DNA of 64,000 nucleotides, taken from NCBI GenBank assembly GCA_949878745.1, contig CATLBH010000005.1, positions 21,765 to 85,764 on the forward strand. The letters run 5' to 3'. Position 1 is the first letter of the stretch; each line of letters starts with the position of its first letter. This document shows positions 1 through 64,000 of this stretch, piece by piece. The translations under genes and the position numbers were made by a program. Under the pieces are notes generated by a model. That model ran no database searches. It saw only the letters and a list, made by a program, of their open reading frames with translations, and was not told where the DNA came from. The DNA comes from an uncultured Ruminiclostridium sp. (lineage in GTDB: Bacteria > Bacillota > Clostridia > Oscillospirales > Ruminococcaceae).

Positions 1-1272
1 GTGCCACGGTTCATAGACATATCCCGTGTACATTTCCTTGCCTTCGGGATAGCGTATAATAAAGCCGAAGTCGGCGCAATGTTCGGCCAGCCATATCCCT
101 TCCTTGGTATTGGCAAAGCTCTGCTCCAAAGAGTTTAAATCAAAGGTATAGCCCGTCTGATGATCCGAATGCCCCGCTCTTGAGGAATAAGTATCAGCTT
201 TTTCAGTACCATCGCGGCTTGCCCAGCCCGCGTATACCGATTCCTGGGTATGATAGGAGCGGTAGCCTGATACCGAGTATAAAGAAATACCCTCTTTCGC
301 TGCCGCTTTTTGCATTTCCGACAGAGCGTCCGCCACCTCTTTTATTGTTCCCGGATCGTAGGAGGCGGGAAGAGTATATGTTTTATTGGCTATCATTATA
401 CCGTCCACATATGTGATGCCGTTTATTCTTTCGATTACATAACCGTTTTTTGTGGTAGAAGTGTAATCCTCACCGAGGTTTTCTCTTTCGGCTTCCATCC
501 TGTTTTCGGACAGATAATCCTTATGTATAAATGTTCCGTCGGCAAGCTTGTAATAATCGGTGTCGGTTTTTGCAGTCACGGTGACTTTATCGTTGAGAGC
601 GTAGCGATTTACTTTTTCGCTCCCCTGTATGGCGCGGATTCTTGAGTAAACGTTATCGGTGTTTACGTAAAACTCGCCGCTTAACGGGTTTTCCGTCCAT
701 TCGAGCGTATTATCCTCCGTCCCGGTTGTCGGCTCGGCGGGCGAATCCGGGCGGGGTTCGCTTACGGAACTGTCCGAAGCGCCGTCAATAGGGATTTCGG
801 ACAGGTAATCCTTATGTATGAATGTTCCGTCGGCAAGCTTGTAATAATCGGTGTCGGTTTTCGCAATCACTGATACTATATCGTTGAGAGCATAGCGATT
901 TACTTTTTCGCTCCCCTGTATGGCGCGGATTCTTGAGTAAACGTTGTCGGTGTTTACGTAAAACTCGCCGCTTAACGGGTTTTCCGTCCATTCGGGCGTA
1001 TTTTCGGGATTATCGTTCGCCGATTCTGATTCGGTGCTGCTTTCGGAAACGGATTGGCTGTTTTCGGATACGCTTTCCGAAAAGCGGGGTGTTTCGCTTT
1101 CGTAAGGGGGGAACGATTCAACTGGCGCCAATGTAAGATCGGTCTGCGGTTCAAGAGTGTTTATGACCGCAAGGGTTTCGTCGCCGTTATTTCCCATGCC
1201 GATTTCGCCGCAGCCCGTAAAATGCGCGGTTAAAATCATCATAACAAGCGCGTATATTATTTTCTTTTTCAT
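1..1272 (-). CDS. VanY-type D-alanyl-D-alanine carboxypeptidase lipoprotein with two SH3-like repeats (C-terminus runs off the window)
   Basis: Minus-strand reading from ATG at 1272: MKKKIIYALVMMILTAHFTGCGE.. (lipobox), two near-identical VYSRIRAIQGSEKVNRYALND..DYYKLADGTFIHKDYLSE segments, then SGYRSYHTQESVYAGWA...AGHSDHQTGYTFDL, which matches the VanY/peptidase M15 motif. Not in the ORF track, probably because it lacks a stop inside the window. Confidence 0.85.
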   Translation of the reverse strand, partial: MKKKIIYALVMMILTAHFTGCGEIGMGNNGDETLAVINTLEPQTDLTLAPVESFPPYESETPRFSESVSENSQSVSESSTESESANDNPENTPEWTENPLSGEFYVNTDNVYSRIRAIQGSEKVNRYALNDIVSVIAKTDTDYYKLADGTFIHKDYLSEIPIDGASDSSVSEPRPDSPAEPTTGTEDNTLEWTENPLSGEFYVNTDNVYSRIRAIQGSEKVNRYALNDKVTVTAKTDTDYYKLADGTFIHKDYLSENRMEAERENLGEDYTSTTKNGYVIERINGITYVDGIMIANKTYTLPASYDPGTIKEVADALSEMQKAAAKEGISLYSVSGYRSYHTQESVYAGWASRDGTEKADTYSSRAGHSDHQTGYTFDLNSLEQSFANTKEGIWLAEHCADFGFIIRYPEGKEMYTGYVYEPWH

Positions 1273-1274
1273 CG

Positions 1275-1754
1275 CTAAAGTATATTGACGCCCTTAACCG
1301 TGGATTTTATAACAACCTTTCCGTCCGCACCGTAAAAATACACGGTACGTCCGTAGTTAAGCCCCGTGTCCGACGCTATGATCGGTATCTTAAGCTTGGC
1401 CAAAGCCTGCTTCACGGCCGCCACATTCCTTTCGCCGATATTAAACTGTTCGCTTCTCGCCGCGAACATCAGTGCGCCGCCGGCAATCTTCGCCTGTAAA
1501 CGGCGAGGGTCGGCGCCCATCTTCACCATTTCCGCGACCATATCGGGTATGGCGGTATCGGCAAATTTCATTCTGTTCACGTCTCTTCCGCTCAGCGAGC
1601 TGCTGTCAGGGAGCATAATATGGGACAACCCCGCAACACCCGCCTTGGAATCGAAAATGCAGGATCCTACGCATGAACCTAAAGCATACGTTATAAGCAC
1701 ATCCGGCGGTCTGCATACCTTCCAGTCGGATATGCCGATTGTAATATTGCTCAT
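1275..1754 (-). CDS. cheD: Chemoreceptor glutamine deamidase CheD
   Basis: ORF 1275..1934; likely start is the internal MSNITIGISDWKVCRPPDVLITYALGSCVGSCIFD. LGSCVGSCIFD..GLSHIMLP matches CheD. Confidence 0.93.
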   Translation of the reverse strand: MSNITIGISDWKVCRPPDVLITYALGSCVGSCIFDSKAGVAGLSHIMLPDSSSLSGRDVNRMKFADTAIPDMVAEMVKMGADPRRLQAKIAGGALMFAARSEQFNIGERNVAAVKQALAKLKIPIIASDTGLNYGRTVYFYGADGKVVIKSTVKGVNIL

Positions 1755-2093
1755 ATTGTTGATATTTCCTTTCCTCTTGGAACTTCCGCTCCGCATATAT
1801 ATTTTTTTGCGGTCGGAAAAGCAGGAACAGGCTATCTCTCTTAAAATAACCGTCCCGATCACCTGAAATTTCGGATCAAATAAACGTCTTGAACTCAGAG
1901 TCTTGAACTCGGAGCATATATTCAAAGAATACAAGCTCTACGCTTTTTCGGTTTCGGAGACATTGAATCTGTATTCACAAGGTATTGGGCGAAGCTTGTG
2001 AAAACGGATCCTTATTTTTCGGGAGAAAGGATCTCACGCGGGGTAAGCTTTCCTTTCGGGCACCGCGCCGCGCTCATTCCTTTCGGAAAACGC

Positions 2094-2717
2094 TTATACA
2101 TCTATTCCCAGCTTGGTCATTATTGTTCCCAAAGAATCGATTGTCGGGATAAGAAATACCTCGGCATTCATAGTCTGACCGTCTATAATTAAATTTTTGT
2201 CAATATAAAGTATTTTGTCGCCCACTTCCCCGAATTCTATTACGGGAACGCTCATAAGTGCGCCCGCCATATCCACCTGAAAGCAGGGGGAGGCCAGCTT
2301 TACGTCAATCCCGGTGAGCTGTCCTACGGCAGAGACATAAGTGCCGCAGATTATATTGCCCACCTCGGACAGGGCTGATACCACGGTTTCGTCCATATCT
2401 ATAAGGCCATGAATCTCCTTGTCAAAAAACACTTTTATAATGGTATTGACAAAATTCTTATCCATAAGAATAAGGATCATTCCCTCGATACCGCCTACCA
2501 TACGGGACATTACGCCCGCGACAACATGTTCGGCGCCGCCGGAAAGATTTGTGGCTTCCTGGAAGGGGACTATGCTTATATTTGGCATACGTATTTCAAC
2601 GTTCTTGTTGATAAGAGTCGAAAGAGCGGCCGCGGCGTTTCCGGAGCCTATGTTTCCTACCTCCTTTAGAACGTCAAGGTGAACGTCGGTCAGGTCTTCA
2701 TATTTGCTGAGAGCCAT
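2094..2717 (-). CDS. cheC: CheC family CheY-P phosphatase
   Basis: LDVLKEVGNIGSGNAAAALS and VVSALSEVGNIICGTY: both CheC active-site helices (E..N) are present. Confidence 0.92.
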   Translation of the reverse strand: MALSKYEDLTDVHLDVLKEVGNIGSGNAAAALSTLINKNVEIRMPNISIVPFQEATNLSGGAEHVVAGVMSRMVGGIEGMILILMDKNFVNTIIKVFFDKEIHGLIDMDETVVSALSEVGNIICGTYVSAVGQLTGIDVKLASPCFQVDMAGALMSVPVIEFGEVGDKILYIDKNLIIDGQTMNAEVFLIPTIDSLGTIMTKLGIDV

Positions 2718-2798
2718 AATTCAGCACCTCTTTTCTTTTACGGTTCTGCCGTTGGGCAGCCGTATGCTGTATCGTTTTTTATATAAGGAAAGCAATAT

Positions 2799-3917
2799 TT
2801 ACCTTAAATTGTTGGCTATCTGCTGCATTTCGTCCGCCGTCTGAACAATTTTCGCGTTAAGCTGATAGCTTCTCTGGGAAACGATCATATTAACCATTTC
2901 CTGAGCCAGATCCACGGAGGAACGCTCCAGATAATACTGAAGCTTATCCGCTTCAAGATCGGGGGCGGGAGCGCCGGAGCGTTCGGTCACCAAAAAGTGA
3001 TTGCTGTCGTCCTGAGCCAAACCCCATTTGTTGGGAACGGTAAATACGCCTATCATTTCCGTGAGAACGGGATAGTCAATCTCGGTGGTAACCGTATCGT
3101 TAACTTCCTCGGCCGGAGCGGGTACGGCGGCGTCGCTTACCGCCAGCTCGCCGTCTATGTCGGAAACGGGATAGTGATTGGCGTTTCCGCCGGCCAAATC
3201 GGCGCCTGCGGGAAGGTTAAACACGCCCACGTTTGCGGCCAGCTGCTGGTAATTCACCTGCGCGTTTTCGTTGCCCTCCGCGTCGAGCTGTACGTCAAAG
3301 GGAACGGTTACGTGATTTCCCTCTCTGTCCAGTACAAACTCGCCGTTAGTCGTTACAAGTTCCCAGTTTCTCCCCGCGTTGGTAAGCATAAAATCGCCGT
3401 CGCGGGTAAGGTATTCGGTTCCGTTATGATCTATTACCATAAAATAACCGTTGTCGGGAGGGGTAAAGATAAGGCTTTCCTCGGTCTCGGTTCTGAAGGG
3501 CACCGTTATATGGTTACCCTCGTAGTCGAGAACGAAATCGCCGTTGGCGTTGACCAGCTCCCAGTGATCGCCCACGTTGGTTATCTGAAACGCGCCGTCG
3601 CGGGTAAGATAATCCCTTCCGTTATAATCTCTTACCATAAAAAAGCCGTCGTTGGGAAGGGCGTAGTCCAAGGGCTGGCCGTAATCGGTGAAGCCGCCTA
3701 TATCCCACTGAAAATCTGTCTTATTCATATACTGCCCGTGGCCGGTGTCCCATTCGGGCTCGGTGGCCCTCTGTTCGGTGTAGATACAGTCTGCGAAGCT
3801 GGGACGGAGAGCCTTATAGCCTACGGTATTTACGTTGGCTATATTGTTTGCCGTTACGTTCATTCCGCCCTGTTGGGCAATCATACCCGCGGTCGCAGAG
3901 TAAAAAGCTATGTTCAT
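2799..3917 (-). CDS. Flagellar hook-basal body rod protein (FlgF/FlgG family, FlhP-like) with internal duplication
   Basis: N-terminal MNIAFYSATAGMIAQQGGMNVTANNIANVNTVGYKA and C-terminal SSVDLAQEMVNMIVSQRSYQLNAKIVQTADEMQQIANNLR are typical of the rod/hook family. Confidence 0.9.
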   Translation of the reverse strand: MNIAFYSATAGMIAQQGGMNVTANNIANVNTVGYKALRPSFADCIYTEQRATEPEWDTGHGQYMNKTDFQWDIGGFTDYGQPLDYALPNDGFFMVRDYNGRDYLTRDGAFQITNVGDHWELVNANGDFVLDYEGNHITVPFRTETEESLIFTPPDNGYFMVIDHNGTEYLTRDGDFMLTNAGRNWELVTTNGEFVLDREGNHVTVPFDVQLDAEGNENAQVNYQQLAANVGVFNLPAGADLAGGNANHYPVSDIDGELAVSDAAVPAPAEEVNDTVTTEIDYPVLTEMIGVFTVPNKWGLAQDDSNHFLVTERSGAPAPDLEADKLQYYLERSSVDLAQEMVNMIVSQRSYQLNAKIVQTADEMQQIANNLR

Positions 3918-3986
3918 ACTTATCGTTCCTTTCCGGAGGTTTATATTAAATTATTAAAGGTTTCAACTTATTTTCGGTTCTGATTT

Positions 3987-4733
3987 TTACAGCTCGGCAA
4001 TCTTTACCGCCTGCTGATTTATGCTGTCAAAGCCTCTTAGGATACGGCTGGCCGCCTCGTACATTCTGTGAGCCTCCATGGCCTGGGTCATTTCCTTTAC
4101 AGCATCCACGTTGGATTTCTCATAGGCTCTTTGTATTACGGCAAACTCCTCGTCGGCGGGTATCTCCACGGGATCGCCCTCGTACAGGAAGAGATTGTCT
4201 CCCTCCTTGTGTACGTCCGCGTCAGGGGGGATATAGGTGAGAAGGAGGGTGTCTATAATCTCTTGATTTTCATTTCTGATTACGCCTCTTTCGTCAATTG
4301 TAAAAGAGTCGTTTCCTATGTATATATCGCCGTTTTCACCCTGAACTCTTCCCGCGCCGTCAAGCCAGAGATAACCCTCGGTATCGAGACCCCACTGTCC
4401 GTTTCGGGTTTGGAACACTCTTCCGCCTTCTTTTCCGTAGCTTACGTTAAAATACATATTTCCGTACATCGCCACATCGAAGGGGCTGTCGCTGTATTCA
4501 AAGCCGCTTTGTTCAAGATTTGTCTTGGAGACGTCCACATAGGTCTGATAGCTCATTCCGGAGGTTTCCGTCCTCTTGCTTACAAGAAACAGCTGTTCCT
4601 GAAAGGTGTTTAAAACAATCTCGTCCTTGCGGTAGCCGGCGGTGTTTATATTGGATACGTTGTTTGAAATGGCGTCCAATACGCGCTGCTGGTTTATCAT
4701 CGCTTGGGCGGCGGTGTAGTAGCCTCTGTTCAT
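3987..4733 (-). CDS. Flagellar hook-basal body protein (FlgG/FlhO-like)
   Basis: MNRGYYTAAQAMINQQRVLDAISNNVSNINTAGYRKDE and C-terminal SNVDAVKEMTQAMEAHRMYEAASRILRGFDSINQQAVKIAEL. Confidence 0.9.
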   Translation of the reverse strand: MNRGYYTAAQAMINQQRVLDAISNNVSNINTAGYRKDEIVLNTFQEQLFLVSKRTETSGMSYQTYVDVSKTNLEQSGFEYSDSPFDVAMYGNMYFNVSYGKEGGRVFQTRNGQWGLDTEGYLWLDGAGRVQGENGDIYIGNDSFTIDERGVIRNENQEIIDTLLLTYIPPDADVHKEGDNLFLYEGDPVEIPADEEFAVIQRAYEKSNVDAVKEMTQAMEAHRMYEAASRILRGFDSINQQAVKIAEL

Positions 4734-4753
4734 ACTCTGTCCTTTCTTACTTT

Positions 4754-5506
4754 TTAATTATCCATATAATCCTGTAATTTTCTTTTTAACAAAAGCATGG
4801 CTTTTGAATGTATCTGACACACTCTCGACTCGGTTATACCCAAAACCTTGGCGATATCGCCGAATTTCAGGCGCTCGTAGTAATAAAGGGAAATAACCTG
4901 TTTTTCCTTAGGTTTCAGCTCTTCTATAGCGGCGGCCAATACCTGTCTCAGCTCTTTTTCGTACATGGGCTGATCCGCGGTATCGCCTACGTTATTACGG
5001 CAATTGGCGTCGAAGTTGTCCTCGTAAAGCAGTTCTTCAAAGGAAAGTGTGGTCGCTTCCGCCAGATTGGCCATTCCCTTGAGAAGCTTTTCTTTGGGAA
5101 TGCCCAGATGATCCGCCAGCTCCTGATTGGTGGGCGAACGACCCAAAGTGGAATAAAGCTCATTATAGGCGGCGTCGAGGTTCTTTCCGAAATGTCTCAC
5201 GGGACGGGGAACCCAATCCTGTGACCGAACGAAGTCGATTATCTGCCCCTTAATAAGTATGGCGGCATAAGTCTCAAACTTAACGCCCTTTTGAAGGTCG
5301 TAGGTCTCCACCGCCTTTATAAGGGCGATAACTCCCTCGTTGACTATATCGTCCACTTCGGCGTACTTATCGTAAGCTCCGCGCGTGGAAATGGCGACGT
5401 ATTTTACAAGATCCATATACCTTAAAACGATATCGTTTCTCAGGCCTATGTCCTTAGTCTGCCTGTACTGCTCAAAAAGCGCAAGCTGGGCTTGAGTTTC
5501 CGCCAT
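4754..5506 (-). CDS. fliA/sigD: FliA/WhiG-family (SigD) flagellar sigma factor
   Basis: Sigma-70 regions 2-4 (DIVNEGVIALIKAVETYDLQKGVKFETYA..; EKQVISLYYYERLKFGDIAKVLGITESRVCQIHSKA) inside the fla/che operon. Confidence 0.93.
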   Translation of the reverse strand: MAETQAQLALFEQYRQTKDIGLRNDIVLRYMDLVKYVAISTRGAYDKYAEVDDIVNEGVIALIKAVETYDLQKGVKFETYAAILIKGQIIDFVRSQDWVPRPVRHFGKNLDAAYNELYSTLGRSPTNQELADHLGIPKEKLLKGMANLAEATTLSFEELLYEDNFDANCRNNVGDTADQPMYEKELRQVLAAAIEELKPKEKQVISLYYYERLKFGDIAKVLGITESRVCQIHSKAMLLLKRKLQDYMDN

Positions 5507-5552
5507 ACCGCACTGTCCCTTTCTTTATATCAATAGATTGCCTAAGGTCAAG

Positions 5553-5640
5553 GGAACGCTGAATAAAGCACAATCGCCCCGCTCAAAGCAGCGTACTCAC
5601 GCGGCTGAATGTGTTACGCTTCGCTTTAATCAGCGGTTCC
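5553..5640. mobile_element. MITE-like palindromic element M1 (TIR GGAACsGCTGAwTAAAG)
   Basis: Ends GGAACGCTGAATAAAGC ... GCTTTAATCAGCGGTTCC are inverted repeats; flanks CAAG / CAAT. TIR matches the element at 55034. Confidence 0.65.
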
Positions 5641-5645
5641 CAATG

Positions 5646-7730
5646 TCAGACGGTTATGTTTCCCACCGCCTGTATCTGGGTACTGTTGTCTATCTCGCTG
5701 TAGGAAAGCACCGTAATGCCGGGCATAAACTGATCCAGAAGCTTTTTAAAATAAACTCTCGTAAACGGCGACATAAGTATAACGATTGAGGGGAGAACAT
5801 CCTTCACCTTGTCTATCTCCGAATTGGTGGCGGCGACTATCGCGTTTACTATTTCCGGATCGATAGAGAGCACGCTTCCGCCGCTGCCGTTTTTCTTTAC
5901 GCCCTGGAGGATAATGTCCTCGACCTTGGGATCGAGGGTTATTACCCTGAGAGAGCCGCCGTCCGCAAAGCGCCTTGTGATGGTGCGTTTCAGGGACTGT
6001 CTTACGTATTCCACAATAACCTCGATGTCCTTAAGGTTATTGGCGTGGTCGCCGAGGCATTCAAGAATGGTTTCCATATCCCTTATGGGCACGCCCTCAC
6101 GCAAAAGCATACAAAGAACCTTTTGAAGATAACCGTAGGAGATAACGTTGGGCACCAGATCCTCCACAATGGTGGAGTCGGTTTTCTTGACGTTTTCCAC
6201 CATGGTGCGAACGTCCTGACGGCTGAGTATCTCGGAGCAGTGAGCCTTTATCACCTCCGACAGGTGAGTTATCATTACAGAAACGGGGTCGATAAGGGTA
6301 TAGCCCGCGATGTCCGCCATTACCTTCTTGTCCTCGCTTATCCATTTGGCGGGGATTCCGAAGGCGGGCTCTATGGTGTCGATTCCCTCCACGGGGCGGG
6401 TCACCTCGCCGTTATCCAGAGCCAGAAGATGATCCACGAGGATTTCGCCTCGCGCCACTTCTTCGCCCTTTATCTTGATTATATATTGGTTGGGGTTTAT
6501 TTCGGGGTTGTTTCTCATTCGGACGGAGGGGATTACCATACCCATTTCCACGGCGAACTGTTTTCGGAAGAGAACCACGCGGTCGATAAAGTTTCCGCCG
6601 CTTTTTTCGTCCACCAAATGGAGCAGACTGTATCCGAATTCCATTTCTATCTGTTCCACGTTTAGAAGCTTGAACACGTTGTCTATATCGCGGTAATAGT
6701 TGCTGTCTCCCTGGGCGTTGGCCGCCTTTATTTCCTCAAGGCGCTTCTGTTCTTCCGCTTCGGCCACGGCAACCGCCTCTCTTTTTCTTGTTCGGGAAAT
6801 CATAGAGCCCGCGAAGATAAGAGCCGCGCCCAGTATAAAGAGAATGGGCTTGGGGAAGCCGGGGATAAGCATAAGAACTATGCAGACTCCGCCGGTAATG
6901 AACATTACGGTGGAATTTCTCGTAAACTGAATCTTTACGTCCTCGTTGAAGCTTCCGGTGGAAGCGGAACGGGTCACGACCATACCTGTGGCAACCGAGA
7001 TTAACAGGGCGGGAATCTGTGAGCAGAGGCCGTCGCCCACCGTCGCCAGAGAATAGGTGGAGAGCACCGCGTTGAAGTCACCGCCGTTTATCATACCTAT
7101 AACAGCACCCGCGATAAGGTTTACAAGGGCGGTGATTATGGATATTATTGCGTCGCCCTTCACGAACTTTGTGGCACCGTCCATGGCTCCGAAAAAGTCC
7201 GCTTCTCTCTGTACGTTGGCTCTTCTTATTTTCGCTTCCTCGTCGGTAATGGCGCCGGTGTTAAGGTCGGCGTCTATGGCCATCTGTTTACCGGGCATGG
7301 CGTCCAGAGTGAAACGCGCCGCAACCTCGCTGACGCGCTCGGAGCCTTTTGTGATTACCAAAAAGTTGACCAATACTATGATTATGAAGATGATAAAACC
7401 TACTATCGGGTCGCCGCCCATTACGAAGTTGCCGAAGGTTTCTATTACCGAACCCGCGTAGCCTGTGCTCAAAATACCTCTTGTGGTGGAGATGTTGAGC
7501 GAAAGCCTGAACACGGTGGTTATAAGCAAAATTGTGGGAAATGAGGAGAACTCCAGCGCTTCCTTTATATACATGGTCATCAGCAGAATGACCACCGAAA
7601 GAGAGATATTCACAAGAAGAAGGAAGTCTAAGAGCGCACCCCCCATCACTTCGTTAAGTGGTATGATAAGGGCGAGGACGATAAATATTACAAATACGGC
7701 GAATACGTTGCCGGTTATTCTTTTGAGCAT
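5646..7730 (-). CDS. flhA: Flagellar biosynthesis protein FlhA
   Basis: 694 aa, eight-TM N-terminus, ARFTLDAMPGKQMAIDADLNTGAITDEEAKIRR and C-terminal cytoplasmic domain. Confidence 0.98.
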   Translation of the reverse strand: MLKRITGNVFAVFVIFIVLALIIPLNEVMGGALLDFLLLVNISLSVVILLMTMYIKEALEFSSFPTILLITTVFRLSLNISTTRGILSTGYAGSVIETFGNFVMGGDPIVGFIIFIIIVLVNFLVITKGSERVSEVAARFTLDAMPGKQMAIDADLNTGAITDEEAKIRRANVQREADFFGAMDGATKFVKGDAIISIITALVNLIAGAVIGMINGGDFNAVLSTYSLATVGDGLCSQIPALLISVATGMVVTRSASTGSFNEDVKIQFTRNSTVMFITGGVCIVLMLIPGFPKPILFILGAALIFAGSMISRTRKREAVAVAEAEEQKRLEEIKAANAQGDSNYYRDIDNVFKLLNVEQIEMEFGYSLLHLVDEKSGGNFIDRVVLFRKQFAVEMGMVIPSVRMRNNPEINPNQYIIKIKGEEVARGEILVDHLLALDNGEVTRPVEGIDTIEPAFGIPAKWISEDKKVMADIAGYTLIDPVSVMITHLSEVIKAHCSEILSRQDVRTMVENVKKTDSTIVEDLVPNVISYGYLQKVLCMLLREGVPIRDMETILECLGDHANNLKDIEVIVEYVRQSLKRTITRRFADGGSLRVITLDPKVEDIILQGVKKNGSGGSVLSIDPEIVNAIVAATNSEIDKVKDVLPSIVILMSPFTRVYFKKLLDQFMPGITVLSYSEIDNSTQIQAVGNITV

Positions 7731-7790
7731 TCTCCGTCCTCCATAAGAATTTTAGATTTACGTATAAACTAAAGCGATGATAGCACCGAA

Positions 7791-8978
7791 TTATGTGACC
7801 TGAGTCCGAGGCGTGGTGTTTTTATCCTCCGAGACGCGGGCAGTAAGTTTTTTTCTTTCTCTCACCATTTTCCCCCGCTGATCGGGAACCGCCCTGTTGA
7901 AAATGGGCTTTATTCCTCTGGCGGCAAACATTTCCTTAAGCACCAGAGCCACCGCATTGTACATCTCTGGGGGGATTTCCGCGCCCAGCTTCACGTTGTC
8001 GTAAAGACTTCGGGCAAGAGGTCTGTTTTCGGTTATGTAAACGTTGTTTTCCTCCGCCACCTTGATTATCTTAAGAGCCAAGGCGTCCTGTCCCTTGGCC
8101 ACGACTCTCGGGGCGCTAAAGGCGTCCTTCGACTCGTACTTTAAGGCCACGGCGTAATGGGTGGGGTTTCTTACCACCACGTCCGCGGAGGGAACCTCCT
8201 GCATCATGCGGCGCTGAGATATTTCGCGCTGCTTTTGCTTTATTTTGCTTTTTATCTGAGGGTCGCCTTCGATCTGCTTATACTCGTCCTTGACTTCCTG
8301 TTTTGACATTTTGAGTTTTTTCTCAAACTGCCACCACTGGAAAATAAAGTCCGCCGCGGCCACGAAGGCTAAGACTATGAAAATAAGCATAACTATGTCG
8401 AAAACCGACCGAGCTATGTAAAGCACTGACTGTATCGGCTCCATATCGGGCATTTTCGCAAAGTCGATCAGCCGTGACTGTACCTGGGTATAAGTTATTA
8501 CGCCGATAATGGCCAGCTCTATTATGCCTTTTACCACGCCTACAATTGCTTGGGCGGAAAAAAGTCTTTTTACGCCCTGTATCGGGCTTAGGCGGGAGAA
8601 TTTCGGGCGGAGAGCCTTGGTGTTGAAGAGACCTTTTGTCTGAGCCAATACCGTTATTATTACGGCGCCCGCCACTATCGCGGCGATGGGACCTATTATT
8701 ATAACGCCGTACTTTATTATTTCAAGCGCGTTGCGCTGAATAAACTCTATATTAAAAGTGAAATCGGAGCCGATCGCGTCAAGATATGAGGTCATCGCGT
8801 CTCCCATGGTGGTAATCATATGCTTGCCGAGAATTTTTAAGCCAACGAAGGTCGCTATTACCGAAACGGCGAGCATTACTTCGTTGCTCTGGAGAACCAT
8901 TCCTTCTTTTTCGCGCATATCACGGCGTTTTTTGGGGGTGGCTTTTTCGGTTTTTTCTTCGCCTGCCACATTCACCAC
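7791..8978 (-). CDS. flhB: Flagellar biosynthesis protein FlhB
   Basis: EEKTEKATPKKRRDMREKG-type N-terminus; VVVRNPTHYAVALKY autocleavage motif. Confidence 0.98.
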   Translation of the reverse strand: MVNVAGEEKTEKATPKKRRDMREKEGMVLQSNEVMLAVSVIATFVGLKILGKHMITTMGDAMTSYLDAIGSDFTFNIEFIQRNALEIIKYGVIIIGPIAAIVAGAVIITVLAQTKGLFNTKALRPKFSRLSPIQGVKRLFSAQAIVGVVKGIIELAIIGVITYTQVQSRLIDFAKMPDMEPIQSVLYIARSVFDIVMLIFIVLAFVAAADFIFQWWQFEKKLKMSKQEVKDEYKQIEGDPQIKSKIKQKQREISQRRMMQEVPSADVVVRNPTHYAVALKYESKDAFSAPRVVAKGQDALALKIIKVAEENNVYITENRPLARSLYDNVKLGAEIPPEMYNAVALVLKEMFAARGIKPIFNRAVPDQRGKMVRERKKLTARVSEDKNTTPRTQVT

Positions 8979-9130
8979 TCCTTTTAGGCGCTAAAACAAA
9001 AATCAAAGAAAAAAAGGGGAAGCGGCTGAGCCGCAATGTTTTTTCGGATCTTATATAAATAAAACTAATATATCAAACGTATACGCGCGGCAAGCACAAG
9101 ACAGTGCCCCCAAAAAAAGAAGAGAAAAAA

Positions 9131-9925
9131 CTAACTTCCGATCTTTCCCACCGCACTGTTTAAATTCGAAAACAGTATATCCAACAATGTTTCAAGAAAA
9201 TCCGACATGGGTTTAGCCACCGCTATCAGCACGAACATTCCCACAACTATTTTAAGCTGAATATTAACCACGAATATCTGAATGGTAGGCACCGCCTTCA
9301 TCATTACGCCTATGATAAACTCCGTTATCAGCTCCGCCGCGATTATCGGCATCGCAAACTTCACCGCCAAGGTAAGCACCGTTCCCAGATAATCGACTAT
9401 AAACGACACTAAATTGAGCGTATCCATATCAAAGACATAGTTGAAGGGAAGGGTGTCGTAGGAAGTAATGAAAAGCTCGATATATTTAAGATGTCCTCCC
9501 ACCAGAAAGAAGTAAAGTATAAACATATAATAGAACAGATTCGCGAACAGCGGCATCTGTATTCCCGTCATGGGATCCATCGCCTTAGCCATACCGAAGC
9601 CGATCTGTGTGTCCATAAGCTCGCCCGCGTAAATGATCACCGTCATTATCAGGTTGGTCATAAAGCCCAGCACAAGCCCAACCGCCAGCTCCTTGATCAG
9701 CACCATAAAAAAGCCGGGTATGCCGTTAAAGGTAAAAAGCATTCCCTCGCCGCCCACGTAACCCACCGTCACCAAGGCGAAAGCGAGAGTGGCTCCGATT
9801 TTTATCCGCGCCGGTACGTTCTGTCGGGAAAATATCGGGTTAAAGGTAAATATTCCCGACACACGGGCTATCACCAGAAGGTACCCCACAAAGTTATTCA
9901 CAATTAAATCCCATATTGTGTCCAA
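9131..9925 (-). CDS. fliR: Flagellar biosynthetic protein FliR
   Basis: 264 aa, multi-TM; ELAVGLVLGFMTNLIMTVIIYAGELMDTQIGFGMAKAMDP. Confidence 0.97.
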   Translation of the reverse strand: MDTIWDLIVNNFVGYLLVIARVSGIFTFNPIFSRQNVPARIKIGATLAFALVTVGYVGGEGMLFTFNGIPGFFMVLIKELAVGLVLGFMTNLIMTVIIYAGELMDTQIGFGMAKAMDPMTGIQMPLFANLFYYMFILYFFLVGGHLKYIELFITSYDTLPFNYVFDMDTLNLVSFIVDYLGTVLTLAVKFAMPIIAAELITEFIIGVMMKAVPTIQIFVVNIQLKIVVGMFVLIAVAKPMSDFLETLLDILFSNLNSAVGKIGS

Positions 9926-10007
9926 TGTTTTGTACCTCTTTTAACAATCCGAGTTTTAAAGGCCGACCGCTCCGCCTTTGCCGCGTAAGCGCCCGAAACG
10001 ACGGTTA

Positions 10008-10277
10008 CTACAAAGGCGTAGAGGACATAAGATTGAATATATTATTGGTAAAGTCAATAAGCGAATTCAGCATCCACGGCCCAAGGGCAAGCAAGGTCAG
10101 GGCGACCACTATTACCTTCGGCGCGAAGGTAAGGGTTTGTTCATGAACCTGCGTCGCCGCTTGAAGTATGGCGATTATCAGACCTACCAGCATTCCCACT
10201 AGCAGGAGCGGAACGCCTAACTTAAAGGCAAGCCACACCGCTTCGTTGAAAATCTGCATTACAAGTTCCTGACTCAT
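10008..10277 (-). CDS. fliQ: Flagellar biosynthetic protein FliQ
   Basis: 89 aa, two TMs; LIIAILQAATQVHEQTLTFAPKVI. Confidence 0.97.
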   Translation of the reverse strand: MSQELVMQIFNEAVWLAFKLGVPLLLVGMLVGLIIAILQAATQVHEQTLTFAPKVIVVALTLLALGPWMLNSLIDFTNNIFNLMSSTPL

Positions 10278-10316
10278 AAAACGTCCTTTCCCTGTTTTTT
10301 GGTCGAATTACGTCCG

Positions 10317-11261
10317 CTACAAATTAAACGATGTTATAAGGGTGCCTATCAGCATCTGCCACCCGTCCACAAGGACAAACAACAGTATCTTGAAGGGCAG
10401 GGAGATCATCGCGGGTGGCAGCATCATCATACCCATTGACATAAGGGTAGAGGATACCACCAGGTCTATGATAAGAAACGGGATAAACAACATAAAGCCC
10501 ATCTGGAACGCTCTCGTCAGCTCGCTCACTATGAAGGCGGGAACCACGACCTGAAAGCCCAGCTGATCCTGATAATTCTGTAGATTTATTTCGTCTATGT
10601 TCACCGCCTGAGGGTTGTCGGTACCTAAGGTTTCCGCCGAATATACGGTAATATCCTGTATTTCAAGGAAAAACCTCATATTGCTGTTGGTGGTCTGTTT
10701 CAGCATAAAGTCCTTAAGAGGGCGCCCCGCTCTGTCCAAAGCTTCGACGGTGTCTATCTCGCCGTTGGCGTAGGGAACATAGGCTTCTTCGTTTATCTCG
10801 GCAAGCACGGGCCACATAATGAAAATCGTCAAAAAGAGGGCGATTCCCGTAAGAATCATATTTGGAGGGGTGGTCTGCGTCTGCATGGCGTTTCTCAAAA
10901 AGCTCAGCACGATTATAATTCGCGTAAAGCTTGTGAGCATTATCAGCAGGGAAGGCGCCAAGGATAAAAAGGTTATCAGCAGGAAAACCTGTATCGGTTC
11001 GGAAGCGTCCATTCCTATAAGGTCATACAGAGCCGAGTTGTCGTCGTTAAAGGTAACGTCGTCGGGGTCGATGTCTCCCCCCGCCGTACTTTCGGCCGCT
11101 TCCACCGGAGAGGTTTCCTCTCCCGCGTCGCCGGCGGCGAAAACGCTTGCCGACATTGCGCAGCAGCCCAATACCAGCGCCAAAGAAACTCCCAGGGAAA
11201 CAAAGAACTTTACAAAGAGCTTTTTATTCTGTTGTACCGCTTTTTTTAAAAGCAACTTCAT
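10317..11261 (-). CDS. fliP: Flagellar biosynthetic protein FliP
   Basis: LITFLSLAPSLLIMLTSFTRIIIVLSFLRNAMQTQTTPPNMILTGIALFLT and PFLIIDLVVSSTLMSMGMMMLPPAMISLPFKILLFVLVDGW. Confidence 0.98.
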   Translation of the reverse strand: MKLLLKKAVQQNKKLFVKFFVSLGVSLALVLGCCAMSASVFAAGDAGEETSPVEAAESTAGGDIDPDDVTFNDDNSALYDLIGMDASEPIQVFLLITFLSLAPSLLIMLTSFTRIIIVLSFLRNAMQTQTTPPNMILTGIALFLTIFIMWPVLAEINEEAYVPYANGEIDTVEALDRAGRPLKDFMLKQTTNSNMRFFLEIQDITVYSAETLGTDNPQAVNIDEINLQNYQDQLGFQVVVPAFIVSELTRAFQMGFMLFIPFLIIDLVVSSTLMSMGMMMLPPAMISLPFKILLFVLVDGWQMLIGTLITSFNL

Positions 11262-11351
11262 ACTAAGCCAGATTCCTTTCCTTGTTTCTCCTTAAAAGTT
11301 AACTTTCCTTGAGCCAATTTTATTCCGACGCTCTACGTCCGTCGGAAAACG

Positions 11352-11813
11352 TCAATGACGTATATCTTCCGAATCGGAGCTTTCCCCGTCCCCGCTGTTA
11401 TTACCGAGCGGTGCGGCTTCGCCGTTTTCTTCATCCTGACTTTCGCCGCTTTTTTTGAAAAGCACCGAATAAAGCGCCGACTTAAAATCCTTGGGGTTGT
11501 TTTCGGACAGCGCCGAAAGATAATCCTCCTCGGTTTGGTCAAGATCGCACAGCTTTTCCACTCTCTGCGGGGTGACGCCTATAAGCATCAGTTTACCCGC
11601 GGCGCTTATTACAAGCAGCATACCGTCTTTTCCGAGACTTACCCGATCGAGAACACGCAGTCTGCTGCCGGAGCCTATGCTGACTCTTTTATTCAGCTTT
11701 TTCATCGCCCAGAACAAAAGAAAGATAAGCCCGATAACGCCTATGAACGATAAAAGCCAAGTTAACCAGTCCAAACCGTTTTCTCCTTTTCTTCGCTCCG
11801 CTTCGGAATTCAT
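11352..11813 (-). CDS. fliO: FliO-like flagellar biosynthesis protein
   Basis: Small protein with one N-terminal TM and SRLRVLDRVSLGKDGMLLVISAAGKLMLIGVTPQRVEKL; position directly upstream of fliP. Confidence 0.85.
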   Translation of the reverse strand: MNSEAERRKGENGLDWLTWLLSFIGVIGLIFLLFWAMKKLNKRVSIGSGSRLRVLDRVSLGKDGMLLVISAAGKLMLIGVTPQRVEKLCDLDQTEEDYLSALSENNPKDFKSALYSVLFKKSGESQDEENGEAAPLGNNSGDGESSDSEDIRH

Positions 11814-12031
11814 ACCGTTATCGGATCGAAAAGACCGAGGGATCGTATTTATATGTAACGCAAATAATACGAAAACGGTGTTTCGGGCTTAATTTTAGCT
11901 TACCCCAAAATTAAGCGCATAAACGGAAATAAAGCAAAGGTTATTTTCCTTTGCCTGAATTTCCCCTGATGTCTTTCCCGCACCCTACGAATCAATCCGA
12001 GTATCCTTGCGATAAAAGTGATATATGTAAC

Positions 12032-12394
12032 TCAGCCTAAAATCTTGGAAACAGTCTGAATGATACGATCCGCTTTAAAAGGCTTAACGATAAAGTCAAG
12101 AGCGCCCAATCTGATAGCTTCAACAACCATTGCTTCCTGACCCATGGCGCTGCACATTACCACCTTTGCTCCGGGATCTTTTCCCTTTATCTCCTGAAGG
12201 GCTTCAATACCGGTTTTATTGGGCATTGTAATATCCATAATAACCAAGTCGGGTTTTTCCGCCCCGTAGGTATCCACTGCCTGTGCGCCGTCGGACGCTT
12301 CAATGATGTTTGTATAGCCGTTTTTGGTAAGTGCGTCCTTGATAAGCATTCTCATAAAAGCAGCGTCGTCAACCAGCATAATCTTTTTGTCCAT
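12032..12394 (-). CDS. cheY: CheY-like response regulator
   Basis: 120 aa receiver: MLVDDAAFMRMLIKDAL..DLVIMDITMPNKTGIEAL..VMCSAMGQ..GALDFIVKPF. Confidence 0.96.
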   Translation of the reverse strand: MDKKIMLVDDAAFMRMLIKDALTKNGYTNIIEASDGAQAVDTYGAEKPDLVIMDITMPNKTGIEALQEIKGKDPGAKVVMCSAMGQEAMVVEAIRLGALDFIVKPFKADRIIQTVSKILG

Positions 12395-12481
12395 GTTAAA
12401 ATACCATTCCTTCCTTTTAGGGAGTTTTTAGTTGATCAAAATTGAACTGAAAAATCCGATTTATTGCTTTTATTTCAACCC

Positions 12482-13642
12482 TTAGTCCTTACTGAGGGTA
12501 TCCATTAACTTAGATTTTATTATTTCGGTGATTCTTACCGCAAAGTTATCGTCGATTACCACCACGTCGCCTTTGGCGATCAGGTTCCCGTTCACCACTA
12601 TATCCACGGGAGCGCCCGCCTGGCGTTCAAGCTCGATTATCGAGCCCTGTGCGAATTCCAGTATATCCCTTACCTTTCTTCTTGCGCTTCCTATTTCCAC
12701 CGAAATCTGGAGCGGTACGTCCATAAGGAGATTTAGGTTATCCTTTTGTTCGCCGGTAAGCTTAACGGAAGGCTCGTCAAAGCTCTGGAACTGAGCGTTC
12801 TGAACGTTAATGGGAGCCTGTGGCATCGGATAGCCGTAACCGCCCTGAGGGGGCATGGGGTAGGGCGGGTAGGGATAAGGCATCTGTGCGCCGTAGCCGG
12901 GCATTTGCCCCATGGCAGCAGGATCCATCGCAGGCGCTCCGGGCGTCGGTGCGGACTGAGGGGCTTGTGCGGGAGCAGCGGCCGGGGTGGCAGCGGGAGC
13001 GGGCGCCGGAGCGGCAGCGGGAGCCTCCGCCACGGGCTCGGTATCCTCGCCCATCATTTTTGCCGTTATGGTCTTTGCGAGTTCAATGCTCATTACGGAG
13101 GCGAACTCCGATTTTATTACTCCGTCAATTTCCAGATCAAAGTTTACGGCAACTACCGGATCGTCCGGCTCGAACTCGGTAACATCGAGATTGCTGCTTA
13201 CCTCGTCCATTATTATCGCCTGGGGGGTGGAAATATCGATGGTAAAGCCCAGGAAGTTGGAAAGCGCCGTGGCGCTGGCTCCCATCATCTGGTTCATTAC
13301 CTCGGATACCGCGCTTATGTTAAGCTCGTCAAACTCAAAATCGGGAGAAACCTCCAAGGGCTGACCCATGAGCTGGTTCAGAATGAGCTGAACGTCATCC
13401 TGCTTCCAGACCATTATATTGGAGCCGCTTAAGCCTTTTACATACTGAATTTTAACGCAGACAGCAGGCTCAAGCTTATGGTATTCCATTTCCCTGGCGG
13501 TTTTAACCTCTACCCTCGGCGTGGTGATCCAAACCTTTGCGCTCAGCATTTCGGACACCGCTGTGGCGGCGCTACCCATACTTATGTTGAGTATTTCGCC
13601 TATGGCGTCCTTATGCAGATCTGTAAATTCAACATTTGACAT
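12482..13642 (-). CDS. fliY: Flagellar motor switch phosphatase FliY (CheC-like plus FliN C-terminal domain)
   Basis: KDAIGEILNISMGSAATA and NISAVSEVMNQMMGASATALS CheC motifs; Pro/Ala-rich linker; FliN domain MDVPLQISVEIGSARRKVRDILEFAQGSIIELERQAGAPVDIVVNGNLIAKGDVVVIDDNFAVRITEI. Confidence 0.96.
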   Translation of the reverse strand: MSNVEFTDLHKDAIGEILNISMGSAATAVSEMLSAKVWITTPRVEVKTAREMEYHKLEPAVCVKIQYVKGLSGSNIMVWKQDDVQLILNQLMGQPLEVSPDFEFDELNISAVSEVMNQMMGASATALSNFLGFTIDISTPQAIIMDEVSSNLDVTEFEPDDPVVAVNFDLEIDGVIKSEFASVMSIELAKTITAKMMGEDTEPVAEAPAAAPAPAPAATPAAAPAQAPQSAPTPGAPAMDPAAMGQMPGYGAQMPYPYPPYPMPPQGGYGYPMPQAPINVQNAQFQSFDEPSVKLTGEQKDNLNLLMDVPLQISVEIGSARRKVRDILEFAQGSIIELERQAGAPVDIVVNGNLIAKGDVVVIDDNFAVRITEIIKSKLMDTLSKD

Positions 13643-13645
13643 ACG

Positions 13646-14647
13646 CTAAACCTCAATTCTTCTATATACATTTTCGATTTTAACGGCCTTTTTATTGTTC
13701 ATTATTCCCAGCTTGCCGTCAAACCAGGTGGCGTCGCCTACGCGAAGCACAACATTTCCGTTTATGTTTTTATCAAGCGGTATTATATCGTTGACCTGTA
13801 GGTGAAGAACGTCCGACATCTGAAGCTGTGTTTCGCTGAGCACCGCCGTAAGGGTAAGCGAAGTCTGGTTCAGGGTGTTCATTATGGTTTCCTTGCGCTC
13901 CAGTTCACGGCTCAGGTCGGTGTTCTTTCTCGCTATCTTGTTGCTCTTGGTCACATACTTCTGCATTATTTCGTCAAGGTTCAGCGCGGGTATACAAACC
14001 GAAATAATGGATTTATTGTCGTTCACCGTGGCTTCCAGAGCTACGATTATCATGGTTTCGTCATAGCCCACGGTGGAAATAACACGGGAATTGGTTTCAA
14101 GGGTAGTTACGACAGGCTCAAGATTCAGATAATTCTTCCACGGTTCCTTAAGGAACTTAGTCATATCGTTCACAACCTTTGACATAACGCTGGTCTCCAG
14201 CTCGGTGAAATCGCGGTCGAGCTCTGTGCTTGTGCCTGTTCCGCCCAACAGTCGGTCTATCAGCGTGTAGGTAAGCGAATTTGACAGCTGAAGTATTGTG
14301 GTAAATTCCTCAATGTTCTTTTCCTCAATGCCTAAATCCAACAGACCCATTATTACGTAATCGGGAAGGGCGTTGTTGTATTCAAAATACCTTTGCTCTT
14401 CAATGGAGATCAGCGTCACCTTACAGTAAAGACGCAGAAGTCCGGTAAAATATGAGGACAAAAGTCTCGCGTAGCTCTCGAAAATGGTTTCGATGCTGCG
14501 CACCTTTTCTTTGGTAAACTTCTTAGGAGAACGAAAGTCATATTCCTTTATATTCCGGTCGGGTTCTTCGGACCTTTGAATTACTTCTCCCGAAAGAGCT
14601 TGATTTAGTAAGGCGTCTATTTGTTCCTGTGTTAAGGTATCCGCCAA
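13646..14647 (-). CDS. fliM: Flagellar motor switch protein FliM
   Basis: LTQEQIDALLNQALSGE, EYDFRSPKKFTKEKVRSIETIFESYARLLSSYFTGLLR. Confidence 0.97.
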   Translation of the reverse strand: MADTLTQEQIDALLNQALSGEVIQRSEEPDRNIKEYDFRSPKKFTKEKVRSIETIFESYARLLSSYFTGLLRLYCKVTLISIEEQRYFEYNNALPDYVIMGLLDLGIEEKNIEEFTTILQLSNSLTYTLIDRLLGGTGTSTELDRDFTELETSVMSKVVNDMTKFLKEPWKNYLNLEPVVTTLETNSRVISTVGYDETMIIVALEATVNDNKSIISVCIPALNLDEIMQKYVTKSNKIARKNTDLSRELERKETIMNTLNQTSLTLTAVLSETQLQMSDVLHLQVNDIIPLDKNINGNVVLRVGDATWFDGKLGIMNNKKAVKIENVYRRIEV

Positions 14648-14825
14648 AACTATCTCCCCTTTCGTAACTGTATTTTCTTCCCCCTTTCTTAAGGGGGGCG
14701 TCGGCGCTCAATCCGGCTTCTCGTTCCCTTAAGGCGGGAAAGAAAAGCCGTTTAAATGCCGCAGTCGTTTCATTTAACTGATTTGGATTTAAGTAAAGGG
14801 TTTTATCTGCCGATTTCGGAGTATA

Positions 14826-15911
14826 TCATTCGGTTTCTTCTGTCTCCGCTTGTTCGGGGTCGGAAGTTATCGGCTGTGTGTTTTCGTATGCCTCGGTAAT
14901 GATATTTCCCTCTTCGTCCACCGGGTGAATAATACCTTCGGGAATACCGTTAACCGCTCCGGGGATTCCGGGGCCGCTTTCGCTGCCGAGAACGTTGCCT
15001 TCCGAGTCAATATCCGTATCGTATTTGGATTCAAGATTGTCTATGATCTGCTGTACGGCGTCCTTGCTGTCGGGATTGGCGTCCCCGCCTATCTGTCCGA
15101 TGCCGTAGTCGTACCTGAGGATATCCTGAATAACGGCGTTACTGTGAGCGTTGTTGTTGTTTCTTATGATAACCAGCTCAACGCGTCTGTTTTTCGCCTG
15201 CCCTTCGGGGGTACTGTTGTCTGCTATGGGAGAGTACTGGGCGTAACCCTCCGCCTTAAACTTCTCGGAATCCACCGTGCGGCGGTAATTCATAAAGTTG
15301 AGGACGGCACAGGCTCTCGCGGAAGACAAGTTCCAGTCATTTATTTCGGAGGGACCGATTACCGCCGCAGTATGTCCGCCTATATTAATGTTTCCTATGT
15401 AATCGTTAAGCGCCCGAAGACCCGGAATAAACATTCCCACGGCTTTTCTTCCTTCGTTGGTAAGCGCCGCGCTGTTGGGAGCGAAGAGAATCGAATCACT
15501 GAAGCGTATCGTGATCTTGCCGCTGGAGCTTACCGAAACGCTTATCTGGTCGTCGGTAAATTCGCTGCTGGCGATCTGGCCGCTTACCCAGCCCAACAGT
15601 TCGTTGAAGCTTGAAGGCAAGGTGCTGTTGGTGATGTCGTGATCCTTTTCTCCCGCGCCGGGAGGCTCCAGACTGTTTCCGTCATTGTTCACGTCGTCAT
15701 TCACCAGCATTGGCTCCTCCGCCTGAACGAAGGGGTTAATATAGGATCCCGAGGTCGTGAAGCTCTGAAATATGTACTGCCACTTTACCGGATCGGGAGT
15801 CGAAGACGCGTAAAGAAGTACGAAAAAGCACATCAGAAGGGTAACCATGTCCGAATACGTGTTCATCCACGCATTGGGGTCTATCTTAGGTCGTTCTTTC
15901 TTTTTCGCCAT
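14826..15911 (-). CDS. motB: MotB-like OmpA-family flagellar motor protein
   Basis: WMNTYSDMVTLLMCFFVLLYA plug/TM segment; OmpA domain INIGGHTAAV..NWNLSSARACAVLNFM..YSPIADNSTPEGQAKNRRVELVI. Confidence 0.93.
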   Translation of the reverse strand: MAKKKERPKIDPNAWMNTYSDMVTLLMCFFVLLYASSTPDPVKWQYIFQSFTTSGSYINPFVQAEEPMLVNDDVNNDGNSLEPPGAGEKDHDITNSTLPSSFNELLGWVSGQIASSEFTDDQISVSVSSSGKITIRFSDSILFAPNSAALTNEGRKAVGMFIPGLRALNDYIGNINIGGHTAAVIGPSEINDWNLSSARACAVLNFMNYRRTVDSEKFKAEGYAQYSPIADNSTPEGQAKNRRVELVIIRNNNNAHSNAVIQDILRYDYGIGQIGGDANPDSKDAVQQIIDNLESKYDTDIDSEGNVLGSESGPGIPGAVNGIPEGIIHPVDEEGNIITEAYENTQPITSDPEQAETEETE

Positions 15912-16098
15912 ACCGATACCCCCTTGTTTTTTGTCGCATTATAGTATACCATAAATTTCGCTATGTTGCAACCCGAAATTTTTCCTTTTAATATGATTTA
16001 GTTGAAAAATGGTGTGAAATACGCTTTTTTTGCCTTTAAACAATTTGAAAAAAATTTTTTGTCGATATCCGTCGAATGTCGGAAAACAGAAAAACGCT

Positions 16099-16881
16099 TT
16101 ATTCTCCTTCGGCCTTTGCTCCCTTGCCTTTAAGGTCTTTATCGGCAAGCATAAATTCAAGCTTTTCTCTTATAAGTGCGGGGTTGGAGCCTGCTGCGAT
16201 AGCCATGGAGCCCTGACAGATTATCTGCATACACAGTATTTCCTGTTGGTCGGCGTTCTGAAGGGCGCTGGCGAGCGGTCCGAAGATAACGTTCGCCAAA
16301 AGGGAGCCGTAGAAGGTGGTAACCAACGCGGTAGCCATGGACGCACCCAAATTGGAGGAGTCCTCGCTCATTACCTTAAGCATGTTTATAAGTCCTACCA
16401 GAGTACCGATCATACCGAAGGCGGGACCCAAGGCGACGCCCTTTTCAAAAAAGGCTATGTTGCCCGCGTGTCTGTCGGCGGTAAAGTCTATCGCTTCCTC
16501 CAACATTTCGCGTATTTTTTCCGCGTCATTGGCGTCTACAAGAAGAAGAAGACTTTTCTTCATAAACGGATCCTTAGCCTTATTGGCGCTGTCCTCGAGG
16601 GTAAGGATACCCTGGCTTCTCGCCACTCTCGCGTATTCGACAATTTCGTCTATGTACTTCTGAGGATTGTATTTCGGCGGGAAAAGACAAATTTTGAAAA
16701 GCTTAGGCAAAGCCGCCAGCGTAGACATGGGAAAGCTGGCGATAAGTCCGCCGAGAGTACCGCCCACAGTGATAAATATAGAAGCGGGGTCGATGAAGCT
16801 CGAAATTTCACCGCCGTTCATAATTCCGAAAAATGTCAGACCGAAGGCTAAGACCCAGCCTATAATAATCGTAATATTCAA
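16099..16881 (-). CDS. motA: MotA flagellar motor stator protein
   Basis: 260 aa; ITVGGTLGGLIASFPMSTL..PAFGMIGTLVGLINMLKVM..LGASMATALVTTFYGSLLANVIFGPLA. Confidence 0.96.
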   Translation of the reverse strand: MNITIIIGWVLAFGLTFFGIMNGGEISSFIDPASIFITVGGTLGGLIASFPMSTLAALPKLFKICLFPPKYNPQKYIDEIVEYARVARSQGILTLEDSANKAKDPFMKKSLLLLVDANDAEKIREMLEEAIDFTADRHAGNIAFFEKGVALGPAFGMIGTLVGLINMLKVMSEDSSNLGASMATALVTTFYGSLLANVIFGPLASALQNADQQEILCMQIICQGSMAIAAGSNPALIREKLEFMLADKDLKGKGAKAEGE

Positions 16882-17018
16882 GGATACGCCCTCCGTTTAA
16901 AGGATTTTTTCTGTTATCGGTTATTAATTTGGTTTTGTCGTAAAGCTTTGTCCGACAAGCGCCGTCTAGTGCTCCCCAAAAAACAACAGGGAAACCGGAC
17001 AAAGACGTGGGAAAGATT

Positions 17019-17234
17019 TTATTGTAAATCCGGATTATCCCTTCTTGATGGAATCCGTCTACTGTTGCGGTTAAATTTTATTATTTCGTCCATGATCTCG
17101 TCCATGGACTCCTGAACGATGTAGCTGTGGCCGTTGCTTAAAACTATAATGGTGTCCGGACTCTGTGATACGGACTCGATCTGTTCCTCGTTCAAAAGAA
17201 ACTGTTTTCCGCCCAGTTTGGTTAAATAAATCAT
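17019..17234 (-). CDS. flbD: FlbD family flagellar protein
   Basis: 71 aa: MIYLTKLGGKQFLLNEEQIESVSQSPDTIIVLSNGHSYIVQESMDEIMDEIIKF. Confidence 0.95.
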   Translation of the reverse strand: MIYLTKLGGKQFLLNEEQIESVSQSPDTIIVLSNGHSYIVQESMDEIMDEIIKFNRNSRRIPSRRDNPDLQ

Positions 17235-17560
17235 AATATACAGGCGCTTCGGAAAGTCTTTGCGCCGCTCCTTTTTGTTTTTGCGGGATGAGGTTTCGGA
17301 TTTAAAACGCCTAAACGTTTATTTAAATATCAACGAAGGGGCGCCGATCGTCTTTATGACCGATTCGCGCCGAAACGCGTCTGAAATCGGAATCGGTACA
17401 TACGACCGTGCGCCGTTTCGTCAATATAGGCGGCCGCCGCTCCGGCTGTGGGTGAACGGTGGAAAACAGCCGGAAAAATACAAGCGGACGCTTGGGTTTA
17501 CTTTTGCCGTTTCCGATGGGACTCGAAATAATTATGTTTTACTCCGTCGGAAAGCTATGA

Positions 17561-19267
17561 TTATCTCTTAAGGTTTACAAGCTCTTCAAGCATTGTATCG
17601 GTAACGGTGATAACACGGGAGTTCGCCTGGAATCCTCTCTGTGTGATGATCATATCCGAAACTTCCTGAGAAAGGTCGGCGTTGGACATTTCAAGAGCGG
17701 TGGATACTATGGAGCCGGTGCCTACATCGTTGGCTTTCTTGGTCTGGGGGCCGCCGGAGCTTAAGGACTCTTTCCAGTAGGTGGTTCCCACCTGGTCAAG
17801 ACCTTCGGGGTTTTCGAATACAACCAAATCAATACGACCCATGGCGATGGTTCCGTGTACGGTGTGTACGCCGTAGATTACGCCGTCGTCGTCGATGAAG
17901 ATGGATTCCAAATCCTTGGTGGTCTGTTCGGCAGCTATGGAGCCGCCGGTGAGTTTTACGGTTTCCATGGTTTCGGCGATGCTTTTGTAGAAGTTGTCTT
18001 TACCGTTCTTAAGACCCAATCTTACATTTGTGTCTTTAAGATTGGCGGTTATCTCGGCTGATATAGCCGCGGAGGTGTCATTTACATTAACTGCGGTACC
18101 GGCAACTTCTGTAATTATAAGCTCCTTTTTTTCATCCTTTCCCGCTGCTGCCTTAATAGCTTTATTAATATTGTCTACCGATGCCGGCGCATTATCGGGA
18201 ACTCTTATCGTAAGCACATTTCCGGACCAGCCCGCCTTTACGCCGCCGTTTTCGGCAGCTGTATCTTTATTTTCATAAGTAATTATGTTTATTTCATACT
18301 TATTAGCATACGCACCGGCTTTAGTCGCAGCAAAAGTAAGGTCAAGGTTTACCGTTTTATCCGTACCGTTTGGATCTGTGGCAGAAATAGTCACCCCATG
18401 CTGAATGCGGTTATGCGCTTTCTGCGCTTTTGTGTCGCCGGGCTGATTTGCATATTCAATATGAAGGGGAATTATTCCGTCAATATCAATACCACCCGCT
18501 TCCATCGCTTCTTGTATAGCATCCTCAAGGGTTCTTCTTGTTTCGCCAGGCGGATAAGTTCCGTCAGGATTCTTAGTCACTTCACCGGGAAAAAGAAATT
18601 CCTGATCCAAATCGATTCTTACGGTAATGGTTCTGTCATTCTGGGTAGCAAACGGAGTCTCGTCGTCGTCAATATCCATTATGTTAAGAGAAATATTTCC
18701 GTTATCGCCGTAACCGTCGGCGGTAATAGTGTACGTATACTCATTAGTACCGTCCTTGTAAATTTTCTCCACACTCGCCTTTTCATTGTCAACGGGAGGA
18801 ACATAAAGGTTGATTCTGTTGGAGGAAGCTTCGATTCCGGTGGGGTCGCCGCTGACGCCCAGTACGATGTTACCGCTGGCATCACAGAGATTGCCTATGT
18901 TGTCTATGTGGAAGTTACCGTTTCTGGTGTAGTAAATGTTGCCCGCCTGATCCATTACCTGGAAAAATCCTTCGCCCTGGATGGCGCAGTCGGTAACGCT
19001 GTCGGAATAGGTGAGACCGGACTGGGTCATTATCTGACCGATGGAGTTAAGCTGTGCACCGTAACCTACCTGATTGGCGTTGCGGCCGCCGCTTGTGGGA
19101 TCGCCGGTGGTGGCGTATGACTTATTTTGATAAAAAACATCCTTGAAGGTAACGGCGCTTGCCTTATAACCCGTGGTGTTTACGTTGGAAATATTATTGC
19201 CGATAACGTCCATTCTCTGGTTGTGGACTTTAAGACCTGCCACACCGGAGTAAAGTGATTTCATCAT
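17561..19267 (-). CDS. flgE: Flagellar hook protein FlgE
   Basis: MMKSLYSGVAGLKVHNQRMDVIGNNISNVNTTGYKASAVTFKDVFYQ; C-terminal NADLSQEVSDMIITQRGFQANSRVITVTDTMLEELVNLKR. Confidence 0.96.
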   Translation of the reverse strand: MMKSLYSGVAGLKVHNQRMDVIGNNISNVNTTGYKASAVTFKDVFYQNKSYATTGDPTSGGRNANQVGYGAQLNSIGQIMTQSGLTYSDSVTDCAIQGEGFFQVMDQAGNIYYTRNGNFHIDNIGNLCDASGNIVLGVSGDPTGIEASSNRINLYVPPVDNEKASVEKIYKDGTNEYTYTITADGYGDNGNISLNIMDIDDDETPFATQNDRTITVRIDLDQEFLFPGEVTKNPDGTYPPGETRRTLEDAIQEAMEAGGIDIDGIIPLHIEYANQPGDTKAQKAHNRIQHGVTISATDPNGTDKTVNLDLTFAATKAGAYANKYEINIITYENKDTAAENGGVKAGWSGNVLTIRVPDNAPASVDNINKAIKAAAGKDEKKELIITEVAGTAVNVNDTSAAISAEITANLKDTNVRLGLKNGKDNFYKSIAETMETVKLTGGSIAAEQTTKDLESIFIDDDGVIYGVHTVHGTIAMGRIDLVVFENPEGLDQVGTTYWKESLSSGGPQTKKANDVGTGSIVSTALEMSNADLSQEVSDMIITQRGFQANSRVITVTDTMLEELVNLKR

Positions 19268-19358
19268 AAGCTTATTATCCTTTCTGCTCTGACTTGATCC
19301 GTGTATTTTTACCGCCCTTCAATCGGTCGGGGCGGAGATGTTTCCTTTCGGTCCGACA

Positions 19359-19775
19359 TCATACGATCACGGTCGAGTCTATGTTTGTAAATACGTTTTC
19401 TTTTAAATCCGCCTGTGATACTGTTGTAATAACCTTGTTGTTCGCGACGCTCACTATATACGCCGTGCCGTCCACCAATATGAGGGACTGGCCGCAGCCT
19501 TTCTGCGCCGCCAATTCAACGCCCTTGTTAAGCCGCTCCAAAGCGTCGTTTTCCGTCACGTCTATGTCCCTGCTTTCAAGCCTTTTGATGGCGTGATTGC
19601 TGAACTGTACCTGACTTTTACCCGACAGCATTGTGCGAAGCTCATCCGCAAAGGAATTACCTTTTTCGTTGACCTTGGGCTGATCCACTTCCGCGGAAAT
19701 ATTACTTTTTACACTTTCAACAGGCTGATTTATTATGCTTTGGTTTCTTGTCTGCAAAAACTCGCTTAAAAGCAT
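19359..19775 (-). CDS. Flagellar operon protein (TIGR02530-type)
   Basis: FADELRTMLSGKSQVQFSNHAIKRLESRDIDVTENDALERLNKGVELAAQKGCGQSLILVDGTAYIVSVANNKVIT; position between flgD and flgE. Confidence 0.85.
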   Translation of the reverse strand: MLLSEFLQTRNQSIINQPVESVKSNISAEVDQPKVNEKGNSFADELRTMLSGKSQVQFSNHAIKRLESRDIDVTENDALERLNKGVELAAQKGCGQSLILVDGTAYIVSVANNKVITTVSQADLKENVFTNIDSTVIV

Positions 19776-19808
19776 AAGCTCACCTGCCCTTTCAATATCG
19801 GTGTGATA

Positions 19809-20615
19809 TTATGTATATAATATCATATCCATCAGATCGCCCGACTGACCTTCCGCTTTATCCTCGGAAGGATCGGTATTCTCCGTTCCCTCGGAGGGTT
19901 TTGTTTCCGTTTCGCCATCGTCGGGGTCGGTTTTATCATCGGTATCGGGAGGCGTTACATTGCCGGGTTTATCGAAATTGCCCACCTTGATAACGCTGTC
20001 CAAGGGGTAAGACAGGCCGTTCATTACGATACGGTAGATTCCGTTTTCCACCTCGATGCTTTCAACGATGCCGCTTTCGATAATGGTCTGTTTATCCGAG
20101 TTTTCCGCTTTAAGCATTACGTTCTTGCCGATAAGGCTTACCGCGTACGCTCCGTCGGTAGCCGACAGTGTGCTTCCCGTGGTGTTGCTGGAAACGTTCA
20201 TTACCGAGCCTAAGGGATAACGCTTTCCGTTTACGGTAATTTCAACATTCTTTTCGTCGCTTATGTCAACGCCGGTAACCACGCCAGTTTCTATCTTAAG
20301 CTTTACCTTTCCGTTTTCGTCGACCCCGTCTCTGGTGGAAACCGTAACGGTTCTTCCCGCGAGGCTCGAGGCGTAATTCACGGTGTTGTAGTAAAGGCTG
20401 CCCTCATTGGTCTGAAGCGCCGTGAAGCTGGCCAGCTGTGATACGAACTCGGTGTTTGAGGTAGGCTCCAGAGGATCCTGGTTGGTCATTTCCGCCATTA
20501 GAAGCTGGAAAAACGTGTCCACAGAAACCATTGACTTGTCGTCGCTTTCAAAATACTTGGCGTATTTGCTGCGGACATCTTCAACGCTGCTTACGGGTTC
20601 GGTATTGTATGCCAT
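19809..20615 (-). CDS. flgD: Flagellar hook assembly/capping protein FlgD
   Basis: FFQLLMAEMTNQDPLEPTSNTEFVSQLASFTALQ motif. Confidence 0.95.
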   Translation of the reverse strand: MAYNTEPVSSVEDVRSKYAKYFESDDKSMVSVDTFFQLLMAEMTNQDPLEPTSNTEFVSQLASFTALQTNEGSLYYNTVNYASSLAGRTVTVSTRDGVDENGKVKLKIETGVVTGVDISDEKNVEITVNGKRYPLGSVMNVSSNTTGSTLSATDGAYAVSLIGKNVMLKAENSDKQTIIESGIVESIEVENGIYRIVMNGLSYPLDSVIKVGNFDKPGNVTPPDTDDKTDPDDGETETKPSEGTENTDPSEDKAEGQSGDLMDMILYT

Positions 20616-20692
20616 ATGTTTCTCCTTTCCGCCCTTTTTGGAGCAAAATGTTGTTTTCGGCCGCTTTTTTCCGTCATTGAGTCTATACTTTT

Positions 20693-23002
20693 TCAGACCG
20701 CGCCGCGAAGTATCTTCTCGAATTCTCCGTCGTCGTCCTTCTCGCCCTCTATGTTTCTGACATAAGGATTTTTACTGCTGCCTTCGTAATTCTGCTGTTC
20801 GGCCTTTCCGTCCTGTTCCGCACCATACACAACCTGATACTTTTCAAGCTGGGTTCCCTGATCTCTCATGCTTTCCTGAACGTTTTCCGCTCTTGATGCG
20901 AGAATGGCCGCGGTTTCTTTATTCTCCGCCGAAATGGTGACGCTGAGCTTACCCGCGTTTTCCACCAGCTTAATGGATATCTTGCCCAAGGTTTCTGGAT
21001 TAAGAGTTACCATCAAGGTGGTTTCCTGTTCCTTCGCGGGGATATTGGCCAGAATATGGTTTATCACCTGGGTTACCACTCTGTTAACCGCTCCGCCCGA
21101 CATAAGGCTCCTGGGAAGAGGCGCTTCGATCGCCTTTGTGGAAACAAGCTTTATGTCTGAAACAGATATGTCTTTCTCCTTGCTTCCGTCTCCGCGCTCA
21201 TTAGCGTTATCTGCCGCTGTTTCGTACTCGGATTCTTCCTCCATGGAAAGGAAGGTTTTTTCCTCATTCTTCAGGCCAAAAAGCCTCTTAAGCTCGTCAA
21301 ACTCGCTTTCGCCGGTTTCCGTGGGATTTGCCTCACAGGAATCGGCCGCGTTTACGCGTGTCGGATGGGTATCCGCTTCTTTAGTGGAATCAAGAGTCCG
21401 CTTGACGTCTTTGTAAACATTCTCAGCAATCTGTCCGTATAATTCGCTTTCCCCTTCGTCAACGGGAACGTTAGTTAACCGTAACTTATCGGCGGCGGGC
21501 AAAGGCGATTCCGACGGTTCCGAATCCGTTTCGGACAACGTGATTTGCTCCGCAGATGTGAAAGTACCGGGAACAGCCGTTTCCTTTACCTCGGGGTAAG
21601 TTTCAAGCTTCGCCTCGCCGCGAGTAAGAGGAATAAGACTTTCCTCCGCAGCGGCGTTATTTGCACCCGAAAAATCAAAAGCTTTCGATACGTCCGACAT
21701 ATTGACAGAGGGCAAGTCCGTCTCAACTCGGGTAAAATTATCGCCGTTGTAGCCGTTGAAAAGAGCCGTGCCTTCTGGCTGATCATTTCCTAAGGGCATT
21801 ACCTGCCGTGAAGCGGGTACGGGCGCTTTAAGCCCCGCTGATTCGTCGTTAACGGCGGAAACGGTTTCCATAGGTTTACGCGAGCCGTTTACAGCGGTGA
21901 TAACCGTTTCGGGTGCGGCGGCCGCAGACATCGATGACGTTTCCGCGTCCGGGGCGAAAGAAACTCCGTTAAGCTGCTGTTCCGATACTTTGACTCCGGC
22001 AACTGCGTCGGAATTAGATTTTACAGCCGATTGCGGCTCCGCTGCCGCGATTCCCGAGGAATGCGTATGTACAGGGGGGATAACGGGGTTTGTGCCTATC
22101 TTTCCGCCTCTGTCAAAATCGGACTGTCCGGGATAAAGCTTTTTGCTCGCCGTTTCCGTTGAAATAATATCCGAATTTTCGGGATCCTCCGTTACGGCAG
22201 TTTCGTTCATATCAAGAAAATAATTGCCAATAAACGCAGCTCCCGTCTGTGCGAAAGGCTCTCCGCTCATTTCGACGTTTTTCTTCGCGTTTTCAAGCAT
22301 ATTTTCGATAATCTGCATCAGCGCACCGCCCAGCTTTTCCTCGTCCTTATCGGAACCGAAGGGAGAATCCGTATCGGTTTTTCCGTTGATACCGTCCACA
22401 AGCTTCATAAGAAACAGCAGAAGCTTTTCTTCAAACTCTTCCTTATTCTTACCGGGATCGTTCAGTTCCATAAAGGCTTTCAGCATCGCGTTCGCCAAAG
22501 CTTCCTCAGCCCGCGCCAAAAGAGATTTTTCCGTCTCGCCGCCGTCTTTTTCCGAAGACTCGCCGGAAACTAGGGCCAAATCCTCTCCGTCGGTCTCTTC
22601 AGCCGCCTTTTCAGCTTCTGGCTCTTTTAAGCCCTTAAGCTGCTCAAGCTCCTTTACAGTCTCCTCGTCAACTTTTACGTTTCCGCCGGAAGACACCTGT
22701 TCTGAGACAATTTCCGTCTCCTCGGCTCCGGCATTTATATCGGTGTTGGGTTTGGCGCAAGTATTTTCCTTGATATTTTTCACCGATTTATCCGAGGGAG
22801 TATTCGCGGAAGAGTTTTTGGGAGCGTTCACGGACGCATTTGCCGAAATATTAACCGACTTTCCCATATCGACCGCCGCGCAGTTCGTTTTCCTAAGACT
22901 TTCCATAAAACCGACGGGAGCTTTATTCTCGGAGCGCGAGTTCGGAGCCTGAGCAGTACGCTTCGATAAATTAAGACCGTTAGCTATACTGATATCCGTC
23001 AA
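20693..23002 (-). CDS. fliK: Flagellar hook-length control protein FliK
   Basis: 769 aa, long low-complexity body, C-terminal ETTLMVTLNPETLGKISIKLVENAGKLSVTISAENKETAAILASRAENVQESMRDQG (Flg_hook domain). Confidence 0.93.
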   Translation of the reverse strand: MTDISIANGLNLSKRTAQAPNSRSENKAPVGFMESLRKTNCAAVDMGKSVNISANASVNAPKNSSANTPSDKSVKNIKENTCAKPNTDINAGAEETEIVSEQVSSGGNVKVDEETVKELEQLKGLKEPEAEKAAEETDGEDLALVSGESSEKDGGETEKSLLARAEEALANAMLKAFMELNDPGKNKEEFEEKLLLFLMKLVDGINGKTDTDSPFGSDKDEEKLGGALMQIIENMLENAKKNVEMSGEPFAQTGAAFIGNYFLDMNETAVTEDPENSDIISTETASKKLYPGQSDFDRGGKIGTNPVIPPVHTHSSGIAAAEPQSAVKSNSDAVAGVKVSEQQLNGVSFAPDAETSSMSAAAAPETVITAVNGSRKPMETVSAVNDESAGLKAPVPASRQVMPLGNDQPEGTALFNGYNGDNFTRVETDLPSVNMSDVSKAFDFSGANNAAAEESLIPLTRGEAKLETYPEVKETAVPGTFTSAEQITLSETDSEPSESPLPAADKLRLTNVPVDEGESELYGQIAENVYKDVKRTLDSTKEADTHPTRVNAADSCEANPTETGESEFDELKRLFGLKNEEKTFLSMEEESEYETAADNANERGDGSKEKDISVSDIKLVSTKAIEAPLPRSLMSGGAVNRVVTQVINHILANIPAKEQETTLMVTLNPETLGKISIKLVENAGKLSVTISAENKETAAILASRAENVQESMRDQGTQLEKYQVVYGAEQDGKAEQQNYEGSSKNPYVRNIEGEKDDDGEFEKILRGAV

Positions 23003-23210
23003 GATCGTACCTCCTTTCGTATAAAATATTTATTGAAAAGGACTTGCGTCCCGTTTCAATCTTTTTTTGAAAAAAACAAGCTCATAAATGCCCACACTAA
23101 TAATTATACACTTTTTTATATAAAAAGTCAACAAATTTCAGACAAAAAGGTATATCATTTAACCAAAAAATTTTTGATATCAACAGGATAATTTGTTCAA
23201 AGTGCGGTTT

Positions 23211-23663
23211 TTACTGCTTGACCGCCGCCGTCTGTTTATTTCCGCCGAAAAATTCTTCAAGAAAGCTTTCGTTTTCCTTGGTTTCCCGCTCGCGGTATTC
23301 CTCCAACTGATGTTCCTCCAGCTTCTCGAGTTTTTTTACCTCTTTGGTCGCTTCCAGCACGTCCTCAAGCTTTTTTTCAATCTCGATGTTTTTTTCGGTG
23401 ATCTCTCGGCGTTTAAACTCCAGATCCTGCTTTCTCAAAGTCAGAAAACGGTTTGCCACTGATATTTCATTTGGGAAAGCGCCTCTTCGGTAAATTCTTC
23501 GGAGCTCATCCGTTTTTGCGGAAATCGCTTTTTTTATTTCTTCTTCTTCCCCGCGAAGCTGAACGAGCTCCGCCCGAAGCGCAGCAAGATCGTTTTTTTC
23601 CATTTCCTCCAGTTGCATACGATACTGCTTTATTCGGTCTAGGGTGAACTGAAACTTCTTCAT
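23211..23663 (-). CDS. fliJ: Flagellar export protein FliJ
   Basis: MKKFQFTLDRIKQYRMQLEEMEKNDLAALRAEL.. coiled coil upstream of fliK; start chosen at the internal Met. Confidence 0.9.
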   Translation of the reverse strand: MKKFQFTLDRIKQYRMQLEEMEKNDLAALRAELVQLRGEEEEIKKAISAKTDELRRIYRRGAFPNEISVANRFLTLRKQDLEFKRREITEKNIEIEKKLEDVLEATKEVKKLEKLEEHQLEEYRERETKENESFLEEFFGGNKQTAAVKQ

Positions 23664-23722
23664 TTTTACGACCATTCCTTTCGGGAGGGTTGGCAACGTT
23701 ACATATTAAAAAAAAATCGATT

Positions 23723-25030
23723 TTACTGCACCGATTCCTTTAACAGCCTTATGGTGTCCGTCAGGTCGAAGGATTCGTCCACCGCCTGGGTAAGAAATCC
23801 GTTTATCTTGTCTATTTTTGAGATGGCCTCGTCAAGCTTTGGGTTAGTTCCGTTTTTGTAGGCGCCGATAGCTATCAGATCATAGTTGGAATTGTAAAGG
23901 GCAAGGAGGTTTCGGAGCTTTGCCGCCGCGTCCTTGTGCCCTTTGTCGCAGATTATGCTCATCAAACGGCTTATGCTGGGAAGTATGTCTATAGCCGGGT
24001 AATGGTTCTGTGCCGCAAGCTTTCTTGAAAGCACTATGTGTCCGTCTATAATACCTCTCACGGTATCCGAAATAGGCTCGTTCGTATCGTCGCCCTCCAC
24101 GAGAACGGCGTAAATCCCCGTAATGCTCCCGCCCTCAAAACAGCCGGCTCTTTCAAGAAGCTTGGGCATATCGTTGTATATCGAACTGGTGTATCCTCTC
24201 ATTATGGGGGGTTCGCCGATGGATAGCCCCACGTCCCTTTTGGCCATTGCAAAACGGGTAAGGTTATCCATCATTAGCAATACGTCCTTACCCTGCTGCA
24301 TAAAATATTCTGCTATGGCGGTAGCGGTCTGAGGGCACTTGCTTCTCATCATGGCGGGCTGATCGCTTGTCGCGACAACAACCACGGAGCGTTTCATACC
24401 CTCTTCGCCCAAGTCGTTTTCTATAAACTCTCTTACTTCACGTCCGCGCTCTCCCACAAGAGCGATAACGTTAAGGTCGGCCTTCACCTTTTTGGCGATC
24501 ATACCCATAAGGGTACTTTTACCTACGCCGGATCCGGCGAATATCCCTATTCTCTGTCCTTTGCCCAAGGTGCACAGCCCGTCTATGGCCTTTACGCCCA
24601 GCTCGAGAGGCTCCGCAATCTTAGGACGTGCCAACGGGTTCACGGGTATTCCCGAAATTGGCATTTCGTCGGTATACTCGATCTCGCCGCCATTGTCCAG
24701 CGGGTTTCCTATGGCATCGACAATACGTCCCACAAGAGCGTTTCCGGTTTTAACCATAAGCTGCTTTCCCGTATTGTCCACTATGCTTCCCGGCCCTATG
24801 CCTTCGATGTCGGTATAGGGCATAAGAAGCACCTTGTCCGATTGAAACCCTACCGCTTCGGCAAAAATAAAGTCTTTTTCGCTCCCTTTTTTGTAAACGC
24901 GGCAGACGTCGCCTATATTGCATTCGGGGCCGCTGGCCTCCACGGTCATTCCTATTATTTTTTCTATTTTTCCCATGCTGCGCCTTGGCTCAAAGTCCGC
25001 AAGCGCTTCGGCAAATCCTCTTAAATCCAT
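23723..25030 (-). CDS. fliI: Flagellum-specific ATP synthase FliI
   Basis: GQRIGIFAGSGVGKSTLMGMIAKK Walker A; VVVVATSDQPAMMRSKCPQTATAIAEYF. Confidence 0.98.
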   Translation of the reverse strand: MDLRGFAEALADFEPRRSMGKIEKIIGMTVEASGPECNIGDVCRVYKKGSEKDFIFAEAVGFQSDKVLLMPYTDIEGIGPGSIVDNTGKQLMVKTGNALVGRIVDAIGNPLDNGGEIEYTDEMPISGIPVNPLARPKIAEPLELGVKAIDGLCTLGKGQRIGIFAGSGVGKSTLMGMIAKKVKADLNVIALVGERGREVREFIENDLGEEGMKRSVVVVATSDQPAMMRSKCPQTATAIAEYFMQQGKDVLLMMDNLTRFAMAKRDVGLSIGEPPIMRGYTSSIYNDMPKLLERAGCFEGGSITGIYAVLVEGDDTNEPISDTVRGIIDGHIVLSRKLAAQNHYPAIDILPSISRLMSIICDKGHKDAAAKLRNLLALYNSNYDLIAIGAYKNGTNPKLDEAISKIDKINGFLTQAVDESFDLTDTIRLLKESVQ

Positions 25031-25079
25031 ATCATATTAAGCCCCGTTACATTCTTAAAATAAGTTCGGTAACTTTTCA

Positions 25080-25171
25080 TACCAATCCCTTATAAACTGA
25101 CGTCAAATCCATAGTTTAAAAAGGGATTGCACCCGAAACGCTAATCCCACGGTTTAAAAAAAGGATTAGTT
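25080..25171. mobile_element. 92 bp two-stem palindromic element (copy B) in fla/che operon
   Basis: TACCAATCCCTTATAAACT..AGTTTAAAAAGGGATT-GCACCCGAAACG-CTAATCCC..GGATTAGTT flanked by TCA (25077-25079) and TCA (25172-25174). Confidence 0.8.
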
Positions 25172-26299
25172 TCAATCCGCTTCCGGCAAGGCGGAGGGTA
25201 AAACCGTCTCCCCTTCGGCGGCGCCCGATATAAGCTCTTCCGCTTCCGCCGTCAGCTCGGGCTTGGCCTCCTTAACAGTCTTGGAGGCCTTTGCGTTTTT
25301 TGAAGTCCGAGCCGATTTTGGCTGAGGCTTCGGAGCGGGTTCGTCTTCTTCCCTGGGCGGTTCCTCTTCCTTATCCCTGAACTTTCCGCGCCCCAACTCG
25401 CCTATCATTTTAAGCTGAGTTGAAACACCCGCGTCGAATATTTCCGTTTCGTTTTCCAGCATCAGGGTACCGGATTCCGCGTCAACCACCTCAAATTCCA
25501 CATTGGCGGTGGGGGAGAAGCACTTTTCGTAAAGTCTGAAATCCGCTTCCATATCCTCGCTTAAATCGTGCTTTGAGAGGGTCACTTTTATGTTTTTGGT
25601 GTTTCTGAATTCCTTCGCGGCGGCGGATATCATTTTTTCCAGCGCTTTTTTATCCTTCTGACTGAACACCGTCATGGTTATTTTTTCCGCCACTTCCATG
25701 GCAAGGTCGAAAACGCTCCTGCGCTGTTCCGCCAGTATGTCCGCCTTTTCCTTTTCGACTTCGCCGCAAAAACGCTTAAGCTCCAAGAGACCGTCTTTGC
25801 ACTTTTTCAGTCCCTGAATATAGCCTTCCTCTTCGCCCTTCTTAAGACCCTCCATAAAGCCCTCGTCAAGGCCTCTTTTTCTTGCTTCATCATAGATTTG
25901 TTCCGACTTTTCGTCGATCTGGGTCAAAAGGCGTCTTCCCTTGTCCTTCGCTTCTTCTGTAATACGTTCCGCTTCTTCTTTTGCCTTCTCCAATTCGCTG
26001 TCGGCTCTTTTCCGCATTTCCACGGCGTATTCCTGACCTTCGCGGCGGTATTTTTCCCTAAGGTTTTCCAGTTCTTCAAAGTCTATTTTCGGGGGCTTCG
26101 GTTCTTTTTCTTCGCTTTCGGCGCCGTTCTCCCGAATTTCCTTTTCAGGCATGGATTCCTCCGAGGACTCGGTTTCTTTTTTTTCGCCGTCCGAAAGATC
26201 TTTTTCGTCCGTCTGATTTCCTATTCTGTTGTTTATTACGGCGTCGCCCTCTATTACTATGTTCTTAAAAGGATTACTGCCTTTGATAACTTCAAACAT
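25172..26299 (-). CDS. fliH: Flagellar assembly protein FliH
   Basis: Long charged coiled coil then GLLELKRFCGEVEKEKADILAEQRRSVFDLAMEVAEKI..; position between fliG and fliI. Confidence 0.88.
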   Translation of the reverse strand: MFEVIKGSNPFKNIVIEGDAVINNRIGNQTDEKDLSDGEKKETESSEESMPEKEIRENGAESEEKEPKPPKIDFEELENLREKYRREGQEYAVEMRKRADSELEKAKEEAERITEEAKDKGRRLLTQIDEKSEQIYDEARKRGLDEGFMEGLKKGEEEGYIQGLKKCKDGLLELKRFCGEVEKEKADILAEQRRSVFDLAMEVAEKITMTVFSQKDKKALEKMISAAAKEFRNTKNIKVTLSKHDLSEDMEADFRLYEKCFSPTANVEFEVVDAESGTLMLENETEIFDAGVSTQLKMIGELGRGKFRDKEEEPPREEDEPAPKPQPKSARTSKNAKASKTVKEAKPELTAEAEELISGAAEGETVLPSALPEAD

Positions 26300-26496
26300 C
26301 GCGTTATTTCCTTTAACAAATCAAATAAAATATGCCCGAAAAATCAATTTTCGGGCAATAGTAATTTTATCTGTCTTAAAATATGGTATTGCCTTAATGA
26401 TATTTTGTCAATATTCCGTAGTTTAAGTTTGACAATTTGTTTCTATTGAATTATGTAAAAATGTATTCGCACAGTTTCGTAGGGAATATAAAGCCG

Positions 26497-27504
26497 TCAG
26501 GCAATAATCTCGTCCTGTCCGCTCTTGGAGATGGTAACGACGCCTTCTTCCTCGAGCCTTCTGATAATGGCGACGATGCGCTGCTGGGCTTCTTCCACGT
26601 CGCGCATACGGACGTTGTGGAGATATTCCACGTCTGTCTGGGTAGCCTCGCGCTTACGAGCGGACATATTGGCGTAGATAACCTCGGCAACATCGGGAGT
26701 GGAGCCTTTGATAGCGGTTGCCAGATCCTTGGCGTCCACTTCGTTGATAAACGCCTGAATGGACATGGAATCCAGATGGGCGATATCCTCGAATACGAAC
26801 ATCTTCTGACGAATCTCTTCCGCCAACTTCGGGTCGCGCAGCGCCAGTTCGTCGAAAATAAATTTTTCGGTGGAACGATCAACCTTGTTCATTACGTCTG
26901 CTATGTAATTGATACCACCTACCTCCATGCTCTCGGTGCTTACCAGCATGGCGAACTTGCGTTCAAGGGTTTCTTCGACGGACTTGGTAAATTCGGGGCT
27001 TGCGCTGTCCATCTTGGCTATTCTTTCAACTACCTCTATGCGGATACTTTTCGGAAGCTCCGACAGTATGGCGGACGCCTGATCGCTTCGGCAATAAGAA
27101 AGGATCAGGGCTATCGTCTGGGGGTGCTCGTTCTGCACCATCGCCAGAAGGTTCTTGTAATCCGCCTTTCTAACGAAAGCAAAAGATTTTGTCTTAAGCT
27201 GTTTGGTGATGCGCTCAAACAGAGCCTGAGCCTGTTCGGGGCCGAAGGCTTTTTCGAGTATTTCCCTGGCGTATTCCACGCCGCCCTCGGAAATTACCTT
27301 CTGGGTAAGGCACAGCTCGTAAAATTCGTTAAGTACGTTTCCGACCACGTCTACGGGCCAGTAATCCATTTTTGCCACTTCAACGGTGATTCTTTCAATC
27401 TCCTCGTCGGTAAAGTGCTTATACACCTCGGAAGCGTTTGCCGCGCCTATAGAGGAAAGCACCATGGCGGCTCTTTGTATGGGGGTTATTTGCTCATCGG
27501 GCAA
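26497..27504 (-). CDS. fliG: Flagellar motor switch protein FliG
   Basis: QNEHPQTIALILSYCRSDQASAILSELP, MFVFEDIAHLDSMSIQAFINEVDAKDLATAIKGS. Confidence 0.98.
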   Translation of the reverse strand: MPDEQITPIQRAAMVLSSIGAANASEVYKHFTDEEIERITVEVAKMDYWPVDVVGNVLNEFYELCLTQKVISEGGVEYAREILEKAFGPEQAQALFERITKQLKTKSFAFVRKADYKNLLAMVQNEHPQTIALILSYCRSDQASAILSELPKSIRIEVVERIAKMDSASPEFTKSVEETLERKFAMLVSTESMEVGGINYIADVMNKVDRSTEKFIFDELALRDPKLAEEIRQKMFVFEDIAHLDSMSIQAFINEVDAKDLATAIKGSTPDVAEVIYANMSARKREATQTDVEYLHNVRMRDVEEAQQRIVAIIRRLEEEGVVTISKSGQDEIIA

Positions 27505-27542
27505 TTTAGTCCCCTCCTTTCACACTATCGGTTGTTGACTGA

Positions 27543-29246
27543 TCAGTCTTCACCTCTCATCCAGCTTCTGATAAGCTGGGCGACAATTTCGGGATTGTTC
27601 TTGGAGAAGTCTCTGATCTCGCGCTTAAGAGCCTCGTCCCTGGTTTCGGGCTGCTCCTCGCTGAGGCTGGTAAGCTCAAACTCCGTTTCTTCCATTCTTC
27701 CGGGGTTAAGCATTTCTCCTCCTCCTTCTTCGCCGTATCCATAGCCTTCGCCCGCTTCGGTGGCGGGTATGGGCGCCGACACAAGATGTGCCGCCGAGCG
27801 GCGTTTTTTCCTGGAGCCGGGTGCGTTGAGAGCAAGGATAAGCAGTACTATCAGAACAATGCCCAAAATTATTATGATGGCGATCATTACCATGCTCTGA
27901 CTGCTTACGCTTCCGATATTCAGCGCCGCGCCGTCTATAATGGGATTGGTTGTTTCTATAAAAGGTGTGGTCATTATGGAGACGTTTTCCACGTTGGCCG
28001 CTATGGCGTTGGCTATGGTATTGCGCCAGCGGGTCTCTTCGTCGGCGGTGAGGGAGTTGTTGCTTCTCACCACCACCGCAGCGGAAAGAGAACCGATGCT
28101 GTAGCCGTCCTTTTCTATCTGCCGCTTTCTTTGATTTACAAGGTGGTTTATGTCACGGGTGTATTCGTAATAAAACTCGCCGTTCTCTCCCACCTCGAGA
28201 GTTGGGTAATCGGGGCTTATATCGCTGTCTACCGGAGTGCCGACCATGCCGCCTTCCTTAGCCACGCCGCCGGCGGCGTTCTTTATCTGTTCACGGTCGA
28301 TAATACCCGACTGCTTGGTGCCTATTACATTTCCTTCGTCATCATATATAAGATCCTGATTCGAGCCGGTGTACTCTATTTCCTCGGTGACCATGCTGTC
28401 AAAATCCAGAGTAAGTCCCACCGACACATTGATTCCGTCGAAGGTGTTAAGCATAACGGTTTTTATGGCGTCTTCGTATTCTTCCTTAAGCTTGTCGCGG
28501 TAGCTGAGCCGCTTGTAATAAATCTGAAGCTTTTCCTCTTCCTCTTTCGCGGTATTGGTAGTCATTTCGGGGGAGAGCTGGATTCCGTTCTGATCGGTTA
28601 TGGTAATATTTTCTCTGAGAAGTCCAGGCACCGAGTTGGCCACCAGATTATACATACCGTCGATCTGTTCCGGAAGAAGATCGTCACGGAGAGTCAAGGC
28701 AACGGAGGCGGTGGGCTCTTCCTTGTATTCGTCCAAAACGTAGCGTCTTTCCTCGGGGATACCGAGTATTACAAGGGCGTCGCTGACGTTGGTGAAGGTA
28801 CGGAGAGTGGCCATCAAATGATTTTGCAGCTGCTGCTTTTGAGTCTCCCTGGTTGTTGTATCGGTGGAGAACATGGTGACGCCATTGTTCCAGATATCGT
28901 AGTTAAAGGTGGATTTGGGGAAGCCGGCCATGCTCATGCTGACTCTCATTTCCTCCACCTTATCCTCGGGAACAAGAATGTCTCCGGAGGCGTTTATTTT
29001 TATGTCCTGAACTCCGAGGGTTTCTCTGGCGTATGTAACTATTTCGGTGGCTTCGGAGGCGGAGGCGTCCTTAAACAGCACCGCATAGTGCACCTGACTC
29101 ATAATCGCAGCCAGAACTATCGCCGAAACCAGGATCACCGCCAGACCGGCGGATATTAAAATAATTGTTTTTTTACTGAGAGAAGAAAATTTACTCTTGA
29201 GGAAATTCCCTATTTTGGCAAGAGTTTCTTTTACCTTATCCATCAA
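27543..29246 (-). CDS. fliF: Flagellar MS-ring protein FliF
   Basis: YSIGSLSAAVVV, MSQVHYAVLFKDASASEATEIV, TGSNQDLIYDDEGNVIGT; C-terminal FliG-binding tail. Confidence 0.97.
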   Translation of the reverse strand: MMDKVKETLAKIGNFLKSKFSSLSKKTIILISAGLAVILVSAIVLAAIMSQVHYAVLFKDASASEATEIVTYARETLGVQDIKINASGDILVPEDKVEEMRVSMSMAGFPKSTFNYDIWNNGVTMFSTDTTTRETQKQQLQNHLMATLRTFTNVSDALVILGIPEERRYVLDEYKEEPTASVALTLRDDLLPEQIDGMYNLVANSVPGLLRENITITDQNGIQLSPEMTTNTAKEEEEKLQIYYKRLSYRDKLKEEYEDAIKTVMLNTFDGINVSVGLTLDFDSMVTEEIEYTGSNQDLIYDDEGNVIGTKQSGIIDREQIKNAAGGVAKEGGMVGTPVDSDISPDYPTLEVGENGEFYYEYTRDINHLVNQRKRQIEKDGYSIGSLSAAVVVRSNNSLTADEETRWRNTIANAIAANVENVSIMTTPFIETTNPIIDGAALNIGSVSSQSMVMIAIIIILGIVLIVLLILALNAPGSRKKRRSAAHLVSAPIPATEAGEGYGYGEEGGGEMLNPGRMEETEFELTSLSEEQPETRDEALKREIRDFSKNNPEIVAQLIRSWMRGED

Positions 29247-29293
29247 ACAACCTCTTTTTTTATCTTTTTCCTAATTGTCAAGCAATTCGGCAA

Positions 29294-29617
29294 TCAAATA
29301 CTCATCTTTACGATCTCGTTATAAGCGTCAACAACCACGTTTTTAACGTTTACAAGAAGGTCGGTGGCTATTTCGGCCTTGGTAATGTTGGCCTGTATCT
29401 GTTCAAGGTTATCGGTGTCGCCCAGCATAATACGGAATATATCCGACTGTTTCTGAGCGTTGGCATCCACGGCGTTGTCGAAAATGCCCTTGAAAACGTC
29501 CATAAATGTGGGAACCCGAACCGCTTCTTCGGATACGGATTCCTCCCCGTATCCTTCAAACGCTTTAGATACGGATTCAAGAGGCGTTATTGACGATGAT
29601 ATAGGAACTATGAACAT
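29294..29617 (-). CDS. fliE: Flagellar hook-basal body complex protein FliE
   Basis: FMDVFKGIFDNAVDANAQKQSDIFRIMLGDTDNLEQIQANITKAEIATDLLVNVKNVVVDAYNEIVKMSI. Confidence 0.95.
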   Translation of the reverse strand: MFIVPISSSITPLESVSKAFEGYGEESVSEEAVRVPTFMDVFKGIFDNAVDANAQKQSDIFRIMLGDTDNLEQIQANITKAEIATDLLVNVKNVVVDAYNEIVKMSI

Positions 29618-29669
29618 AACGGTTATTTCGTCCTTTCCTGATTAAATATGTAAGTTTATATAAGTTTCG

Positions 29670-30179
29670 TTATTTTCCTATTGAAAGCGCCCGCTGAGCC
29701 ATCTTCTTAGCGCTGTTAAAAATGGTGAGACTCGCGGTATAGGAGTTGGAGGCCTCAATCCAGTCGTATTGTTCCTCGGCCACGTCCACGTTGGGTAGAT
29801 AATAGTAGCCGTCCTCGTCCGCGTCGGGGTGGGAAGGATCGTAAACCGGCGTCAGGGGGGTCTCATCCTCCACTATTTCCGTAACCACTACGCCGTTTCC
29901 CGTTCGTTTTCTTCTGTCCGACAGATTCATTTGAAGAACGCTGCTGAAGGGCATATTGCCGTTTACTATGGATTTTGTCTTTCTGTCTATAAAATCTTGT
30001 ATGCCCAAATTATCGTAGGTCGTATCCTCGGTAAAAACCACCACCTGACGCACGTAAGGGGTTCCGTCCTCCGTTCTGGTGGTTACCGCATTGTTCACGT
30101 TTTGGGAAATTATGTCCATTCTTAATCTTTGGGCCATCATTCCCGAAACCGCTATATCCAAGCTGCTGAGAAATGCCAT
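29670..30179 (-). CDS. flgC: Flagellar basal-body rod protein FlgC
   Basis: MAFLSSLDIAVSGMMAQRLRMDIISQNVNNAVTTRTEDGTPYVRQVVVF. Confidence 0.96.
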   Translation of the reverse strand: MAFLSSLDIAVSGMMAQRLRMDIISQNVNNAVTTRTEDGTPYVRQVVVFTEDTTYDNLGIQDFIDRKTKSIVNGNMPFSSVLQMNLSDRRKRTGNGVVVTEIVEDETPLTPVYDPSHPDADEDGYYYLPNVDVAEEQYDWIEASNSYTASLTIFNSAKKMAQRALSIGK

Positions 30180-30316
30180 GCTTCCGTTTCCTTTCTCGCT
30201 TATTTTCCGCCGTCTCCTTTTTTATTGTTTTAAGGAGCAATGCACGGATTTCCGTTCAAACTTCTTTCTATCGCCGTATATTTTGTCGGTGTCTTGCTAT
30301 ATTACGCTCAGGCGGA

Positions 30317-30688
30317 TTACTGTCTGCTCATAGCGCTGCGCATAATGGTAAATTCGCTGTCAAGCTGATTGGCAAGAGCCTCCTGCAATAAAGCGTTTTT
30401 AACGAAAAGCGCCTGCTGGGTGTCGGAATCCACGTTGTTCCCGTCGGGCTGGTCAAAGGTGTACTTGTCGGTGTAAATGTAGCTGGACAGGTGAAGTTCC
30501 TTCTTGAACTTCGCGTCCTCGGAGACGTTCAACTTGTCCTTCAATACCCCACTGAAATACAGATACTTGCACTTGTAGCCGGGGGTGTCAATATTGGATA
30601 GATTATGGCTTATTACCCTTTTGTTCTGGTTCACGATGTCAAGACCCTGTTCTATCAGGCGGAAACCTGTGGTATCAAAAAGAGCCAT
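30317..30688 (-). CDS. flgB: Flagellar basal-body rod protein FlgB
   Basis: TTGFRLIEQGLDIVNQNKRVISHNLSNIDTPGYKCKYLYF; NNVDSDTQQALFVKNALLQEALANQL. Confidence 0.94.
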   Translation of the reverse strand: MALFDTTGFRLIEQGLDIVNQNKRVISHNLSNIDTPGYKCKYLYFSGVLKDKLNVSEDAKFKKELHLSSYIYTDKYTFDQPDGNNVDSDTQQALFVKNALLQEALANQLDSEFTIMRSAMSRQ

Positions 30689-30922
30689 TTTTCGATTCTC
30701 CTTTAAGTTAAAATTTTTAAGTTAAAATTTCTTTTTGTTTCGAATATTAAATAGGTATATATGCCGAAGCAATAAGTCCCATAATTTCACGTATAATAAT
30801 TATACAACAAGAAACGAAAAAAAACAACCGCTTTTTCAAAATTTTTGCAATATTTTTGATAAATTTTTTATTTTATACCGTTTTCGTCTTACGGTTCCCT
30901 TGGCTAAGGGAAAAAAACGGGA

Positions 30923-31732
30923 TCAATAACGGTCGTACCAGTACTTCGCCGCTTCGGCAAGTCTTTTAAGCTCGCGGCGCTTACGCACGATATCCGCTTC
31001 TTTAAATACATATTCTTTTTTGGGCGGGATTTTTTCGTAGTCTCTTTTCGCTTTGTCCATGGCGGCGGCAATTCTTCCGGGGCGTTCAAAATCCATGGGC
31101 AGCCGAAGCACGCCGACGGTTTTGTAGGATTTTTCCGCCTCGTTGTACCACCACTTGTCAAAAACGGGAAAACCGTCCTTTACGTGATAGCCAAGAGCGC
31201 GGCTTTCACCATGATATATTCTTATTTCGCCCAACAGAATCAAATGCTTTTTTCTTTCGTCAAGATACGCCCTGTCGTAATTTTTTAGAGGAATGACGCA
31301 AAGGCGGCGCAGCACTGTTTTTTCGCCGAAAAGGGAATAGCTTCCCTTATACTCGCTGAACACCGCCGCTTTGGGAAGTATTTCGAAATACGTATAACGG
31401 CGGGCTGTTCTTATGTAACGGTCGCAAACGGCGGCGTAAACTATGCAGAGTATCATTCCCGCCAACACGCTCCCGCCTATCATAAGGGCATAGGAAAAGA
31501 GGAAACTTGTATTAGAAACCATCTTCAGGTTGAACATCAGCGCCCAGATAAGCATCATACAAAATTGCGCGAGGGGAGTAACGGTAAGTATCATTGCTTT
31601 GGTCCGCCGCTTTGTGTATTTTTCGGTATAAGCGTGAAAATATGCCGTCACTGTCCCCCCCTTTTTGCTCCCCGGTAAAACCTTGTCCCGGAACGCTGGG
31701 AAAATGAAAAAACTCAGAAAAACGGGCGGCAA
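30923..31732 (-). CDS. Hypothetical membrane protein (start uncertain)
   Basis: Long ORF with two TM segments and a charged C-terminus; true start is likely downstream of 31732. Confidence 0.6.
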   Translation of the reverse strand: MPPVFLSFFIFPAFRDKVLPGSKKGGTVTAYFHAYTEKYTKRRTKAMILTVTPLAQFCMMLIWALMFNLKMVSNTSFLFSYALMIGGSVLAGMILCIVYAAVCDRYIRTARRYTYFEILPKAAVFSEYKGSYSLFGEKTVLRRLCVIPLKNYDRAYLDERKKHLILLGEIRIYHGESRALGYHVKDGFPVFDKWWYNEAEKSYKTVGVLRLPMDFERPGRIAAAMDKAKRDYEKIPPKKEYVFKEADIVRKRRELKRLAEAAKYWYDRY

Positions 31733-31921
31733 TATTCGACGTTTCCGGCGCGAAGGCTTTTCATTTTCGGGGCATATGGGGGAAAGGATTTATTTGGAGA
31801 CCGATATTCAAAAATTTTTCCCGATTTATTTACCGATTTTATTATACAATTTTTTCTGAAGGTTGTAAAGAAGAAATTTTTTGTTTTTTTACCAAATTTT
31901 ATTAAATTTCCTTTTACCCCC

Positions 31922-31950
31922 TTGATTTATTGAACAATTTAAGGTATAAT
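31922..31950 (+). promoter_or_regulatory. Sigma-A type promoter for the PilZ gene
   Basis: TTGATT-17 bp-TATAAT, about 45 bp upstream of ATG 31995. Confidence 0.65.
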
Positions 31951-31994
31951 TGTTTTATATCGTCTACATTGATACAACTTAGGAGAATATAGAT

Positions 31995-32651
31995 ATGCTT
32001 TCAAGAGAACGGATATTAAAACTTGAAATTCTTACTCCCGACGAAACGCACGCGAAGATTCTTTCCGCAACAAATAAACAGTTTTCTCTTCAGAGCAGCC
32101 CTACGGGAAAATCCGATATGCTTCTAATTATAAAGGGGCGGGGACTTCCCGAAATTGACACAGGCAGCGAAGTGAACGTGATAGCTCAAATGAAAAGCGG
32201 TGAAAGAATGAAATATCCCTCGTATGTGACGGTTTCCACCGAGTACCAGATCAACGTGGTAATGAAAACCGACAAACCTCATATAATGCAGGAACGCCGC
32301 CGTTATTACAAAGTAGAAGCCGACATAAACTGTATTATTAACTCAATAGAAAGAAACGGCAGCAGGATCGTACTTGAGAACCCCGCAGTGGCTCAGATAA
32401 AGGATCTTAACATCGGCGGTATTTTCTTGTGTATATCCGACGCGGATCTTCAAAAGTCCGACATTCTGATGCTGACCATTCTTTTTGATAACAAAAACGT
32501 GGATATTGCCGCCGAAATAATACGGGTACAGACCAATGCCGCGGGAGATATTATCGGCTATGGCTGCCGCTTCACTAATCTTACCCCAACGGTAGAGGAG
32601 ACTTTCGCTAAATATGTGTTTCGGGTTCAGCTGGATAATTTCAAGGATTGA
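31995..32651 (+). CDS. PilZ-domain protein (YcgR-like flagellar brake)
   Basis: YcgR-N-like first half; QERRRYYKVEADI and DLNIGGIFLCI correspond to PilZ RxxxR and (D/N)xSxxG motifs. Confidence 0.85.
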   Translation: MLSRERILKLEILTPDETHAKILSATNKQFSLQSSPTGKSDMLLIIKGRGLPEIDTGSEVNVIAQMKSGERMKYPSYVTVSTEYQINVVMKTDKPHIMQERRRYYKVEADINCIINSIERNGSRIVLENPAVAQIKDLNIGGIFLCISDADLQKSDILMLTILFDNKNVDIAAEIIRVQTNAAGDIIGYGCRFTNLTPTVEETFAKYVFRVQLDNFKD

Positions 32652-32798
32652 TTTTTTACGATATGCCCCCGGCGCCGTGCCGCAAAACCCGCAGAGGGAC
32701 GACTTTATTGGTTTATTGCGACAGGAACAATTTGCTCATACCCGCCGAAGCGGGCAAATTATTTTTCCCTTTTTATAGAGAGGAAGGATCGGTCACCT

Positions 32799-34790
32799 AT
32801 GAAACTGAAAACGGTATTTAAAATTCTCATTGTCTCGTCTATCCTGCTTCCCGTGCTGATAGTCGGGATCGTGGGAAGCGCCAGCTATGAAAACTTCTAC
32901 GGAAATATGGTATCCTCGGAAACCGCCTCCGTAGCGTACAGCGCGGCGAAATCCCAGAGCATAGTGTTCGACCGTTACGCCACAGATCTGGCCACTATGG
33001 GGCAGATGAGCATTATACAGCGCACCGCGGGCGGGGATTACAACGCCATAAAGGAACAGGTGGACGAGCTGCTTCTTTCGAGAGTAAACGCGGACTCCGC
33101 TTTAAAAGACTTGATCATAATGGACGGAAACGGATATTCCGTGGCTGCCGCGATACCCTCTTCTCTGGCGCAGACCTACAAGGACTTTGACAAGCTGGCG
33201 GCAGCGCCGGACAACAGCGCTTATATAAGCGACATTTCCTTCGACGCTTCAAAGTATGAGGGAACCTCGGCGTTTGTCTACATAATAAAAGAGATAACCA
33301 CCGCCACCGGCAGCAGCGGATACTTGGGCGCGGTCGTGGATATGATGCCCCTTTGCTCCGGACTTTCGTCGACCTCGTTTTTTGACAACAAAGGCGTTAT
33401 CATCTTCATGGACTCTTCCGGCAACGCGCTTAACGTGAACGGCGGCGCCGTAAGAAACACCGACTGGTCGGTACCGGTGGAGATCAGTCTTGACGCGCTG
33501 GCCAGTCTCGGGGAAAACAACAAGTACGCCGTATTCGACGAAAACGGCTATTACGGCGCTTACGGAAGGGTAAACGACAGCGGCTGGATGTGGATAGCAT
33601 CCTATCCCGCGTCGGCGGCTTCCTTTGACGCGATGATCGTTCTTATTATCGGACTGGTGGTATTTGCGGTATTTATCGTTATCGACGCCGTCATAGCCTT
33701 TAACATTTACCGCCGCGCCATCACCCCCATAGGAACGGTGACCTCGGTTATGGAGGGAATAAACGCGGGAGACCGCCAGAAGAGGCTGCCCAGGTTTAAG
33801 ACATATGAGTTTCAGGTGATCTCCGAGGCTTTTAACTCGCTGCTTGACGAATTTTACGTTTCCGAGGACGTACACAGAACCATAGCGTCTCTGTCGGAAA
33901 GTATGCTGTTTGAATGGGATCTGCACGGCAAGACACTTTATGTGTCCCAGAATTTCAGGGACACCTTCGATCTCGACTATGAAAAAGCCAACATCTTTGA
34001 GGACAGCTTCCTTTCGTCGCTTATGAGCGAAGTGGACGCGAGACACTTCGTAAAGGATATGGGGGCGCTCAACGAGGGGCTGAGAGAGTATGTGGAAAAC
34101 GAATTCCAGATAAAAACCAGAAGCAACACCGAAATATGGGTTAACATAAAAACTAGCGCGTTCACGAACCGCAGCGGTATCGTCACCAAAATAATAGGTG
34201 TCGTCACCGACATAAACAACAAGAAAAAATCCAGTCTCCAGCTCTCCCAGAAAGCAAGCTATGACTTTCTGTCTCAGCTTTACAACAGGAGTACGTTTCT
34301 TAAGGAGCTTCAAAAGCTGCTTGATATGAAACGGATCAACGAAAGATACGCCATTCTTTTTATAGACGTAGACGACTTCAAGTTCATAAACGACCGATAC
34401 GGTCACAATGTGGGGGACGAGGTAATAAAATATGTCTCCGACACGATCAAGGAGTGTCTGGGCAAGGGCGGAATCGCGGGGCGCTTCGGCGGCGACGAGT
34501 TTGTGCTTTGTCTCACCGACAAGGAAAAGGTGGAGCGTGTCGACGATTTCTCCATGAGCATTATAGACGCGCTTTATTCGGGTTATAAATGCGAGGCGGC
34601 GGGAGTTACCCTCAACATCAACGCCAGCGTAGGCATCTCCCTCGCCCCCGACCACGGAACGGGAGCCGAAGAGCTAGTCGGCGCGGCGGACGAGGCTATG
34701 TATTTCGTAAAGAAAAACGGAAAGTCCAACTATCACATCTTCGATCCGGAAGCGGCACCCGATCTTGATTTGGGGAATACTATAATTTAA
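32799..34790 (+). CDS. Membrane diguanylate cyclase: extracellular sensor-TM-HAMP-PAS-GGDEF
   Basis: YAILFIDVDDFKFINDRYGHNVGDEVIKYVSDTI..GIAGRFGGDEFVLCL; second TM near ASFDAMIVLIIGLVVFAVFIV. Confidence 0.94.
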   Translation: MKLKTVFKILIVSSILLPVLIVGIVGSASYENFYGNMVSSETASVAYSAAKSQSIVFDRYATDLATMGQMSIIQRTAGGDYNAIKEQVDELLLSRVNADSALKDLIIMDGNGYSVAAAIPSSLAQTYKDFDKLAAAPDNSAYISDISFDASKYEGTSAFVYIIKEITTATGSSGYLGAVVDMMPLCSGLSSTSFFDNKGVIIFMDSSGNALNVNGGAVRNTDWSVPVEISLDALASLGENNKYAVFDENGYYGAYGRVNDSGWMWIASYPASAASFDAMIVLIIGLVVFAVFIVIDAVIAFNIYRRAITPIGTVTSVMEGINAGDRQKRLPRFKTYEFQVISEAFNSLLDEFYVSEDVHRTIASLSESMLFEWDLHGKTLYVSQNFRDTFDLDYEKANIFEDSFLSSLMSEVDARHFVKDMGALNEGLREYVENEFQIKTRSNTEIWVNIKTSAFTNRSGIVTKIIGVVTDINNKKKSSLQLSQKASYDFLSQLYNRSTFLKELQKLLDMKRINERYAILFIDVDDFKFINDRYGHNVGDEVIKYVSDTIKECLGKGGIAGRFGGDEFVLCLTDKEKVERVDDFSMSIIDALYSGYKCEAAGVTLNINASVGISLAPDHGTGAEELVGAADEAMYFVKKNGKSNYHIFDPEAAPDLDLGNTII

Positions 34791-34827
34791 GGAGAGCTTT
34801 AAAAATTTTTTAAAGCAAAGATAGAAT

Positions 34828-35667
34828 ATGGCCAAAGTAATTGCCGTTACCAATCAAAAAGGCGGGGTGGGAAAAACCACCACATGCAGTTCGCTCTGCG
34901 GCTGTCTTGCCGCTATGAATAACAAAGTTCTGGCGATCGACCTTGACCCGCAGGGGAATCTTTCCTTCAGCTTGGGGGCAGACGCGGACGAATGCTACAC
35001 CGTTTATGATGTGTTTAAGGGTTCCGTAAATCTGTACGACACGGTACAGCACACGGGCTGCTGCGACGTGGTGCCCGCCAACATACTGCTTTCGGGCTGT
35101 GAGCTGGAATTAACCACTGTCGGACGCGAATATATATTAAGGGAACAGCTCAATTCGATGGCGGGAGACTATGATTTTATAATAATAGACACGCCGCCCG
35201 CCCTTTCCATACTAACTATAAACGCTTATACCGCCGCCAACGAGCTTATTATTCCCATGATCCCCGAAATACTTTCTCTTCAGGGAATAGCGCAGCTTAA
35301 GGAAACGATTTTCGCGGTCAAGAAGTACTACAATAAAACGCTGGAGATACGGGGAATACTGCTTAACAAGTATAATCCGAGGCTTATCCTCACAAAAGAG
35401 GTAGAAGATCTGGCGAATATGATTGCGGAGCAGCTGGACACCGACGTGTTCGAGCAGAAAATCAGCAACAGCGTGGTTATCGCGGAGGCTCCAGCTCACG
35501 CAAAGACCATTATGGAATACGCCCCCAAATCCAAAGCGGCTAAGGAATATACCGATCTCATTTACGAGATATTGGGAATGGAAAAGCCGATAAGAAAGGA
35601 GAAAAAACAGGGCAGGGGAAGACCCAGAAAGCACCCGCTGCCCGAACCCGAGGACGAGGAATATTAA
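34828..35667 (+). CDS. ParA/Soj-family ATPase
   Basis: NQKGGVGKTTTCSSLCGCLA deviant Walker A; DYDFIIIDTPPALSILTINAYTAANELIIPM. Confidence 0.95.
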   Translation: MAKVIAVTNQKGGVGKTTTCSSLCGCLAAMNNKVLAIDLDPQGNLSFSLGADADECYTVYDVFKGSVNLYDTVQHTGCCDVVPANILLSGCELELTTVGREYILREQLNSMAGDYDFIIIDTPPALSILTINAYTAANELIIPMIPEILSLQGIAQLKETIFAVKKYYNKTLEIRGILLNKYNPRLILTKEVEDLANMIAEQLDTDVFEQKISNSVVIAEAPAHAKTIMEYAPKSKAAKEYTDLIYEILGMEKPIRKEKKQGRGRPRKHPLPEPEDEEY

Positions 35668-35827
35668 GAACATGTCTTCACAAGCTATTGTGAGCGCCTT
35701 TTCGGCAAATTTTGCAGATGACTGCGTTAAAAATTCTTGATTTGCGACAGCAAGTCTGTGGAATTTCGCCTTGTCCCCGACAAAATTTGCTCGAAAATCC
35801 ACACACAAATCTTGTAAAGACAGGTTC
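35668..35827. mobile_element. MITE-like element M2 (160 bp, TIR GAACmTGTC..., TSD TAA)
   Basis: GAACATGTCTTCACAAG ... CTTGTAAAGACAGGTTC flanked by TAA/TAA; core matches the element at 50574. Confidence 0.75.
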
Positions 35828-35877
35828 TAAATCAATAAATTACTCCCATAAAAATTTGACAAGGAGATTTGCGAATC

Positions 35878-36435
35878 ATGTCAAGAAGCGCGAAAACCAA
35901 ACACGTACTTGATCTGGTTGGCTCCGAGTCTGTCAAAAAGCCTGTCCCGTCCGCTCTTCGGGAACCGTCGGGGATGGCGGCGGGTCTCGGCTCGATCCTC
36001 CAAAAGCCGCCCTCCCCCCGCGAACGCGCCGAGTTGGATATCGAAGCCATTTTCCGAGGGGAATCCCCCGAAGCCGAGTCGGGAACAAACGACGCGTCGG
36101 CAAAAAAAGGCGCGGTATTAAACCCGCCAACTGCTCCCCAACCGCCCGAAGCGCCTAAGGCCAAGGATGGGATAACGGTAATCGTAACGGAGCTTATCAA
36201 TCAGGAGTTAAAAACGGTGGTGGAACGGTTTAACCTGACCCCCTCCGACAGTAATCTGTGGGAGCTTACCAGAAGCGCCATTGAAACGATTCGGCCGGAG
36301 TTTTCGAGGAACGAGAAGGAATATATTGAAAAATGCGAGAAACTCAGGCCGAGGGTTATTAAAGAGATGACGAAAGCGGCTATTAAGGTTATGGCTAAGG
36401 AGAAGAAAAAAAACGAATCTCAGAACAATTCTTAA
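35878..36435 (+). CDS. Hypothetical protein; C-terminal ~80 aa weakly resembles ComFB-like proteins
   Basis: MSRSAKTKHVLDLVGSE.. disordered N-terminus, then VIVTELINQELKTVVERFNLTPSDSNLWELTRSAIETIRPEFSRNEKEYIEKCEKLRPRVIKEMTKAAIKVMAKEKK. Confidence 0.55.
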   Translation: MSRSAKTKHVLDLVGSESVKKPVPSALREPSGMAAGLGSILQKPPSPRERAELDIEAIFRGESPEAESGTNDASAKKGAVLNPPTAPQPPEAPKAKDGITVIVTELINQELKTVVERFNLTPSDSNLWELTRSAIETIRPEFSRNEKEYIEKCEKLRPRVIKEMTKAAIKVMAKEKKKNESQNNS

Positions 36436-36448
36436 AGTATGCAATTAA

Positions 36449-36540
36449 TACTAATCCCTTTTAAAACTGTTGGATTAGTGCTTTGGGTGTAGTCCCTTTT
36501 TAAACTGTGTGTATTTCGTCAGTTTAAAAAGGGACTGGGA
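36449..36540. mobile_element. 92 bp two-stem palindromic element (copy A)
   Basis: TACTAATCC..GGATTAGT-GCTTTGGGTGTA-GTCCCTTTTTAAACT..AGTTTAAAAAGGGACTGGGA; TSD TAA (36446-36448, 36541-36543). Confidence 0.8.
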
Positions 36541-36549
36541 TAAAATACG

Positions 36550-36595
36550 AATACCCGTTTGAAAAGCGGTTTTGGCTTTTCAAACGGGTATTTTT
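36550..36595 (+). terminator. Rho-independent terminator-like hairpin
   Basis: AATACCCGTTTGAAAAGC-GGTTTTG-GCTTTTCAAACGGGTATTTTT. Confidence 0.75.
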
Positions 36596-36625
36596 AATCT
36601 TTCACGGATAATTATAACTGCATTA

Positions 36626-36736
36626 TACTATTTTCAAATTAAAAAGATTACAAAACTTAGTGGATAATTTGAAAATAGTGCTTTGGGTGTAATTTCATCT
36701 TAAAAAGGTTAGAATCTTTTTAAGATGAAATTAGTA
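36626..36736. mobile_element. 111 bp two-stem palindromic element (copy C)
   Basis: TACTATTTTCAAATTA..TAATTTGAAAATAGT-GCTTTGGGTGTA-ATTTCATCTTAAAAAG..CTTTTTAAGATGAAATTAGTA; TSD TTA on both sides. Confidence 0.8.
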
Positions 36737-36779
36737 TTATATCAATCTCTTGTTAAAGCGTGGGATTGACATAATCCAT

Positions 36780-38030
36780 TTATCTTCCAATAACTCTGTC
36801 GGCTTTCATAGGCAGCCGAGTGTCCAATTTCCAAACGCCGTCCTCATATTTGACCGTAATCGGCAGCGTGTAGCTGTTTTCGCCGTCGCTCCAGCTTACC
36901 GCCGAAGTTACGTCAAAGGTGCTCATAGACCTGTTTTCATACTCCGCAAGGGAAAATTCCCCCATTTGTGGGAGCACCGCGCCGTTTATCAGGTATAGAT
37001 GTCCGTCCTTTTCCACATAGCTTCTGTTCACGTAAAGCCTTATATAGCTTTCGGCGATTTCGGATGTAAAGGTGTCTCTTATAAAACCGCGCATTTCCTC
37101 AACGGTCATAAAGGGCTCCACCTCCAGGCCGTTGTAAAAGCCGTGGCCGTAGATATCGTTTTCAATGGTGACAAGCTGAGGGTTCCAATCGCCGTTTTGG
37201 TCCTTTACCGCTTCGGCGCTTCCGAATATCTTGTCCAAAGTGACTCTTTCGTCTATCAGAAGGCGGCTGAATACGGCGATTTCACCCGTTACGGTTTCGT
37301 CCTCATACATACGGACAACCCAGCCTCTTACGCCGTTAAGCATATCGTAGGAGCGCCATATATATTTGTCCCCCACCGTTCCCAACGCCACCACCTCCGC
37401 CGTGGTTTCGTCCAGACGGGTTATTACCGCGGAGGAAATATCTATAGTTACGGGGGTTTCTTTGTCTGATGCCAAAAGTTCCAGACCCTCTTCGCTTTCT
37501 TTTATAACCTCGGGGAGCATATTTTCAACTTCCTCCCCGTATTTATCCTCCCAGAAGGAATACTTGAAGCCCTCGTACATTCTCACCGTAAGTTCGTTCA
37601 TATCCGAAGCGTATTCGGGATCAATAGCGACATATCCCGACACCGCCTCGCCCTTTGTGGGAATAAGGGTGTGGGCGCCAAAGAAAACGCTGTTCGCCGT
37701 TTCCGCCGCCTTAATTTTTTCCTTGAATTCCGAAAGGCGCTCCGCGTCCTCAACGGAGCCGGAGGGATAAGGGGCGGGGAAGCCGTCGGGAGTCGGAGCG
37801 GTTTCCGTGGTGATATCCTCCGTCCCGGCGGTTGTGGAAGAGGTGTTTTCGGGCTGATCTTCCACCGCGCTCACCCTGGCGGTGGTGGTTTCTTCTAATG
37901 GGAGACGTTGGGGATCCGAAGAAGGGGTCGTGTTGGTGAGGTTTGACTGATTGTTCGGCGCTTCCTCCGTTTTACAGGCGGAAAAGAGAAGCGCCGCGGC
38001 GATGGCCAAGGCTATTGTTCTTTTTTTCAT
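36780..38030 (-). CDS. Hypothetical lipoprotein
   Basis: MKKRTIALAIAAALLFSACKTEE lipobox; Thr/Pro-rich linker; no family recognised. Confidence 0.75.
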   Translation of the reverse strand: MKKRTIALAIAAALLFSACKTEEAPNNQSNLTNTTPSSDPQRLPLEETTTARVSAVEDQPENTSSTTAGTEDITTETAPTPDGFPAPYPSGSVEDAERLSEFKEKIKAAETANSVFFGAHTLIPTKGEAVSGYVAIDPEYASDMNELTVRMYEGFKYSFWEDKYGEEVENMLPEVIKESEEGLELLASDKETPVTIDISSAVITRLDETTAEVVALGTVGDKYIWRSYDMLNGVRGWVVRMYEDETVTGEIAVFSRLLIDERVTLDKIFGSAEAVKDQNGDWNPQLVTIENDIYGHGFYNGLEVEPFMTVEEMRGFIRDTFTSEIAESYIRLYVNRSYVEKDGHLYLINGAVLPQMGEFSLAEYENRSMSTFDVTSAVSWSDGENSYTLPITVKYEDGVWKLDTRLPMKADRVIGR

Positions 38031-38041
38031 ATGGATCCTCT

Positions 38042-39661
38042 TTATTCAAATTTCGGTATTTCGTCCAAGGTGAGAAAATTCTTATGGTTATAAACCTGTT
38101 CCAGAATCACATTGGACGAATATTTCTCCGTGAGCCGACCGTTTTCGTCTATTAGCTTATCCCCGCTTCCCAAAGCGAACCAGAGCCAATGAGCGTTATC
38201 CTGTTCTAGTACGTCGGCGCCGGGCACCATGGCGCATTCGTTTAAAGCCACAGCTCGGGAGGTGCCGTAAAAGGCGGTACCCATAAATCTTCCGTTTCCA
38301 CTGTCACCCGTGATATTATAAACATTTTCACCAACGATATCCACGTATTCGTCGCCGGGGTAATAATCCGCGCTTCCTCCGTTCCAGACCCAGATTATAT
38401 TGTTCAGGCCGTGATATTCGTTTAATCTTGTTACCATGCTGCGCCAAAGCCAGAGGTATCCCTCCGCACTGCCGCTCCACCAATATCCCACTTTTCCACC
38501 GTCCGACAACGGTGAAAACAGCACCGTCACGCCCTTATTTTTCAGATATTCCAGCTTTTCCGCCATTCTGTCGATATCCCTTATAAGAAGGTAATTTTCT
38601 CTGGGTATTTCTCCGCTTCCGTAAAGCTGTTCTATGGTTTCCGCCGAGGCTAAGGAAATGTCCTTTTCGGTATCCACCCCGCTTATGCTGAAATCCGTCA
38701 TAGACGAGAGGTAGTGGCTTTCCTCGTCCGGGGAGTACCAGGTCCAGCAGTATCCCACCAGACCGCCGCTTTTGCTCCATTCTACCGCCAGATCAAAGTC
38801 GGTGTTGTTTTCGTCATAATAGGGGCTGTCGGGCTGAGCGCAAACCAGGTCGCCGACTCTCAGGGCGGGGAGTCTTCCCGTTTCCTCATAAATCGCCGCT
38901 ATTTCCGCGTTGGTGCCCAAAGTGACCCGCTGTCCCGTAATCGTCTTTTTCCCGTAGATTTCGGAGAAAAAGTTCATGGTTTTTACGGTTTTCAAAGAAG
39001 CGTTCGGATTTATGGGGGCGTTGCTCATAACATAATAGCTGTCGCTGACCGACTGTCCCTTTTCTATTATCACCTTGTCCATATAGGCCATTCCGAATTC
39101 CGACTGAAGGGTTATTCGGTTATCGCCTTTTTTAAGGTAAATTCCGTTAACGGTAAAGGGAGAAAAGGCGGTTATGTCCTTGGCGTAAATCACCCCCTTG
39201 GAAACTCCGTCGTAGGTGCTGTATTCCCCGTTGTCATAGGGCGCTCCGCCCACAATCACGTTCACTCCGGTGTCGAAGGCGCACATTTGCAGCGTAAGCT
39301 TATAGTACTGAGTAGCGGGGACGCGCACGGTAAATGTGGCGTATTCGTGGCGGTCTATCTGAATGTATCCGTTTCCCTCATAGCCCATAAGGTAGTTATG
39401 CGGAGTGTTGTCGCACACCTGTTCCAACTGAAGGGTTTCGGAATACTCCTGTGGAGTTATGGGAAACTCTTTGGCCTCGTATTTATCGGGAGATGTAGTC
39501 TCGGGGGGCGAGGTTTCGGGAGTGGAGGAAGGCTCGGGCGTTTCCTCGGATATTTCGGTTATCGGCGACATACCGTAATCTATCTTGGAACAGCCGGAAA
39601 AAAGCGCCGTAACGGTAATAGTCAGCGCCGCCGCAATAGGGAATAATTTTCCGCTTTTCAT
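38042..39661 (-). CDS. GH26-like glycoside hydrolase lipoprotein with N-terminal carbohydrate-binding-like domain
   Basis: Lipobox TALFSGCSK; VGYCWTWYSPDEESHYLSSMTDFSI, LFSPLSDGGKVGYWWSGSAEGYLWLWRSMVTRL, NNIIWVWNGGSADYYPGDEYVDIVGENVYN, AVALNECAMVPGADVL. Confidence 0.75.
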   Translation of the reverse strand: MKSGKLFPIAAALTITVTALFSGCSKIDYGMSPITEISEETPEPSSTPETSPPETTSPDKYEAKEFPITPQEYSETLQLEQVCDNTPHNYLMGYEGNGYIQIDRHEYATFTVRVPATQYYKLTLQMCAFDTGVNVIVGGAPYDNGEYSTYDGVSKGVIYAKDITAFSPFTVNGIYLKKGDNRITLQSEFGMAYMDKVIIEKGQSVSDSYYVMSNAPINPNASLKTVKTMNFFSEIYGKKTITGQRVTLGTNAEIAAIYEETGRLPALRVGDLVCAQPDSPYYDENNTDFDLAVEWSKSGGLVGYCWTWYSPDEESHYLSSMTDFSISGVDTEKDISLASAETIEQLYGSGEIPRENYLLIRDIDRMAEKLEYLKNKGVTVLFSPLSDGGKVGYWWSGSAEGYLWLWRSMVTRLNEYHGLNNIIWVWNGGSADYYPGDEYVDIVGENVYNITGDSGNGRFMGTAFYGTSRAVALNECAMVPGADVLEQDNAHWLWFALGSGDKLIDENGRLTEKYSSNVILEQVYNHKNFLTLDEIPKFE

Positions 39662-39714
39662 TTTATCTTCCGCCTTTCCCGCCGATATAGTTTTTCGATA
39701 TAGTTTTATAGTGT

Positions 39715-42084
39715 TCACTCTTTCCAACGCACTATCGCCCTGTCACCCTCGTGAAGCTCCGCTCCGAAGCTTATTTCCATGCCGTTGAGAGTAAGCTCGA
39801 TATCCCTTCCTCCGGGGTTTTTGGTGTCAAGATCGACTTTATTCATAAGTTCCACAAAGGTATGAGGGGTACCGTCGGTTTTTTCGGGAAGCGTAAGGGG
39901 CTTTCCGTTAAGGGTGAGGGTAAGGGCGGGAACGATATCTATCGTCTCTCCGCTGTCCTCCTCGTTCTGCGCGTTCGCATCGGAATTATACCCGATTTCC
40001 GAAAGATCGGCGATATAGGCGGTATTTGTTTCCGCCGTCTTTACCGTTTCATATTCCTTTTTGGGGGCACTTGGGCGTACCGATTCGGCGGGAATTGCCG
40101 ATACCGATGGGCGGGATTGCACCGAAACGCCGGAGAACGGGGAAGAGGGGCGGTTTTCGGGTCTTAAAGCTTCGGCGGCCGGCGCTTCGGTTTTTACGGG
40201 AGAGGACGATTTCACCTCTTCACTGACTGCCCCCAAAAAATCGGAGGGGAAAGAAGACTGCGTGGTATAGGAGCTTTCTCTCGCGGCCTTACGCTCGCTC
40301 TCGGATAAAATCTTAAGAGTAATAACGTCCCCGTCAGACAGGAGGGAGGCTTCCTCCGCGAACCGACCGTTTATTGCAAAGCCTTCGGAATACTCAATCC
40401 CTATGGAATTAAGCAGGTCGCCCAAGGTGAGTATTCCCCCTGTGGTTATCTTGTCAAGAGGCTGGATTTCGTACTGAGGTGGTTTTTTAACGCCGTTTAC
40501 ATAAGCCTCTATACCGAATTTATACTGCTTGTCGCCGAAGCTTACGCTGCCCGAATGATATTTTCGGTAGTTTATCTCGTTTTTCAGCACCGCTCTGGCG
40601 TTGTCGCCGTTCTTGGCGGGGGTGAATTGAATCTGATCCCCTTGGGTCACTATAGAGGTGAGTCCGCCGCCGTTGCCGTTTATCTTTATTTCCGAGGGGG
40701 TCATCATCGTGCCCTTTCGGAACACTTTGTTTCCGTTTACGGTAAAGGCGAGACCCTGTCCCGAATGTCCCATAATGTCCCCCGCCTTATAGCCCGCAAG
40801 GGACAATACCTGATATACGGTGAGCTTCTTGGTATCGAAAACTCTTATTTTCTTTCCGTTGACGTTGATAACGGAGAAATCGTAGCCCCTGTCTTCAAGG
40901 GCGGTAACGCCTATGCCCAAGGGGGTGATGAACTCCGCGCCCATATTGAAGTCGCCGGTATCCACGTCGCGTAAAAACTCCCCGCCGCCTACGGCGACTC
41001 TGTCCTCATTGATATCCAGCTTATCCGCCACAAGGGTGGTAAGTCCCTTTATAAGGCTTCCGCCGCCCACCAGGAACACCGCCTGGGGCGAACCGGAATT
41101 TATTCTCACAATGGTCTCGCAAATTGTGGAGGCCAAATTATCCATACAGGGAAGTATTTTTTCGATAAATTCCTCTTGCGTTACCTGATGGGGAATACCG
41201 AAGATGTCCTTGTATGTAAACACCTCGTTATCCGACGCGTCGTGCTTCATCTGTTCGGCCACGGCAAAGTCCACAAGGAAGCTTCTTATTATTTCCTCGG
41301 TGATTTCGTCGCCCGCCACCGTGGCCATGGCGTAGGCAATAATCGAGCCGTCCTTGGCTATGGCGATATCCGAGGTGCCCGCGCCTATATCCACCAAGGC
41401 AATATTTATCAGTCTTATTTCCGGGGGAATAATCACGTTCATGGCGGCGATTGGCTCCAGCGTAAGGCTCTGAACCTCCAGCTTGTTAAGCTCCATTACC
41501 GAATAAAGGCTTTCCACCACTATACCCGGCAAAAAGGCCACAACCATATCAATCCCCGCGGTATTTCCCTTATGTCCGTTCAGGGATATCATTTTATAGT
41601 CGTCGAGACGGTACGTCACCACGTTATGACCAACACAGTAAAAAAGCGTCTTTTCGTTCTGCATGGTTTCGTCAAGCTCGGCCTGAGCGGCGGACACCGT
41701 TTCCATTTCCATGGAGGCCACCATTTCCTCGGTAATAATTTCGCTTCCCGACACATCGAATTCCTTGGAAATATTAACGGTTTTAAGAGCGCGTCCCGCG
41801 GCGGCGATGGAAGCCTTGGTGAGGGTTATTCCGTTGCGCTGTTCAAGCTTCTGTTTCACCTGTCCCACGATTTTGGCCACTTGTTTTATGTCCTCAATCT
41901 GACCGTCCACCATTGCGCGGCGAGTATGCGGCACGACAACGCAGTCTATAACGTGATATTTTTCGTCGGCTTTTTCGCCGATTATGCCAACCACAGAGCG
42001 GGTACCTATATCCAAAGCGAATATTTTGTCTCCCTGGGTCTCCTGTTTCTTGGCGGCTTTTTTTAAAATCTGATCAATATCCAT
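39715..42084 (-). CDS. FtsA-like actin-family protein with long C-terminal extension
   Basis: FALDIGTRSVVGIIGEKA, LVDIGAGTSDIAIAKDGSIIAYAMATVAGDEITEEI, VFLVGGGSLIKGLTTLVADKL. Confidence 0.85.
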   Translation of the reverse strand: MDIDQILKKAAKKQETQGDKIFALDIGTRSVVGIIGEKADEKYHVIDCVVVPHTRRAMVDGQIEDIKQVAKIVGQVKQKLEQRNGITLTKASIAAAGRALKTVNISKEFDVSGSEIITEEMVASMEMETVSAAQAELDETMQNEKTLFYCVGHNVVTYRLDDYKMISLNGHKGNTAGIDMVVAFLPGIVVESLYSVMELNKLEVQSLTLEPIAAMNVIIPPEIRLINIALVDIGAGTSDIAIAKDGSIIAYAMATVAGDEITEEIIRSFLVDFAVAEQMKHDASDNEVFTYKDIFGIPHQVTQEEFIEKILPCMDNLASTICETIVRINSGSPQAVFLVGGGSLIKGLTTLVADKLDINEDRVAVGGGEFLRDVDTGDFNMGAEFITPLGIGVTALEDRGYDFSVINVNGKKIRVFDTKKLTVYQVLSLAGYKAGDIMGHSGQGLAFTVNGNKVFRKGTMMTPSEIKINGNGGGLTSIVTQGDQIQFTPAKNGDNARAVLKNEINYRKYHSGSVSFGDKQYKFGIEAYVNGVKKPPQYEIQPLDKITTGGILTLGDLLNSIGIEYSEGFAINGRFAEEASLLSDGDVITLKILSESERKAARESSYTTQSSFPSDFLGAVSEEVKSSSPVKTEAPAAEALRPENRPSSPFSGVSVQSRPSVSAIPAESVRPSAPKKEYETVKTAETNTAYIADLSEIGYNSDANAQNEEDSGETIDIVPALTLTLNGKPLTLPEKTDGTPHTFVELMNKVDLDTKNPGGRDIELTLNGMEISFGAELHEGDRAIVRWKE

Positions 42085-42127
42085 TTTTTTCTCCCCGAAT
42101 TTTTTATTTTTGTGAAGAAAGGTTTAA

Positions 42128-42277
42128 GAAACTGATCCAATAGGGATTGGTATAACACATCGTGTGTTAAAAATCCTTGACGGGCTTATCGCGTAAGCTG
42201 CCCGCCTGCAGATTTTTGCATTGTCATCAACAAAATATGCTCGAAAATCCGCACACCATTACTATTGGAACAGTTTC
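42128..42277. mobile_element. MITE-like element M3 (150 bp, TSD TAA)
   Basis: GAAACTGATCCAATAG ... CTATTGGAACAGTTTC flanked by TAA (42125-42127) and TAA (42278-42280). Confidence 0.75.
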
Positions 42278-42705
42278 TAAAATTTTACCAATTTATCGAA
42301 GGTCTGTTTTTTCAAATAATCCTTTACCATTTCCGTGACCTCGCCGAAAGCGCTGCGGTAATTGCAGGGCAGTCCGTCCGACTCGCAGCTGCAGCTGTAT
42401 CCCTCGGAAAGGCATCTGCTGAAATGATATTCGCCCTCCACTATTTCCATTACATCATATATGGAAAGCTCTCCCGGTTCCGTTATCAGACGGTAGCCGC
42501 CGTAAACTCCCTTATAGCTTTTAACGATCCCGCCGCTGACCAATTTTCTCAGTATTTTCAGGGCGAAGCGCAAGGGAACCTCCGTGCGCTCGGCGATCGT
42601 CCCCGCGTCTATGCATCCGCGAAAGGATTCGTTTTCTCTTGCCGCTTCCTTGGCTAAGGCGTCCACTATTCTGATGGCGTAATCCGTTTCAAGTGTTATG
42701 TGCAT
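42277..42705 (-). CDS. Rrf2-family transcriptional regulator
   Basis: MHITLETDYAIRIVDALAKEA..IAERTEVPLRFALKILRKLVSGGIVKSYKGVYGGYRL; Cys cluster CLSEGYSCSCESDGLPC. Confidence 0.9.
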   Translation of the reverse strand: MHITLETDYAIRIVDALAKEAARENESFRGCIDAGTIAERTEVPLRFALKILRKLVSGGIVKSYKGVYGGYRLITEPGELSIYDVMEIVEGEYHFSRCLSEGYSCSCESDGLPCNYRSAFGEVTEMVKDYLKKQTFDKLVKF

Positions 42706-42778
42706 AATTCACCTTTATCTCTGTCTAATAGTATGTAAAGGACTTTCCCAAGAAAAATTACCCGATAAATATAAAATG

Positions 42779-43864
42779 TCAGTCAAGAAAATCCTTAAGC
42801 TTTTTGCTTCTGGTTGGGTGCCTCAGCTTTCTGAGGGCTTTTGCCTCTATCTGGCGTATTCTTTCACGGGTGACCTGAAAGCGCTGCCCCACCTCCTCAA
42901 GTGTTCGGGGTCTTCCGTCGTCAAGGCCGAAGCGGAGCCTCAACACCTTGGCCTCGCGCTCGGTAAGGGTACTGAGAACCTCGTCAAGCTGCTCCTTAAG
43001 AAGAGAGAGGGAAGCAACCTCGGCGGGAGCGGGAGCAAGCTCGTCGGGTATGAAATCCCCCAAATGGCTGTCCTCCTCCTCGCCTATGGGCGTTTCAAGG
43101 GACACTGGATCCTGGCTTATCCTTATTATCTCTCTCACCCTGTCCACGGGCATATTAAGCTCATTGGCTATTTCCTCCACGCTGGCCTCGTGGCCGTTTT
43201 TGTGGAGAAGCTGGCTGGACACCTTTTTAACCTTGGTTATGGTTTCCACCATGTGGACGGGTATGCGTATGGTGCGCGCCTGATCGGCTATGGCTCTTGT
43301 GATGGCCTGTCTTATCCACCAGGTGGCATAAGTGGAAAACTTATAGCCCTTTCGGTAATCGAATTTTTCCACCGCCTTGATAAGACCCATATTTCCCTCC
43401 TGTATAAGGTCAAGAAACTGCATTCCCCTTCCCACATAGCGCTTGGCTATGCTGACCACAAGGCGGAGGTTGGCCTCGGTAAGGCGCTTTCTGGCGAACT
43501 GATCCCCCTGATTTTTGCGCTGAGCAAGCTCTATTTCCTCTTCGGCGCTTAAGAGGGGGACTCTTCCGATTTCCTTAAGATAAATCTTTACGGGATCGTC
43601 TATGGTGATGCCCTCGCTGGACAATGCCACGTCAAGATCATCCTCGCCGGTGAAATCCAAAGCCGCGTCAAGTTCCTCGTCGGTGATGAAATCGTCCACT
43701 ATGTCGATGTTGTTGGTCTCGAAATCGTCATAAAGACGGTTTATCTGATCCACGTCGAAGTTAAGATCCTCAAGAACCTCGTTGATTTCCTTGGTGGTGA
43801 GTTTACCTTCCTTTTTGCCGTGTTCGATAAGGTCGGTTATCATATTTTTTCCGTTTTCCGTCAT
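42779..43864 (-). CDS. rpoD: Principal RNA polymerase sigma factor (RpoD/SigA)
   Basis: [97 protein letters not shown]. Confidence 0.98.
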
Positions 43865-43895
43865 ATTTTATTTCTCCTTGCCCGTCAGGGCTTTT

Positions 43896-45641
43896 TTATC
43901 TTCTTTTCTCTTTTCTTATACGCTCCATATGTTCAAGAAGCTCTTCGTTGCTCATTTCCTCCGGCTTCTTTCCTCCGTATCTGTCCCTTTGCTTTTCAAG
44001 AACCCTTATATATTCAGACAGCCGCTCTTTCTGATAAGGCAAAAGATTGTTTTCGTTAATTATACCCGTTATTCTGCCCACTTCCTGCGCCGAAAATTCG
44101 TCCCCTATTGACGAAAGGTCAACTGAAACGCCTTTTTTTATACGATCGGCGGCAATATTAAACACTCTTCGGTAAAATTCGTCGGAAAAATCATCTTCAC
44201 TTACTCTTGACTCCACCTTATTAAGCATATCGGGGGAATGAAACAGAAACGCGATTATCCCCCTCTGCGCCTTTTGTTCCGGCTTCAGACCCAAACCCTT
44301 GGGGTCGTTTCTCGGGGGATTTATCAGCTCTCTCCGTTCTTCCAGACGGGCGCTGTAGGCCTTGGATCTTCTTCTCGCCTCTACCGCCTTTTCTATCTCA
44401 CCGGAATCAAGACTGCAAAGCTTGGCCGTATCGCTTATGTATACCATGCGGTCTATTGAGTTGTTCACCTCCGCCAAAAGGTTTACCGCTTTTTTAAGGT
44501 ACGCCGACTTTCCCTCGGGAGAGTCCATATTAAGACCCTCCGTAAGCTTTCGCAGCTCGAAGCTTATGGCTCCCCCCGATTGTGACAACAGCATTCGGAA
44601 ACCGTCGGCTCCGTACTTTTTCACATACTCGTCCGGGTCCTTGGCTCCGCTCATTTGGAGCACCCTCGCGTCGACCCCGGCCTCGGAAAGAAGGTTAATG
44701 GCTTTCATGGTGGCTTTTTGCCCCGCTCCGTCGCTGTCGTAGCTTATAACCACCTGTTCGCAGTACTGGCGCATAAGACGGGCTTGTTCGGGGGTGATGG
44801 CGGTGCCCAGTGTGGCCACGGCGTTGTCGAAGCCCGCCTGGTTAAGGCTTATTACGTCCATATATCCCTCGCAAAGGATAAGGAATTTTTCCTTCGTGTT
44901 TTTGGCAAAATTCAAACTGAACAGCCCGCTTCGCTTATGGAACACCGGGGTCTCGTCGCTGTTCAAATATTTGGCTTGAGCCTCCGCTTCAAGAGCGCGG
45001 CCGCCGAAGGCAATAATATTGCCCCTTCGGTCAATTATGGGAAACATAACCCTGTGTCGGAATTTGTCGTAGGTGGTGCCTTTTCGGCTTCTGGATATCA
45101 GCGCGGCGGTAATAAGCTCCTCTTCACCATAGCCTTTGGCAAGCATATGATTTTTCAGGCTGTCCCAGCTGTCCGGAGCGTAGCCTAAGCCGTATTTCCG
45201 AATAGTGTTCTCGGTGAGACGGCGTTCGGAAAGATAGCGCCTTCCCTCTTCTCCCTTTTCGGAGATGAGAACGTCTCTGTAAAATCTTGCAGCTTCGCGG
45301 TTTATTTCCAAGAGCCTTTGTTTAATCCGTCCGCTTTGGTCTCTCTCGTCGTCGGGCATGGGGATTCCCGCCCGCTGAGCCAAAAATTTTACGCTTTCTA
45401 TATAATCGAGGTTTTCTATCAACCTTATAAACGTTATTACGTCGCCCCCCGCGCCGCAGCCGAAGCAGTAAAAGCTCTGGGTGTCGGTGTAAACGTGGCA
45501 GGAGGGGGTTTTCTCCGAATGAAAGGGGCACAGGCACACATTATCCCGTCCCGCGCGCTTCAGGCTTACGTAGGTTGACATTACGGAGGTGATTTCGTTG
45601 CTGTCTCTCACGGATTGTAAAAATTCGTCGGGTAACGGCAT
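43896..45641 (-). CDS. dnaG: DNA primase DnaG
   Basis: CPFHSEKTPSCHVYTDTQSFYCFGCGAGGDVITFI zinc finger; LCEGYMDVISLNQAGFDNAVATLGTAITPEQARLM TOPRIM. Confidence 0.98.
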   Translation of the reverse strand: MPLPDEFLQSVRDSNEITSVMSTYVSLKRAGRDNVCLCPFHSEKTPSCHVYTDTQSFYCFGCGAGGDVITFIRLIENLDYIESVKFLAQRAGIPMPDDERDQSGRIKQRLLEINREAARFYRDVLISEKGEEGRRYLSERRLTENTIRKYGLGYAPDSWDSLKNHMLAKGYGEEELITAALISRSRKGTTYDKFRHRVMFPIIDRRGNIIAFGGRALEAEAQAKYLNSDETPVFHKRSGLFSLNFAKNTKEKFLILCEGYMDVISLNQAGFDNAVATLGTAITPEQARLMRQYCEQVVISYDSDGAGQKATMKAINLLSEAGVDARVLQMSGAKDPDEYVKKYGADGFRMLLSQSGGAISFELRKLTEGLNMDSPEGKSAYLKKAVNLLAEVNNSIDRMVYISDTAKLCSLDSGEIEKAVEARRRSKAYSARLEERRELINPPRNDPKGLGLKPEQKAQRGIIAFLFHSPDMLNKVESRVSEDDFSDEFYRRVFNIAADRIKKGVSVDLSSIGDEFSAQEVGRITGIINENNLLPYQKERLSEYIRVLEKQRDRYGGKKPEEMSNEELLEHMERIRKEKRR

Positions 45642-45835
45642 TTTGAGGCTCCTTTCTTTATTTTTCGGCAGATGTTCGCTGTTTTTGTCGTTTTCGACAA
45701 TTGTCCTAAATTTTCTCTTACATATATAATATACTTTTCAAAAGTGGATTCTCCTTTATTTTTTTGTGAATATTTTATGGTTTTTTGCATTTTCGGCAAT
45801 ATAGACAAAAACGGGCGGACGTTGTATAATAAAAC

Positions 45836-45864
45836 TTGACACCAAATTCTCAAAGAAGTATAAT
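45836..45864 (+). promoter_or_regulatory. Consensus sigma-70 promoter of an IS3-family remnant
   Basis: TTGACA-17 bp-TATAAT. Confidence 0.7.
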
Positions 45865-45889
45865 ACGAGTAAAAGGGCGGTGTCAAAAA

Positions 45890-46097
45890 ATGAGACAAAC
45901 AAGAAGTTACGACAAGGAGTACAAGGTACAGGCGGTAAAGTTGGCGAAATCGAGGGGAAGGAAAGCAGCGGCAGCGAAACTGGGGATACCCGAGGGAACG
46001 CTTAGCGGGTGGGTTCACAAGGCGAAAAGCGGGCATATGGATTTGGGGTTCGGCGAACAAATATTCGAAACCGCGCTGACACTCGTCGCCGAAAACT
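45890..46097 (+). pseudogene. IS3-family OrfA (HTH) remnant, 3' truncated
   Basis: MRQTRSYDKEYKVQAVKLAKSRGRKAAAAKLGIPEGTLSGWVHKAKSGHMDLGFGEQ..; collinear with 50246 onward; identity ends near 46095. Confidence 0.85.
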
Positions 46098-46766
46098 AAT
46101 CAACGCAGTGCTGTACGTTGTTGACAGCGGCTGCAAATGGAGACAATTGCCACATGATTTTCCACCGTATACAACGGTATCGAATTTTTACTATAAGGCA
46201 GTTCGTGAGGGTTTATGGGAGAAAATATTGAAAGTAACGGTCATCAAAACTCGGACAGAAGCAGGAAAATCATCTGAGCCGAGTTATGCTCTGATTGATT
46301 CACAAAGTGTAAAACCCGTATATTCTTCAGATAAACGGGGTTATGACGGGGAAAAAACAAAAGGACGAAAACGACATATAGTAACCGATATCATGGGAAA
46401 TTTGCTTGCCGTTCACGTTCACGCTGCAAATATACATGACACAAAAGGCGGGGTGTATACTTTTGAAAAAGCGCTAAATCATTATCCAAGTATAGAAGCC
46501 GGCTGTGCCGATGAGGGTTACAGAGGAACGTTCAAAAATACATTCGAAATATTCCATAACATTAGAATTGATATTTCAAAACAGATAAAGCCTGTTTTTG
46601 AGGTTATGCTCAAACGTTGGCGAGTGGAGAGAACCTTTTCATGGCTTGGTCATTCGAGACGTCTTTCTAAAGATTATGAAATCCAGACCGTTTATGCTGA
46701 ATCCATGATTATCATTTCCCATTTCCATACTTTACTTAAACGATTTTAGTCTATTGGTACAGGTTC
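46097..46766 (+). pseudogene. IS5-family transposase, 5' truncated, fused to the IS3 remnant
   Basis: LINAVLYVVDSGCKWRQLPHDFPPYTTVSNFYYKAVREG..DSQSVKPVYSSDKRGYDGEKTKGRKRHIVTD..; lacks the N-terminal DLTDAQWELIKEYFP segment; right end ..GGTACAGGTTC|TAA. Confidence 0.85.
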
Positions 46767-46870
46767 TAATAAATAAATTGAAAAAAGCTTATAATGAAAA
46801 ATAAAATATTGACATAGTTTTTTGTTAATGGTAAAATGTAAGTAATAATTTGAAAGGATGGTGCTTTTAT

Positions 46871-47233
46871 ATGTTATATCAGAACGATCTTCAAGCTATT
46901 GCGACTTTAATCAAAAATGAGGTTGAGCCTATAAACAAAAGGCTTGATAATATGGAAAATGACATTTCTGATTTGAAATCTAACGTTGTAAAAATGGATT
47001 CAAGACTTGATAAAATCGAAACCAGATTAGACAACATCGAAGAAGACATCGAAGTTATCAAGGAAGACTCACAAATCACAAGAGAAGTCACAAACGACAT
47101 CGGCGAATGGGTCGACTATTACTTCCACGAAGACAAACTCTACCCCATCGACAAAGAAGAAATCGAAAAGCAAAAAGAGATAATGAGATTTGCAAAACAA
47201 ACCGGAGCGGGAAACCCCTCTTTTTTATTATAG
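46871..47233 (+). CDS. Coiled-coil hypothetical protein
   Basis: MLYQNDLQAIATLIKNEVEPINKRLDNMENDISDLKSNVVKMDSRLDKIETRLDNIEEDIEVIKED..; preceded by TTGACA and GAAAGGATGG. Confidence 0.75.
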   Translation: MLYQNDLQAIATLIKNEVEPINKRLDNMENDISDLKSNVVKMDSRLDKIETRLDNIEEDIEVIKEDSQITREVTNDIGEWVDYYFHEDKLYPIDKEEIEKQKEIMRFAKQTGAGNPSFLL

Positions 47234-47542
47234 CAAAGTATACTAAAATAGTGTATATTCGTTCGAGGTTTATAACCACCGCAGCAGGTACGACCGAGAC
47301 ACGGTTTTCCCCTGCATAAAAAACGCATTTTCGAAAATCGTGATTTTACTTTTCGCAATGCACCTTTAAGGCCGTTTCTGTTGGAGTGAGGATATCCATG
47401 TTACTAAGCGGGTATCCTAGCCGCGCGAGCTTCGGAACGGTTCCTATGTTTGAATCCGGAACACTCGATTTGAATCGAAAAAGCATAAAAAAGGAATGGG
47501 CTTTATTCCGTTCCTCTTGCGTTTATTTTCGGGTACAGCAAT

Positions 47543-47566
47543 AAGGACAGCTTCCTGTCCTTTTTT
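47543..47566 (+). terminator. Rho-independent terminator
   Basis: AAGGACAG-CTTC-CTGTCCTTTTTT. Confidence 0.6.
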
Positions 47567-48084
47567 CAAAATATGCGTTCCGAAGGGGAAGATCGTGAAC
47601 TTCATACCATTTAACGGGTTAGCGGCCGTCTTAGGTTGCTTCTCTCTGGGTTACGATCCTTACGTTTACCTCCTTTTACACTTTGCGGTATTTATAACGG
47701 GATTATCCCAATAAAGCTTTTTTCCCGGCATATTGTTGGGTTATGGCGATTAAAGGTGTATATTTAAACGTGCCGGAACACGGTAACTTGATTGTTGTTT
47801 ATTATGGGGCGGTAATTCCCTGCTCCAATACAAGGAGCTTGGCAGCTTCTAATTGCGCAAAAAAAATATATGCTTAAACTATTTAAGTAACTGGTTAATG
47901 AGGATAATTTTTTTCAGCTTAAATGTTAATGCTTTCAATCAAAATTTTACGCAATTCGGGGAAGCAAAAAATTATATTCGAACAAATCCGCCATTTTATA
48001 GGTGGATTTTGTTATTTAATCATCAAACGGACAAACGGACTACTCGGCGGATCCGTCACGTTATTTTGTTCATAGTGCAGCTGT

Positions 48085-48200
48085 TTGTGGCAGACTGCAA
48101 AAACACGGGAGATATTCAGAACAAACTGAAGAGATTGTTTGCCGGAACAATCGAGCAAATGTTGGAAGCGGAAATGGAAGAGCATTTGCGGCGGCGGTAA
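48085..48200 (+). pseudogene. IS256-family transposase N-terminal fragment
   Basis: NTGDIQNKLKRLFAGTIEQMLEAEMEEHL resembles the IS256/Mutator transposase N-terminus (..FADTIEEMLEAELDEHLGYEK). Confidence 0.65.
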
Positions 48201-48702
48201 AGGAAATTGCCACAAGCTATAAAACGCTTTATGTAATGGGGTGCTTTGGTGCGCCGCTTAAGGCGGAGTATAAGGAGAGGTATTGCAAAAATTGCTCCTA
48301 TAATAAACAAGCCGGCGAGAACGAAGATGATTAAAGCGGCTTCCGCGGATGCTTTTGGGTTTGACTGCGTTTGTCTTATCAAGGGGGTGCTTTGGGGGTG
48401 GAAGGGCGATAAAAACGCCGTTTACGGAGGGGCGAAGTACGAAAGTAACGGGGTTGGGGATATTGATTGTAATCAAATGTTTGAAATGTGTTCGGGAAAA
48501 ACGGAGGATTTTTCCAAAATTGAGGTTGGGGGAGCGGTGTGGATGCAGGGGCATATTGGGGTTTATATCGGGGACGGACTGGCGGAGGAGTGTACTCCCG
48601 CTTGGAAAAACGGGGTGCAGGTTACGGCGGTGGCTAATATCGGGAAGAAGAACGGGTATAACTCGCAAAGGTGGAGTAGGCATGGGAAGCTGCCTTATGT
48701 TA

Positions 48703-49505
48703 GTACTTGTCCAAATAGAAAAAATATGGTATAATAGAATAATGAGATACACAAGTGATTTAACGGACGCACAGTGGGAACTGATAAAAGAATATTTTCC
48801 GGCAGGAAACAAAAGCAAGTACGAGAAAAGAGAGATGGAGAATGCAGTATTATATCTCGTAAAAACAGGCTGCCAATGGAGAAATCTGCCGATAGATTTT
48901 CCAAAATGGAAAGCAGTTTCAATGTTCTTTTATCGTGCCAAAAAGAATGGGGCATGGGAAAAGGCACAACGTATGTTGGTGAAAAAAATCCGTACCCAAA
49001 AGGGAAAAAATGAAGAACCGACATACGCACTAATAGACTCACAATCCGTAAAAACAACCTCTGCAAATGATAATAGAGGTTATGACGGGGGAAAAAACAA
49101 AAGGACGAAAGCGACACATAGTTACTGATACTTGGGGAATCTTTTGTGTGTTCATGTGTATGCTGCAAATATTCATGATACAAAGGGCGGCGTGCTTACC
49201 TGTGAAAAGGCGCTTTATCGTTATCCGACAATTGTTGCGGGGTGCGCTGATCAAGGTTATCGCGGAACATTCAAAAATACTTTTGAGTTTTTTCATAATA
49301 TCAGAATTGATATATCTCCACGCATTAAAAATAATTTTGAGGTGCAGCCTATTCGTTGGATTGTCGAACGGACTTTTGGATGGATGACTTGGTCTCGCCG
49401 TCTTGCCAAAGACTATGAAATTAAATCCGTTTATGCTGAAACTATGTGCACTATTTCAAACCTTGATACGCTTTTGCGTAGATTTTAGTCTATGTGGAAA
49501 AGTTC
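48703..49505 (+). mobile_element. IS5-family (IS427/IS1031-like) insertion sequence, 803 bp, TSD TTA
   Basis: TIRs GTACTTGTCCAAATAGA / GAACTTTTCCACATAGA; flanked by TTA (48700-48702) and TTA (49506-49508); transposase MRYTSDLTDAQWELIKEYFPAGNK.. within. Confidence 0.85.
48742..49488 (+). CDS. IS5-family transposase in two overlapping frames (48742..49128 and 49132..49488)
   Basis: Frame changes at GACGGGGGAAAAAACAAAAGG (about 49084); the related copy at 46350 reads GACGGGGAAAAAACAAAAGG in one frame. Confidence 0.8.
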
Positions 49506-49813
49506 TTACTTATGAGGGTGTGGGGGAGTCGTGGGGTGTGAATAAGACGAAGTTTGTGTGCGGAAAGACTAATGCGCCGGTTAATGTCAGGGAAAGGGCG
49601 AGTATTAGCGGGAGGATTATTACTAAATTGCCTAAAGGGGCGGAGGTTAAGATGACTGGGAAAAGCGTGAAGAACGGCGGGTATACTTGGGCGGAAATTC
49701 TGTATAACGGTAAAACTTGCTATTGCGATAAGCAGTGGATAAACTGCTGAAAAACAAAATCTTTCAAAATAATATACCCTTAAAATTAGTATTGTGTCCG
49801 ATTCGGACACGAA

Positions 49814-49844
49814 AAAGCCCATGAGATTGTTCCTCACGGGCTTT
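49814..49844 (-). terminator. Terminator hairpin downstream of tRNA-Gln
   Basis: AAAGCCCATGAG..CTCACGGGCTTT. Confidence 0.6.
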
Positions 49845-49923
49845 ATTTACCTTATTACCACAATGCCGAACACTCCATTTATAAATATAAAGTAAGGAGT
49901 GTTCGGATTTGGCATAGTGTGGT

Positions 49924-49995
49924 TGGGCTAAGTGGATTCGAACCACTGGAATGACGGAGTCAAAGTCCGTTGCCTTACCGCTTGGCTATAGCCCA
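49924..49995 (-). tRNA. tRNA-Gln (UUG)
   Basis: TGGGCTATAGCCAAGCGGTAAGGCAACGGACTTTGACTCCGTCATTCCAGTGGTTCGAATCCACTTAGCCCA folds as a cloverleaf; anticodon TTG; GGTTCGAATCC T-arm. Confidence 0.93.
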
Positions 49996-50191
49996 GTTTT
50001 AAGCATTACATTACAATTTCCATTAAAAAATCATTTAATACCCGTTTTCTACTCTCACCTTTTATGAAAGATTTATTTCAATACTTTTTAAGCCTTTTAT
50101 ATTATAGCACATCGGATTAAAAATTACAAGTCATATTTTTAAAAAAGCAAAAAATAATATTGCTCCCGCAATTGATGTTGTATAATAAAAC

Positions 50192-50220
50192 TTGACACTG
50201 AATTCTCAAAGAAGTATAAT
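50192..50220 (+). promoter_or_regulatory. Consensus sigma-70 promoter of second IS3 remnant
   Basis: TTGACA-17 bp-TATAAT, collinear with 45836..45864. Confidence 0.7.
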
Positions 50221-50245
50221 ACAGGTAAAAGGACGATGTAAAAAA

Positions 50246-51090
50246 ATGAGGCAAACAAGAAGTTACGGCAAGGAGTACAAGGTACAGGCGGTAAAGTTGG
50301 AAAAATCGAGGGGAATTAAAGCAGCGGCAGCGGAGCTGAGGATACCCGAGGAACGCTTAGCGGGTGGGTTCACAAGGCGAAAAGCGGGCATATGGATTTG
50401 GGGTTTGGTGAACAAAGACCCGAAACCGCGCTGACGCTCGTCACCGAAAATGAAGAATTGCGGCGGAAGTTAAAGGAGCGCGACAAGGAGATTAGTCGGC
50501 TCAAGGAATTGAATGAGTTTTTGGGGGAAGCATCGGCTTTTTTCGCCGCAAGCCGTCGGAAGTGTGGAAAAGAGAACCTGTCCACATAGGAATTGGCACG
50601 CGTCTTTTCGGCAGATTTTGCCAATGACTGCGTTAAAATTTCTTGACTTGCGACAGCAAGCCGGCGAAATTTTGCCTTGTCCTCGACAAAATCTGCTCGA
50701 AAATCCACGCACCATTCCTATGTGGACAGGTTCTAAAAGTTACCCGGAAATGCACGGTGCAATAATTCATTCAGATCGTGGAAGTCAGTACACAAGCAAA
50801 AAATACCGCTGTGCGATCATGGGCTATGGAATTATTCAAAGCATGAACAGTGTCTGCAGGCGCTGTCACTACAATGCTCGCTGCGAGAGTATGTGGGCGA
50901 GAATGAAGGACGAGATGTTCTATCTGCGCAACCGCAATCCTGAAAATTACACTATGGACGAGTTGAAAACCATCATTTGGCGCTACTTTTTGAGCTATTG
51001 GAATAATAGGCGAATTTGTTCGGCGATTGGCGGTGTGCCACCGCCAGTGAAACGGCGTAATTATTACGCAGCTTTAAACGCGGTTGCACA
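50246..51090 (+). pseudogene. Second IS3-family remnant (orfA frameshifted, orfB mostly deleted)
   Basis: MRQTRSYGKEYKVQAVKLEKSRG.. with a 1-nt deletion near 50350; continues MDLGFGEQ..KELNEFLGEASAFFAASRRK; then M4; then SYPEMHGAIIHSDRGSQYTSKKYRCAIMGYG..FLSYWNNRRICSAIGGVPP. Confidence 0.85.
50574..50733. mobile_element. MITE-like element M4 (160 bp) inside the IS3 remnant
   Basis: GAACCTGTCCACATAGGAATTGG ... CCATTCCTATGTGGACAGGTTC; flanks AGA / TAA (not identical). Confidence 0.8.
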
Positions 51091-51321
51091 ATTTATTTTC
51101 AGACCCCCAAAATCAAGGTTTTTAAGATTATGAAATTTCCCTATCGCAACCGTAGAAAACGTCATGGTTTGCGTCTAAGTTTGATTTGCGGTAGTATCAA
51201 TTTTGAGACTTTGAGTTAGTTTCCGAGGAAGTCTATTCTGCTCGTCTGATCCGCAAATCGTCGCGGCAGCGTTTGCGTTTTCTTTAAGCTGTTTTTTATA
51301 AAATGCTTGGGATTCATTTAA

Positions 51322-51366
51322 GAACCTGTACACAAAAGAATGGTGCGTGGATTTTAGGACAGGTTT
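51322..51366. mobile_element. Internally deleted MITE-like copy M5 (45 bp)
   Basis: TAA|GAACCTGTACACAAAAGAATGGTGCGTGGATTTTAGGACAGGTTT|TAA. Confidence 0.65.
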
Positions 51367-51440
51367 TAAGTGTTTTTTTACTTTATCAACAAGCCAGCCT
51401 TTAATTTCGTGTAAACGATTTTTTTCAACATCGCTATTCC

Positions 51441-52133
51441 TCACTTCGTCAATTTCTCCAACATATCCGGCCTTTTCTTCCCAGTAACCTCCAGCGACTT
51501 TTCGCTTTGCCACTTCTCGATATTCTGATGATGTCCCGAAAGCAGCACCTCCGGAACACTTCTCCCTCTCCATTCCTCCGGTCTTGTATACTGCGGATAC
51601 TCCAATAACCCGTTGTAATGACTTTCTATGGAATAAGCGTCCTCGTTGGGTAATACCCCCTCCTGGAGCCTTGCCACGGCGTCGGCTATTATAAGAGCTG
51701 GAAGTTCCCCCCCCGTAACCACGTAATCACCTACGGAAATTTCCTCCGCCTTAAGCTCGTCAAGCGCTCTCTGGTCAACGCCCTCATAGTGCCCGCAAAG
51801 CAAAATAAGGTGCTCTTCCCCTGCCAGCTCCTTCACAAGCCGCTGATCCAAAGTTTTTCCCTGAGGGGACATATAAATAATACGCGGGGATTCGCTCCCC
51901 GCTTTTTTCTTTATGGCCTGAACGCAATCGTAAACGGGCTGTGCCTGCATCACCATTCCGGTACCCCCGCCGTAGGCCTTATCGTCCACGCGGCGGTGCT
52001 TGTCCAGCGTATAGTCCCTTATGTTGTGGCACTCTATGGTGATAAATCCGCCCCTTCGCCCTCTTCCCACCACGCTTTCGGACAGCACCGCCTCGCACAT
52101 GGCGGGAAAAAGGGTAGCTATGTCTATTCTCAT
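51441..52133 (-). CDS. trmD: tRNA (guanine-N1)-methyltransferase TrmD
   Basis: MRIDIATLFPAMCEAVLSESVVGRG..DYVVTGGELPALIIADAVARLQEGVL. Confidence 0.97.
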   Translation of the reverse strand: MRIDIATLFPAMCEAVLSESVVGRGRRGGFITIECHNIRDYTLDKHRRVDDKAYGGGTGMVMQAQPVYDCVQAIKKKAGSESPRIIYMSPQGKTLDQRLVKELAGEEHLILLCGHYEGVDQRALDELKAEEISVGDYVVTGGELPALIIADAVARLQEGVLPNEDAYSIESHYNGLLEYPQYTRPEEWRGRSVPEVLLSGHHQNIEKWQSEKSLEVTGKKRPDMLEKLTK

Positions 52134-52657
52134 TGCCTTATTTCTTCCTCATTGTCAAACAGTCCTTTTAAAGGACGAATCTCTATTCGTTCATTGTCCG
52201 GGTCAACGCTTATGAGAACCTCCGGTATCGCGGGAAACATCAGCTCTCTTCCGTCTTTGCCCCTGAGAAGATACACGTCGGTGGGACCGTTCTGCATTAT
52301 TTCCTTTACCTCGCCGTAAAGCTCCTTAGTGTCGGCGTCGTAAACGGGGAGTCCCAAGATGTCGGCGATAAACCAGGTATCGTCGGGCAGCTCCGCTTCC
52401 TCCCTATCAAGATAAAGAACACTTCCCACAAGAGGCTGCGCCTTTTCTACCGTGTCAGTGCCTTCTATTTTCATTTTGCACATATCGTTAGCTATGGGAT
52501 AAGCGCTTATTACTTTTACGGGTTTGTGCTCCTTCCCCATATACAGGTCAAAATCGGTGAGCATTTCGCAGCTGTCGCAAAGAACCTGCGCCCGCATTTC
52601 CCCTTTCAGTCCCACCGTTTTGGTTATCCTTGCCGCTTCAAGATAACGTTTTTTCAT
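52130..52657 (-). CDS. rimM: 16S rRNA processing protein RimM
   Basis: YLEAARITKTVGLKGEMRAQVLCDS..LLRGKDGRELMFPAIPEVLISVDPDNERIEIRPLKGL; overlaps trmD by 4 nt. Confidence 0.95.
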   Translation of the reverse strand: MKKRYLEAARITKTVGLKGEMRAQVLCDSCEMLTDFDLYMGKEHKPVKVISAYPIANDMCKMKIEGTDTVEKAQPLVGSVLYLDREEAELPDDTWFIADILGLPVYDADTKELYGEVKEIMQNGPTDVYLLRGKDGRELMFPAIPEVLISVDPDNERIEIRPLKGLFDNEEEIRQ

Positions 52658-52685
52658 TTTGTCCGCCTTTCCGCTTAAGGTGAAT

Positions 52686-53645
52686 TTATTTGCTTATATG
52701 CTTATCTATATCCGTTACTGATAAACGGAATTTCAGCACCTTTTCCGTCCACTGCAAAATATCCTCGTAAACCTCCTGCCTGTTGATCTCGTTGATAAGC
52801 TCGTGCCGCGCGTCAATGTACATTCTGACGGTAACGTTCTTCATTCCCGCCTTTTTGAGTCTTCCGTACACTTTTCTTACGCCCTTTCCGAAATCGCCTA
52901 TGGGATCCTCTTCGCCACTCATCAGCATAACGGGCAGATCTTTGGGGAGCGAATACGACCATTCTCTTTTGGAAACCTCGGACAACAGTCTTACCAAATC
53001 GCGGTAGGCTCCAGAGGTGAAGGCGAAATTCCCCAAAGGATCGGTTTTATAATACTCGATTTTTTCCTTGTCGCGGGTTATCCAGTCCAATTCGCTGCTC
53101 TTGTCGCTGACCCGTCTTGTGAGAAAATGGTAGAACATCCATTGACCCTGATCCAAATGCGTCTTTGTCCCCGTGACGTTTTCCAAAAGCCTAACGGCGG
53201 CTCCCGCCGCTCCGTCTGGCACCCCGCTGCCCGTTCCCATATAAAGAGCCGCGCTTACGGATTCCGGATACCATGAAGTATAGAGCCTGGCAATAAAGCT
53301 TCCCATACTGTGCCCGAAAAGAATGACGGGGGTATCGGGGTATTTTTCTTTTATAATATCCGTCATTCTCTTTTCGTCCCGCACCAGAAAGCGCCAGCCG
53401 TTGTATTCCGAGAAAAAGCCCTTGTCCTCTTCGGTAACGGCGGTGCGCCCGTGTCCTAAATGATCGTCTCCCGCCACCGCGTAGCCGTTATTGGACATAA
53501 AACCCGAAAACTCGGCGTAACGGCCGAAGTATTCGCACATTCCGTGAACCACCTGTATAACTGCCTTGGGCTTTTCACCGCCCGTTGGTTCTATTATTTC
53601 ATAATGTATCTGTTTGGTTCCTTCCGAGGATAAGAAGTTAGGCAT
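52686..53645 (-). CDS. Alpha/beta hydrolase (monoacylglycerol lipase-like)
   Basis: VIQVVHGMCEYFGRYAEFSGFMSNNGYAVAGDDHLGHGRT..VILFGHSMGSFIARLY (GHSMG nucleophile elbow). Confidence 0.9.
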   Translation of the reverse strand: MPNFLSSEGTKQIHYEIIEPTGGEKPKAVIQVVHGMCEYFGRYAEFSGFMSNNGYAVAGDDHLGHGRTAVTEEDKGFFSEYNGWRFLVRDEKRMTDIIKEKYPDTPVILFGHSMGSFIARLYTSWYPESVSAALYMGTGSGVPDGAAGAAVRLLENVTGTKTHLDQGQWMFYHFLTRRVSDKSSELDWITRDKEKIEYYKTDPLGNFAFTSGAYRDLVRLLSEVSKREWSYSLPKDLPVMLMSGEEDPIGDFGKGVRKVYGRLKKAGMKNVTVRMYIDARHELINEINRQEVYEDILQWTEKVLKFRLSVTDIDKHISK

Positions 53646-54084
53646 GTTTTTTCTCCTTTCTTACGTTTCCGTTTGCGTTTCCGCTTATCTCGCTATAGCT
53701 CTTGTCTATAAATTCAAAAACGGTGTCCGTATCTACCGTACCGTCCAGCAGAATTGTGAGCCGGTTGTTTTTGTTCATATGATATCCGTGAAAAAAGCCG
53801 TCGGAGCGCGTCATAAAGTCTACTAACAGCGGCTCGCACTTGACGTTGAGTATAAATACACCGTCATAGCTTTCAAGTCCCAACTTGCTTTTGGAAACCT
53901 TCATCACAACCGCGTACAATTTACCGTTTCTGTGTCTTATACTAATCTTTGGTCAGATTATAGACAAAAAATGTTGACCAAAGATTAGTATTAAAACTGC
54001 GCTTTCCGGAGAATTTTCCCACAGATATTCGGGAGCGGTGCCGAATTGGGTTTTTACGTAGTCGAAAACAAGGTCTTTAAACAT
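53638..54084 (-). pseudogene. MmcQ/YjbR family protein interrupted by a 51 bp palindromic element
   Basis: MFKDLVFDYVKTQFGTAPEYLWENSPESAVL | insertion with TGA | RHRNGKLYAVVMKVSKSKLGLESYDGVFILNVKCEPLLVDFMTRSDGFFHGYHMNKNNRLTILLDGTV. Confidence 0.88.
53940..53990. mobile_element. 51 bp single-stem palindromic element (copy D), TSD TTA
   Basis: TACTAATCTTTGGTCA-gattatagacaaaaaatgt-TGACCAAAGATTAGTA flanked by TTA (53937-53939) and TTA (53991-53993). Confidence 0.88.
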
Positions 54085-54088
54085 ATCC

Positions 54089-54970
54089 CTATTCCTCCTC
54101 AATCCCCAGCCTCTCCAGAATAGTGGTCTTTGAGCTGTCCGAAAGTACGAAAATGCCGTCCGCCGTATCTCCGTAGGGGATATAGTACTGTCCGGGGTTA
54201 TTGCTCTCGGTGCTGGTGAACAGAAAAGCCTGCTGTCTTTTTGTATAATCCTCAAGGGTAAGGTCGGTGTCGGCGGTGTTTATCAGTTTTGTGTAATAGC
54301 TTTGTATAACCGTCGCCGCAAGGCCCCTCAGATTGCTGTTGACCACGGAAACCGCGGTGGAGCCGCCCACCTGGCTCTGATAATCCTCGCCGTAGGAGGG
54401 ATTGTCATAGTTTAAGTACACGTAAAGGTCGTTGCCGTTCATGGAATGCATTCCCGTTTCAAACAAAATGCTGCCGTCGGGGTTTATAACATCGTAGGCG
54501 CAGTTTATATTTACCTTTCCTATGGCGTCCGTCATGGAAACGAAGCTTTCGCGGTCAAGCTTAACATATCTGTCGCATTTTACGCCCACCGCACCCTCGA
54601 TGGCGTAAAGCACCGACTGAATTCCCCCCTCGGAATAAAATTCGTCAAGGGTCTTTTGATTATATCCCACCTGTCCTCTTAAATCCGCTCGGATAGGTAT
54701 ACAAATTACCGCTTCCTCCGCGGGCTGATAGCTCACTATCATATATCTTGTGGGGTTGGCCGCTTTTTCGTTGGAGAGCATAAACAAAACCGTGATATTG
54801 TTTGAAGCGTCCGGCACGTCGCTGGTTATCCCGCTTCGGTTTATCTCCCCCTTGGGCACGAAAATGGAATCCCAGATAAGGGAAAGCCCCATCGCCGCAA
54901 GGACGGCCGTCAATATAAAGGTTATAGCATAAATATACCAATTGCTTTTTCTTCTCTTTCTTACCGCCAT
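54089..54970 (-). CDS. LCP (LytR-CpsA-Psr)-like membrane protein, divergent
   Basis: N-terminal TM; GGIQSVLYAIEGAVGVKCDRYVKLDRESFVSMTDAIGKVNI resembles the LCP core. Confidence 0.7.
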   Translation of the reverse strand: MAVRKRRKSNWYIYAITFILTAVLAAMGLSLIWDSIFVPKGEINRSGITSDVPDASNNITVLFMLSNEKAANPTRYMIVSYQPAEEAVICIPIRADLRGQVGYNQKTLDEFYSEGGIQSVLYAIEGAVGVKCDRYVKLDRESFVSMTDAIGKVNINCAYDVINPDGSILFETGMHSMNGNDLYVYLNYDNPSYGEDYQSQVGGSTAVSVVNSNLRGLAATVIQSYYTKLINTADTDLTLEDYTKRQQAFLFTSTESNNPGQYYIPYGDTADGIFVLSDSSKTTILERLGIEEE

Positions 54971-55033
54971 CTTAAATTGCCTCTCCTTTTGGACTTGTAA
55001 TTTTAAGGGAATTGATGTATAATTGATATTTAG

Positions 55034-55195
55034 GGAACCGCTGATTAAATCGGTGTGTGCATATTGCGCGGCAGATTTTTCGTCAGATTATACAAATTCG
55101 ACGCAGGCGGGCTAGCGCCCGTCAAGGAGAAGTTGTGCAATCTGACGGAAAATATGCAAGCAAGATGTGCGCATCCGATTTAATCAGTGGTTCCT
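55034..55195. mobile_element. MITE-like element M6 (162 bp, TIR GGAACCGCTGATTAAATCGG, TSD TTAG)
   Basis: GGAACCGCTGATTAAATCGGTGTGTGC ... GCGCATCCGATTTAATCAGTGGTTCC flanked by TTAG on both sides. Confidence 0.85.
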
Positions 55196-55318
55196 TAGAA
55201 CCTGAAAAATAACAGGCGCAGCAGGAATAATTTTCAAGACTATACGATATTATTTTACCACATATTTAAAAGAAATACAAGTCAAATGCTAAAATATACG
55301 GAAGGAAAACACGAAAAA

Positions 55319-56491
55319 ATGAACAAGGGTATAAATCTTAAAATAAACGAAGACAAAGCCTTTGACCGACGCTGTTGGGCGGAGATCGATCTTGACAGGC
55401 TGGGTTTTAATCTTGACAGCATAAAAAGACAATGTCCCGACAAAGAGCCCATTATGGTGGTTAAGGCCAACGCCTACGGCCATTCCGACGTGATCTGCGT
55501 TAAGGAATACTATCGGCTGGGCGAAAGGCGTTTTGCCGTTTCAAACCTTCACGAGGCGGAGAGACTAAGAAAGATAATTGGAGACGAAAGCTGCTTTTTA
55601 CTGGTTTTCGGATACATAGAGGAAAGCCGTTTCGAAGATATTTTAAAGCTTAATCTTACCGTTTCCTTGGGCAGCGTGGAGTTCGCCCATAGGCTCAGCG
55701 GGTTCGCCGAAAAAAAGGGGGTAAGGATAAAGGCGAATATTGCCGTGGATACTGGAATGTCGAGAGTGGGAGTGCGCACGGCAGAGGAGATAGAGGACAT
55801 AATGAAGCTGGGCGGGCTTGAGGTGACGGGCTTTTATTTTCACTTTGCCGTGGCGGATATGCCGGAAGAGGAGCACAAGAGGTTTACACAAAATCAGTAT
55901 GACAAATTCCTTTCTCTTACCGAAAAATACAATCTTCCCTTTCATTGTCTCAACAGCGGGGGGATAGCCTTTTATCCTGGGCTCGGCGGCGAAATGATGA
56001 GGCCGGGGCTGATTTTATTCGGCGTGAGCGCAAATCCGAATGTGGAGAGCGCTTTGGAATTAAAGCAGGTGATGACTCTGAAAAGCGTAATCGATCAGAT
56101 AAAGATTATACCCAAAGGCACCGACATAGGCTACGGAAGAACCTATACCGCCGATAGGGATCAAATTATCGCTTTGGTGCCCGTAGGATACGCGGACGGG
56201 TATTCGAGAAAGCTGTCCAACAAGGGTATCGTGGAGGTTAACGGAGTTCTTTGCCCCGTTAGGGGAAGAATTTGTATGGATCAGATGATGGTCGACGTCA
56301 CGGAGGCGGGCGCCAAAGTAGGCGACGAAGTGGTGCTTTTCGGGGACAGATTCAAAGAGACCTCTCTGGATTACGCGGCGGGGCTTATAGGGGAAACCAT
56401 TACGCATGAGCTTATCTGCGGGGTCTCGGCAAGGGTGCCGAGGGTGGCGGTAAGAAACGGTGAGGTGGTTGAAGTGGTTTGCGAAAGATGA
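55319..56491 (+). CDS. alr: Alanine racemase
   Basis: RRCWAEIDLDRLGFNLDSIKRQC..PIMVVKANAYGHSDV PLP site; VDTGMSRVGVR; GYADGYSRKLSNKG. Confidence 0.96.
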   Translation: MNKGINLKINEDKAFDRRCWAEIDLDRLGFNLDSIKRQCPDKEPIMVVKANAYGHSDVICVKEYYRLGERRFAVSNLHEAERLRKIIGDESCFLLVFGYIEESRFEDILKLNLTVSLGSVEFAHRLSGFAEKKGVRIKANIAVDTGMSRVGVRTAEEIEDIMKLGGLEVTGFYFHFAVADMPEEEHKRFTQNQYDKFLSLTEKYNLPFHCLNSGGIAFYPGLGGEMMRPGLILFGVSANPNVESALELKQVMTLKSVIDQIKIIPKGTDIGYGRTYTADRDQIIALVPVGYADGYSRKLSNKGIVEVNGVLCPVRGRICMDQMMVDVTEAGAKVGDEVVLFGDRFKETSLDYAAGLIGETITHELICGVSARVPRVAVRNGEVVEVVCER

Positions 56492-56637
56492 CTTTTTGTT
56501 TATTCTGCACTAAAATTATTTTTAAATTTGTTACATAATGGGTTGACTTTTAACTTAATAAAGATTATAATTTTTTCATAGGCAAACTATTCATTTATGC
56601 CTAAATTTACGACCCAACAAATGAGGAGGAAGAATTT

Positions 56638-57396
56638 ATGAATTTTAAAAAGACTATTGCCACGGCCGCCGTTTCCGCTTTGGCAGTAACCGCTTTCGCA
56701 GTAAGCGCAAGCGCCGAGACCGCCGGCCTTATTTACCAGACCAACGCGTGGACTTTCCGCAACAATATCACTCAGAGCCAGGCTAAATGGTGGGATCCCG
56801 ATTTCGGCGACGCGATGGAGTATGAAACATGGATCGTAAACGACGTGGAGATTACCGCTGACGGTACATATACCGTTTCTTTTGAAAAGAACGTTATGGA
56901 AGACTGCAAGGACGGTCCCGAGCAGTTCTGGAACTTCCTTAAGCTTCAGACAAACATTTCCAAGGAAGCATATCCCAACGTACAGATCACCATCGACAGT
57001 CTCAAGATCGACGGCAAGGAGATCGAGGCGGCCAAGAGCGCCAAGCAGAGCAACGACAAGGTGCTTTCCGACGATCACTCCGACATTCCCACCGTCAATA
57101 CCGTAAACGACGGCTATCTTGTAGGCTTCTACAATGCATGGAACGCCGAAGAAACCGTTATCGCCTCCGAGGATTTCGGCGGCAAGGTTGAGTGCACATT
57201 CACTATTACCGGCTTTAAGTCCGGCGATTCCGCCGCTCCCGCCGAGGAAGCTACACAGGCTCCCGCAGGCAACGCCAACACAGGCGCCGCTGCCGATAAG
57301 AACAACGCGGATACCGGTGTTGAAGGCGTAGCCGCCGTTGCGGGCATCGCTATCATTGCCGCCGGCGCTATCGTTATTGCCAAGAAGAGAAAGTAA
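56638..57396 (+). CDS. Secreted, probably wall-anchored protein
   Basis: Signal peptide MNFKKTIATAAVSALAVTAFAVSASA; C-terminus NADTGVEGVAAVAGIAIIAAGAIVIAKKRK (sorting-signal-like motif, TM, positive tail). Confidence 0.8.
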   Translation: MNFKKTIATAAVSALAVTAFAVSASAETAGLIYQTNAWTFRNNITQSQAKWWDPDFGDAMEYETWIVNDVEITADGTYTVSFEKNVMEDCKDGPEQFWNFLKLQTNISKEAYPNVQITIDSLKIDGKEIEAAKSAKQSNDKVLSDDHSDIPTVNTVNDGYLVGFYNAWNAEETVIASEDFGGKVECTFTITGFKSGDSAAPAEEATQAPAGNANTGAAADKNNADTGVEGVAAVAGIAIIAAGAIVIAKKRK

Positions 57397-57483
57397 TAAA
57401 GGCTGAAAATACGTGTTCGTTTAAAAAATCCCCTACCGGGTTTGCGTGGTATCGCTAACGAAGAATTAAGATTTATGTACCAC

Positions 57484-57514
57484 CCGCAAGGAATGACCTT
57501 GCGGGATTGGTGTT
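57484..57514 (+). terminator. Rho-independent terminator
   Basis: CCCGCAAGG-AATGA-CCTTGCGGGattggtgttttt. Confidence 0.7.
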
Positions 57515-57515
57515 T

Positions 57516-59150
57516 TTATGCGGATTTCCCGAGTTCTTCCGCCATGAATGCCTTATCGCATTCAAATGTGTAATGGATTACAATCGTATTCCCGCAGGTT
57601 CGCGAATACTTTTCGGGCTTCTCGAACACTTCAATCCTGCGGATAAACACTCGCAGCAGCTCGGCTGTAAGCTTTGGCATTTCAATGTATTCCCGCGCTT
57701 GCTCTATGAATTTCCGGATATATTGCTCCTGCAGGTCAAGCTCGGCTGCTTTTCTTTCAAGTTCGGCAAGCTTTTCATGAAGTTCGTTCTGCTCGGATTC
57801 ATATCCTGCCGCGAGACTGTCATAGCGTTCGGGAGTAATTCTGCCGATTGCTCTGTCCTCACATAAACAGCGGATCGTGTTGTCGATCTGAGTGATTCGG
57901 GTTTCGATCTGCTTACGTTCTTGCTCGGCGGACCTGCCGAATTTCTTTGCCTCGATTATTCCGTTTTGCGCTGCCATTTCATAGAATTCCTCGGCATTTT
58001 CTCTTGCATAAGCAGTCATCTCCTTGAGGTTTTCAAGAACGATTCTGTCGAGAACACTCTCGCGAATGTAGTGTGAGGTGCAGTCTGTCGTTCTTCTTTG
58101 GTAGCCGCCGCACATAAAATTGTTTTTTGCGGAGTCAATGTTTTTTCCGCGGTGCAGATAGAGCCTTGAGCCGCACTCCCCGCAGTACAGAATGCCCGCG
58201 TATTTGTCGATTTCGCCCTGCTTGTCGGGGCGTTTTCTTCCCTCAAAGTGCTTTTGAACAAGGTCGAAGGTTTTTCGGTCTATGATTGCCTCGTGGGTGT
58301 CGGGAAATATCAAGATATTCTCCGGTGCGTTCTTAATACGCTTTTTCAGCTTGTTGGATTTTGAGAACGTCTTGAAATTGACCGTGTCGCCGCAGTATAC
58401 TTGATTGGAAAGCATTTTTCGAACCGTTGTCTGCGCCCAATGATAAGGTCTGCTCATATCGGGATTTGCGGAGCGGTTTCCGTCGCGCTGAAACGCATAA
58501 ACTCCGGGCGATACGATTTTGTCGGCGGTAAGCCTGTCGCAGATTTTCATAATTCCGAGCCCGCTTGCGTAGGCTTCAAAAATTCGTCTGACGATCGGAG
58601 CGGTTTCGGGATTGGGAACGATCTGTTTCGGATTGGCGGGGTCTTTCATATATCCGTATGGAATTGCGGTACCGACGCGCTCTCCGCGTTCGCCTTTCGC
58701 CCGCTGAACCGCACGGATTTTCTTGCTCGTATCGCGGGCATATAAATCGTTGAAGTAATTTTTTATCCCCGCAAAATCATTCACACCGTTGATCGAATCC
58801 ACTCCATCGTTGACGGCAATGAACCTTACATCATACTGCGGGAACGTAATTTCCATGAGCAGACCCGTCTGAAGATAGTCCCTTCCAAGACGTGACTGGT
58901 CTTTCACAATCACGGTCGAAATGCGCTCGTTTTCAACGTCGTTCATCATCTCCTTGTAAGCAGGACGCTCAGTGTTTGCTCCCGAATAGCCGTCGTCAAC
59001 ATAAAACTTGCAGTTCAGAAACCCATGTTCGTCAGCATATTTTTGGAGAATCAGCTTTTGATTCTCTATGGACAAGCTCTCACCCTCACGCATATCCTCC
59101 TGCGAAAGCCGGCAGTAGAGCGCCGTAATTTTTTGGTTTGTGTACTCATA
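57516..59150 (-). CDS. Large serine recombinase of an integrative element (N-terminus apparently frameshifted)
   Basis: ITALYCRLSQEDMREGESLSIENQKLILQKYADEHGF..VKDQSRLGRDYLQTG..zinc-ribbon CGECGSRLYLHRGKN..C. ORF track starts at 59093, but the resolvase N-terminus (YCRLSQED) is encoded upstream. Confidence 0.88.
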   Translation of the reverse strand, partial: YEYTNQKITALYCRLSQEDMREGESLSIENQKLILQKYADEHGFLNCKFYVDDGYSGANTERPAYKEMMNDVENERISTVIVKDQSRLGRDYLQTGLLMEITFPQYDVRFIAVNDGVDSINGVNDFAGIKNYFNDLYARDTSKKIRAVQRAKGERGERVGTAIPYGYMKDPANPKQIVPNPETAPIVRRIFEAYASGLGIMKICDRLTADKIVSPGVYAFQRDGNRSANPDMSRPYHWAQTTVRKMLSNQVYCGDTVNFKTFSKSNKLKKRIKNAPENILIFPDTHEAIIDRKTFDLVQKHFEGRKRPDKQGEIDKYAGILYCGECGSRLYLHRGKNIDSAKNNFMCGGYQRRTTDCTSHYIRESVLDRIVLENLKEMTAYARENAEEFYEMAAQNGIIEAKKFGRSAEQERKQIETRITQIDNTIRCLCEDRAIGRITPERYDSLAAGYESEQNELHEKLAELERKAAELDLQEQYIRKFIEQAREYIEMPKLTAELLRVFIRRIEVFEKPEKYSRTCGNTIVIHYTFECDKAFMAEELGKSA

Positions 59151-59251
59151 AGTACTCCTTTCCGAGCCGCTTAGTCAGCTCTGTACAATCAAACCGAATA
59201 GGATTTCACAGACATTATACCACTATTCGGTTTGAAAGTCCAGTGGTTTTT

Positions 59252-59455
59252 TTACTTTCCGTTGATTAAATATTTCAGGATGTCCTTGACCTTTTTCGGA
59301 ATGTCTTCCGTATGATGCGGGGTGACGCTCATCACATTGTAGCGTATCCCGTCCACAACAACGGGACTAAGTTTGTACAGATGCCGCCTCCGATAGGCGT
59401 AGTTTTTAATGTTTTCAAGCATTTTCATAGTCAATATCCTCCTCATGATTTTCAA
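59252..59455 (-). CDS. Small hypothetical protein of the mobile element
   Basis: ..MLENIKNYAYRRRHLYKLSPVVVDGIRYNVMSVTPHHTEDIPKKVKDILKYLINGK; overlaps the upstream RHH gene. Confidence 0.55.
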   Translation of the reverse strand: MKIMRRILTMKMLENIKNYAYRRRHLYKLSPVVVDGIRYNVMSVTPHHTEDIPKKVKDILKYLINGK

Positions 59456-59849
59456 AACCCTCTCGTTGATTTCGTGAAATCAAGTCGTCAAGATTGATCT
59501 TTCCGCGCGTTCTTCGGACGTTTCTGATTGCCTCTTTGCGGTATTTCTCAACAATTTCCGGCGGAATATTTATCAACTTCGACAAGATCATAATGATCAT
59601 TTCCACCTCAACAGCGTACCGAAATAGCCCCTTTGAGATTTTCGTAACGCCCGCCTCGCTGCCCTTGACGATCTCTCCGGCAAGTTCCTGTGCGATAATA
59701 TTTTTCTGTCTGCCAAGTTTCAAGTCGGAGACATATTTTTGAATTGCCGTTGCAATAAATTCAGAACGTGACCTTGAATGCCTCGTTGAATATATGTCGC
59801 ATAACCGTAATGTTTCATCATCTAAGCTAATCCCGATTTTATTTGCCAT
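59415..59849 (-). CDS. Ribbon-helix-helix (CopG/mobilisation accessory-like) protein
   Basis: MANKIGISLDDETLRLCDIYSTRHSRSRSEFIATAIQKYVSDL; start chosen at internal ATG. Confidence 0.7.
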   Translation of the reverse strand: MANKIGISLDDETLRLCDIYSTRHSRSRSEFIATAIQKYVSDLKLGRQKNIIAQELAGEIVKGSEAGVTKISKGLFRYAVEVEMIIMILSKLINIPPEIVEKYRKEAIRNVRRTRGKINLDDLISRNQREGFENHEEDIDYENA

Positions 59850-60235
59850 TAAACCTCTCTTTCCTGCGGTATGACCTTTTTGTGTCGCCGCATTTCCCTT
59901 TACTGTCGCATTTGTTGAATTTTTTCTTTCAAAGTGACACCTATGTTTCATACTTTTGCTTATCTTGACATCAAACTTCACCTCCCACAAATGGCTCTAC
60001 AATGCGGTCGGCTTTGCCGTCCGCTGTGCCCGCGACACCGTCGCTTTAACCTGCATCGGAATCATAGCCCCAATATATGCCCGAATCAACCGTGAAATAT
60101 GGGTAACTTCATCTTGCATTTTACTCTGAATTTGCCCTGCTCAAACTCGCGCAGAAACGGCTCAAATTTCGCTCAGAATCTGCTCGGCGGGCGGTTACCC
60201 TACTCGGCGAGAAAAATCTCACAAACCGTCCGTCA

Positions 60236-61141
60236 ATCGGCGGAAAACGCGGGAACGATGATTCCGTCCTTGGCAAGACTTCTTCTCATCATTTCCGCCG
60301 CCATAGCTATGAGCGCTTCGCCTTGCGTTTGCTTAACAGGGACAGCAGGGACGGCTTTTTCTTCGCTCGGTAATTCAGCATCCTCAACCTCAATCAAGCT
60401 GTAATTAACATTCGTAACATTTTGAGGGTCGGCAGGGACAGCATTTTCCGTACACAATTTTTTACCGCCACTGCTGTCCCTGTCCGCAGCATAGCTGATA
60501 AAAATCTTGCGTGTGCCGTTGCTTTTTGTTTTGCCATAATCAATTCCAAGCGAACGGATTTCATCATCGTGCTGGAGCAGATCGCGGTATAGCCAGTTTT
60601 ATTTATATCAGTATTATTAGGGGCGGAAATTCCGTACTCTTGACTGCTGGTTTTCAGGGGTGCAGACTGCGGTTTTTCAGCAGTCTTGACTGCGGCACTG
60701 TCAAGCGGTCTTGACTGCGGCACTGTCAAGCGGTCTTGGCTGCTGGTTTTCCGCAGTCTGCACCGGTGCGGAGGGTTCCGGCTCCAGGATAAAGTTCTTG
60801 ACGTAAATCAGGGCGGGATGTCCCTGGCCCTGCTTTTTCCGTTCTATCAGACCGATGCCCTCCAATTCGCGGAACAGCTTCGTCGCCTTGTCCTTGCCGC
60901 AGTCCAGCATGGTCATGGCTTCCTCCTGGGTGAAGTAGAGGAACACGCGCCCGTTATCGTCCAGCCAGCCGTTGCGGGCAGACAGCCCCATGCGGTCAAG
61001 CAGCAGGCCGTACAGCACCTTTGCTTCCAGCGATACGCCCTTGTAGCGGCGGTCGGTCAAAAGGATTTTCGGGATGCGGTAGAAGCTGTACTGGTCGGCT
61101 TCATTCCCGTAGTAGTAATTCAGATTCAAAGTTTCCGGCAT
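60236..61141 (-). pseudogene. RepA_N-type replication initiator, frameshifted by a 25 bp tandem duplication
   Basis: MPETLNLNYYYGNEADQYSFYRIPKILLTDRRYKGVSLEAKVLYGLLLDRMGLSARNGWLDDNGRVFLYFTQEEAMTMLDCGKDKATKLFRELEGIGLIERKKQGQGHPALIYVKNF; stops at 60701; continues in another frame. The assignment of the 3' part to repA is uncertain. Confidence 0.75.
60683..60732. repeat. 25 bp tandem repeat x2
   Basis: GTCTTGACTGCGGCACTGTCAAGCG repeated twice exactly. Confidence 0.95.
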
Positions 61142-61556
61142 TTTCAAAGCCTCCTGTCTAAATGAAAAAAGCCCCGGCGATCTGTGTCGTCGGGGCAAAG
61201 CGATATATAACAAAAAAAGCCGCGCAGTAGCTGAACATCCGTCAGTTACTGTGCGGCTGATATGAATTAAAATCGGTATTACCGGGTTGCTGCCCGTTTG
61301 TCCTTTATGTGAAATGGTTCGTTATCACCTCCCTGCCTGCCCCCACCAAAGGGCGTATTTTATTGGAAAAAGAATGGTGGCAAATCCGAAATTCCTCTTT
61401 GAGATAGATTGCTCATGAATTTCTCTCTTTTCAGAAAACAACAATATATAGCGATATACACGTTATTTTATTCTGTATTTAGTGTCTTATGCGCGCTTTT
61501 CAACACCTGAGCAACCTTGGTAATAAGGGGTTTTCCGATTTGTCCTTATTATACCG

Positions 61557-61770
61557 TAAGGGCATACGGCGGCTACGAATATGCACCAACTGACAGGCGA
61601 CTTCTACACAGTGGGCGAAGTCTTGGGACATACGCTTGCGGGTATCGGCGTATCGCTTGGGCTGTCTATGAACTTTGAAGCAGTCACAGCGCGTTATGTG
61701 GACGTGCGGCTTGAACGGAAAAAAGAAGTCCTTGACGCATACCATGACGCAGTAGGGAATGTTGTCTACT
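61557..61770 (+). pseudogene. Tyrosine recombinase (integrase) C-terminal fragment
   Basis: GHTAATNMHQLTGDFYTVGEVLGHTLAGIGVSLGLSMNFEAVTARYVDVRLERKKEVLDAYHDAV: contains the LGHT and catalytic-Tyr regions; N-terminal domain and most of the catalytic domain missing. Confidence 0.75.
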
Positions 61771-61829
61771 TTTTATTGAGGTTTAGTATTAGTTCAACGC
61801 CAAACTTGATTTTGATACTGTCACATAAC

Positions 61830-61858
61830 TTGACATTAATACTATTACATGGTATAAT
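61830..61858 (+). promoter_or_regulatory. Perfect-consensus sigma-70 promoter
   Basis: TTGACA-TTAATACTATTACATGG (17)-TATAAT, 32 bp upstream of ATG 61891. Confidence 0.8.
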
Positions 61859-61890
61859 TCCTACAAAACAACAATTTTGGAAGGATTATT

Positions 61891-63024
61891 ATGGAAATCA
61901 ACGGCAGCAACTTTCAAGATCTCATAAAAGCAACCGCAAGGGAATACGGGGAGGATCCCAAAAAGTTCGGCAGTATCAAATTTCCAAGTAAATTAAAGGT
62001 GAGTAAAGAAGACGGCTGTTTAACCATAACTCTTAACCACGAAAACAGAATAGGAATAGGAAATGACACTAAAAATATAAATATGCAGGAAGATTCCAAT
62101 TGTTTTGAAGCGTGGGCGGTCATACTTTATGTTTACATAATGAAAAAACAGGGAACGGTGATTTTGGATACCGCTTCCGATCTAAAGCTCCCCGACTTTG
62201 ATCAAACCTTAGATAAAAACCACCATTACTGCCGCTTTCTTTACCGTGCGCTGAGATTTTCGGAACAGTACCCTTGGTTTGAAATCGGGGAAAATCTTAA
62301 GGGAAAAGTTGACGAATTCGGAAAATTTTTAAAGGACAATACTTTCAGAAATCATATACGCAAAAATATAAGCAAACCAAAAGACAAAGCGGAAAGCATA
62401 GTGGAAAAATCCTTTGCCTTCGGGGGCCCGCACAGTGACGATAGTCGGGAATACCGCAGCAGCGAGCTTTGAGGCTATCTAGAGGAAAAAGGCATAAAAC
62501 AGTATAACGATCAGAAAATTTACTCACAGCTCCGAGTGGGAATGTGGAAAATCGGCGCTAATCAAACCTCCAGCAGGCAATCCGCCATTGATCTTTGGAC
62601 AATAAGCGGTGATACTATTTGTCCTATCGAGTTAAAAGCAAGGAGCACCAATGACGGAAAAGGCAACAAGAAGGTGGGAGTTATCTCGGAAATATTCTTT
62701 TATTCAAATTATATGTATGACTTTTTTACAAGCGGAAACAAGGACAGGACAAGCTTTGTGCCTAATGATACAAAAGAAGAAAAAAAGTATAAGAAAGAAC
62801 CCGAGGATAGCGGCTACAGTCTGTTGATCGACCCACATAAGTCTTTTAAAAACGTAGTCGGCTTTATGCTGTTAGACGAAATCAGCACTCACCCCTTTTT
62901 AAGATCATCAAAATCAGAGACGCCCAAAATTTTAGAGGTGCTTAACGACAACAAAAGCGACGGCGTTGATATTCGTTATGATATTATTACTTATCCGGAG
63001 GAGAAGCGCAATGAGGAAAAATAA
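61891..63024 (+). CDS. PD-(D/E)XK nuclease-like protein interrupted by one in-frame TGA (62470-62472)
   Basis: ORFs 61891..62472 and 62536..63024 are in the same frame; the intervening codons read GYLEEKGIKQYNDQKIYSQLR without further stop. AIDLWTISGDTICPIELKA..KKVGVISEIFFYSNYM resembles D..ExK nuclease cores. Confidence 0.65.
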
Positions 63025-63313
63025 GGCGAAGCTTACGCCTTTATCCCGCAGACTTTCAATATATCAGATTTTCAGGTTCTGTCGAAAGGTTTCATTTCAA
63101 GAGATCACCGATCAGATGCCGTCGCTCTCCCACGACACAATATCAAAGGATATAAAGCTGCTGATAGAGGCGGGGGTATTGCAAACGGAATTTTTAAGAG
63201 GAAAGAAGGAGAATGTCTATATCAAAATTAAAACAGATATAACCCGCCTTGTGAAACAAAATCGCCCACACGTAGAAAAAATCTCCAAAGGCTCAATCGG
63301 CTTTGCTTTATGA
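63011..63313 (+). CDS. HTH regulator-like protein (WYL-regulator N-terminus-like)
   Basis: LSRRLSIYQIFRFCRKVSFQEITDQMPSLSHDTISKDIKLLIEAGVLQTEF winged-helix pattern; overlaps the upstream gene. Confidence 0.65.
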   Translation: MRKNKAKLTPLSRRLSIYQIFRFCRKVSFQEITDQMPSLSHDTISKDIKLLIEAGVLQTEFLRGKKENVYIKIKTDITRLVKQNRPHVEKISKGSIGFAL

Positions 63314-63621
63314 TGACCGAAATATACGGCGATCCTTTTAAATGGTACAAGGAAAAATTCCCGGAGCTTTCGAAAAATGATATGCTGGCAGATATAAGGG
63401 AGCTTCAAAAGTTAGGTCTAGAGATCATAAACAGCAATTATATGGAAGCGTTGGAAGATATGTGTTATTATCTTAACGGAGATAATGACGTGGCAGAGTA
63501 CATTGATATCGTTATAGAGATATTGGAAAACGAATCCATATTTAATTGTTCAGATGTTTTTAACTATGGATATATGCTGGAAACTTGTACGCAAAGAGAA
63601 GGTTATTTTAAGCTTGATTGA
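63310..63621 (+). CDS. Small protein with HTH-like N-terminus, translationally coupled
   Basis: ATGA overlap with upstream stop; GDPFKWYKEKFPELSKNDMLADIRELQKLGLEI. Confidence 0.6.
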   Translation: MMTEIYGDPFKWYKEKFPELSKNDMLADIRELQKLGLEIINSNYMEALEDMCYYLNGDNDVAEYIDIVIEILENESIFNCSDVFNYGYMLETCTQREGYFKLD

Positions 63622-63861
63622 AAATGTGGCTGCGGGTATATAACAATAAATATATTTTTGGATAAAAATAATATTTACATCGGTTAAATGTTTTTTGGCG
63701 ATAGTTTTATTATATAAATTAAAACCACAAACAAATTGGTGGTTTTAACCGTCCTAAAAGTGCATATTACCAGTATGCGTGAAGATGCACCATAAGAAGC
63801 ACCGAAAAATTTAGCAACGGACGGTTTAAATAATGCCGTCCGCTTTGTCCGCATATAATGA

Positions 63862-64000
63862 TCTGAGAGACCCTAAAAAAAATATATCAGGCAATCAGTG
63901 AAGATGAAGCTCTTAATGCGCTGCTCAAATTTAAGGAAAAATGGCAAAAAACTTATCCGAGCTGCGTTAAAAGCTGGGAAGAAAATTGGGATATACTATC
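63862..64000 (+). pseudogene. IS256-family transposase C-terminal fragment (runs off the window)
   Basis: KKIYQAISEDEALNALLKFKEKWQKTYPSCVKSWEENWDIL: matches the IS256 C-terminal pattern. Confidence 0.75.

Follow-up and report, generated by a model that had tools for sequence, protein, structure and literature searches.

A recently active, genus-restricted family of twin-hairpin miniature elements with TNA target duplications in an uncultured Ruminiclostridium

A short palindromic sequence at positions 36446-36543 of the 64,000-nucleotide stretch of Ruminiclostridium sp. DNA analyzed here (hereafter the window) raises the question of whether it is a mobile element and, if so, of what kind it is and what moves it. 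A preliminary description had placed two independent hairpins at these positions, separated by a linker shared with copies at 25080 and 36626 and flanked by a TNA target duplication. Folding of this copy (copy A) as RNA and as DNA returned two separate hairpins in both cases (RNA -34.5 kcal/mol, z -5.7; DNA -21.2, z -7.6), a stability that 0 of 200 shuffled sequences matched, and the mobile unit proved to be 92 bp long with a duplicated TAA outside it (Table 1). The 5' half of copy A reads TAA, TACTAATCC, a 14-nt loop, GGATTAGT and the linker GCTTTGGGTGTA; the 3' half reads GTCCCTTTTTAAACTG...CAGTTTAAAAAGGGAC TGGGA and then TAA, so that GGGA follows the 17-bp arms. The shared linker held for only one of the two other copies: copy C, flanked by TTA on both sides, has different stems and a 12-nt linker identical to that of copy A, but the linker of copy B, which is flanked by TGA, has diverged to GTTTCGGGTGCA. 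A single-hairpin copy (copy D) had been overlooked, as had a 29-bp terminal signature that is taken up below. Copy D is 51 bp long and corresponds to stem 1 of a subfamily that we call F4, with a TATAGACAAA box. In total, the window holds three twin-hairpin copies and one single-hairpin copy, each with a 3-bp TNA duplication. The TGA at 25172-25174 beside copy B doubles as the stop codon of a minus-strand ORF (25172-26299), and the insertion preserves this stop because its target duplication coincides with it.

Table 1. Positions of the element copies and their parts in the window.
Feature	Position	Strand	Basis
Left TNA target duplication, copy A (TAA)	36446-36448	+	Sequence; duplication also shown genome-wide
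Copy A, twin-hairpin element, 92 bp, subfamily F1	36449-36540	+	Sequence, folding, covariance model (G000:C5:58213-58304)
Hairpin 1, copy A; arms ACTAATCC / GGATTAGT, loop 14 nt	36450-36479	+	Sequence, folding
Conserved 12-nt linker, copy A; GCTTTGGGTGTA	36480-36491	+	Linker searches, alignments
Hairpin 2, copy A; perfect 17-bp arms 36491-36507 / 36520-36536	36491-36536	+	Inverted repeat, folding
Right TNA target duplication, copy A (TAA)	36541-36543	+	Sequence
Copy C with duplications; TTA 36623-36625, element 36626-36736 (111 bp, F2), TTA 36737-36739	36623-36739	+	
Copy B with duplications; element 25080-25171 (92 bp, F1-like, diverged linker)	25077-25174	-	Covariance model (G000:C5:46844-46935)
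Copy B duplications; TGA on element strand	25172-25174 and 25077-25079	-	
Single-hairpin copy D with duplications; TTA 53937-53939, hairpin 53940-53990, TTA 53991-53993	53937-53993	+	

Within the window, the linker alone was weakly significant (10 matches with up to two mismatches, 4.1 expected). Across the host genome, its core TAGTGCTTTGGGTGTA had 194 matches with up to three mismatches, compared with 18 in a reversed control. The preliminary description had advised building a covariance model and had taken absence of the architecture beyond the window as grounds for doubt. A model built from 16 copies placed at least 150 copies (151 among the matches listed) in the host genome, which spans 2.67 Mb, and further copies in relatives of the same genus. 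These elements are 92-125 bp long and have no coding capacity, and their density is approximately 73 copies per Mb in the host stretches read. In a first sample of 99 genomes, the element was present in eight, the host included, all of the same genus; it occurred in seven of 59 other genomes of this genus and was not found in the 167 other genera of the same order that were sampled. A screen of 394 genomes of the order, which used stricter filters and scored few candidates per genome, found it only in the host and one genome of the same genus. In one relative (G016), the listed matches include 29 copies that score identically under the model, which argues for recent activity. Matching database records were metagenome-assembled genomes (MAGs), labeled mostly Oscillospiraceae or Clostridia. 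Two of the records carrying the element (L168 and L184; JAMPHV010000075.1 and JAMPHV010000051.1) are titled 'Bacteroides sp.', a title that looks wrong. Plasmids, phages and viral contigs gave zero element matches; one viral contig had a single match to the terminal signature, apparently inside a coding sequence, which we took as chance.

The target duplications provide the clearest evidence of mobility. Among 162 clean copies from the host and its relatives, the left and right TNA were identical in 147, compared with 80 expected if the two ends were independent (p ~2e-29); the matching pairs were TAA (100), TTA (34), TGA (11) and TCA (2). One copy is nested within an F4 copy, for which the empty site, preserved in many intact siblings, reads ATGATTAA^AGATTAC and the filled site reads ATGATTAA, element, TAAAGATTAC. 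Empty sites with a single TNA were also recovered for copies in L206 and L207. The empty sites, nested insertions included, confirm that insertion is precise. When read in the orientation of the element, TAA duplications outnumber TTA duplications 95 to 32 (p 2e-8), and in the flanking target G is enriched at position -3 (48%) and T depleted at -5. The TAA-over-TTA asymmetry does not follow from a simple model with symmetric ends. Another dispersed host repeat, AAGTCCCACTGCTGCTATTTAAGAGTAAAAAAACAAGC and its variants, hosts insertions of the element (for example in L100, L102, L106, L226 and L234).

To place copies relative to genes, we used simple ORF-based gene calls over 1.24 Mb of host DNA, which positioned 91 copies, six of them at edges. 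All but one of the 85 remaining copies were intergenic, the exception lying within a called ORF. Fifty of the 84 intergenic copies fell between tandem genes (28 in the same direction as the genes and 22 opposite), 27 between convergent genes and seven between divergent genes. This context fits a mobile element that avoids promoters better than it fits a gene-linked regulator. We assign the elements to the miniature inverted-repeat transposable elements (MITEs) on account of their size, the inverted repeats at their termini, the 3-bp duplications, the large number of copies and their position between genes, in agreement with the view of copy A as a miniature element.

Approximately a dozen subfamilies could be distinguished, which keep the termini (TACTAWT...) and the linker while most stem pairs have changed in matched fashion. 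Both sides had changed in 22 of 31 pairs of the subfamily alignment, with 97.8% of cells paired, a value reached by none of 500 shuffles, and the signal was halved when partners were slid by one column; a second set that included subfamilies of relatives gave matched changes in 22 of 28 pairs and again 97.8% paired, where both counts come from MAFFT alignments that were not structure-fitted and the structure was written from the same sequences. The linker between the inner arms is approximately 10-14 nt across subfamilies, and every expanding subfamily retains near-perfect stems. The 35 young F4 copies presented a different picture: their 21 changed pairs comprised 13 broken pairs, seven G-T pairs, one other standard pair and no double change. 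Since stem changes in these young copies were few and uncompensated, pairing is kept among the subfamilies that spread and not visibly in copies that have landed. Duplications also flank single hairpins 50-55 bp in length, of which approximately 15, nearly all F4 stem 1, occur in the host DNA read and others in relatives. The host single hairpins may have arisen by deletion between 10-bp direct repeats located at the feet of the two stems, or they may be independent mobile units.

The ends of the element consist of TACTAWT, 12 variable bases and, in many subfamilies, TRTAGACRAA. This 29-bp signature (TACTAWT-N12-TRTAGACRAA) had no matches in reversed controls, was present in nine of 71 genomes of the genus, and had 45 exact matches in one genome of another genus of the same family; a third genus gave a lone match, which may be fortuitous. 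The signature also bounds MITEs of 99-286 bp, without the linker and with matching TNA, in both the host genus and the sister genus. The sister-genus genome (G379, 99% complete) carries several such families (L289, L296, L302, L308 and L356-L365). The preliminary description had argued for a distinct class, and this wording was too strong because the terminal signature is shared: twin hairpins represent one of several architectures within a broader MITE superfamily. It had also recognized no named family, and our searches concur. Rfam returned only a tRNA above the gathering score in the window, and the literature searched, including by sequence text, contained no named family matching the element. 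On the basis of these Rfam and literature searches, the element is a new twin-hairpin family within a TNA-duplicating MITE superfamily. It is a real, recently active family restricted to its genus; it belongs to a known kind of element and is unusual in its architecture.

We consider it very probable that these 92-125-bp elements are non-autonomous DNA transposons moved in trans by a DDE transposase that would recognize the terminal signature, and mobilization in trans by such an enzyme is the most likely mechanism. A DDE-type transposase encoded elsewhere would bind the signature at both ends and move the element in trans. Insertion itself is precise, at TNA and with a 3-bp duplication. Each terminal repeat pairs with its own inner arm, giving two hairpins with the linker between the inner arms. 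The hairpins may be required when a source copy is mobilized, whether as single-stranded or cruciform DNA or in end protection, because all expanding subfamilies have them intact, whereas they degrade in copies that have landed. The twin architecture itself may stem from the fusion of two neighboring single-hairpin MITEs, whose degenerated inner ends would leave the linker. The enzyme is perhaps of the IS5/PIF-Harbinger kind, since those transposases make 3-bp TWA or TNA duplications.

A search for the partner, in which TNA-matched ends 450-4500 bp apart were sought in host stretches and in relatives (some of them incomplete MAGs), yielded candidates that proved to be either two ordinary MITE copies or ends flanking ordinary genes. 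An autonomous element with these ends was not found in the 1.41 Mb of host DNA covered, which is roughly half of the genome and includes approximately 43 kb of N, nor in the sampled stretches of relatives; 19 host contigs shorter than 3 kb (L366-L384) read wholly as N, and a multi-copy insertion sequence might lie there. Multi-copy ORFs in the DNA read gave zero candidate partners. Genes matching PF01609, PF13359, PF13586 or PF01797 lacked these ends wherever their ends could be read, and in element-bearing genomes matches to PF01609, PF13586 and PF13359 were few, with ends that, for the ones inspected, differ from TACTAWT. The window itself has two IS5-like transposase matches at 46282-46680 and 49027-49416 (PF01609, with PF13586 nearby); the second of these is interrupted by an internal stop. 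An IS1182-like gene in L109 was rejected as a partner on the strength of its flanks, which show no TACTAWT ends. A Mutator/IS256-like gene in L113 was likewise rejected; next to it is another kind of repeat end, GGGCGTATCTGAAAA, which is found adjacent to element copies. This repeat end, next to TTA, was seen in L001, L075, L113, L159 and L219; in L001 and L113 it directly abuts element copies at their right end, and in L113 the Mutator-type transposase gene is downstream.

Other readings of these data were weighed against movement by a DDE transposase. The hairpins near both ends, the asymmetric target preference (TAA:TTA 95:32, G at -3 in 48%) and the single Y1 gene of the host would suit an IS200/IS605-type, PATE-like or REP/RAYT-type element, that is, single-stranded DNA moved by a hairpin-reading Y1 HUH transposase with TAA as a fixed cleavage site. 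However, TNA is variable at its middle base, and each variant is reproduced faithfully on the other side (TTA/TTA 34, TGA/TGA 11, TCA/TCA 2), which a fixed cleavage site cannot yield. Y1 genes were not detected in the element-rich incomplete MAGs G001, G016 and G055, whereas many element-less genomes have them, and neither GTAG nor CGTC is conserved as a tag in the linker; this reading is very unlikely. More improbable still is a host function as a structured RNA or as a transcription terminator, with spread through duplication, despite the very stable folds, the strong paired changes and the 27 of 84 copies that lie between convergent genes. The convergent enrichment is modest, avoidance of divergent regions fits purifying selection, and the copies occur in both orientations to genes (28:22). 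Moreover, the 3-bp duplications and empty sites, the patchy distribution within one genus, the uncompensated changes in young copies and the lack of an Rfam match all speak against such a function.

The remaining alternatives accept the MITE and concern its stems. Template-switch correction of imperfect palindromes is known in other systems, and correction between arms at replication would turn over both arms jointly and leave the linker unchanged, matching the stem changes with no selection on the hairpin. It is possible, if rather doubtful, that this is the whole explanation: young F4 copies hold broken pairs that have not been corrected (13 of 21 changed pairs, 0 compensated), so arm correction cannot be fast, and stems are near-perfect in all expanding subfamilies. 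Templated correction could nevertheless explain part of the matched stem changes. It seems unlikely, though we raise it as a conjecture, that the conserved requirement is hairpin structure rather than stem sequence, with the end hairpins and linker forming the substrate of an undescribed transposase at oriented TNA targets and a 51-55-bp single hairpin as the smallest mobile unit.

The element accounts for a visible share of its host's intergenic DNA. It may also break MAG assemblies, as suggested by contigs of a relative that end in identical copies. Its subfamilies amount to a natural experiment in which most stem positions have turned over in sequence and pairing, termini and linker have been retained; a transposase requirement for substrate structure therefore becomes testable. 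The signature common to several MITE architectures in two genera offers a handle for locating the missing transposase.

Among known systems, the IS1031 group of the IS5 family makes TNA duplications. Duplications of PIF/Harbinger (PHIS) elements are TWA, and those of NuwaII are TNA (PMC4482050). The element resembles the IS5 family and PIF/Harbinger in its 3-bp duplication, here TNA, but the IS5-like genes of the host bear other ends, such as AAGAACCTGTACC, and none with TACTAWT was found. REP dimers are not known to have target duplications, whereas the element truly duplicates its target and is not associated with Y1/RAYT genes. REP dimers of the GTAG and CGTC families are pairs of palindromes, some with conserved spacers, that carry GTAG/CGTC tags (PMC3733652); the element lacks such a tag, and the feet of its stems are TAGTG (stem 1) and TGTAAT (stem 2). 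It also differs from IS200/IS605-derived PATEs, which are expected to lack target duplication, in duplicating a variable middle base.

Like Correia/NEMIS, RUP, bcr1, Nezha and other bacterial MITEs, the element is a non-coding sequence of approximately 100 bp with terminal inverted repeats, a short duplication and many intergenic copies. Bacterial MITEs are described in general as forming one stem loop through pairing of the 5' and 3' ends (PMC2229807); in the present element, each end pairs instead with the inner arm on its own side. The CIR repeats known from Caulobacter and Brucella (Chen and Shapiro 2003, as described in PMC2229807) are small intergenic sequences with GANTC at an arm loop and a transcript model of two inverted-repeat arms and a linker. 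GANTC is absent from 138 of 140 element copies and the host phylum differs; the element likewise has two arms and a linker, and CIR is its nearest published counterpart in architecture.

Follow-up and report, generated by a model that had tools for sequence, protein, structure and literature searches.

How can a short repeated DNA element change the sequence of both its stems and still keep them paired? The question is raised by copy C, a complete 111-bp element at positions 36626-36736 (+) of the 64,000-nucleotide stretch from an uncultured Ruminiclostridium sp. analysed here (the window). A sequence-only reading had described it as keeping its ends and linker between self-complementary stems, and direct reading together with a repeat search showed that such an element is indeed present. 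Copy C runs from TACTA to a right terminus GTA (36734-36736, read directly and compared across copies), and is flanked by TTA target-site duplications at 36623-36625 and 36737-36739, as judged from the sequence and from flank statistics. The repeat search and folding placed the outer arm L of stem 1 at 36627-36641 and its inner arm L' at 36665-36679 (ACTATTTTCAAATTA, 15 of 15 positions paired). Conservation across copies defined the linker core GCTTTGGGTG at 36680-36689, followed by the inner arm R of stem 2 at 36690-36710 (repeat search and covariation with the right end) and the outer arm R' at 36713-36733 (repeat search and fold), all on the + strand. Two perfect or near-perfect hairpins thus surround GCTTTGGGTGTA. 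The second had been taken for a 16-bp stem; the hairpin is there, but its arms are 21 nt each (95% complementary) and take in the final TA of the linker. When 36623-36742 was folded as single-stranded DNA, the energy was -24.6 kcal/mol (z -8.2), and none of 200 shuffled sequences folded as well.

Copy C is intergenic, lying between the converging ORFs 35869-36435 (+) and 36780-38030 (-), and shares the gap with copy A and a terminator-like hairpin. Copy A, identified by direct reading and type comparison, is a 92-bp A-type element at 36449-36540 (+) with TAA at 36446-36448 and 36541-36543 and a decayed right end (GGGA for GGTA); the matching of the earlier labels A and B to copies is our own. 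Between copies A and C, positions 36539-36603 form a strong terminator-like inverted repeat with 29-nt arms that are 83% complementary. The two-hairpin filter also found an A-like copy of 92 bp at 25080-25171 (-), with TGA flanks at 25172-25174 and 25077-25079 and a decayed first base (AACT for TACT).

To place copy C among its relatives, we counted its sequences in the window's genome (2.67 Mb, 108 contigs). Within the window the linker sequence is found exactly twice, in copy A at 36480 and in copy C at 36680, and the 12-mer GCTTTGGGTGTA occurs 11 times and TAGTGCTTYGGGTGYR 49 times in the genome, with zero occurrences of either reversed control. Fifteen near-full-length copies (84-100% identity) make up the C-type subfamily, and at least 40 copies, copy A included, make up the A-type subfamily, a lower bound since 40 of 162 first-look candidates were scored. 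Whole-arm replacement, as it had been called, therefore stands as a difference between types and not as an event in one single copy, because copy C is a member of a subfamily. Further types with other arms were found in G000 and other genomes of its genus, among them those that we lettered D (ACTATTTGCAAATCA), E (ACTATTAACC), E' (ACTATTATCC), G (ACTAATCTTTGG), K (ACTATTCTC) and M (ACTATTTCT); others exist. About 40 identical or near-identical E' copies are present in G016, many at contig ends. The general plan across types is TNA, then T-ACTR..arm..YAGT-GCTTYGGGTG-YR-AT..arm..AT-YR-GTA, then TNA, and what all types have in common is the ends (TACTR...GTA between TNA triplets) and the core GCTTYGGGTG, which in the G-type reads GTTTCGGGTG. 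Terminal inverted repeats are present (TACTR... and ...YAGTA), with L and R' alike. The elements are small (about 90-190 bp), multi-copy and without a transposase gene, and 40 of 42 copies lie outside ORFs by rough ORF calls. Among the 24 G000 copies with both neighbours near, rough gene calls gave 11 convergent, 13 tandem and 0 divergent contexts. A further minimal type was seen in L353: at 2441-2480, TAA triplets flank a lone 40-bp hairpin with TACTAATACC arms.

The flanks show that these elements move. The two-hairpin filter collected 107 elements, of which 77 had an intact GTA end and flanks of 3 nt or more on each side. Identical flanking triplets were found in 67 of the 77, all of them TNA (TAA 37, TTA 23, TGA 5, TCA 2), and in the remaining 10 the flanks differed by one or more bases. 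Two nested insertions, read by eye, show the duplication directly: in L045 an A-type element sits inside a G-type copy (ATCT, TTA, A-type, TTA, ATCAT), and in L247 an A-like element sits inside a 189-nt element (GCATT, TAA, A-like, TAA, AAAG). Both have a clean 3-bp duplication, and the interrupted sequence is known from other copies. An exact-match search for empty sites returned none. Because of the 67 identical TNA flanks and the two nested insertions, the family of copy C is mobile and makes a 3-bp TNA target duplication, which adds to the earlier reading of this locus. Some copies with TNA flanks have a single domain only (L030, L033, L036, L352, L360, L364); the direct repeats L'/R' and L/R can give such copies by deletion after insertion. 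In L009, L032 and L206 the right end stops at TTAG and is followed by GGCGTATCTGAAAAC, the end of another repeat or IS, and TTAG within the elements appears to have been targeted repeatedly; in L206 an IS5-type transposase fragment follows. In L053, L062 and L042 each element is preceded by AAGGAACCGCTGATTAA, and the repeat family bearing it appears to be a recurrent landing site.

It had been proposed that many copies would show covarying arms around a conserved linker, and they do. In 36 distinct stem sets, hairpin 1 was 94% and hairpin 2 was 93% Watson-Crick paired, compared with means of 74% (maximum 81%) and 59% (maximum 69%) in 2000 partner shuffles, a procedure that ignores relatedness among the stem sets. 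In the 96 elements with a recognisable right end, the two final letters of the linker and the pair preceding GTA were TA/TA in 54, CA/TG in 29, TG/CA in 7 and other in 6. Since these letters are paired in 90 of 96 elements, they belong to stem 2. Most types repeat a short motif in each of the four arms (AACC in E, ATCC in E', for example), and two folds are therefore possible: two hairpins, or one long hairpin tipped by the core. Where L is unlike R', hairpin pairing is still kept, as seen in type D, the K-type copy L126 and the left end of the G070 large elements described below. Over 7 positions in 70 elements, identity was 97% between R' and R, 80% between L and L' and 78% between L and R', the L to L' figure being depressed by the A-type, in which stem 1 has only 8-9 bp.

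Covariation of this kind had been read as selection on structure. The covariation is confirmed, but selection is not thereby established. If an RNA were under selection, G-T pairs on its strand should outnumber A-C pairs, and if individual copies were functional, their changes should be compensated. Mispairs in 70 distinct small elements amounted to 18 G-T and 16 A-C among 2139 stem positions, numbers so similar that RNA pairing is indicated for neither strand. Single, uncompensated changes exceeded matched double changes within subfamilies (A, 23 versus 5; C, 11 versus 1; D, 15 versus 2; E, 10 versus 8). Matched doubles are still more than independence predicts (in the A-type, 5 versus 0.83 expected of any kind), and L096, L188 and L027 each carry one double transversion, isolated in an otherwise near-consensus subfamily. 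It is thus very improbable that the element is transcribed into a structured RNA whose two-hairpin or two-cloverleaf form is selected for its function. That idea would fit the covariation and the very stable folds, such as that of the large relative, yet besides the lack of wobble tolerance, the elements have no Rfam match at gathering score, and the tandem contexts among the 24 G000 copies split into 7 co-oriented and 6 opposed (rough gene calls). The Rfam gathering-score scan of the window returned only one tRNA, and an E-value scan of seven relative loci gave matches only below the families' gathering scores.

Isolated right ends in G001 led to a larger relative of 182-191 nt that has these ends too; its halves are each built as a cloverleaf, a stem enclosing three hairpins. 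The left-half stems are ATATCCG/CGGATAT, ATAACCA/TGGTTAT or ATACCCA/TGGGTAT, and about 14 nt around GTACGTTCAATACA connect the two halves. The 189-nt relative folds at -111 kcal/mol (z -14.8), with the outer ends closed on each other in the minimum-energy fold, whereas a G070 copy folds at -101 kcal/mol (z -11.6) as two separate domains. Of the 21 distinct complete copies, 20 were aligned (L249, which contains N letters, was omitted), and 21 of 75 predicted pairs had matched double changes. All 21 distinct complete large elements (L220-L305) have TTA in their own orientation and none TAA; the small elements use both.

The loops of this relative carry a different kind of mark. Among 35 distinct copies, 6 of 29 same-length variant pairs of loops on 7-nt stems were exact reverse complements, none was an exact reversal, and the only complements were the four AAA/TTT pairs. 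These four, which are weak homopolymers, are among the six; TTC/GAA and AATA/TATT are unambiguous. Two loops of L252 differ in this way, with TTT in place of AAA and, in a second hairpin, GAA in place of TTC; L277 has AATA for TATT, L302, L367 and L296 have AAA/TTT swaps, and by eye in the alignment L220 has the 7-nt loop GACAAGC for GCTTGTC. Template switching has been described as making and maintaining hairpins and inverting loops or spacers (in the parts of PMC8794818 and PMC8604942 available to us), and by this analogy we take the loop inversions as a probable mark of template switching between palindrome arms. Among 48 hairpin-1 and 37 hairpin-2 loop variants of the small elements no loop inversion was seen, and for this reason we only infer that the process extends to copy C. 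Taken together, the similar numbers of G-T and A-C mispairs, the excess of uncompensated single changes and the inverted loops of the 189-nt relative suggest that at least some of the covariation arose by mutation at the DNA level.

We therefore think it somewhat probable that copy C is a non-autonomous, MITE-like element whose ends and core are kept by a putative transposase and whose stems are kept paired largely at the DNA level. A transposase encoded elsewhere would act on the ends, perhaps aided by the core, and its action would hold both fixed. The arms would be free to drift in sequence, and, each half being a palindrome, replication would re-copy one arm from the other by template switching, often turning a one-arm change into a matched double change and sometimes inverting a loop. 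Copies that transpose would found subfamilies with new, still paired arms, while old copies would decay. In most types the four arms agree with one another (L, L', R and R' all go from AACC to ATCC, for example), which suggests that some end-proximal bases double as a repeated transposase binding site. Several observations weigh against this proposal: the loci examined gave no autonomous element or transposase with TACTA ends, the small elements gave no loop inversion, doubles shared by several copies are equally explicable as subfamily ancestry under selection, compensated changes in the large element outnumber single ones (104 versus 66), and template switching does not account for the conserved core.

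Alternatively, pairing may be selected at the transposition step itself, by an enzyme that reads folded single-stranded hairpins and leaves the arm sequence free, much as integron integrases read attC and IS608-type transposases read their end hairpins. In its favour, all types that multiplied in one genome were seen to have only ends, core and pairing in common, hairpin 2 stays locally paired also where L is unlike R' (R' to R, 97%), and old copies decay while subfamily founders are paired. We nevertheless regard it as unlikely. The 3-bp duplication follows the target (TAA, TTA, TGA, TCA), and enzymes of the IS200/IS605 type are not known to make such duplications. Single-domain copies with TNA flanks exist, though they may be deletions after insertion. 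The Y1 transposase (PF01797) had no match in the carriers G001, G016, G049 and G055 (completeness 86, 76, 96 and 86%), but was found in 20 of 71 genomes, non-carriers included, with a match or fragment in the carriers G000, G036, G070 and G008. A RAYT/REPIN link was accordingly dropped, as the Y1 search over the 71 genomes showed no association with the elements. Less likely still is a putative enzyme outside the IS200/IS605 and integron kinds that would read folded DNA (ends, GCTTYGGGTG core and hairpin shape, but not the sequence of the arms) and make a 3-bp TNA duplication, with template switching supplying new paired arms.

The target duplication also fits an ordinary double-stranded MITE, in which a DDE transposase, perhaps of the IS1031 group of the IS5 family, binds the terminal inverted repeats and, as additional sites, the inner arms, with a separate transposase variant behind each subfamily. 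The IS1031 group uses a TNA target with a 3-bp duplication (PMC12016507, consulted in part), and here L and R' are alike within a type and different between types. We consider this rather improbable, as none of 14 PF01609 matches in six carriers was flanked by matched TACTA ends in the stretches read, and such an element alone gives no reason for the inner arms and internal hairpins to stay paired. The window holds two decayed IS5-family transposase genes, at 46058-46752 and about 48740-49490; the former is 98% identical to a fuller copy in G000 (C4, L207), whose ends are AGAACCTGTACCAAT and not TACTA. An IS5/DDE partner was rejected after the ends at PF01609 matches in the six carriers had been inspected and no TACTA end pair seen, as was the IS fragment in L206, which abuts an element but has GGGCGTATCTGAAAAC at that side. 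A search of the fetched loci for an autonomous element with matched ends 300-3500 bp apart, and inspection of isolated ends, gave only small elements, halves, and decayed or truncated copies.

The distribution of the large and small elements is closely matched. Among 71 genus genomes, all drafts, real small elements occur in 8 (G000, G001, G008, G016, G036, G049, G055, G070), and the large relative also in 8, seven of which (G001, G008, G016, G036, G049, G055, G070) carry the small elements and one of which (G062) has a fragment only. Pattern matches in G002 and G030 (L083, L088) were without hairpins and were taken as chance. The exact linker pattern was absent from 78 genomes outside the genus, and in a scan of contig collections the real elements among the matches listed (at least 91 stretches) fall in records that match genus genomes in length and position; L141 (Flavobacteriaceae) passed a loose two-hairpin filter, yet is not an element. 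None of 41 stretches from viral contigs had a hairpin on either side of the core, and the 189-nt element had no match in plasmids or phages. As far as searched, the family is confined to one genus, probably of the Oscillospiraceae, and we found no publication on it in the open-access literature, judged by titles and abstracts.

Covariation is standard evidence for functional RNA structure. Since the covariation here is strong and comes with no RNA wobble sign, with decaying copies and with inverted loops, the family offers a natural test of template switching versus selection as the source of 'compensatory evolution', and it points to a transposition system for which element arms can be rewritten almost completely.

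How does the family compare with known systems? Integron attC sites have R and L core-site boxes, extrahelical bases and an integrase nearby, and the 3-bp duplication here speaks against likeness to them. The palindrome ends of REPINs carry a GTAG-type tag and are conserved; here the arms differ between types. In the IS1031 group, a TNA target and 3-bp duplication are found as here, but the example ends begin GAACCTGT and not TACTA (partial text of PMC12016507); no IS1031-like gene with TACTA ends was found in the carriers' stretches read, and the IS5-type copy in G000 has its own, unmatched ends. BOX, RUP and SPRITE of pneumococcus are likewise strongly folded multi-copy repeats, BOX and RUP have inverted ends and a target duplication, and BOX is modular; BOX varies by module number, whereas here the stems are rewritten, and the host is another, a separation that we draw from the description in part of PMC3049150. 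REPINs of the REP-RAYT system, as far as the consulted part of PMC3116915 describes them, resemble the present elements in their palindrome doublet with spacer, long-hairpin or 'clover' folds, compensatory changes and single units as remnants, but they keep the palindrome ends and vary the spacer, while in the present family it is the arms that vary, around a constant spacer core. The 3-bp target duplication and the failure to find a Y1 transposase in four carriers are further differences. MITEs are similarly short, geneless and mainly intergenic, with terminal inverted repeats, target duplication and stable folds (excerpts of PMC10969869). Ends in common with an autonomous host element, which mark MITEs, were seen in none of the stretches read, from genomes that are drafts and partly incomplete. 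Unlike MITEs, the present elements have two separate palindromic domains around a conserved core, and their stems change from subfamily to subfamily around persistent ends and core. With hairpins evolving by template switching they share matched double changes and inverted loops or spacers; the cases in the available parts of PMC8794818 and PMC8604942 are rRNA, microRNA and yeast genes, whereas here the process would act on a mobile-element family.

Follow-up and report, generated by a model that had tools for sequence, protein, structure and literature searches.

The 64,000-nt stretch of genomic DNA analysed here (the window) carries on its minus strand an mmcQ/yjbR gene (53638..54084) that is interrupted by a short hairpin, with ..ESAVL on one side of the break and RHRNGK.. 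on the other. The hairpin consists of a left arm TACTAATCTTTGGTCA (53940..53955), a 19-nt loop GATTATAGACAAAAAATGT (53956..53974) and a right arm TGACCAAAGATTAGTA (53975..53990) that is the perfect complement of the left. It is flanked by two copies of a duplicated target, TTA at 53937..53939 and TTA at 53991..53993. An initial annotation made from the sequence had described a 51-bp palindrome with TTA repeats, containing a perfect 16-bp stem and a 19-nt loop, and the sequence, the coordinates and both parts of the hairpin proved exact. The arms are 100% complementary over 16 bp, or over 17 bp with one flanking A/T included, and folding of the insert as RNA gives −26.5 kcal/mol, compared with an average of −7.4 among shuffled sequences (z = −7.9; z = −8.2 when folded as DNA). 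Read through the insert, the mmcQ frame becomes ..AVL ILIFGQHFLSII*PKIS IRHRN.., confirming the in-frame TGA that the annotation had assigned to the hairpin, at 53955-53953 (TCA at 53953-53955, within the left arm). The identity of the interrupted gene is supported by alignment to its relative in G092 and by Pfam, where the YjbR family PF04237 matches the downstream (3′) half with an E-value of 5.6e-12 and the intact G092 orthologue with an E-value of 1.4e-17.

The locus was compared by DNA search among 71 genomes of the host genus, in which the nearest relative at mmcQ is G092. The alignment of G092 to the window ends exactly at 53937 and restarts at 53993; at this point the sequence in G092 is GTTTTGAGACAC (V L R H), with a single TNA and exactly 54 bp fewer, and the gene runs on uninterrupted as ..CGVLRHRNGKWYAAVLKV... 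This bears out both the earlier proposal that the reading frame is continuous once the insert is removed and the prediction of an empty site in a sister genome, the single target copy being TCA rather than TTA. Related YjbR-like proteins in 18 other congeners are likewise encoded by open frames with no stops. In G008 (C2), G001 (C57) and G079 (C30) mmcQ is missing between its neighbours at this locus, suggesting that the gene is either dispensable or a recent gain in the host. Lineage-specific insertions relative to G092 are seen at mmcQ and at two further sites, L062:13830-13941 and L076:4624-4734, while a fourth candidate (L094) is messier.

The mmcQ hairpin is one of about 140 copies of its type in the 2.67-Mb host genome (G000). 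With at most two mismatches, the 16-nt arm gave 147 + 136 matches in this genome compared with 0 + 1 for the reversed control, and the hairpin is therefore not a chance occurrence; the same arm gave 0-3 matches, which is chance level, in each of 35 congeners. Some 0.85-1.0 Mb of host DNA was surveyed for the forms taken by the copies, and in it the mmcQ-type hairpin occurs as solo units of 50-52 bp bordered at either end by TNA and as double hairpins of ∼112 bp (hairpin 1, linker, hairpin 2). The mmcQ hairpin corresponds in sequence to hairpin 2 of the longer form, including its loop.

A search with the linker extended the family to a superfamily with the structure TNA / TACYAAT-hairpin 1-ATTR-CACCCRAARCAC-TAAT-hairpin 2-ATTAGTA / TNA, in which the linker variants follow CACCC(G/A)AA(A/G)CAC and are succeeded by TA(A/T)T before stem 2. 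The 12-nt linker and the ends (TACYAAT / ATTAGTA) are constant. The stems fall into at least seven families of unrelated sequence, each of which is still self-complementary; examples of stem 1 are CTTTAATCATATT, CCCTTTTTAAACTG, TTCATCTTAAAAAGG, AACCATTTTGAC, TTTTAATCAATC and TGCAATTAAATC. Among ten divergent representatives, 8-10 are paired at each of the 16 positions of stem 1, and 13 of these positions are occupied by two to four different Watson-Crick types. Despite the differing stems, 49 of 59 double hairpins measure 111-114 bp, and the solo hairpins of the superfamily span 34-65 bp. By far the commonest solos are hairpin 2 of the mmcQ-type family, and no solo of hairpin 1 of that family was among those found; there are also solos built on other stems that have perfect ends and duplicated TNA, as in TACTAATAACCATTTTGAC..TTATTAGTA at L199:1767 and a palindrome of 34 bp at L222:4213. 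The median identity among copies of the most frequent double-hairpin form is 98%, indicating a recent burst. The window itself holds other members: an intact 111-bp double hairpin with different stems, TACTAATTTCATC.. CACCCAAAGCAC ..AAAATAGTA, and TAA duplications on both sides (36626..36736, minus strand); a double hairpin of the CCCTTTTTAAACTG stem family ∼85 bp from it (36449..36541, minus strand, approximate ends); and a decayed double hairpin with the linker CACCCGAAACGC (25079..25173, plus strand, approximate ends).

Insertion at TNA is evident across the family. TNA lies on both sides of 54 of the 59 double hairpins, and its middle base is equal in 51 of these 54, where ∼26 would be expected from composition, so that 51 of 59 copies carry identical duplications; the same is true of 27 of 36 solo hairpins. 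In one nested copy (L090:11425-11630) a 92-bp element sits within another, and excision of the inner element together with one TAA restores a canonical outer element, which implies that the families were active at different times. Genes are avoided: judged by crude gene calls (longest ATG open reading frames), called frames contain 6 of 52 copies compared with 74% of random TNA sites, and five of the six lie in short, doubtful frames, leaving mmcQ as the single clear gene among the 52. The initial annotation had predicted palindromes of the form TACTAATC..GATTAGTA between TNA repeats elsewhere in the genome, and many are present in the host and also in some relatives; together with the empty site in G092, they give good support to its claim of a hairpin that moves, or once moved, into TNA sites, although most copies are double hairpins of ∼112 bp. 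The same 54 bp is not shared by all orthologues, and related palindromes are not lacking.

The linker pattern was found in 8 of 71 congeners with no matches for the control, the counts being 121 in G000, 86 in G016, 34 in G001, 23 in G092, 5 in G093, 4 in G079, 2 in G008 and 1 in G069. It was absent from 396 genomes sampled from the order, in which the congeners included are element-free ones. Structured linker matches across GTDB, among those listed, come from metagenome-assembled genomes (MAGs) of the same group, most of which are titled as Oscillospiraceae or uncultured Clostridia; contig sets were matched to genomes by position (JAAVIG to G016, JAAVIF to G001, CANDLP to G092 and CANEHP to G093). 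A MAG titled ‘Bacteroides sp.’ (JAMPHV contigs L285 and L303) also carries these elements, and since its match position corresponds to that of G008, a member of the host genus, this title looks wrong. Two linker matches in viral contigs have no hairpins, appear chance-like and were discarded. The exact mmcQ hairpin was not found in GTDB species genome contigs or viral contigs outside its own genome. The hairpin family is thus restricted to one lineage and is apparently undescribed: literature searches on the linker, the ends and MITEs in Oscillospiraceae returned nothing relevant, and in the literature searched, which did not extend to most subscription journals, no description was found of an architecture that combines free stems with fixed ends and linker.

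Several searches were made for an enzyme that could mobilise the family. Screening for paired ends with an open reading frame between them revealed no gene bounded by TACYAAT-type ends in the 2.2 Mb of host and related DNA covered, which included about 40% of the host genome read base by base, and a search of the host for long repeats that might represent an autonomous partner gave nothing with such ends. The DDE_Tnp_1 genes located in G000, G016, G001, G092, G093 and G079 likewise do not have these ends, and a PF13751 search gave weak or partial matches only. A single Y1 transposase gene is present in the host (G000:C18:17485), in an ordinary-looking IS200-type setting with no family hairpins beside it. 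G000 also contains resident IS5-type copies with GAACCTGT-like ends that resemble the IS1031 subgroup; at E 1e-30 their transposase has no match in 70 congeners, including G016, G001 and G092 (76-87% complete).

Other repeated DNA is found in and around the window. An IS5-type (IS1031-like) insertion sequence at 48703-49505 has TTA duplications and a decayed transposase containing one TGA, and interrupts another gene whose flanks, once joined, read on as ..GKLPYVTYEGVGESWG... A partial IS1031-type transposase at 46094-46767 is 95% identical to the intact G000:C4:92599, with an unrelated 5′ side. At 55031-55190 lies a 158-bp repeat, TTAGGGAACCGCTGATTAAATCGG..CAGTGGTTCCTTAG, with TTA flanks and many copies in the genome, which is absent here from G092; it is a second, unrelated MITE-like family. 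Further short repeat families in the G000 contigs (L058-L158) include TTAGAACCTGTCCACATAGGAATGG.., TAAGAAACTGTTCCAATAGGAATGG.. and GTCGGCGCGTCCTTGCGCCGAC.., and the same contigs hold non-coding repeats that are 400-800 bp long and occur about ten times.

Taken together, the mmcQ insert is very probably a MITE-like element, one copy in a non-autonomous family that duplicates TNA and is built on a dual-hairpin plan. Elements bounded by TACYAAT/ATTAGTA enter DNA at TNA and duplicate those three bases, most likely through a 3-bp staggered cut made by a DDE-type transposase supplied in trans; because no transposase with these ends was found, it is the duplication by itself that points to this type of enzyme, and an enzyme of another kind may be responsible. 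Such an enzyme would recognise the ends and the linker, and perhaps the extruded hairpins, since only these features are constant, and the stem sequence is free to change as long as the arms remain complementary. Single-hairpin units carry both outer ends and are the shortest form; the 51-bp unit may be able to move independently. A further-reaching proposal, which we advance tentatively and consider rather unlikely as a whole, is that the family is a distinct class of mobile DNA defined by its architecture: the ends and the 12-nt linker would be constant and the double hairpin fixed in length, while the stems are swapped wholesale for unrelated palindromes, and a clade-specific enzyme would read ends, linker and shape instead of a long terminal repeat of specific sequence.

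Which unit jumped into mmcQ can be viewed in another way that is compatible with the MITE-like reading and amounts to a variant of it. In copies of the mmcQ-type family hairpins 1 and 2 both start with ACTAATCTTT, and a 61-bp deletion between these direct repeats would turn a double hairpin into a 51-bp solo with the same target duplication as direct insertion would leave. The mmcQ copy might then have arrived as a 112-bp double hairpin, the 51-bp unit being immobile, and the prevalence of hairpin 2 among the solos of this family, with none of hairpin 1, speaks for such deletions. However, no known genome has a double hairpin at the mmcQ site, and the perfect-ended, TNA-duplicated solos with other stems, down to the 34-bp example, argue that solos can also insert directly; we therefore regard the deletion as a credible possibility, but not the one that we favour. 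The intergenic, clade-restricted distribution and the strong stem-loops could also suggest that the copies are functional RNAs or terminators, multiplied by duplications that took flanking DNA along. This is very improbable, as the flanks are unrelated between copies, the boundaries are sharp to the base with TNA duplicated, and empty sites exist in a related genome; there is also no Rfam match, a search of 124 kb containing several copies having returned tRNA only.

The remaining alternatives concern the enzyme. Short, high-copy, intergenic hairpins with compensatory stem changes and no adjoining autonomous partner recall REPINs (PMC3116915), and the one Y1 gene of the host could in principle encode a single-copy RAYT/IS200-like transposase that works on the hairpins of single-stranded DNA. 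Known REP tags at the foot of the hairpin are GTAG or CGTC (PMC3733652), whereas the copies described here end in TACYAAT. The sole Y1 gene, moreover, has no family hairpins in its IS200-type setting, and the hairpin elements show a clean 3-bp TNA duplication. Such a duplication is not expected from IS200/IS605-type transposition, and movement by a Y1 enzyme appears improbable. TNA is, on the other hand, the sequence targeted and duplicated by the IS1031 subgroup of the IS5 family (PMC12016507), and the presence in G000 of IS5-type copies with GAACCTGT-like ends, including the window copy flanked by TTA repeats, raises the question of whether the hairpins are MITEs of this resident insertion sequence. 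The ends are wholly different (GAACCTGTACCAATAG for the insertion sequence versus TACTAATCTTTGG for the elements). The distribution differs as well: G000 is the one member of the genus in which the transposase was found, with no match in G016, G001 or G092, where there are 86, 34 and 23 linkers. Because of these two differences we consider the resident transposase an unlikely partner, and derivation from this particular insertion sequence is largely refuted. A MITE-like family, most likely mobilised in trans, remains our preferred reading.

The family is a clear example from nature of how small bacterial mobile DNA can be: its elements measure 34-114 bp, show empty sites, target duplications and nesting, and number in the hundreds across a few related genomes. 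They also offer a marker of insertion history for an uncultured lineage of Clostridia. Their interchangeable stems and fixed linker pose the question of what the mobilising enzyme recognises and how new palindromic stems arise.

We class the family as MITE-like because every defining feature of MITEs that could be tested is present: the elements are short (typically 34-114 bp) and have no open reading frame of note and thus no transposase of their own, they have terminal inverted repeats (TACYAAT..ATTRGTA), and they show target-site duplications and empty sites in relatives, as well as a nested site. They share with bacterial MITEs (PMC10969869) a short, non-coding sequence with inverted ends, target duplication, high copy number and a mostly intergenic location with occasional gene disruption. 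In the MITE families of that review, however, each family is one sequence, often derived from an insertion sequence, whereas here many unrelated stems have nothing in common but the short ends and 12-nt linker around them, the two hairpins are joined in a fixed geometry, solos are as short as 34 bp and no parent insertion sequence was found. The TNA target and 3-bp duplication are those of the IS1031 subgroup (PMC12016507), but neither its GAACCTGT.. ends nor a transposase wherever the elements are abundant is seen. Rickettsia palindromic elements are likewise palindromic and located inside coding sequence, as at mmcQ, but are ∼150 bp long and commonly in frame within genes (PMC10969869), whereas here genes are avoided and the mmcQ insertion carries a stop. 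Similar to REPINs (PMC3116915), the family consists of small, high-copy, intergenic hairpin units that show compensatory changes and occur as singles and doublets. In contrast to REPINs with RAYT, they have a 3-bp TNA duplication and no RAYT was found beside the copies, the conserved tag and a repeat-flanked Y1 gene both being absent; and while REPINs conserve the REP sequence itself (PMC3116915), it is the ends and the linker that are constant here and the stems that vary.
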